A DNA stretch of 12,685 bases from positions 1 through 12,685 of the forward strand of contig JAPLMO010000484.1 of the NCBI GenBank assembly GCA_026386995.1, written 5' to 3'. This document shows positions 1-12,685 of the stretch, piece by piece. The DNA comes from Planctomycetota bacterium. GTDB lineage: Bacteria > Planctomycetota > Phycisphaerae > FEN-1346. How positions within the stretch are numbered: the first letter of the stretch is position 1; each line of letters starts with the position of its first letter. A program made the position numbers and the translations under genes. Below the pieces are notes generated by a model. The model was not told the origin of the DNA and made no database searches. It saw only the letters and a program-made list of their open reading frames with translations.

Positions 1-873
1 GCGGAGTACGTGCTGGCGGCCGTCTTCACGCTGGCCGAGAAAGACGGCTTCCGCGTTACGGATAAGGTTTTGGGCATCGTGGGTTGCGGCAACGTGGGCG
101 GGCGGCTCGCGCGGCTGGCGGAGGGCATCGGCATGCGGGTCCTCAGGAACGACCCGCCGCTGGCACGCGAGACAGGCGACCCGCGATATGTGTCCATCGA
201 GGCCCTGGCCGAGGCCGACATCGTTACGTTCCACGTGCCGCTGGAGCGCAGCGGGCCGGACGCCACGTATCACATGATCAACGACCAGCGGCTCGCGGCG
301 ATGAAGCGCGACGTCACGATCATGAACTCGTCGCGCGGCCGTGTGGCGGACTCGGCGGCACTCAAGAAGGCCGTGGATGCCGGCCGCATCGGATCGCTCG
401 TCCTCGACGTCTGGGAAGGCGAGCCGAACATCGACCTTGACCTTCTTGACCGGGTGCATCTGGCAACGCCGCACATCGCCGGGTATTCTTACGATGGCAA
501 GATCAACGGGACGCGGATGGTGCTGGAGGCGCTGTGCCGGCATTTCGGCCTCGCGCGCGAGTGGGACCCCGCGCCGCTCATGCCGCCGCCCGCCGTGCCG
601 CGCGTCCGGCTGCCGGGCGGCCTCTCGGTGCAGCAGGCGCTCGGGCGGGCGATCCGGGCGGCGTATGACATCGAGGCGGACGATGCGCGGCTGCGAGAGA
701 TCGCGGGCCGGCCGCCGGAGGAGCGCGGCAAATACTTCAGCACGCTCCGCAAGAAGTACCCGGTCCGCCGCGAGTTTCCGTCGATGACGGTCGAACTTGC
801 AGCGCCCGACGCGGCCGTTGAAGCGGCGATCAGGGCGCTGGAATTTTGCGTCGAGATTCGCACCAACATTTAG
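1..873 (+). CDS. pdxB: Erythronate-4-phosphate dehydrogenase, 3' portion
   Basis: This enzyme oxidises 4-phospho-D-erythronate in the DXP-dependent route to pyridoxal phosphate and belongs to the NAD-dependent D-2-hydroxyacid dehydrogenases. The frame is open at the left edge, so the gene starts outside the window. Numbering from the GTG at 10, the Rossmann motif GIVGCGNVG lies at 22-30. The catalytic triad is visible as R109 (SSRG), E138 (WEGEP) and H155 (TPHIAGYS). The R-to-E spacing of 29 and the E-to-H spacing of 17 match E. coli PdxB R208/E237/H254. By that alignment roughly 96 N-terminal residues are missing. The C-terminal part (YDIEADDARLREI, RKKYPVRREFPS) matches the PdxB-specific dimerisation domain, which separates it from SerA and D-lactate dehydrogenase. 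The last codon and the TAG stop lie inside a REP element (see 867-900). Confidence 0.93.
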   Translation, partial: AEYVLAAVFTLAEKDGFRVTDKVLGIVGCGNVGGRLARLAEGIGMRVLRNDPPLARETGDPRYVSIEALAEADIVTFHVPLERSGPDATYHMINDQRLAAMKRDVTIMNSSRGRVADSAALKKAVDAGRIGSLVLDVWEGEPNIDLDLLDRVHLATPHIAGYSYDGKINGTRMVLEALCRHFGLAREWDPAPLMPPPAVPRVRLPGGLSVQQALGRAIRAAYDIEADDARLREIAGRPPEERGKYFSTLRKKYPVRREFPSMTVELAAPDAAVEAAIRALEFCVEIRTNI

Positions 874-900
874 CCGCGGTGCTTGCACCGCGCGTTTTTT
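867..900 (+). repeat. REP element A, overlaps the pdxB stop codon; terminator-like
   Basis: The conserved left flank CATTTAGC is followed by an 8-bp perfect stem CGCGGTGC (875-882), loop TT, GCACCGCG (885-892), then CG and six T (895-900). It is the same family as the copies around the RAYT gene, but with a different stem sequence that still pairs fully. The TAG of the flank is the pdxB stop codon. A GC-rich stem followed by a T-run is also the form of a rho-independent terminator, so this copy could end pdxB transcription. Confidence 0.85.
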
Positions 901-944
901 GACGAGCACGCGTGCGTTGTGCCAGGGGGCGGAAGGAACACGCC

Positions 945-959
945 GTGATTATCGGCTAA
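945..959 (+). other. Four-codon start-stop frame (GTG ATT ATC GGC TAA) upstream of the larA-like gene
   Basis: A good ribosome binding site, GGAAGGA (931-937), stands 7 bases before GTG 945. That frame reads V-I-I-G, then TAA at 957-959, then continues in the same frame as G-H-K-E-G and directly into the racemase ORF. The text on both sides of the stop reads like the normal N-terminus of a LarA-type protein. The TAA may be a nonsense mutation, a sequencing error, or a minimal leader ORF that couples translation to GTG 975. Confidence 0.6.
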
Positions 960-974
960 GGCCACAAAGAAGGC

Positions 975-2195
975 GTGCTGCCCGATACCGAGGTGCAGGA
1001 CCTTTGCAGGCACGCCCTGGTAGGCCTGGACCTGAAGGGCAAGCGCGTCCTGGTGCTGATACCCGACTCGACGCGCACGGCGCCGGTGGGCCTCATGTTT
1101 CGGACGCTGGTGGGCCTGGTGTCGCGGCGGGTGGCGAAGATCGATTTTCTGATCGCCCTCGGCACGCACATGCCGATGAGCGAGGAGAAGATCCTCAAAC
1201 TCCTCAATATGACGGCCGAGGAGCGCAAGAAAAAGTACGCGAAGGTCGGCATCTTCAACCACGCATGGGACGACCCGAAGGCCCTGACGACCCTCGGCAC
1301 CCTGACGGCCGCCGAGATGGACGCCCTGAGCGGCGGCCGCTACGCGCGCGACGTGCCCGTCGAGATCAACCGGCGCCTTCTGGACTACGACCGGCTGTTT
1401 ATCGTCGGGCCGACGTTCCCGCACGAGGTCGTCGGGTTCTCGGGCGGCCACAAGTACCTCTTCCCCGGCGTCGCGGGGGCCGAGATCATCAACTTCTTCC
1501 ACTGGCTGGGCGCCCTGGTGACGAACTGGGAGATCAACGGCGTCAAGGACACCGTGGTGCGGCGGGTGATCGACCGGGCGGTGGAATTCGTCAAGGTCCC
1601 GATCACGAGTTTCGACATGGTGGTCACGCGCGAGGGTCTCAAAGGGCTCTACATCGGCGACGCCCGCGAGGCGTTCTCCGCCGCCGCCGACCTCTCGGCC
1701 CAGGTCCACATCAAGTACGACGACCGCCAATACAAGCGCATCCTGGGCATCGCGCCGCTGATGTACGACGACCTCTGGACCGCCGGCAAGGTGATGTACA
1801 AACTGGAGCCCATCGTGGCCGACGGCGGCGAACTCATCATCTACGCCCCGCACATCGGCGAGGTTTCGCACACGCACGGCAAGACGATCGACTGCATCGG
1901 TTACCATTGCCTGGACTACTTCCGCGAGCAGATGGACAAGTTCTCGGACATTCCCGGCGGCATCATGGCCCACTCCACGCACGTGCGCGGCCTGGGCACG
2001 TACTGCAACGGCATCGAGAAGCCGCGTATCGCGGTGACGCTGGCCACCGGCATCTCCGAGGAGCGCTGCCGCAGGATCAACCTCGGGTACATGGACCCTA
2101 AGAGCATCCGTGCGGCAGAGTGGATCGGCCGCGAGAAGGAAGGCATCCTCCTGGTGGACCACGCGGGCGAGGTGCTGCATCGGGTAAAGGCTTAA
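975..2195 (+). CDS. LarA-family nickel-dependent racemase/epimerase (DUF2088)
   Basis: LarA proteins racemise or epimerise 2-hydroxyacids in the cytoplasm using a nickel pincer cofactor attached to a lysine. Numbering from GTG 975, the first start after an in-frame TAA, the key residues are D31-x-x-R34 (PDSTRTAP, LarA D72/R75), H65 (LGTHMPMS, LarA H108), H150 (TFPHEVVGF, LarA H174) and K160 (FSGGHKYLFPG, cofactor lysine K184). The H150-to-K160 spacing of ten equals that in LarA. A histidine-rich stretch, PHIGEVSHTHG, follows near residue 290. The substrate cannot be told: this superfamily contains racemases for several sugar acids as well as lactate. No LarB, LarC or LarE cofactor gene is in the window. 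GTG 975 has no well-spaced ribosome site of its own, and the better signal is at 931-947, cut off by the stop. It lies 23 bp before pfp, so the two are probably co-transcribed. Confidence 0.88.
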   Translation: MLPDTEVQDLCRHALVGLDLKGKRVLVLIPDSTRTAPVGLMFRTLVGLVSRRVAKIDFLIALGTHMPMSEEKILKLLNMTAEERKKKYAKVGIFNHAWDDPKALTTLGTLTAAEMDALSGGRYARDVPVEINRRLLDYDRLFIVGPTFPHEVVGFSGGHKYLFPGVAGAEIINFFHWLGALVTNWEINGVKDTVVRRVIDRAVEFVKVPITSFDMVVTREGLKGLYIGDAREAFSAAADLSAQVHIKYDDRQYKRILGIAPLMYDDLWTAGKVMYKLEPIVADGGELIIYAPHIGEVSHTHGKTIDCIGYHCLDYFREQMDKFSDIPGGIMAHSTHVRGLGTYCNGIEKPRIAVTLATGISEERCRRINLGYMDPKSIRAAEWIGREKEGILLVDHAGEVLHRVKA

Positions 2196-2218
2196 GATCA
2201 AGAAAGAGCGTTCGAGAC

Positions 2219-3511
2219 ATGGCCAAGGCGAAGAACGTGGTCGTTGCGCAATCCGGCGGGCCGTCGCCCGTCATCAACAACTCCATCCGCGGCGTCGTCG
2301 AGACGTGTTTCGCGATGCCCGAGAAGTTCGGGACCGTGTATGCCGCATGGCACGGCATCGAGGGCGTCCTGAAGGAGGAACTTCTGGACCTCTCGGCCCA
2401 GCCGCGCGAAGAGGTCGCGCTGCTGCGCACCACGCCGGCCGCCGGCGCGATCGGCACGTGCCGCTATAAACTTAAGGCCCAGAACGCCGAGGACTTCGCC
2501 CGCGTCATCGATGTGCTGAAGGCCCACAACGTCGGCTACTTCTTCTACACCGGCGGCAACGACTCGATGGACACCGCCAACAAGATCGCCCAACTGGCGG
2601 CCCAGCGCGGCCTGGACCTCGCGGCCACCGGCGTCCCGAAGACCATAGATAACGACGTCGGCGACACCGAGTTCAAACTCATCGACCACACCCCAGGCTA
2701 CGGCAGCGTGGCCCGATACTGGGCCTTATGCGTCCAGACCGCGAACGAGGAGAACATGGGCTCATGCCCGGCCGACCCCGTGCTCGTCATGCAGGCGATG
2801 GGCCGCAAGATCGGTTTTATCCCGGCCGCCGCACGCCTGGCCGACCCCCAGCGCGAACTGCCGCTGCACATCTACCTGGCGGAGGCCGACATCACGCTGG
2901 AGCAACTGGCCGACGAGGTGAGCGATGAACTCCGCGCCAGCGGCCGCTGCATGGTCGTCATCAGCGAGGGCTTCAGCGTGGGCGACATCGCCGCACGCAA
3001 AGATTCTTTCGGCCACGTGCAATTCTCGTCCTCCGGCACGACCGTGGCCCAGGTGGTCGTGAACTTCCTGAACGACAAGGGGCTGCCCGTCGGCGGGGCG
3101 GCGCGGTGCAACGTGCCGGGTACGGACCAGCGGCACAACATGATTTACGCCTCCAACGTTGACCTCGACGAGGCGTACAAGGTGGGCCAGAAGGCCGCCT
3201 TTATCGCCGCCGAGGAAGGCAGCGGCTGGATGGCCACGATCCTGCGCGAGCCGGGCAGCGTCTACCGCGTCCGGTACGACAAGGTTCCGCTGGAGGCGAT
3301 GGCGAACTCCGAGCGGAGGTTCCCGAAGAACTGGATCGCCCCGAACAATCGCGACGTGACGGACGACTTTTTGGCGTACGCCCGTCCGCTCATCGGCGAA
3401 GACTGGGTGAGCGTGCCGCTGGTGGACGGGCGGCAGCGGTTCACTCGCTTCAGGCCGATCTTCGCCGAGAAGAAGTGCGGGGCGTACGAACTTCAGGCGA
3501 AGCGCAAATAG
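2219..3511 (+). CDS. pfp: PPi-dependent 6-phosphofructokinase
   Basis: This enzyme phosphorylates fructose 6-phosphate to fructose 1,6-bisphosphate in glycolysis, and the PPi-using type is reversible. The ATG at 2219 gives 430 residues beginning MAKAKNVVVAQSGGPSPVIN, the usual PFK N-terminus; the frame extends upstream but overlaps larA and has no family match there. Donor-site residues point to pyrophosphate: GGNDS at 112-116 places Asp115 where ATP-PFKs have glycine, and PKTIDND at 140-146 supplies Lys141 with the catalytic Asp144. MGRKIGF and VISEGFS are the sugar-phosphate and late-core motifs. Asn114 replaces the aspartate of the commoner GGDD form; I believe this variant occurs in the PPi-type clade, but that needs an alignment. 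A purine-rich AGAAAGAG (2200-2207) is a weak ribosome site. The gene follows larA after 23 bp. Confidence 0.93.
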   Translation: MAKAKNVVVAQSGGPSPVINNSIRGVVETCFAMPEKFGTVYAAWHGIEGVLKEELLDLSAQPREEVALLRTTPAAGAIGTCRYKLKAQNAEDFARVIDVLKAHNVGYFFYTGGNDSMDTANKIAQLAAQRGLDLAATGVPKTIDNDVGDTEFKLIDHTPGYGSVARYWALCVQTANEENMGSCPADPVLVMQAMGRKIGFIPAAARLADPQRELPLHIYLAEADITLEQLADEVSDELRASGRCMVVISEGFSVGDIAARKDSFGHVQFSSSGTTVAQVVVNFLNDKGLPVGGAARCNVPGTDQRHNMIYASNVDLDEAYKVGQKAAFIAAEEGSGWMATILREPGSVYRVRYDKVPLEAMANSERRFPKNWIAPNNRDVTDDFLAYARPLIGEDWVSVPLVDGRQRFTRFRPIFAEKKCGAYELQAKRK

Positions 3512-3520
3512 AAGTAATTT

Positions 3521-3557
3521 CATATTTAGCCGCCCGCCTTGGCGGGCGCGTGTTGTT
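3521..3557 (+). repeat. REP element B between pfp and the AICAR formyltransferase gene
   Basis: The left flank CATATTTAGC (3521-3530) is followed by stem CGCCCGCC (3531-3538), TT, GGCGGGCG (3541-3548), and right flank CGTGTTGTT. All 8 stem pairs are perfect. It begins 10 bp after the pfp stop, in forward orientation, so a hairpin would form in any transcript running from pfp into the next gene. Confidence 0.9.
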
Positions 3558-3601
3558 ACACGAGGCTCAAAATCGCGACTGGTCAAAGAAAGGCACTGCC
3601 G

Positions 3602-4777
3602 ATGAGCAAAGAGATTGTGCTGCGTTACGGCATGAACCCGCACCAGAAACCCGCCCGCGTGTTCGTGGCGGAGGGCGAGTTGCCGCTGGAAGTGCTCAGC
3701 GGCTCGCCCGGCTTCATCAACATCCTCGACGCGCTGAACGCGTGGGCCCTGGTGAAGGAACTCCGCCAGGCCCTCGGGCGTCCGGCGGCGGCATCGTTCA
3801 AGCACGTCAGCCCGGCCGGCGCGGCCGTGGCCGAAGTGCTCTCGGACGCCGAGAAGAAGGCCGCGTTCGTCGAAGACATGCCGGACCTCTCGCCCTTGGC
3901 CGTGGCGTACGCGCGGGCGCGCGGGGCCGACCGCATGTCGAGTTTCGGCGACTTCGCGGCCTTCAGCGACCGCGTGGACGCCTCGACCGCCGAACTGGTG
4001 GCCCGCGAGGTCTCCGACGGCTGCATCGCCCCCGGCTACGACGCCGATGCCCTGAAAATCCTCCGCGAGAAGCGCGGCGGCAAGTACTGCGTGCTGGCCA
4101 TCGACGCGAACTTTCAGCCCCCGGCCACCGAGAGCCGCATGGTCTACGGCATCTGGCTCGAGCAGGCCCGCAACGCGGCCATCCCCGGGCCGGACCTCTG
4201 CAAGAACATCGTCACCAGGCAGAAGGACCTGCCGCCGTTCGCGGTGCGCGACCTGGTGGTGGCCACGGTGGCGCTGAAGTACACGATGTCAAACTCCGTG
4301 GCGTTCGCCAGGAACGGCCAGTGCATCGGCATCGGCGCGGGGCAACAATCGCGCGTCCACTGCACGCGCCTGGCGGGCTCGAAGGCCGACATCTGGTGGC
4401 TACGGCAGCACCCGCGCATCCTGGAGGCGAAGTTCAAGGACGGCATCTCGCGGGCCGAGAAGAACAACGCCATCGACCAGTATTTGCTCGATCACCCCAC
4501 GCCGTTTGAAAAGAAGGTCTCGAAGCAGGCGTTCGCAACGGCCCCGAAGCCGCTGTCGTCAAAAGAACGGCGCGAGTGGCTGGAGCAACTCGACGGCGTC
4601 AGCCTCTCGAGCGACGCGTTCTTCCCGTTCCGCGACTCGATCGACCGTGCCGCGCAGTCCGGCGTCCGCTACGTCCTCCAGCCGGGCGGCAGCGACCGCG
4701 ACGACGCGGTCATCCAGGCGTGCGAGCAGCACGGCATGGTGATGGCGATGAGCGGCCTCAGGCTGTTTCATCACTAA
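3602..4777 (+). CDS. Stand-alone AICAR formyltransferase (C-terminal half of PurH)
   Basis: It transfers a formyl group from 10-formyl-tetrahydrofolate to AICAR, the penultimate step of de novo IMP synthesis. The 391-residue protein begins directly at the AICARFT domain (LRYGMNPHQKPA, residues 7-18). The catalytic Lys67-His68 pair lies in FKHVSPAG, followed by CIAPGYD, KYTMSNSVAFARNGQ, IGIGAGQQSRVHCTRLAG, FFPFRDSIDRA, and the invariant C-terminal GLRLFHH. The MGS-like IMP cyclohydrolase domain of about 200 residues that precedes this in bifunctional PurH is absent, and nothing upstream in any frame resembles it. IMP ring closure must therefore be encoded elsewhere. The ribosome site is AAAGAAAGG (3585-3593) before ATG 3602. 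A REP hairpin separates it from pfp, so co-transcription with pfp is uncertain. Confidence 0.95.
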   Translation: MSKEIVLRYGMNPHQKPARVFVAEGELPLEVLSGSPGFINILDALNAWALVKELRQALGRPAAASFKHVSPAGAAVAEVLSDAEKKAAFVEDMPDLSPLAVAYARARGADRMSSFGDFAAFSDRVDASTAELVAREVSDGCIAPGYDADALKILREKRGGKYCVLAIDANFQPPATESRMVYGIWLEQARNAAIPGPDLCKNIVTRQKDLPPFAVRDLVVATVALKYTMSNSVAFARNGQCIGIGAGQQSRVHCTRLAGSKADIWWLRQHPRILEAKFKDGISRAEKNNAIDQYLLDHPTPFEKKVSKQAFATAPKPLSSKERREWLEQLDGVSLSSDAFFPFRDSIDRAAQSGVRYVLQPGGSDRDDAVIQACEQHGMVMAMSGLRLFHH

Positions 4778-4780
4778 CGG

Positions 4781-4813
4781 CACACGCGCCCGCCAAGGCG
4801 GGCGGCTAAATAT
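4781..4813 (-). repeat. REP element C (reverse)
   Basis: On the minus strand it reads ATATTTAGC, stem CGCCCGCC, TT, GGCGGGCG, CGTGTG. The stem sequence is the same as element B. It starts 3 bp after the stop of the AICAR formyltransferase gene. Confidence 0.9.
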
Positions 4814-4817
4814 TGAT

Positions 4818-4860
4818 GCCGTTCACATTTAGCCGCCCTGCTTGCATGGCGCGTGTTTTG
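4818..4860 (+). repeat. REP element D with extended left flank
   Basis: The extended flank GCCGTTCACATTTAGC (4818-4833) is followed by CGCCCTGC, TT, GCATGGCG (4844-4851) and CGTGTTTTG. The stem has one mismatch (C4838 opposite T4847), so this copy is slightly decayed. The 10-base outer flank GCCGTTCACA recurs in elements G and H. Confidence 0.88.
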
Positions 4861-4865
4861 CCGTT

Positions 4866-4906
4866 GCGCGTAAAGCAAGCCGGGCAATCTAAGTGCGAAC
4901 GACCTC
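4866..4906 (-). repeat. Decayed REP element (reverse)
   Basis: Lined up with element H, this stretch keeps CGCG, GCAAGC, GGGC, CTAAGTG and a diverged outer flank CGAACGACCTC. The stem no longer pairs, and there is one length difference. It completes a pattern of alternating reverse and forward copies upstream of the RAYT gene. Confidence 0.5.
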
Positions 4907-4910
4907 ATGC

Positions 4911-4946
4911 ACATTTAGCCGCCCTGCTTGCAGGGCGCGTGTTTTG
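4911..4946 (+). repeat. REP element E, immediately upstream of the RAYT gene
   Basis: ACATTTAGC is followed by stem CGCCCTGC (4920-4927), TT, GCAGGGCG (4930-4937), then CGTGTTTTG. All 8 pairs are perfect. It ends about 30 bp before the RAYT start codon. A second small dyad, TTTGCT (4943-4948) with AGCAAA (4955-4960), overlaps its right flank just before the ribosome site. Confidence 0.92.
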
Positions 4947-4975
4947 CTGTTTCAAGCAAAGCAAGGGGGCACGAT

Positions 4976-5554
4976 ATGGTCATCGCCTATCACGTCATTT
5001 TCAGCACCTATGGATTCTGGCTGCCGAATGACCCGCGGGGTTCATGGTCGGACTTCGTCGGTGCCTGGGAACTCGTTCGATTCGGCAAGGCCACCAAAGT
5101 GACCACGACTCGCTCAGTCGCCGCAGTTGCTCACGACCATTTTTTGCGGCGCGAAGCGAAGACGGCGCTTGAGCATCCGCCCGTCGCCTTTACGGGCAAG
5201 CAGGCATTGGCGGTGGGCCGCGGTTTCGCGCGAGCCGTAAAGGAAAGCGGCTACACCGTGCACGCCTGCACGATCCTGCCGGAGCACGTGCACATGGTCA
5301 TAGGCCACAGCCCTCGTTCGGTCGGCCGCATCGTGGGGCACCTGAAAGGCCGTGCAACTCAGCACCTGGCAGCCGCAGGCTTGTGGCCCGATGCCGAACG
5401 TCCCGTGTGGGGCAGGAAGGCCTGGAAGGTGTTTCTCGACTCGCCCGAGAGCGTCGCGGGCGCCATCGCCTATGTCGAAGCAAACCCCAAAAAAGAAGGC
5501 AAGCCCCGCCAGCGATGGTCGTTTGTCGGGCCGTTTATGCATGGTCGGCAATAA
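4976..5554 (+). CDS. REP-associated tyrosine transposase (RAYT, Y1 HUH family)
   Basis: RAYTs are relatives of IS200/IS605 transposases that cut and join single-stranded DNA at REP hairpins, and are usually kept as single-copy host genes. ATG 4976 follows AAGGGGG (4963-4969) and gives 192 residues. The N-terminus YHVIFSTYGFWLPNDPRGSW is typical of the family. The HUH metal-binding motif appears as H104-V-H106 in LPEHVHMVIG, and the nucleophile is most likely Y166 in IAYVEANPKKEG. Both catalytic elements are intact, so the protein is probably active. REP E lies just upstream in forward orientation, and the truncated reverse REP F starts at the stop codon, the bracketed arrangement expected for a RAYT locus. 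There is no accessory TnpB. The codons include more A/T-ending choices than the neighbouring genes (for example tat, att, tat, gga among the first fifteen), consistent with foreign origin. Confidence 0.92.
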   Translation: MVIAYHVIFSTYGFWLPNDPRGSWSDFVGAWELVRFGKATKVTTTRSVAAVAHDHFLRREAKTALEHPPVAFTGKQALAVGRGFARAVKESGYTVHACTILPEHVHMVIGHSPRSVGRIVGHLKGRATQHLAAAGLWPDAERPVWGRKAWKVFLDSPESVAGAIAYVEANPKKEGKPRQRWSFVGPFMHGRQ

Positions 5555-5571
5555 CACGCGCCCTGCAAGCA
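5553..5571 (-). repeat. REP element F (reverse), truncated
   Basis: AACACGCGCCCTGCAAGCA matches the first 19 bases of a reverse copy such as H: right flank, one stem arm, loop and the first three bases of the other arm. The rest of the stem and the TTTAGC flank are missing. The first two bases belong to the RAYT stop codon TAA. Confidence 0.75.
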
Positions 5572-5582
5572 ATGTTCAACAA

Positions 5583-5625
5583 GCCGTTCACACTTAGCCG
5601 CTCGCCTTGGCGAGCGCGTGTTGTT
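5583..5625 (+). repeat. REP element G, left half of an inverted pair (BIME-like)
   Basis: The flank GCCGTTCACACTTAGC (5583-5598) is followed by stem CGCTCGCC (5599-5606), TT, GGCGAGCG (5609-5616) and CGTGTTGTT. The stem differs from B by a compensated T-A pair in place of C-G. With element H it makes a near-symmetrical inverted pair, and the inner sequence GTGTTGTT ... AACAACAC is also complementary. Confidence 0.9.
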
Positions 5626-5637
5626 CGTAACCAACAA

Positions 5638-5679
5638 CAACACGCGCCCTGCAAGCAGGGCGGTTAAGTGTGAACGGCC
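5638..5679 (-). repeat. REP element H, right half of the inverted pair
   Basis: Read on the minus strand: GCCGTTCACACTTAAC, stem CGCCCTGC, TT, GCAGGGCG, CGTGTTG. The stem is perfect, and the flank has one change (CTTAAC for CTTAGC). It lies 4 bp beyond the stop codon of the reverse-strand HAD gene, so it could also act in the 3' end of that mRNA. Confidence 0.9.
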
Positions 5680-5683
5680 TCTT

Positions 5684-6574
5684 TTATCGCCACGGCGGCG
5701 TTTCGGGCAGCAATTTGTCGAACTCGGCGATCAGGCGGGCCTCGTACTCGCGGTCGTACCGGCCGGCGAGGAACTTCGGGCCGGCCTCACGCACGAATCG
5801 CTCCCACGACTCTTCCTCGTGGCCGGGGTTGATCGGATAAAACAGCGCCTTGTTGGCCTTGGCGGCCTTGAGGTCGCCTGGTGCGTCGCCGATCATGAGG
5901 ATGCGTTCGGGCGGGTACTTGCCGCCGGCGCCCATCGCAAGGTGGTCCTTCTTCGTGCCCATCTCCTGGCCGGCGATGATCGCCATGAACCTGGCGATGC
6001 CGTGCTCCTGCCACTCGCGCTGGAGGGCCTCGCCGGGCGTGGCCGAGACCACCATCATGTCGGCCTTGCCCGCAAGAAGTTCCAGGCTCTCGCGCACGCC
6101 GGGGAACGGCGGCACTTTCTTGACGACCTTCGCGACCATCTCGTTGATCGCCTTCGACCAGTCCAAGACCTGGGCGAGTTCCGCGTTGCCCGTCCGCTCC
6201 ACTTCTGCCGCCAGTTCGGGGTTCCCGAGGGCCTTCGCGCGGCCGGTCCACGCGGCCAGTTCCCTGAGGAGCGGAATATCGACCTTGCGCCGGATGACCT
6301 CCGACCGTTCCCTGAGGAGGTTCATCACGTGCTGGAGGGCGTGGAAGCGGTTGCAGCCGCGTTCCTGGGAGTAGAGGTTGACGAAGTCCCACGCGGCGCG
6401 GGCGTACTTCGAGACGGCCGCAAGGTCAAACTTCCAGATGGTCACGGGGCAGAAACACTCCTTGTGCTTCGGCTCCATGGTGTCGAACGCGCAGCCGTCG
6501 GAGTCGATGCCGACGAAGTACCGGCACGTGGGCTGAAACCCTTTCAGTTTCTCATGCGGATCGGGTGCGGACAC
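5684..6574 (-). CDS. HAD-superfamily hydrolase (probable phosphatase)
   Basis: HAD hydrolases use an aspartate nucleophile and Mg2+, usually to remove phosphate from small molecules. GTG 6574 is chosen because AAGGAG stands 7 bases before it; this gives 296 residues. Motif I is D24-S-D26-G in FVGIDSDG, motif II is the serine of MVVSATPGE, motif III is the lysine pair of GTKKDHL, and motif IV is GDAPGD in ILMIGDAPGDLKAA. All four are present, so the enzyme should be active. Between motifs I and II lies an unusually long cap region of roughly 150 residues containing WDFVNLYSQERGCNRFHALQ. The substrate is unknown. The gene is divergent from the SDR gene and convergent with the RAYT locus. An in-frame ATG at 6631 would start inside the palindromic element and is rejected. 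Confidence 0.85.
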   Translation of the reverse strand: MSAPDPHEKLKGFQPTCRYFVGIDSDGCAFDTMEPKHKECFCPVTIWKFDLAAVSKYARAAWDFVNLYSQERGCNRFHALQHVMNLLRERSEVIRRKVDIPLLRELAAWTGRAKALGNPELAAEVERTGNAELAQVLDWSKAINEMVAKVVKKVPPFPGVRESLELLAGKADMMVVSATPGEALQREWQEHGIARFMAIIAGQEMGTKKDHLAMGAGGKYPPERILMIGDAPGDLKAAKANKALFYPINPGHEEESWERFVREAGPKFLAGRYDREYEARLIAEFDKLLPETPPWR

Positions 6575-6612
6575 GGCCCGTCTCCTTGCTTGGGTTATCA
6601 GAGTCGCGGGTA

Positions 6613-6779
6613 TGCTAGTGTAATGTTTCACTCAGATGATATCTTATCCAGGGCGACCGGGTGCCACGGCTGCGCTGTTTGCAGCCGTGCCACCGTTCGA
6701 CGCAGAGCACGGCTGCAAACAGCGCAGCCGTGGCACCCGATACCATAATGTGCGATAATTCTGAAACACTACACTAGCA
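6613..6779. mobile_element. MITE-like element 1 with 18-bp terminal inverted repeats and a 33-bp internal inverted repeat
   Basis: The left end TGCTAGTGTAATGTTTCA (6613-6630) and the right end 6762-6779 are inverted copies with one mismatch in 18. Inside, 6658-6690 and 6707-6739 are a perfect 33-bp inverted repeat separated by 16 bases. Each arm is itself a palindrome: CACGGCTGC (6665-6673), 7-base loop, GCAGCCGTG (6681-6689). The sequence between the terminal and inner repeats is not conserved between the two sides. No coding capacity is seen. A terminal TA on each side of GTG...CAC would fit the TA target of IS630/Tc1-type elements. It occupies the divergent HAD-SDR spacer. Confidence 0.75.
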
Positions 6780-6791
6780 GCGCGGAACGAA

Positions 6792-6824
6792 GATTCAAGC
6801 GTTTTGGGGCGAAGGCCTTGAATC
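6792..6824. promoter_or_regulatory. Inverted repeat GATTCAAG ... CTTGAATC overlapping the SDR -35 region
   Basis: GATTCAAG (6792-6799) and CTTGAATC (6817-6824) are perfect 8-base inverted copies separated by 17 bases. The right arm contains the proposed -35 hexamer TTGAAT (6818-6823). The position suggests an operator for a dimeric regulator, but no regulator gene is in the window and a chance dyad is possible. Confidence 0.4.
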
Positions 6825-6845
6825 GGCGGCATGGACGGCTATGAT
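6818..6845 (+). promoter_or_regulatory. Candidate sigma-70-type promoter for the SDR gene
   Basis: TTGAAT (6818-6823, four of six to TTGACA) and TATGAT (6840-6845, five of six to TATAAT) are 16 bp apart and lie about 43 bp before ATG 6888. This is a sequence match only. Confidence 0.45.
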
Positions 6846-6887
6846 ACGACCTCTTACCGATATCCTGATAGAGCAAGGAGTATGGGC

Positions 6888-7673
6888 ATGGCAGATGCGG
6901 CTTACCTTAAGGAACTGTTCGCCCTCGACGGCCGCCGCGCGGCCGTGATCGGCGGCGGCGGAGTGCTGGCGGGGGCGATGTCGATTGCCCTGGCCCGCGC
7001 GGGCGCAAAGGTGGCGATTATCGACTTACACCCCGCGGCCGCACAGACGCGGGCCGATGAAATCAAGAAGGCCGGCGGCGAGGCCCTCGCCCTGGCGGCC
7101 GACTGCACCAGGCGGGCCGACCTCGCGGCGGCCTCGGCCGCCATCGACAAGGCATGGGGCGGCACGGACATTCTCATCAACGCGCCGGGCCTCAACTCCG
7201 GCACCCCCTTCTTCGAGATCACCGATGAGGAGTGGGAGAAACTCATCGCCGTGGACCTGAAGGGCGTCTTTCTGGCGTGCCAGATCTTCGGCAAGGGGAT
7301 GGTTGCCCGCAAGTCGGGCAGCATCATCAACATCTCAAGCGCCTCCAGCGGCCCGCCGCTCTCGAAGGTCTTCACCTACGGGGTGGCCAAGGGCGGCGTG
7401 AACCAGATCACGCAGTTCCTGGCCCGCGAGTGGGCGACCGACGGCGTGCGCGTCAACGCCCTCGTCCCGGGTTTCTTCCCGGCCGAGCAGAACCGCAAAC
7501 TCCTGACGCCCGAGCGCAACGCCCAGATCATGGCCCACACGCCGATGAAGCGGTTCGGCGAGGCCCACGAACTGCTGGGGGCGGTCCTCTGGCTGGCCAG
7601 CGAGAAGGCCTCCAGTTTCGTCACTGGCGCGCTGGTGCGTGTGGACGGCGGGTTCCTGGCGATGACGATTTGA
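6888..7673 (+). CDS. SDR-family oxidoreductase, resembling D-mannonate oxidoreductase
   Basis: Classical short-chain dehydrogenases reduce or oxidise hydroxy groups with NAD(P)(H). ATG 6888 is preferred over ATG 6882 because AAGGAG (6875-6880) lies 7 bases before it but only 1 base before the other. The product has 261 residues. The cofactor loop GGGGVLAG is at 22-29, and Asp46 at the end of beta-2 (AIIDLHP) suggests NAD. NAPG (98-101) takes the place of NNAG, the catalytic serine lies in NISSASS (149-154), and the Tyr164-x-x-x-Lys168 pair is in TYGVAK. The C-terminal stretch FFPAEQNRKLL, HTPMKRFGE and the ending VDGGFLAMTI resemble SDRs of the hexuronate pathway that interconvert fructuronate and mannonate. 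That specificity is inferred from memory of the family, and no uxuA or uxaC neighbour is present to support it. Confidence 0.85.
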   Translation: MADAAYLKELFALDGRRAAVIGGGGVLAGAMSIALARAGAKVAIIDLHPAAAQTRADEIKKAGGEALALAADCTRRADLAAASAAIDKAWGGTDILINAPGLNSGTPFFEITDEEWEKLIAVDLKGVFLACQIFGKGMVARKSGSIINISSASSGPPLSKVFTYGVAKGGVNQITQFLAREWATDGVRVNALVPGFFPAEQNRKLLTPERNAQIMAHTPMKRFGEAHELLGAVLWLASEKASSFVTGALVRVDGGFLAMTI

Positions 7674-7736
7674 CGTGAAAACAACGGCAGGCCGCCGTAC
7701 ATATCCAGCCTTATACTACGGCGCCACTCCCAGATT

Positions 7737-7794
7737 GTAGCGCGGAGGTTTATCCCCCGCGCGGTCCTGCGCGGGGCACAAGGCCCCGCGCTAC
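7737..7794. repeat. Palindromic intergenic element between convergent genes, with alternative hairpins
   Basis: Outer arms GTAGCGCGG (7737-7745) and CCGCGCTAC (7786-7794) pair perfectly. Inside, CCCCGCGC (7755-7762) pairs with GCGCGGGG (7769-7776). Alternatively GCGCGGGGC (7769-7777) pairs with GCCCCGCGC (7783-7791) across a 5-base loop. The two inner hairpins exclude each other. The element sits in the 162-bp space between the SDR gene and the reverse-strand paralogue pair. It has no T-run, so it is only a possible transcription barrier. A small extra hairpin GCTAC-GTT-GTAGC lies at 7809-7821. Confidence 0.6.
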
Positions 7795-7835
7795 GGCACG
7801 TAAGTTTGGCTACGTTGTAGCACCAGCACTCCCGA

Positions 7836-8867
7836 TTACCAGCCGTAACCGCCGTACGAGATCGGAACGACGAATTCGTTGCTCAACTGCACGTAACTGG
7901 CCCGGCGTTCGCTGCTTTCCTTCTTGAGCCTAGATTGGTCGGGCCAGGCGCCCTTGCCGGCCATGGTCATCAGGGCCTGCTGGAACTTGCTCTCGGCTTC
8001 GGCCATTTCCTTGCATGCGGTCTTGGCGTTCGTGATTTCGGCCTTGTCCTGATTCGTGACGGACCCGGAGTACGGCGTCATCTTCGGCTGCAACTTGTCG
8101 AGTTTGGCCTTCAGGGACGCGATGATCTGCGTGCCGAGGGCCTGGAGGCGGTTGCCGGTCGCGGTGCACACCTCGTGCGGTCCGTCTGCCGGGGCATCGG
8201 GCGACAGGCCGATAACCTGCCTGGCATCCTCGGCCACGGGCAGGAACGCCGCCACGACCTGCTGCGGCGTCGTGCCGCGTATGATGGTTGCCACGCGCGC
8301 CTTCAGCCGCGCGCCCCGCGCGGTCGCCAGGCGCGTCAGAGCCTCGTTCAGAACGTTGTCGTCCGCGAGCGTCGGGCCGCCGGCGACCGGAGCCTTGACC
8401 GGCGTTCCGGGCGGCTGATAGACGCCGGCTGGGGAGGACCGCAGTATCTCCGCGATACCGTCGTACTTTGCCCAGTCGTCGGTACCCTTCTCGAACCGTT
8501 CGCGCAGCCGCTGATAAGCAGCGGCGGCCTGTCGCCAGTCGCCCTTCTTGCGGTACGCCTCGGCGAGGATGCGGATGGCCTCGGTCTTGGCGCCGTCGTC
8601 GCGCGCGGTCTTCAGAAGCGTGTTGGCGGCCTCAATAGCCTTGTCGAATTCGCCGGCGGCCAGGACGGCCTGGATCTCCGCCACCTTCTGCCCTTCCTCG
8701 ATGTTGCCGATGGCCGGGGGGGCGGGCGCCGAAGGCTTGATCGTCACCCCTCCCGTGGGGGCGGCAGGGGCGCCCGTCGCCGCTTTCTTGCCAGGCACTT
8801 CGGCGGCGCACGGCACGCCCAGGGCGACCGCCGCCAGGATCATCAGAACTATCGCTGTTCGGTTCAC
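7836..8867 (-). CDS. Exported helical-repeat protein, paralogue 1
   Basis: I do not recognise a named family. GTG 8867 is chosen because GGGAG lies 7 bases upstream and the protein then begins with a signal peptide (VNRTAIVLMILAAVALG, cleavage likely near CAAE at 20-23), giving 343 residues. An in-frame ATG at 8915 would bury the signal peptide. A Pro/Ala/Gly-rich linker covers about 27-52. Residues 61-150 look like paired TPR-type helices (GEFDKAIEAA, KKGDWRQAAAAYQRL). A second helical region follows, and the end is Gly/Tyr/Trp-rich (YGGYGW). Residues 61-150 align without gaps to 49-138 of the upstream gene product, so the pair arose by tandem duplication. The two genes are 62 bp apart and probably share a transcript. 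A periplasmic or envelope scaffold role is a guess from architecture only. Confidence 0.8.
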   Translation of the reverse strand: MNRTAIVLMILAAVALGVPCAAEVPGKKAATGAPAAPTGGVTIKPSAPAPPAIGNIEEGQKVAEIQAVLAAGEFDKAIEAANTLLKTARDDGAKTEAIRILAEAYRKKGDWRQAAAAYQRLRERFEKGTDDWAKYDGIAEILRSSPAGVYQPPGTPVKAPVAGGPTLADDNVLNEALTRLATARGARLKARVATIIRGTTPQQVVAAFLPVAEDARQVIGLSPDAPADGPHEVCTATGNRLQALGTQIIASLKAKLDKLQPKMTPYSGSVTNQDKAEITNAKTACKEMAEAESKFQQALMTMAGKGAWPDQSRLKKESSERRASYVQLSNEFVVPISYGGYGW

Positions 8868-8929
8868 CGTGTCTCTCCCTTGCATGAGGTTGCCCTTGCG
8901 CATGGGCGTCTTCACTCTGTCGGGACGCC

Positions 8930-9922
8930 TTAGTAATAGCCATAAGTGCCGGACGACCAGTGATGATCCGATACGGGCGGCTTAAACTGCGCCGCCATCT
9001 TCGTATAGGCGGCCTGGCGCGCCACGCTTCCCGCCCGAAGCTTCTTGCCCTCCGGCCAGGAGGACAGGCCGTTGACCTTATCGAGCACGTTCTGGAACGC
9101 CCCCTCGGCCTTCGCGAGGTCGTTGCAGGTGTTCTGGCAGTTCAGCATTTCTGTTTTCTGGTTGCCGGTCAGGCGGCTGGCCGCGATGGCCTGCTGAAAC
9201 CCGCCCTGCTTCGCGGTCAAGGTGCCGATGGCGTCCTTGCCGAGTTCCGCCAGCCTCTGGCCGGCGGCCAGGGCCGCCGCCTGCTCCGTGTCGGGTGACA
9301 AGGAAGGCGCAAGGACCCGGGCCTGGCGAAGTTCCTCCGCGATGGGCGCATACAAGTTCATCATCTCCTGCGGCGACCGGGCTCGCTTCATGGCCGTGAT
9401 GCGGGCCTTGATCTTCTCGATGCGGGCCTCGGCCAGTCGAACCAGGGCCTCGGCCAGCGCCTGGTCCTCTGAGAGCGGCTTCGGGCTGGAGAGGGCGGCC
9501 GACGGCCCGTATACCCCGTTGACCGATGTCCGCAGGACCTCGCAGATCGCGTCGTAGCGGACGTAGTCGTCCGCCACCTTCTCGTAGCGGTCCCGCAACC
9601 TCTGGTAGGCCGGCACGGCCAGTTTCCACTCGCCCTTCTTCCGGAACGACTCGGCCATCAGGCGCGCGATCCCGGTCTTGGCGTCTTCGTCCTTGACGGT
9701 CCGCTGGATGGCCTTTACATTCTCCAGGACGTCGTCGTACTTGCCGATGGCGAAAAGGGCTTCCATCTCCGCCACTTTCGTCCGCTCGTCGACCGCGGCC
9801 GGCGCACTCGTACCGGCGCTCTTGACGCCCGCGCCCGGCCCCGGCGGAAACGGGGCGGCAGCCCAGGCCCACCCTGCCGCCAACATCACGACCGCAACAA
9901 CCGTGATTGTCAATTGTCGCAT
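8930..9922 (-). CDS. Exported helical-repeat protein, paralogue 2
   Basis: No named family is recognised. ATG 9922 follows GGGGGAA on the minus strand and starts a clear signal peptide (MRQLTITVVAVVMLAAGWAWAAA), giving 330 residues; the longer frame to 10144 is rejected because the added residues are not membrane- or domain-like and would bury the signal. After a Gly/Pro/Ala linker (24-44), residues 49-138 hold TPR-like helix pairs (IGKYDDVLENVK, KKGEWKLAVPAYQRLRDRYE) that match the downstream paralogue at 44 of 90 positions by hand count, without gaps. A helical second half follows, with a CxxxC pair (NCQNTC), then a short aromatic end SSGTYGYY. It is the promoter-proximal gene of the two-gene unit. 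The shared layout suggests partners or a hetero-oligomer outside the cytoplasm, which is inference. Confidence 0.8.
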   Translation of the reverse strand: MRQLTITVVAVVMLAAGWAWAAAPFPPGPGAGVKSAGTSAPAAVDERTKVAEMEALFAIGKYDDVLENVKAIQRTVKDEDAKTGIARLMAESFRKKGEWKLAVPAYQRLRDRYEKVADDYVRYDAICEVLRTSVNGVYGPSAALSSPKPLSEDQALAEALVRLAEARIEKIKARITAMKRARSPQEMMNLYAPIAEELRQARVLAPSLSPDTEQAAALAAGQRLAELGKDAIGTLTAKQGGFQQAIAASRLTGNQKTEMLNCQNTCNDLAKAEGAFQNVLDKVNGLSSWPEGKKLRAGSVARQAAYTKMAAQFKPPVSDHHWSSGTYGYY

Positions 9923-9979
9923 GCGTTTTTCCCCCAACTGACAAACGCCGGTGACTTGCTTACAGCTTCCCGGCACATC

Positions 9980-10007
9980 AGTATAAATCGGGCGCTGCAA
10001 AGTGCAA
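9980..10007 (-). promoter_or_regulatory. Candidate promoter for the reverse-strand paralogue pair
   Basis: On the minus strand TTGCAC (10007-10002) and TATACT (9985-9980) are 16 bp apart. TATACT matches five of six bases of TATAAT and TTGCAC four of six of TTGACA. The leader to ATG 9922 would be about 50 bases. Confidence 0.5.
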
Positions 10008-10063
10008 TAGATAATTGCCCGTATCCCCTCAGTTTTGGGCGATCCTTCGTCCCAAGCAGGGTG

Positions 10064-10178
10064 GCATGCCCAGCGCGCTGTTCGCTGGGCATGCTGTCGC
10101 CGCGGCCACGATTTGCGCGGCGGGTCAGGAGACCCGCCGCGCACAATACGGAAGTAGCGCTGTCATACTGACACACTA
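10064..10178. repeat. Double-hairpin element, probably an incomplete relative of the MITE-like elements
   Basis: The first hairpin has a perfect 12-bp stem, GCATGCCCAGCG (10064-10075) with CGCTGGGCATGC (10083-10094). The second has a perfect 13-bp stem, TGCGCGGCGGGTC (10114-10126) with its complement at 10131-10143. The stretch ends TGACACACTA (10169-10178), whose reverse, TAGTGTGTCA, resembles the terminal repeats of elements 1 and 2 (TAGTGTTTCA, TAGTGCGTCA). A matching left end was not found. CGCTGTT in the first loop also occurs in the arm of element 1. Confidence 0.55.
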
Positions 10179-10567
10179 CGCAACACGGCTCTCCAAAATT
10201 GTTTAACGCGGCTCGCCTCGCTATAATGCATCTTTTCACGGATCCGGCTACCGGCACTGAAACACCGCGTGGCCCCCAGGACCGTTTCCGGCGCAGTGGG
10301 CAAAGAGGTTCCCCGCGCAAGGGCCAAAGCGACATCGTAGTCTTAGACGCACGAGCCGCAAAAAAGTTTCACCGGGCGGCCGGATTCCCCCGCCAAGACA
10401 CCGCGGGCGGAACATCAGCCGACGCCGGGGGTTTGAAATCGTAACGGATACCGCGGCCTGTAGCACAACAGCGATAGATTGCGATTTGCGCGGCGGGTCT
10501 GTCGCCCAGGCGACTCTTCGACCTGAACCGCCGCGCGAGAGTGCACCGAACCTTTGAGGAAACATAC
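10179..10567 (+). other. Non-coding stretch upstream of the MFS gene with a perfect -10 box
   Basis: No convincing gene was found here; the open frames lack ribosome sites and family-like sequence. TATAAT (10222-10227) lies 17 bp after TTGTTT (10199-10204), giving a plausible forward promoter about 330 bases before the MFS start. The transcript would therefore have a long leader, or encode a small RNA. Short dyads occur in it, such as CCGG-CTA-CCGG at about 10243-10253. I could not match it to a known riboswitch or ncRNA family by eye. Confidence 0.4.
10482..10536. repeat. Nested hairpin sharing an 18-bp direct repeat with the 10064-10178 element
   Basis: CGATTTGCGCGGCGGGTC at 10482-10499 is identical to 10109-10126. 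Here GCGCGGCGG (10488-10496) pairs with CCGCCGCGC (10528-10536), enclosing an inner hairpin GTCGCC-CA-GGCGAC (10501-10514). It lies in the presumed leader of the MFS gene, ending about 30 bp before its start codon. Confidence 0.6.
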
Positions 10568-11944
10568 ATGAGCACCAACGCCGTCGCCGCACCCGCCCCC
10601 GAATCGCCGCCCCAAGCCTGGTACCGCGGCCTCTCGAGGTACCACTGGTTCGTCCTGCTTGTGTGCTGGTGCGGCTGGCTGTTCGACACCATGGCCCAGC
10701 AACTCTTTACGCTGAGCCGGACGCCCGCGATCACCAGCCTGCTGGCGGAAGGGACCGCGAAGGAGGAGATCAAGTTCTACGGCGGCATCGCCACGATGAT
10801 TCTGATCTTAGGCTGGGCCACCGGCGGCATCTTCTTCGGCTACCTGGGCGACAAGTGGGGACGCGCCAAGACGCTGGTGGTGTCGGTCCTCTTCTATTCT
10901 CTTTTCACCGCCCTGTCGTCGCTCTCGGTGTCGTGGATCGATTTTTCGATCTACCGGTTCCTGACGGGCCTGGGCGTGGGCGGCACGTTCGCGGCGGCCG
11001 TCTCGCTGGTGGCCGAGACCCTGCCCGCCCGCTCGCGCCCATACGCCCTGGGGTTCCTCCAGTCGCTGGCGGCGTGCGGCAACGTGGCCGCGGCGGCGGC
11101 CAGCCTCTACCTGAAGCCCAGCGAACTGATGCTCGGCTGGGAAGGCTGGCGATGGCTGTTTCTCGTGGGCGCCCTGCCGGCCATCCTGGTCATTTTCGTC
11201 ATACGGCGCCTGAAGGAACCCGAGGCGTGGGTCAAGGCCAAGGAGGCCGAGCGCCGCGGCGAACTCAGGGCAGGCCAGAAACTCGGGAGCATGAAGGAAC
11301 TCTTCGGCGACCCGCGATGGCGCCGCAACGTCATCGTGGGCTTCGTGCTGGGTCTGGCGGGCGTCGTCGGCCTCTGGAGCATCGGATTCTGGCTGCCCGA
11401 ACTCGTGCGAGAGGTCGTCAAGAACCCCAAAGAAGGCGACTGGTACGTCAGTTGGGCCATGATTCTCTTCAACGGCGCCGCCGCCATCGGCACGTACCTG
11501 TTTACCCTGCTGATGGCCCGCATCGGGCGCCGCCCCTCCTTCGCCTTGATGTTCGTCGGAGCCATCGCGTCGGTCCTTTGCGTGTTCGGCTTCATGACGC
11601 AGCCGGATCAGGTGTGGTGGATGGCCCCGATCCTGGGCCTCGGAACGCTGACGATCTTCGGCGGCTACTCGATTTACTTCCCGGAACTGTTCCCCGCGCG
11701 GCTGCGGGCCACCGGCGTCGGCTTCTGCTACAACACGGCGCGGTACATTGCGGCCACGTTCCCCTTCGTCCTGGGATACCTGACCACGGTGTACAAGGAC
11801 CTGAACCTGACGACCCTCAGTTCGCTCGGTAGCGTTGACAGTCCGTTCCGCTACGCCGCGTTCACCGTGGCCTCCGTTTTCATCCTGGGGCTAATCGTGA
11901 TTCCGTTCGGCCCCGAGACCAAGGGCAAACCGTTGCCGGAATAG
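10568..11944 (+). CDS. Major facilitator superfamily transporter
   Basis: This is an inner-membrane secondary transporter of 458 residues with about 12 hydrophobic segments. ATG 10568 follows TGAGGAAA and is preferred to the in-frame GTG at 10541. The N-terminus is cytoplasmic and Pro/Ala-rich. TM1 (about 26-44) carries the acidic motif GWLFDTM with Asp40. The loop between TM2 and TM3 has the MFS signature GYLGDKWGRAK (91-101). A second signature-like segment, RFLTGLGVGGTFAAAVSLVAE (130-150), and ETLPARSRPYALGFLQS follow. A central charged loop (KEAERRGELRAGQK) divides the two halves, and GRRPSFALMF repeats the signature in the second half. The general look is of the sugar- or organic-acid:H+ symporter groups, but the substrate cannot be named. 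The gene may be monocistronic, since a palindromic element separates it from the next gene. Confidence 0.9.
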   Translation: MSTNAVAAPAPESPPQAWYRGLSRYHWFVLLVCWCGWLFDTMAQQLFTLSRTPAITSLLAEGTAKEEIKFYGGIATMILILGWATGGIFFGYLGDKWGRAKTLVVSVLFYSLFTALSSLSVSWIDFSIYRFLTGLGVGGTFAAAVSLVAETLPARSRPYALGFLQSLAACGNVAAAAASLYLKPSELMLGWEGWRWLFLVGALPAILVIFVIRRLKEPEAWVKAKEAERRGELRAGQKLGSMKELFGDPRWRRNVIVGFVLGLAGVVGLWSIGFWLPELVREVVKNPKEGDWYVSWAMILFNGAAAIGTYLFTLLMARIGRRPSFALMFVGAIASVLCVFGFMTQPDQVWWMAPILGLGTLTIFGGYSIYFPELFPARLRATGVGFCYNTARYIAATFPFVLGYLTTVYKDLNLTTLSSLGSVDSPFRYAAFTVASVFILGLIVIPFGPETKGKPLPE

Positions 11945-11954
11945 CGCGTGCCAA

Positions 11955-12074
11955 TAGTGCGTCAGTTACGAGGGGATGTGGCACGGCTGGCTTGTCCAGC
12001 CGTGGCGGAAAGCCCGCGAGGTTTCCCACGGCTGGACAAGCCAGCCGTGCCACACCCGCTAAGGTGACGCACTA
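11955..12074. mobile_element. MITE-like element 2 with 10-bp terminal inverted repeats and a 29-bp internal inverted repeat
   Basis: TAGTGCGTCA (11955-11964) and TGACGCACTA (12065-12074) are perfect inverted ends. Inside, 11977-12005 and 12026-12054 form a perfect 29-bp inverted repeat around a 20-base centre. Each arm is a palindrome: CACGGCTGG, CTTGT, CCAGCCGTG. The layout repeats that of element 1 with different stem sequences. CGCGTGCC stands at 11945-11952 and again at 12075-12082, directly outside the right end and two bases outside the left end. No coding capacity is seen. It separates the MFS and ThuA genes and could block read-through. Confidence 0.75.
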
Positions 12075-12138
12075 CGCGTGCCGCCTGGAAAGTATTGCAA
12101 TGATGCCGGGCCGCAAGGTAGAGTGGAACCCGGTTGGC

Positions 12139-12156
12139 CGGTCGCATGGGCGACCG
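12139..12156 (+). other. Hairpin in the presumed leader of the ThuA-domain gene
   Basis: CGGTCGC (12139-12145), ATGG, GCGACCG (12150-12156) forms a perfect 7-bp stem ending 7 bases before the ribosome site AAAGGAG (12163-12169). It may stabilise the message or affect translation, but nothing in the sequence decides this. Confidence 0.35.
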
Positions 12157-12176
12157 CGTGTGAAAGGAGTTCCGGC

Positions 12177-12685
12177 ATGATTCGTTGCATCGCGTCAGGA
12201 GTCTCGGCCATGGCCTTGCTCTTTGCCCTGGCTGGCGCCGCATCGGCCGCCGACGCCCCCGCGCCGGCCAAGAAGGTGAGCGCCGTCGTCATCACGGGCG
12301 GCCACGGCTACGAGCAGAAGCCGTTCCTGGCCGTGTTCGACGCCATGGACGGCGTCACGTACAAGCACGTCGACGAGAAGGTCGGCGGCGAAGCGTTCGA
12401 GAACATCGACGACTGGAAATACGACGTCATCGTCCTGTACAACTTCAACCGGAAAATCTCCGACAAGCAGGCCGAGAACTTCGTTAAACTCCTCGACAAG
12501 GGCGTCGGCCTGGTCATCCTCCATCACGCCATCGCCGCCTACCAGAACTGGCCCGAGTACCGCAAGATCCTCGGCGCACGCTATTACCTGAAGGACGAGA
12601 CCGACGCCGCCGGCGTCACCCACAAACGCTGCGCCTACAAGCACGACGTGGACATGAAGGTGCACGTCGAGGACCCGAAGTGCCC
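12177..12685 (+). CDS. Secreted ThuA-domain protein, 5' portion
   Basis: ThuA domains adopt a class I glutamine-amidotransferase-like fold and are common in secreted, sugar-related proteins of planctomycetes; their biochemical role is mostly unsettled. ATG 12177 follows AAAGGAG by 7 bases. The first 25 or so residues are a signal peptide (MIRCIASGVSAMALLFALAG, then AASAAD). The domain starts with VVITGGHGYEQKPF, then DDWKYDVIVLYNF, then the central strand and turn GVGLVILHHAIAAYQNWPEY, the usual ThuA landmarks. The frame stays open at the right edge after 169 codons, so the C-terminus and any added domains are unseen. A weak promoter-like pair, TTGCAA (12095-12100) and TAGAGT (12119-12124), lies upstream with 18-bp spacing. 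Confidence 0.88.
   Translation, partial: MIRCIASGVSAMALLFALAGAASAADAPAPAKKVSAVVITGGHGYEQKPFLAVFDAMDGVTYKHVDEKVGGEAFENIDDWKYDVIVLYNFNRKISDKQAENFVKLLDKGVGLVILHHAIAAYQNWPEYRKILGARYYLKDETDAAGVTHKRCAYKHDVDMKVHVEDPKC

Follow-up and report, generated by a model that had tools for sequence, protein, structure and literature searches.

A RAYT gene amid TTAG-footed REP elements in a planctomycete, from a lineage whose guide and enzyme probably switched together

The window, by which we mean the whole 12,685-nucleotide stretch of planctomycete DNA analysed here, carries a gene for a REP-associated tyrosine transposase (RAYT) and, around it, a family of short palindromes that spans 869-5668 (Table 1). 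The complete copies were located by a pattern scan, and a pattern-free repeat search recovered the same copies plus the remnant REP F, so that the eight copies of a preliminary description are seven complete elements and one remnant. The foot at the 5' side of the hairpin is TTAG in six of the seven complete copies and TTAA in the other, and thus departs, as that description had noted, from the GT[AG]G of canonical REPs; it sits mostly in the frame (C/T)(G/A)T-TTAG-C. The left flank given there, TTTAGC or CTTAGC, holds for six complete copies and fails for REP H, and the right flank, given as CGTGTT or CGTTTT, is CGTGTT except for CGTTTT in REP A and a third form, CGTGTG, in REP C. The constant TT loop, the four stem versions (A; B and C; D, E and H; G), the single mismatch of REP D and the truncation of REP F were all found as first described. 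The TAG at 871-873 within REP A is also the stop codon of a 2-hydroxyacid dehydrogenase ORF. A search of Rfam gave no match at gathering scores.

Table 1. The RAYT gene and the REP elements of the window
Feature	Position	Strand	Description
REP A	869..895	+	foot TTTAGC, 8-bp stem CGCGGTGC, TT loop
REP B	3525..3551	+	stem CGCCCGCC; between PFK and AICAR-formyltransferase genes
REP C	4784..4810	-	stem identical to that of REP B (CGCCCGCC)
REP D	4828..4854	+	stem CGCCCTGC, one mismatch
REP E	4914..4940	+	stem CGCCCTGC; 35 bp upstream of the RAYT start
RAYT	4976..5554	+	192 aa, Y1 HUH; HUH H104/H106, Tyr166 in YVEANP
REP F (remnant)	about 5556-5571	-	right arm, loop and loop-adjacent left-arm bases remain
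REP G	5593..5619	+	foot CTTAGC, stem CGCTCGCC; inverted pair with REP H
REP H	5642..5668	-	foot CTTAAC, stem CGCCCTGC; inverted pair with REP G

The encoded protein has the HUH motif and the single tyrosine in Y---NP that mark a RAYT: H104, H106, Y166, N170 and P171 are invariant among 32 aligned sequences, and P171 is nearly invariant among 27 more diverse ones. Profile and fold searches group it both with E. coli TnpAREP, whose fold it has, and with the IS200/IS605 transposases, which match the protein model no less well than TnpAREP. Its score against the NCBIfam RAYT model NF047646 is 42.7 bits, under the cut-off of 80, and we therefore term it a divergent RAYT and not a member of that model. 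A RAYT gene flanked by its own REPs is found in the window and in most related loci. In the profile alignment, W145, positions 146, 151 and 152, and Tyr166 correspond to W94, Q95, E100, H101 and Tyr115 of E. coli TnpAREP, and the loop from W145 to W150 aligns with the guide-contact loop of that enzyme; the window RAYT has G146, K151 and V152 where E. coli has Q95, E100 and H101. The available text of PMC6006769 names W94, Q95, E100, H101 and R104 in its discussion of GTAG contact, and that of Corneloup 2021 (PMC8266576) names Q95, D100 and R104 for guide contact.

The E. coli REPtron (TnpAREP with y, z1 and z2 REPs; group 2, subclass 2.2) shares the Y1 HUH nuclease fold (4er8) with the window, and is also alike in its REPs around the gene, 5' tetranucleotide foot, inverted pairs and Y---NP motif. 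Its foot, however, is GTAG whereas that of the window is TTAG, and the window differs further in its perfect 8-bp stems with a TT loop (one mismatch in REP D), while bulged stems are common in its relatives. Group 3 REPtrons (Stenotrophomonas, Marinomonas) likewise have short perfect palindromes, but their foot is GTAG and their RAYTs are others. One survey of GTAG families includes R. baltica, which we take to be the planctomycete Rhodopirellula baltica. The families of that survey (Di Nocera 2013, PMC3733652), in the part of the paper available, have PVC hosts and complementary stem variants as here, but are GTAG-tagged by definition, whereas the window family is TTAG-footed. TnpAY1 class 3, according to the accessible text of PMC6006769, is mainly found in Planctomycetes and thus shares the phylum, together with an atypical foot; identity with this class was rejected because class 3 combines Y----Q with a CnGA foot and the window combines YVEANP (Y---NP) with TTAG. 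The tetranucleotide TTAG is absent from the main texts of PMC6006769 and PMC3733652, and the papers listed by a literature search included no report of TTAG-footed REPs or of guide-residue covariation, prior notice in supplements or figures being possible. A REP search that requires a GT[AG]G foot would overlook entire families of the planctomycete phylum.

In the seven complete window REPs, 98.2% of the 56 stem cells are paired against 79.0% in shuffles, four of the eight stem pairs change on both sides, and the covariation score is 0.476 against 0.127 when shuffled. None of 500 shuffles matched the observed pairing percentage or covariation score, and sliding the stem abolished both in every slid register. 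The compensated changes lie at stem positions 4-7, where they had been placed before, while positions 1-3 and 8 are invariant and hence uninformative on covariation. A larger set spans the window and 18 related loci; its 39 elements were drawn from 48 eligible ones (TTAGC, a loop of 2, at least 7/8 pairs), nine of which were omitted by hand. In this set 97.4% of cells pair, a percentage that, like the constant foot, is partly a selection artefact because elements were chosen for TTAGC and pairing; the evidence here is instead the change of letters under preserved pairing, with both-sided changes at 7/8 pairs and in 86 cells (22.5 in shuffles). Moreover, among 207 TTTAGC sites within 1 kb of a RAYT, which were not chosen on stem, a perfect stem of 7 or 8 bp follows 82 and one of 4 to 6 bp only 8, and many of the remaining 117 open a bulged stem, CCGCGAnnn...nnnGAGCGCGG. 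That stems change in a compensated way while the 5' foot stays constant is ordinary, established knowledge for REPs: in the available portions of these papers, selection for complementary REP mutations was inferred by Nunvar 2010 (PMC2817692), alternative complementary stem residues were reported in most families by Di Nocera 2013 (PMC3733652), and altered stems and mismatches were tested in two group 3 systems by Corneloup 2021 (PMC8266576), which tolerate many stem changes and in which mismatches hurt cutting.

The stem classes could also be separate founder families amplified unchanged, in which case pairing would be inherited and the covariation would not reflect active selection. Although only four classes occur among the seven window copies, and one genome may carry several RAYTs with different stems (CP050848.1 hosts two, L009 and L035, and several stems occur in its 400-kb sample), the 39 elements, themselves chosen for pairing, show at least three pair types at 6/8 stem pairs and a loop-closing TA in place of CG in five elements, and REP B and REP G differ by one compensated pair, as stepwise change predicts. 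We consider founder families a somewhat unlikely explanation, and favour stems that drift by compensated changes because the fold would matter more than the stem letters.

Relatives were taken from a scan of genome contigs, which found 260, and the best 80 were used; the titles of these 80 are planctomycete except for L015 (bacterium) and L056 and L075 (Vicinamibacteraceae). Across the window and the best 80 of 260 loci, TTAGC is the top 5-mer preceding hairpins when all 5-mers are compared, and TTAG is the top recurrent 4-mer near the RAYT (29 of 81 loci). A model of the TTAG-footed REP, R1, was run on ten related genomes: nine have 27 to 151 matches, and the tenth, Zavarzinella, whose foot differs, has none. 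The relatives display the canonical REP trait of a short high-copy palindrome, often in inverted pairs. RAYTs of the window kind are patchy: at E up to 1e-20, 13 of 392 genomes sampled from the phylum have them, and at E up to 1e-30 the genome counts in three orders are 35/102, 38/246 and 35/251. These counts come from the scoring of only 8 to 31 candidates in each genome, and those for the three orders take in a more distant cluster near E 1e-45.

The foot, as read from the repeats at these loci, is not fixed across the RAYT/REP family. The guides assigned to 141 RAYTs are TTAG (100), GAAG (12), TTAA (10), TTCG (9), GTAG (6) and others (4). The preliminary description had proposed that fold and flanks are kept while stem letters are free; hairpin and foot indeed persist while the stem changes, and the RAYT is central, but the flank varies across the family, with matching RAYT differences. 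The TTAG idea was already known when the window and the first 76 loci were labelled by hand. A first automatic caller based on hairpin energy was dropped (20 right, 8 wrong and 49 silent of 77), and its successor uses DNA repeats alone, loci that it missed being read by hand from the repeats; of the 77 hand labels it reproduced 60 and contradicted 11, and it made no call for 6. GTTAGC feet, which it calls TAGC, were entered as TTAG. No hand label was given to L008, L017 (whose frame is broken), L033 and L077. Among the 105 loci L140-L244, 10 lacked an open frame, 30 were duplicates, L152 was excluded by hand, 32 were entered (L148 and L150 hand-labelled) and 32 had no guide call; a further 38 loci (L245-L262, L266-L285) included 2 without an open frame and 8 duplicates. 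The uncalled and further loci together yielded 32 more entries after reading by the caller or by hand, and 19 judged unclear in guide, none of which has P152. L155, L157, L164, L187, L188, L190, L191, L244 and L260 were left without a guide label, L263-L265 were omitted, and L219 (TCAG) and L182 (TTTG) were entered without a prediction.

The guide goes together with residues of the RAYT. P152 is present in 12/12 GAAG RAYTs and 0/129 others in the 141-row alignment, and column 152 was likewise P in 7/7 GAAG rows and 0/102 others in one of 109 rows. For L208, L229 and L233 the guide was called from DNA before the RAYT loops were viewed. A rule set in advance for 30 RAYTs, that P152 occurs if and only if guide base 2 is A, was right in 29, including 5/5 with GAAG, and in 27 of 28 in the blind subset, from which L151 and L160 were removed since their loops had already been viewed. 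The one failure, L269, has a TAAG guide and V152; thus P152 marks GAAG and not every guide with A second. In addition, K151 occurs in 77/122 rows whose guide begins with T and in 0/19 beginning with G, and S or Q at 146 in 8/10 rows with C as base 3 and in 7/131 others. The TTAA rows, which form one clade, lack A49, H53 and D54 in 10/10 and S47 in 9/10, residues that hardly vary in the other rows. Across 197 scanned columns, 152 ranks first for GAAG and 146 first for C as base 3, and 151 is second, behind 152, for G as base 1. Residues 146, 151 and 152 are probably the best candidate specificity positions.

Shared ancestry, rather than recognition, might account for the link between P152 and GAAG, which on well-supported branches appears as three independent pairs in the 109-row tree (five on the best tree) and only one in the 141-row tree (four on the best tree), numbers with which sign tests cannot attain 0.05; further columns mark the GAAG rows too, though more weakly, and the TAAG-guided L269 is without P152. 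However, an AU test rejects a single GAAG clade (p 0.0106; quick tree of 91/141 rows, comprising every non-TTAG row and half the TTAG rows), column 152 stands far above the runner-up (1.3e-17 against 3.2e-8), and its counterpart in the alignment with E. coli TnpAREP is H101, given among the guide-contact residues in the accessible text of PMC6006769. We regard shared ancestry as an unlikely explanation. With phylogenetically independent support that is modest, this is probably a RAYT/REP lineage in which guide and enzyme have repeatedly switched in concert. It is possible, and we propose it tentatively, that planctomycete RAYTs follow a protein-to-guide code in which base 1 would be read by 151, base 2 by 152 (V with T; P in the GAAG context) and base 3 by 146; enzyme and dispersed feet would then switch together, and one or two substitutions could re-specify the foot. 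The repeated switching of the foot supplies natural swap experiments on how a RAYT remains matched to its scattered REPs while both evolve, it points to three residues, and enzyme changes that match foot changes may show how RAYTs recognise their DNA.

Taken as a whole, the locus is very likely a REPtron, that is, a RAYT gene with its own REPs around it, TTAG-footed hairpins that would spread by recognition of foot and fold, with a guide that changes in the wider family. Its computed support consists of the covariation, the foot enrichment before hairpins, the many copies in relatives, the linkage to the RAYT and the sharp unit ends in one relative. By analogy with the E. coli and group 3 TnpAREP, the RAYT would bind folded, single-stranded REP DNA by its foot and hairpin, Tyr166 would cut, and a REP or an inverted REP pair would be copied or moved; in the wider family, the foot would have changed several times among TTAG, GAAG, TTAA, TTCG and GTAG, probably jointly with the RAYT. 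That the palindromes instead terminate transcription or stabilise mRNA 3' ends, and are preserved because of their RNA fold rather than their use by an enzyme, is very improbable: five of the eight terminator-like sites in 800-5750 are REPs (5 of the 7 complete copies; shuffles 3.9, sd 2.1) and the window REPs lie at gene ends or between ORFs, but a terminator has no need of the TTAGC foot that tops the 5-mers before hairpins, the poorly folding REP D retains its foot, and in relatives a T-rich 3' tail is frequently missing and the foot clusters near RAYT genes.

A syntenic locus, L137 (contig C139 of G002, a Planctomycetota genome that also holds L004), is 75-81% identical to the window over the four longest nucleotide matches, and has neither a REP at the junctions of REP A and REP B nor the RAYT cassette. 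These REP-free junctions may reflect insertion in the window lineage, with loss in L137 as an alternative; reconstruction of empty sites at REP A and REP B gave none, the L137 flanks being too diverged. An IS608-like rule (PMC8266576), under which the cut dinucleotide would track the guide and which predicts CG and TT cut sites for TTCG and TTAA feet, was unsupported in the 20 nt upstream, where CG at -2/-1 is commonest for TTAG, TTAA and TTCG alike. In Zavarzinella formosa, TGAAGC stands on 91 copies of a stem pattern and TTTAGC on none; that a genome keeps one foot is based on this genome only, the three others in the count having 1 and 0 matches in all and so being uninformative. Twenty hand-picked inverted pairs from this genome span 120-131 bp, with about 40 nt conserved inward from each end and a variable middle. 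A G precedes TGAAGC in 40/40 ends and a pyrimidine precedes that G in 40/40, and there is little conservation from -4 outward, which gives the units sharp ends.

Canonical feet of a different kind, GTGG or GTAG, are carried by five further palindromes in the window, which form a second set beside the TTAG-footed REPs. Their stems are 9–12 bp long with one mismatch allowed, and compensated changes also separate the arms of these five copies, which were found by a motif-directed, non-blind search. None of them is located amid the TTAG REPs, and no matching RAYT was seen within the window.

Second-set palindromes in the window and REP arrays at related RAYT loci
Feature	Location	Strand	Remarks
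GTGG or GTAG foot	6665-6693	-	motif search
GTGG or GTAG foot	7770-7794	-	motif search
GTGG or GTAG foot	10061-10093	+	motif search
GTGG or GTAG foot	11978-12004	+	motif search
GTGG or GTAG foot	12027-12053	-	motif search
Head-to-tail REP array	L002, about 5620-5810		beside RAYT
Head-to-tail REP array	L069		downstream of RAYT

Searches of three orders of Planctomycetota also returned a second RAYT-like cluster, with matches near E 1e-45 that score far under those of the main RAYT family, and the two sometimes co-occur in one genome.

Long bulged REPs that retain the TTTAGC foot occur at L016, L018, L029, L040, L076 and other related loci, and they resemble the group 2 REPs of E. coli, which are bulged as well; along the RAYT tree, this architecture changes four times. 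In the arrays adjoining the RAYT at L002 and L069, single REPs recur every 32 and 34 bp.

At 945-959 the sequence of the lactate-racemase-like gene is GTGATTATCGGCTAAGGC, with an in-frame TAA at 957-959, where the syntenic relative L137 has GTGATCATCGGCCATGGC; judged from this comparison, what is likely to be its start region looks interrupted. Finally, the L078 RAYT combines guide TTAG with V152 and groups among the P152 GAAG rows, a possible reversal.
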